Assembly: GCA_018894595.1 (NCBI GenBank) | Contig: JAHIPN010000201.1 | Span: 1-6,874 of the forward strand | Length of the DNA: 6,874 bases | Direction: 5' to 3' | Source of the DNA: a bacterium | GTDB taxonomy: Bacteria; Atribacterota; JS1; SB-45; 34-128 | Shown here: piece by piece, positions 1 through 6,874 of the stretch | Numbering within the stretch: position 1 is the first letter of the stretch | How the letters are laid out: every line of letters begins with the position of its first letter | Notes under the pieces: generated by a model | Database searches by the model: none | Seen by the model: only the letters and a program-made list of their open reading frames with translations | What the model was told of the DNA's origin: nothing | Translations under genes and position numbers: made by a program

Positions 1-1305
1 AGGTAATATTTTTGAGGGAATATTTCTTTTTATTATTCTGTCGATAATGAATCCTGAATACTGTAAGCTTTCCGCAAAAACTTCGGCATTTAAAATATTT
101 ACTCCTTTTAAAGAAGTATCGCCAATTACATAGCAACACCTTCCTCCGTTTTTTAAGATACGGTAACTTTCATCAAACACTTCTTGCATATCAATAAAAA
201 AAGTTCTGATTTCATCCGCCATTTTTTTATTTTTTTCTTGCATTTTAATGATAATTTCTTGTGCTATATTACTTTTTAACTTTTTATTATTACTATATTT
301 ATGTGCAGACCCGATAAATTCTTTCCTGTACTCAGATAGGTTGTCTACAAAATCTAACCAGATAGTAGAAAGTTGGTGCAGATCTGCATACTCATAACTA
401 GTTACATAAGGACTTGAACTAATTATTAAGTCTACTTCATTGCTAGATGTGGGTTGGGTTTTTGCATCTTGTATTTTTATATTTAGATATTGTTTTATAT
501 TTTCTTTAATTTTTTGTGGGGTAACTTGATAAAAATTATTGTTTCCTCTCTGCATTTTTTTTAAATGCCTTTTTAATACAATATAGGGCTTAGCAGGTTT
601 TTTCTTAAAATCTCTGGTGGGCTTGGTGCTTGCCTGAAGCCATATTGAACAATTTTTTAAAATATGGCTAAATGCGATGAGGAAAAAATCTCGGACTGTT
701 TCGTCTTCTTCATCGTAAATTGTTCTTAATATCATTCCTAATTCATTTTTATTTTGTTCGCTAAACCAGTAATTAATCCGTTCTAAATGTTTTTGGGGAA
801 TTAGAGGCTCTATATTTGCGTTAGAAAATAAATTATGAGCTTGGGAATCCGCTAAAAATTCCAACTTTACTAATAGGTTTTTTATTTTTTCATCAAGATA
901 AGAAGGTTCTATGGGTGTAGATTTTACTTTAGTTATTAGAGAAGATATTTTATTTATGTCGGTGCCGCTACTTTTAAAACCTCTGGATATAGCGGTAACA
1001 ATAGTAGTGCCGCATCCCATAAATGGATCATCTATATGGGCATCTTTGCTAGTTATATATTCATCAATTAATTTTTCAACTAATTGGGGAATAAATTTAG
1101 CGGGGTAACGATGGTAACCATGTGTCCACTTTCCAGTATCAGATGGCTTATATTCAGCAAAAGCCCACTCTTCATCGATACTTTTCTCTTTAAATAGATT
1201 TAATATTTCCTCTGGTGTTTTACTTTTTGTTTGTATTGTATTTATGTTGTAATCCTTCGCAACATATTTCGTTGCTGTTTCTTTAATTTTTCCGGATGAA
1301 ACCAT
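1..1305 (-). CDS. DNA amino-methyltransferase (N6-adenine or N4-cytosine type), 3' end cut by window edge
   Basis: The frame runs without a stop from an ATG at 1305-1303 to the left edge: 435 complete codons with the C-terminus missing. It should transfer a methyl group from S-adenosylmethionine to an exocyclic amino group of adenine or cytosine in DNA. Visible signatures are HGYHRYPAKFIP (residues 62-73), a lead-in typical of one methyltransferase family; the SAM-binding motif I DPFMGCGTT (93-101), followed by an acidic D116 after the next strand; a conserved-looking segment CSIWLQASTKPTRDFKKK (219-236); the catalytic motif IV region DLIISSSPY (292-300), followed by VTSYEYADLHQLS; and GGRCCYVIGDT (387-397) near the break. 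Motif I precedes motif IV, with about 190 residues of mostly helical sequence between them. Motif IV reads SSPY where SPPY or DPPY is usual. It is the last gene of the minus-strand set, 114 nt after the zinc-ribbon frame, and has a strong AGGAG 7 nt before the ATG. The modified base and target site cannot be read from the sequence. The methyltransferase assignment is secure; its role as the protective partner of the upstream helicase-nuclease is inferred. Confidence 0.93.
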   Translation of the reverse strand, partial: MVSSGKIKETATKYVAKDYNINTIQTKSKTPEEILNLFKEKSIDEEWAFAEYKPSDTGKWTHGYHRYPAKFIPQLVEKLIDEYITSKDAHIDDPFMGCGTTIVTAISRGFKSSGTDINKISSLITKVKSTPIEPSYLDEKIKNLLVKLEFLADSQAHNLFSNANIEPLIPQKHLERINYWFSEQNKNELGMILRTIYDEEDETVRDFFLIAFSHILKNCSIWLQASTKPTRDFKKKPAKPYIVLKRHLKKMQRGNNNFYQVTPQKIKENIKQYLNIKIQDAKTQPTSSNEVDLIISSSPYVTSYEYADLHQLSTIWLDFVDNLSEYRKEFIGSAHKYSNNKKLKSNIAQEIIIKMQEKNKKMADEIRTFFIDMQEVFDESYRILKNGGRCCYVIGDTSLKGVNILNAEVFAESLQYSGFIIDRIIKRNIPSKILP

Positions 1306-1312
1306 TCAAGCT

Positions 1313-1317
1313 CTCCT
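1313..1317 (-). promoter_or_regulatory. Ribosome binding site of the methyltransferase gene
   Basis: The minus strand reads TTAGGAGAGCTTGAATG. AGGAG sits 7 nt before the ATG at 1305, which fixes that codon as the start. An upstream ATG at 1322 is in another frame and ends after 26 codons. Confidence 0.85.
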
Positions 1318-1330
1318 AACATTTTTTTTA

Positions 1331-1348
1331 ATTAATATTTATATTAAT
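1331..1348. repeat. Short AT-only palindrome upstream of the methyltransferase
   Basis: The plus strand reads ATTAATAT-TT-ATATTAAT, two perfect 8-nt inverted arms around a 2-nt centre. It lies 13 nt upstream of the Shine-Dalgarno core. It could be an operator for the WYL-like or another regulator controlling methyltransferase expression, or part of a promoter. Because it consists only of A and T in an AT-rich spacer, chance is a real alternative. Confidence 0.3.
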
Positions 1349-1419
1349 CTTTATTTTTATCAGTTTATAATTTTAATTTTTTAAAGAAATCTCCCTAAAA
1401 AAATAAATTAATGCCCGCG

Positions 1420-2034
1420 CTATATTTTCCTAATTTTATTTACAAGAAACTTAATGTGATACCCTTTTTCTGTTTTTACATTAATATAATTTTTATCTAG
1501 ATAATAATCATATATTTTTCTTGGCTTTACATCATTGCGATAATAAAATGTAATTGGTGTATGAAATGTTTCTTGCAATTTTAAATACTCCCATATTTCT
1601 CTAAGAGAAGTTTCCCTATAAAAACCATCACTTTCATTTTTTGTTCCTTTTTGGTTATTATCCAATGGTATTTCAAAAGTCCAATTTTTGCCGCAATTTT
1701 TGCAATAGCACCTTTGTTTTCCGTTTCTTATTCCTTTTTTTTCAACTCGAGGAGAATAACAATAAGGACACCACGATACGCTAATATTATTGTGTGATTT
1801 CCCATGTCTGTTTTGCTTTGGAGTGTAATTATTGTAATAATTTAATTTTTTTCTAAAGATATGCAGCGACCTATGACGCTCTTCTTCCCAACAATCCAAA
1901 CATAAATCAATTGATTTAAAAGGGAAATATTCTGTTAGGAGTATTTTTTTACATTTAGTGCATATTCTGTGGGTTCTTTTTTTTAATTTTTCTATTCCAT
2001 TGTTTAATTCTTCAATTTCTTTTGAACTTTGGAC
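1420..2034 (-). CDS. Double zinc-ribbon protein with WYL-like C-terminus; start unresolved, possibly a -1 frameshift extension of the helicase
   Basis: The coding frame ends at a TAG (1422-1420). The conventional reading starts at a TTG at 1899 (159 residues), but that start lacks a Shine-Dalgarno sequence and cuts a zinc module in half. Upstream in the same frame is CTKC (1962-1951), which pairs with CLDC (1902-1891) as C-x2-C-x16-C-x2-C. The frame stays open back to a TAA at 2097-2095 without any ATG, GTG or TTG; only rare starts such as ATT at 2016 or ATA at 1995 are available. Numbering from the TTG, a second zinc ribbon CPYC...CKNC (C44, C47, C66, C69) has the GxxNGKQRCYCKNCGK pattern of transposase-type zinc ribbons. 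Residues 115-159 (PITFYYRN...PRKI...YHIKFLVNKIRKI) resemble a compact WYL domain. No catalytic residues are visible. The frame overlaps the end of the helicase gene and is in its -1 frame, so the listed 5' boundary is the codon following a possible frameshift. Likely a nucleic-acid-binding or sensing subunit or domain (inference). The zinc ribbons are well supported; the WYL resemblance is tentative. Confidence 0.7.
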   Translation of the reverse strand, partial: VQSSKEIEELNNGIEKLKKRTHRICTKCKKILLTEYFPFKSIDLCLDCWEEERHRSLHIFRKKLNYYNNYTPKQNRHGKSHNNISVSWCPYCYSPRVEKKGIRNGKQRCYCKNCGKNWTFEIPLDNNQKGTKNESDGFYRETSLREIWEYLKLQETFHTPITFYYRNDVKPRKIYDYYLDKNYINVKTEKGYHIKFLVNKIRKI

Positions 2035-5000
2035 TTTTTTTTTACAATATTTTCCAGTCTTTCGTTTAGAATTTCCACTGGGTTTTTCCCAATATTAAAT
2101 TTATTTATTCTTATAAATTTATATCCATAACCTTCCAATATTTTTTGCCGATAGATATCGTCATCTTTCAAATAATATTTATAATTTGACTCATTAACCT
2201 CCTCCGAATCAGTAAAGTGTTCTTTAAACCCATCATATTCAATTACAACTTTTTGGTCATTATAGATAAGAAGAAAATCTATTTTGTAAAGTGGATGATT
2301 ATAATCTTTATTAATTTGTTTTAAATATTCTCCAACTTGAAATTGTGGAATGAATTCTATTTTTTCTTTATTGTTTTTATAGAATAAGGTCTGGTAAAAA
2401 TAATTTTGAATTTCCTTTTCCATGGGGGATTTTTTGTCGGTTCCACCAATACGCAATTTTTTACCATTCTCTAATTCATTTTTATAGTGTATCAACGCCT
2501 TTTCAATTTCATATTGATATTCCTCAATGGGCTTACTTAAAACAAAATGAATAGTTTCTTTTGCACGACTAAAACCAACATTCATTCTTTGTGCTTTTAT
2601 AGATTCTCTTTCAACGCTATCTTCTAGATTTTTTGGAAAAATCCAATTTAATCGATCTTTCTCTCTTGTTGCTACCATCGAATAAAAAATATAATCCCTT
2701 TCTTCGCCCTGGCAAGTATCGAAAGTCATTATCTTTAATTTACACTTTTCAAAAAGCCAATCCCTTATATACAAATCATTGATCTTATCAAAAAGCAAGG
2801 TTACCTGCTCTCTATGCGGACTAATAATTCCAATACTTTGTTCTATATTATTCGCTTCAAATTCTTTAAGTTTACCAATAATAAATTCTGCTTCTAATTC
2901 ATTGGTATTCTTTGTTTCATCAAATTTGCCATCATGGGCAATAATATCAATTTTTATTACATCTTCAATTGATTTTCCTCTAATTTTCATACATTGTAAT
3001 GAATTTTTATAAAAATATTTATCTGAGTATGAAATGATTTCCGGATAACAACGAAAATGTTTTTTTAGTTGGCATTCATAATTTCTAATAAATCTTAAAA
3101 ATTTTAGAATTGATTTTTTTATATTAAAATTTTCTTCAACTTTTGGCATCCAACCATATTCATCTTCCCCGTTAAGCCTTTCCTTGCGAAAAGTATTTTG
3201 GACTTTCTTTCTTAATTCGTTATTTGTTACAGTGCTCGCATTGTTTGCTTTTACATTTGAGAATTGTTTATCATCGCCAAGAACAATGAGTTGTTTTCCC
3301 CGGATAATAGCCGGCAAAGCCTGGGCAATACTTACTTGAGAAGCTTCATCGATAATTACTAAATCAAATAGATCTTTTTCCAATGGAATAAATTCAGCAT
3401 AATCGCGAATTCCTGATAAAATACATGGAAATGCTTTCTTGAGATTTTGGAATAAAAGTCTTGGAAATTTCTTCTTTTTCTTAATAATATCCTTTAAATT
3501 ATTTACTTCACCTGCATAATTATCAGTATATTCAATAATTCTTTTATCTAAAAAATAGGTCATTTTAGCAGTAATGAGATCTTCTATCTCTACAACTGAA
3601 TCAGAAAAAATATCTTTCGGTAGGTCATTAAATTGTTTTTCTAGTTTTTGTTCAATTTTCTTGTAATTAAAATAATTTAGAATAAATTCATCTGGATAAG
3701 TCAATAATGAACATTGAATATCACTTATGTTTGTAAGAGTAACATCTAATCCAATTTCTTTTGCACTTTGCAAATTATTTTTTTGAAAACTCTCGACAGA
3801 TCGAAGATCTTCTTCGATCTCAATTAATTTCTCAAGAAATCCTATGCTGGATTCTAAAAACTTAATATCTTTTTCGGTGTTTTCGTATAATAAGTGTTGC
3901 GAAGAAACATCTAACATTAAATTACAAGTATCTAACTTTGAATGCAAATATTGAATATTCTTTTCAAAATAAATAAGATTAATTAAAGTTATATATTTTT
4001 TTATTTCACTTATTTTTATATCTCTAAATTCTCGGAGTATTCCAATCTCGTTTGAAATTAAATGTAATTTATCTTTATTTTTATTATATATTTCCTTTTT
4101 TTCTTGTTTATTATTTTCAATTAAAAATATTATTGTATTTCTAAAAATTTCTTCTATATTTTCGTTTCCGTAAAGTTTTGAATAAACATGTTCATATAAA
4201 TCGTAAATATCTAAAAGCATTTTTATATATCTTTGAGGCTTTTTTATGTTGAAAAAATGATATGTTTTCTTTAGTTTTCTGGAAAGTTCACTCATTTTCT
4301 CTTTTTTAAATAAATATCCAAGAACTGGTTTATGTAGTTTCCGCAATTCTTTTATAAAATTATCAAACTCTGTAATTGCTTCGAAAATTGAAAATTCTTT
4401 CGGTATAATAAAATTTTCAAGATGATCTAATTTATCTAAATGCGTTTCGAAATACTGATTTGATAATTTTGCCATTTCTTCTGTCTGTTTGAGTATAGAT
4501 TCTTCTTTTTGGATTTCTGATAAAGACGATTCGGCATTAATATTTTTAAAATATGAATACTCTGATTTAGAAAAATCTTCATTTAAAAGATCAAATAAAT
4601 TACTTATATTTTTTAAATTCTGAAATATATTATTTCTTTTTTCAAAGGAAATATTTTCAAGTTCTTTTATTACTTTCTGGAAACTTTCTAAATCAGGAAA
4701 GGATGCTTTTATTTTTTCCAAATTTGTAAAGGATGTGCGTAATTCATCAAAATTATCAAGATTTTCTCTTGTAATGGATGATGTTTTAAAAGGACATCCT
4801 TTGACATTTTGTAATTTTTGGATTGTGCTTTTTATTCTAAAAAAATCTTTTTCAGAGAATGATAAATTCTCTTCATTGATCCAATGAATGCATGAAAAGA
4901 TATCTATATTTTTAAAATAATATTCAATATCCTGAAAACTGATTCCTTCGAAATGATCAATATTTTCTTTTATGTTTCGCTTCAATTTAAATAAAGCACT

Positions 5001-6713
5001 ATTTATCGCATCATCTTGTTCGTTTTTTTTGTGCTCATAGGAATAATAAAATTCTCTTATCATTTGAATTGCCTGTCCTTGAACTATTTTATAAAATTTA
5101 TTTCCGGTTTTTCCAAGCCTTAATATCGGGCTTTGATAATCGTCTTTTTTTCTAATTTTGTTGAGGGTGGTAGAAATTTTATCTTCAACAACGTCTAAAG
5201 CCTCTTTTTTATCAGATAAAACGAGGACGGACTTTCCACTCAAAATTGCTTTGCATATGATAGCGGTAATTGTATGACTCTTACCTGTTCCCGGAGGACC
5301 TTCTAAAATGGTATATTTGCAACTTGGTTTTTCAAGTGCCATTAAAATTTGTTTTTGTTCGGTATTGAGCGGAATTGGGCTTTCGAATACAAGCCTTTGT
5401 GGAATATTTTCTTCTTGCCATTCCTTGTCAATCTCTTCCATATAAGGTTTTGGATTTTCTTCAATAAATCCATTAACCAACTTAGAAAAATTGTCAATAA
5501 TTACTCCATCATCGTTTAATATTTCTTCATAATCATTTATTAAAGCTTCATCTGATTTATCAAATAAATATATGTAACACTTGTTAGAAAGAGAACATAT
5601 AAGATTTTCACTTTTTTGTAATTCTGCATTACTTAAATCAATGTGTTTATTAAATTCAAAAAAATTTTCAATTTTTTTTATTACGTTATCCAGAACTGAT
5701 AAAAAATTATTTTCTTCACTAATATAGAGAATTCTATCGAATTCACCTGCTAAAGTTGATTTTTTTTGAACTTGCAAATTGTATTCTTGTACTACGTAAT
5801 TAATTGCCTTCGTGTTAATAAAAAGTCTTTTTTCAAATTGAAAAGTAAATTTATTTTCATCCCTTTTTATGGTGATGGGAATGTAAAAAAGGGGGAACTT
5901 GATTTTTCCCAAAGCTATTTCATAAAAATATACATAAATTTCTGTTTTATCAATTATTCTAATATTTCTATAAAGCTGATAGGTGTCATAGAAAGCATCC
6001 CCAATAACAATATTTTTTATAAAATTAATGAGATTATTTTTAATCTCGGGTAATTTTATAATTTCACGTAAAGAATCTTTTATGTTAAAATCTTCTGCTT
6101 TCTGAAATGCACCTTGTAATACCTCTCTGTATTTTTCTTCAAAAAGAGAAAATAAAGAATCAACCATATCGGTTTCAAGTTGATATTTACTATTTTCATC
6201 TGCTATATCTAAATTTTCAAGTGGTTTATCAAGTTCGTCTAAAAAAGGAAGGATTATATTTTTAGTAAAAATATATTTTGTTTGCTCTTGTGTTTCTTCT
6301 AAAAACTTGTCATATTCTTTAGTGTAATAAGTTATATTTTCTTCAATAATTTTTTGTGTTTCATCAATTACCATTTCAATATTTTCGTCAGAAATGTCTC
6401 CAATTTTATTAATAATCAAAAAAGAAAATGAATCTGGAATATTGCAAGTATATTCCCCTTTTTTTATCTTTAATTCTTCCTTTTCAAAACCATTATTCAA
6501 AATTGTTAAAAGATTATTTTTAAGTTTTGGATATTTTTTTAAGTCAAAACCTACTTTTAAACCTTTCTGTGTATTTTGAATAGTATTCCTTTTGGGAATT
6601 CTTCCCTTTTTAAAGTCGGTATCTAAAAAATTCATAAAATATTTTGCTACTTCTTTTACAAACTTAAGAGGTGAATCGTCTTCAATATTTGTTTTATCTA
6701 TTTTTTCTTCCAT
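2004..6713 (-). CDS. SF1 (Upf1/DNA2-like) helicase with C-terminal Vsr/DUF559-type PD-(D/E)xK nuclease domain
   Basis: A 1569-residue, presumably cytoplasmic ATP-dependent DNA or RNA translocase joined to a nuclease. Helicase motifs in order: Q motif PLNTEQKQ (448-455), Walker A GPPGTGKS (472-479), Ia region VLVLSDKKEA (496-505), Walker B VIIDEASQ (1119-1126), motif III LGDDKQF (1145-1151), motif IV-like HFRCYPE (1219-1225), motif V TFDTCQGEERD (1330-1340) and motif VI RMNVGFSRAKE (1376-1386). DEASQ and NVGFSRAK are typical of the Upf1/DNA2 branch. About 610 residues, rich in K, E, L, I and N and probably coiled coil, separate motifs Ia and II. The C-terminus carries E1432/E1434, D1479 (KIDFLL), E1492-x-D1494 (VVIEYDG), H1499, R1522 and GYGYKFIRIN (1528-1537), the pattern of Vsr-like DUF559 nucleases. 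The N-terminal 440 residues, opening with YFMNFLDTDFKKGRIPKR (25-42), show no enzyme motif I can name. All motifs look intact. The ATG at 6713 has AGGAA 7 nt upstream. First gene of the set; the zinc-ribbon frame overlaps its 3' end. Helicase identity is certain and the nuclease domain very likely; the defence role is inferred. Confidence 0.96.
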   Translation of the reverse strand: MEEKIDKTNIEDDSPLKFVKEVAKYFMNFLDTDFKKGRIPKRNTIQNTQKGLKVGFDLKKYPKLKNNLLTILNNGFEKEELKIKKGEYTCNIPDSFSFLIINKIGDISDENIEMVIDETQKIIEENITYYTKEYDKFLEETQEQTKYIFTKNIILPFLDELDKPLENLDIADENSKYQLETDMVDSLFSLFEEKYREVLQGAFQKAEDFNIKDSLREIIKLPEIKNNLINFIKNIVIGDAFYDTYQLYRNIRIIDKTEIYVYFYEIALGKIKFPLFYIPITIKRDENKFTFQFEKRLFINTKAINYVVQEYNLQVQKKSTLAGEFDRILYISEENNFLSVLDNVIKKIENFFEFNKHIDLSNAELQKSENLICSLSNKCYIYLFDKSDEALINDYEEILNDDGVIIDNFSKLVNGFIEENPKPYMEEIDKEWQEENIPQRLVFESPIPLNTEQKQILMALEKPSCKYTILEGPPGTGKSHTITAIICKAILSGKSVLVLSDKKEALDVVEDKISTTLNKIRKKDDYQSPILRLGKTGNKFYKIVQGQAIQMIREFYYSYEHKKNEQDDAINSALFKLKRNIKENIDHFEGISFQDIEYYFKNIDIFSCIHWINEENLSFSEKDFFRIKSTIQKLQNVKGCPFKTSSITRENLDNFDELRTSFTNLEKIKASFPDLESFQKVIKELENISFEKRNNIFQNLKNISNLFDLLNEDFSKSEYSYFKNINAESSLSEIQKEESILKQTEEMAKLSNQYFETHLDKLDHLENFIIPKEFSIFEAITEFDNFIKELRKLHKPVLGYLFKKEKMSELSRKLKKTYHFFNIKKPQRYIKMLLDIYDLYEHVYSKLYGNENIEEIFRNTIIFLIENNKQEKKEIYNKNKDKLHLISNEIGILREFRDIKISEIKKYITLINLIYFEKNIQYLHSKLDTCNLMLDVSSQHLLYENTEKDIKFLESSIGFLEKLIEIEEDLRSVESFQKNNLQSAKEIGLDVTLTNISDIQCSLLTYPDEFILNYFNYKKIEQKLEKQFNDLPKDIFSDSVVEIEDLITAKMTYFLDKRIIEYTDNYAGEVNNLKDIIKKKKKFPRLLFQNLKKAFPCILSGIRDYAEFIPLEKDLFDLVIIDEASQVSIAQALPAIIRGKQLIVLGDDKQFSNVKANNASTVTNNELRKKVQNTFRKERLNGEDEYGWMPKVEENFNIKKSILKFLRFIRNYECQLKKHFRCYPEIISYSDKYFYKNSLQCMKIRGKSIEDVIKIDIIAHDGKFDETKNTNELEAEFIIGKLKEFEANNIEQSIGIISPHREQVTLLFDKINDLYIRDWLFEKCKLKIMTFDTCQGEERDYIFYSMVATREKDRLNWIFPKNLEDSVERESIKAQRMNVGFSRAKETIHFVLSKPIEEYQYEIEKALIHYKNELENGKKLRIGGTDKKSPMEKEIQNYFYQTLFYKNNKEKIEFIPQFQVGEYLKQINKDYNHPLYKIDFLLIYNDQKVVIEYDGFKEHFTDSEEVNESNYKYYLKDDDIYRQKILEGYGYKFIRINKFNIGKNPVEILNERLENIVKKKSKVQKKLKN
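2034..2043 (-). promoter_or_regulatory. Candidate -1 frameshift or transcript-slippage site (A9 then G) at the end of the helicase gene
   Basis: The minus strand reads GT followed by nine A and then G. In the helicase frame the codons are GTA AAA AAA AAG, which contains the heptamer A_AAA_AAG (2040-2034) in the phase used by the bacterial dnaX frameshift site. A -1 slip continues as GTC CAA AGT in the zinc-ribbon frame and gives a 1764-residue fusion, with helicase residues 1-1560 followed by 204 residues. A run of nine A is also a typical substrate for RNA polymerase slippage. It is the longest single-base run I found in the window. Stimulatory elements are weak: only a 5-bp TTCAA/TTGAA stem follows, and there is no strong internal Shine-Dalgarno sequence upstream. 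Confidence 0.45.
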
Positions 6714-6874
6714 ATTCTATTTCCTAACCGAATGGTAAAATTGTTTAATAGATGCAGATTTCTATTCCATTTTTTTGGATATAATGACATCCTTTAATTT
6801 TTAGTAATTACTTATTTGTTCCCGATTCTATGAATTTACAATAAACAGTCATACATTTATCTTTGGGTCAGACT
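6714..6874. other. Intergenic leader upstream of the helicase gene
   Basis: These 161 nt hold no open frame of note on either strand. Minus-strand frames entering from the right edge stop within a few codons. The promoter for the gene set should lie here or just beyond the edge. I find only weak hexamers on the minus strand, for example TTACTA and TTATAT 17 nt apart near 6810-6780, so no promoter is called. The extreme right edge reads TTTGGGTCAGACT, too short to interpret. Confidence 0.5.
6721..6725 (-). promoter_or_regulatory. Ribosome binding site of the helicase-nuclease gene
   Basis: The minus strand reads GGTTAGGAAATAGAATATG. AGGAA lies 7 nt before the ATG at 6713 and supports this start. 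The core GTTAGGA is shared with the methyltransferase leader. Confidence 0.75.

Follow-up and report, generated by a model that had tools for sequence, protein, structure and literature searches.

Genes and reading frames of the window

The window, i.e., the whole stretch of 6,874 nucleotides analyzed here, carries three co-directional coding frames, all on the minus strand (6713-2004, 1899-1420, and 1305 to below position 1), as a sequence-only reading had described. The longest encodes an SF1 helicase-nuclease of 1569 aa (2004..6713, minus strand), in which the N-terminal helicase part with the Walker A motif (AAA_11, residues 450-614; 4872..5366, minus), the C-terminal helicase part (AAA_12, residues 1210-1390; 2544..3086, minus; E 2.9e-20), and a Vsr-like nuclease domain (MTES_1575/DUF559-like, residues 1467-1551; 2061..2315, minus; E 6e-4, below the curated Pfam cut-off) were identified. 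The earlier description as an SF1 helicase with a Vsr-like nuclease was therefore upheld, the nuclease match being weak and its key residues invariant. In an alignment of 31 sequences (the window and 30 relatives), the motif residues of AAA_11, the helicase residues K478, D1122, E1123, and R1383, and the nuclease residues D1479, E1492, D1494, H1499, and R1522 are all invariant; we take these residues to be catalytic, transferring their roles from the respective superfamilies. DUF4011 was not found in a Pfam scan of the helicase. The structure model of its N-terminal 450 residues was poor (mean pLDDT 59.6) and was set aside. At the other end of the window lies a separate gene for an N6/N4 DNA methyltransferase (1..1305, minus; 435 aa, cut by the window edge), whose match to N6_N4_Mtase agrees with the amino-methyltransferase initially proposed.

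The middle frame would be listed by a gene caller as a TTG-started ORF of 159 aa (1420..1899, minus), which is probably no independent gene. No stop codon interrupts this frame between the TTG at 1899 and a run of nine A's farther upstream, within the helicase gene. This run encodes the helicase's KKK and is part of the candidate slippage site GTA AAA AAA AAG (2034..2045, minus; nine A's at 2043-2035), which contains the in-frame heptamers A_AAA_AAA and A_AAA_AAG. The final helicase codons read ATT GTA AAA AAA AAG TCC AAA GTT CAA AAG AAA TTG AAG AAT TAA, so that the 0-frame stop codon (TAA, 2004..2006, minus), the tenth codon after the AAG that closes the A run, would end a short form. Stepping one base back on the nine A's gives KKK-VQSSKEIEELNNGIEKLKKRTHRICTKCKK..., which continues for 207 codons through to 1423. 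The TTG at 1899 is the only listed start of the middle ORF and falls in the first zinc motif, inside its second CxxC; thus, a start there would destroy this motif, and the first zinc module is complete only when the upstream frame is read. The small zinc/WYL-like protein is therefore most likely a C-terminal extension of the helicase itself, encoded in a shifted frame, rather than the separate zinc/WYL factor that had been postulated.

Read in the -1 frame, the tail (1420..2043, minus; 207 codons plus stop) comprises a first CxxC...CxxC zinc motif (tail residues 28-51; 1891..1962, minus; from an alignment of 18 tails), a second zinc ribbon resembling those of IS1/IS1595 (residues 92-117; 1693..1770, minus), and a putative WYL/Sm-like C-terminal domain of a helix and strands (residues 147-206; 1426..1605, minus; from the model and a profile comparison). 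Within the 18 aligned tails C28, C48, and C51 are invariant and C31 is nearly so. The C-terminal block was modelled at pLDDT 88-95, with a whole-model pTM of only 0.38. The WYL likeness of the window's tail is weak (profile E 2.9e-5 for one comparison, probability 74%), and this tail has no Pfam WYL match; the Pfam WYL family scored above its cut-off in five of the nine relatives scanned (the tails of L002, L003, L006, and L011, and the whole of protein P0020). A fold search with the tail returned nothing at E 0.001 or better and several Hfq/Sm-like barrel matches with a probability of at least 0.9 and E above 0.1, which is why the tail end is named merely "WYL/Sm-like." Thus, of the earlier description of this ORF, the two zinc modules and the WYL-like end stand, the latter weakly in the window, and the ORF boundary does not, since the frame is open into the helicase gene.

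The frame junction among relatives of the helicase

Of 1566 helicase homologues within the E-value limit, the best 120 were classified: 98 stop no more than 50 residues from the RxNxF motif of the nuclease, with KK[KN] there in all 98, while 19 go on in frame (fused) and 3 are fragments; the gene is accordingly split in 98 of the 117 usable listed homologues, at one position only. In the fused homologues KKK is followed by the zinc tail, in the register that slippage would give for the window. Of the listed homologues, 11 reach 65% identity or more with the window's helicase at a coverage of 99% or more; all 11 are split, and none is fused.

At the nucleotide level, relatives were recovered from genome and viral contigs with an alignment as query, where scans with one sequence had given none. 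Loci were drawn from a genome-contig scan (77 loci), a viral scan (3), a plasmid match (1), and sampled genomes. The nuclease region was present in 137 sequences, 91 of them unique, the window included, which a script labelled as 29 "split," 61 "fused," and 1 running off its contig. Eighteen of the 29 "split" loci stop shortly past KKK/KKN and are here called recoded. Another (L034) is fused once code 25 is applied, and five (L065, L069, L071, L075, and L081) stop 84-90 residues past the RxNxF anchor, after an in-frame CxxC stretch, bringing the fused loci, which continue at least 84 residues beyond the nuclease motif, to 67 of 91. The other five (L063, L067, L097, L141, and L145) end short with neither an A run nor a tail, and so the tail can be absent. 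In two of these, the distant outgroup helicases L141 and L145, the stop lies 29-31 codons past the anchor and the +1 frame has no stop over the remaining 495 or so codons of the locus, which is probably an overlapping next gene.

The recoded loci share a uniform geometry. Every one of the 18 (17 besides the window) has nine (15 loci) or ten (L003, L004, and L010) A's at KKK/KKN, with an X_XXY_YYZ heptamer in frame (A_AAA_AAG, A_AAA_AAC, or A_AAA_AAA), and the tail is in the -1 frame in all 18, those with ten A's included, and in the +1 frame in none. The run starts 68 nt past the anchor in 17 loci and 71 nt past it in L013. Beyond the 0-frame stop, the -1 frame is open for 147-319 codons and the +1 frame for at most 16. 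The first CxxC follows the run at 81 nt in 15 of the 18 loci, and 15 of the 18 have no ATG, GTG, or TTG ahead of it; the other three (L001, L006, and L044) have one such start codon. Upstream, the helicase frame extends from the anchor for at least 1298 codons before reaching a stop in 14 of the 18; it begins at the locus edge in L007, L014, and L126, and in L044 it is interrupted mid-gene. The L044 locus contains 59 N's, and this helicase copy is broken or badly assembled; leaving it out gives a recoded count of 17/17. Of the hosts named, most are Patescibacteria/CPR and Gracilibacteria bins, and Omnitrophota, Actinomycetota, and Gammaproteobacteria are each the label of a single bin; such labels may be wrong.

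The A run stands out from its lysine-rich, AT-rich background. The first two lysine codons are AAA AAA in 18 of 18 cases at the site and in 3 of 17 other KK[KN] stretches of the same genes (Fisher p 3e-7, for sequences that are related and not independent). L006, with 49% GC, AAA as 24% of its lysine codons, and A-ending codons as 14% of its valine codons, still has GTA AAA AAA AAG. Where the third codon encodes asparagine (seven recoded loci), it is AAC in 7/7, although AAT is the commoner asparagine codon in six of the seven genes. Upstream of the anchor, 73,896 nt of recoded frames hold no run of nine or more A's, as compared to 5.0 expected from 200 synonymous shuffles, none of which was as low; runs of exactly eight A's occur 17 times there versus 14.8 in the shuffles. 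This suggests that nine A's are avoided elsewhere in these genes and kept at the junction.

The downstream frame bears the marks of coding sequence. Tail dN/dS values in its own frame were 0.27 (L012/L014) and 0.25 (L001/L012), with weaker values of 0.42 (window/L014) and 0.50 (L017/L018, fused); in two further pairs dS was saturated and the ratio not computable. These values point to a frame that is under protein-level selection. The tail changes faster than the helicase by dN in all six pairs (0.25 versus 0.07 in L012/L014), and beyond the first zinc motif the tails vary, with extra ribbons, winged-helix-like matches in L002 and L011, and, in L004 and L019, a zinc ribbon of the topoisomerase type. 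Separately, the relatives of P0002 numbered P0129-P0142 (P0130 not among them) have a zinc half like the window's and a different C-terminal half, and most of them gain a winged-helix-like stretch, which suggests module swapping.

Probable slippage and its alternatives

Taken together, these observations are best explained if one gene gives rise to two forms of one helicase-nuclease by programmed slippage on nine A's, a reading held here with good though not full confidence. Part of the decoding would end ten codons past the slippage site and yield the helicase with its Vsr-like nuclease, while another part would shift one base at the nine A's, adding the C-terminal tail with its zinc motifs and WYL/Sm-like domain. 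The sequences themselves show the conserved site and its frame, the missing start codons, a tail constrained at the protein level when read in that frame, and homologues in which both parts are fused; from these, we infer that slippage takes place in the cell. Whether RNA polymerase adds an A or the ribosome steps back was considered as well. Over the 18 recoded loci, no shared upstream Shine-Dalgarno signal (mean SD percentile 0.58) or downstream stem-loop signal (mean folding z of 0.40, 0.20, and -0.22 for 40, 60, and 90 nt) was found as a ribosomal stimulator; some individual loci fall below these means, with stable downstream stretches in L007 (z -3.3) and L004 (z -2.4) for 90 nt and in L013 (z -2.3) for 60 nt, and an SD percentile of 0.06 in L044. 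With no shared stimulator found and a run longer than a heptamer needs, transcriptional slippage is slightly favored over a ribosomal step. Nine-A runs slip during transcription in bacteria, according to PMC5009743, and section 19 of PMC3711429 gives 63, 40, and 10% frameshifting in E. coli reporters for magnesium chelatase sites with 11, 9, and 7 A's.

An ordinary overlapping gene is the first rival to consider: the zinc/WYL ORF might have its own start, with its translation coupled to the helicase stop. Translational coupling is common for overlapping genes, the protein collection does list such ORFs as separate proteins of 159-255 aa, and three loci have a start ahead of the zinc motif. Yet a standard start before that motif is missing from the other 15 and the window's TTG lies inside it, coupling needs neither nine A's nor a constant -1 register nor the usual 81-nt spacing, and the fused homologues, with KKK followed by the tail, agree with the slipped reading, all of which makes a separate gene improbable. 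Phase variation is judged to be marginally less probable still. Here, the A run would gain or lose bases in the DNA, turning the gene of a cell from fused (ON) to split (OFF) and back, as happens in restriction genes that are contingency loci; an A run of this length is mutable, and four fused loci with long runs (L017, L018, and L034 with A10; L054 with A9) show that both states occur in the family. Random length change would however produce both shifted frames, whereas the loci are -1 in 18 cases, in frame with a long run in 4, and +1 in none; the three A10 loci remain -1, and the 11 close listed homologues are uniformly split.

The sequence-only reading had combined the helicase-nuclease, a zinc/WYL regulator, and the DNA methyltransferase into a three-part defense module. 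The three genes adjoin and are co-directional in the window, and other N6/N4 methyltransferases make up 7 of the 71 neighbor proteins examined around recoded loci. Against this, a tblastn search with the methyltransferase (P0003) at E 1e-2 matched 0 of 81 other loci and only the window itself, and a relative is encoded in just 2 of the 17 genomes with a recoded helicase, both times on another contig. The family is very common elsewhere: 4356 relatives were counted among 7999 scored candidates, several with sources named as unrelated phyla, and its abundance in metagenomes is also evident from 120 listed relatives that are 68-93% identical, the closest of them mostly 467 aa long as compared to the 435 aa of the edge-cut window copy. 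Homologues of the methyltransferase and of the helicase are thus regularly found apart, the very outcome that had been named as evidence against a module, and the supposed middle factor is in all likelihood the tail of the helicase. The module is therefore very unlikely, its methylation-gated mechanism found no support, and the methyltransferase is probably a stand-alone or restriction-type gene that lies next door by chance. A restriction-modification pair was likewise rejected, a methyltransferase of this family being next to the nuclease in 0/81 loci and not adjacent in the two genomes of 17 that have one. Least probable of all is an assembly error in which the loss of a homopolymer base splits an intact fused gene. 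Homopolymers are error-prone, the DNA comes mostly from metagenome bins, and L044 demonstrates that frame breaks occur in such bins; the split nevertheless recurs in 17 other public loci and in the large majority of usable listed homologues, always at one position, is common to separate lineages, and is accompanied by no A run of nine or more elsewhere in these frames.

Evolution of the recoded state, parallels, and meaning for the family

A quick tree built from the C-terminal helicase part of 91 sequences requires five changes of the recoded label, at least three of them forced by supported branches. The recoded groups are the main clade with the window, a second clade formed by L006, L010, L044, L061, and L126, the single locus L004, and the pair L019/L088. 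A single clade of the recoded rows together with L017, L018, and L034 was rejected (AU p 0.018) in a test on 51 of the 91 rows, in which these three fused Gracilibacteria rows joined the tested group after the tree had been seen. The changes may represent either repeated gains or repeated losses. Four fused genes keep a long A run (A10 in L017, L018, and L034; A9 in L054), and their alternative frames add only 3-9 residues before a stop; since those frames close quickly, slippage there would give the short form. In L054, from a Rickettsiales bin, the fused gene carries exactly the window's GTA AAA AAA AAG, and a -1 slip there would reach a stop one codon further on, as in E. coli dnaX. The inverted (fused, A9-A10) and recoded loci would thus resemble the two opposite dnaX arrangements mentioned in PMC5009743.

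The class of recoding is already known, from dnaX and magnesium chelatase; what is new is the gene that carries it, its recurrence at one codon, and the modular tail. The two-ORF dnaX genes (poly-A, -1) and the dnaX genes of Thermus and E. coli share with the helicase an A run of about 9-10 or A_AAA_AAG (PMC3711429, PMC5009743), and two-ORF dnaX genes mostly have ten A's (PMC3711429, section 19). As in dnaX, the long and short products predicted here would share their N-terminal part, and shifted and in-frame tails both occur among relatives. dnaX differs in encoding a clamp loader rather than an SF1 helicase with a nuclease, the two products of the latter being predicted from sequence, and, unlike in dnaX, several changes of state are found inside one rare and scattered family. 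The magnesium chelatase genes likewise have a -1 shift at 7-11 A's, are annotated as two genes, and have fused homologues, and run length governs their efficiency in E. coli reporters, in the account of section 19 of PMC3711429. Unlike in those genes, the downstream part here is a variable zinc/WYL module. Magnesium chelatase is a metabolic enzyme. No account of recoding in this helicase family was found in searches of the open-licence literature, and the family may yet be listed in a supplementary table of a frameshift survey.

The helicase core is similar to those of the anti-phage SF1 helicases PDC-S37, MkoA/MkoC, Hhe, and ProA (PADLOC/NCBIfam), with 163.9 bits to PDC-S37 and 162.6 bits to ProA over best stretches in the helicase part; the ProA and Hhe scores (99 bits for the Hhe model) are far below the NCBIfam cut-offs of 1500 and 2000 bits, respectively. 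Identity with the PADLOC candidate PDC-S37 was rejected, as the match spans only profile positions 298-1193 of 1550, and identity with Hhe or DUF4011-helicase-Vsr proteins was rejected for the missing DUF4011 and for 99 bits against a cut-off of 2000. No markers of DISARM, BREX, or type I restriction were among the families listed for the window's three proteins (for the methyltransferase, the best 25 of 36). With PADLOC matches confined to the helicase part, the earlier statement that no named system fits still holds. "AAA domain-containing" helicases with fused tails, such as that of a Priestia megaterium plasmid (WP_323874070.1, L081), belong to the same wider family and have an in-frame zinc motif after the nuclease; L081 differs in that its longest A run between the nuclease motif and the stop is 8, with no sign of recoding. 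In plasmid and phage searches, no match spanned 80% of the helicase; this plasmid came closest.

The helicase gene is rare and scattered: at E 1e-100 it was found in 7/379, 2/18, 8/288, 1/10, 4/380, 7/334, 4/233, and 3/246 genomes of samples that overlap and include the query genomes. A Pfam scan of 71 of the 105 neighbor proteins around recoded loci identified three serine recombinases, the seven N6/N4 methyltransferases, four DUF2779 proteins, and a type I methylase in L007. The serine recombinase genes (Resolvase, Recombinase) adjoin the recoded helicase in L003 (4523-5836), L013 (4596-5819), and L044 (4190-5524), and in L002 its neighbor is a fusion of ParB with a methyltransferase; the recoded helicase may be cargo of integrating elements. 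DUF2779 genes are located a few kilobases from the recoded helicase in L002 (13018-14439), L006 (3543-5036), L011 (10115-11530), and L136 (1942-3435), and DUF2779 is possibly a partner or a common resident of these genomes.

Defense against foreign DNA is a plausible role, to which architecture, rarity, and neighbors lend about an even chance. The tail could bind DNA or act as a sensor, directing the helicase-nuclease against foreign DNA, and the short form could set the dose or the composition of an oligomer, as gamma and tau do in dnaX. A broader reading, offered tentatively and with rather more doubt than trust, is that of an immune helicase-nuclease family in small, poorly studied bacteria, in which slippage on nine A's would hold a fixed ratio of tail-less to tailed enzyme, the tail would be a swappable sensor or DNA-binding module (zinc ribbons, winged helix, WYL), and selection would maintain the two-form output itself, given a switch that would have arisen or been inverted at one codon on several occasions. 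If programmed slippage is indeed at work, a large helicase-nuclease, possibly a defense enzyme, would set its own composition through copying errors, like dnaX. In the protein collection the tail appears as a small protein apart, mostly unnamed, so its zinc and WYL parts escape a search made with the helicase alone. The arrangement is found again in distant bacteria, and the presence of fused, split, and inverted versions within one family means that the function of slippage can be compared among them.
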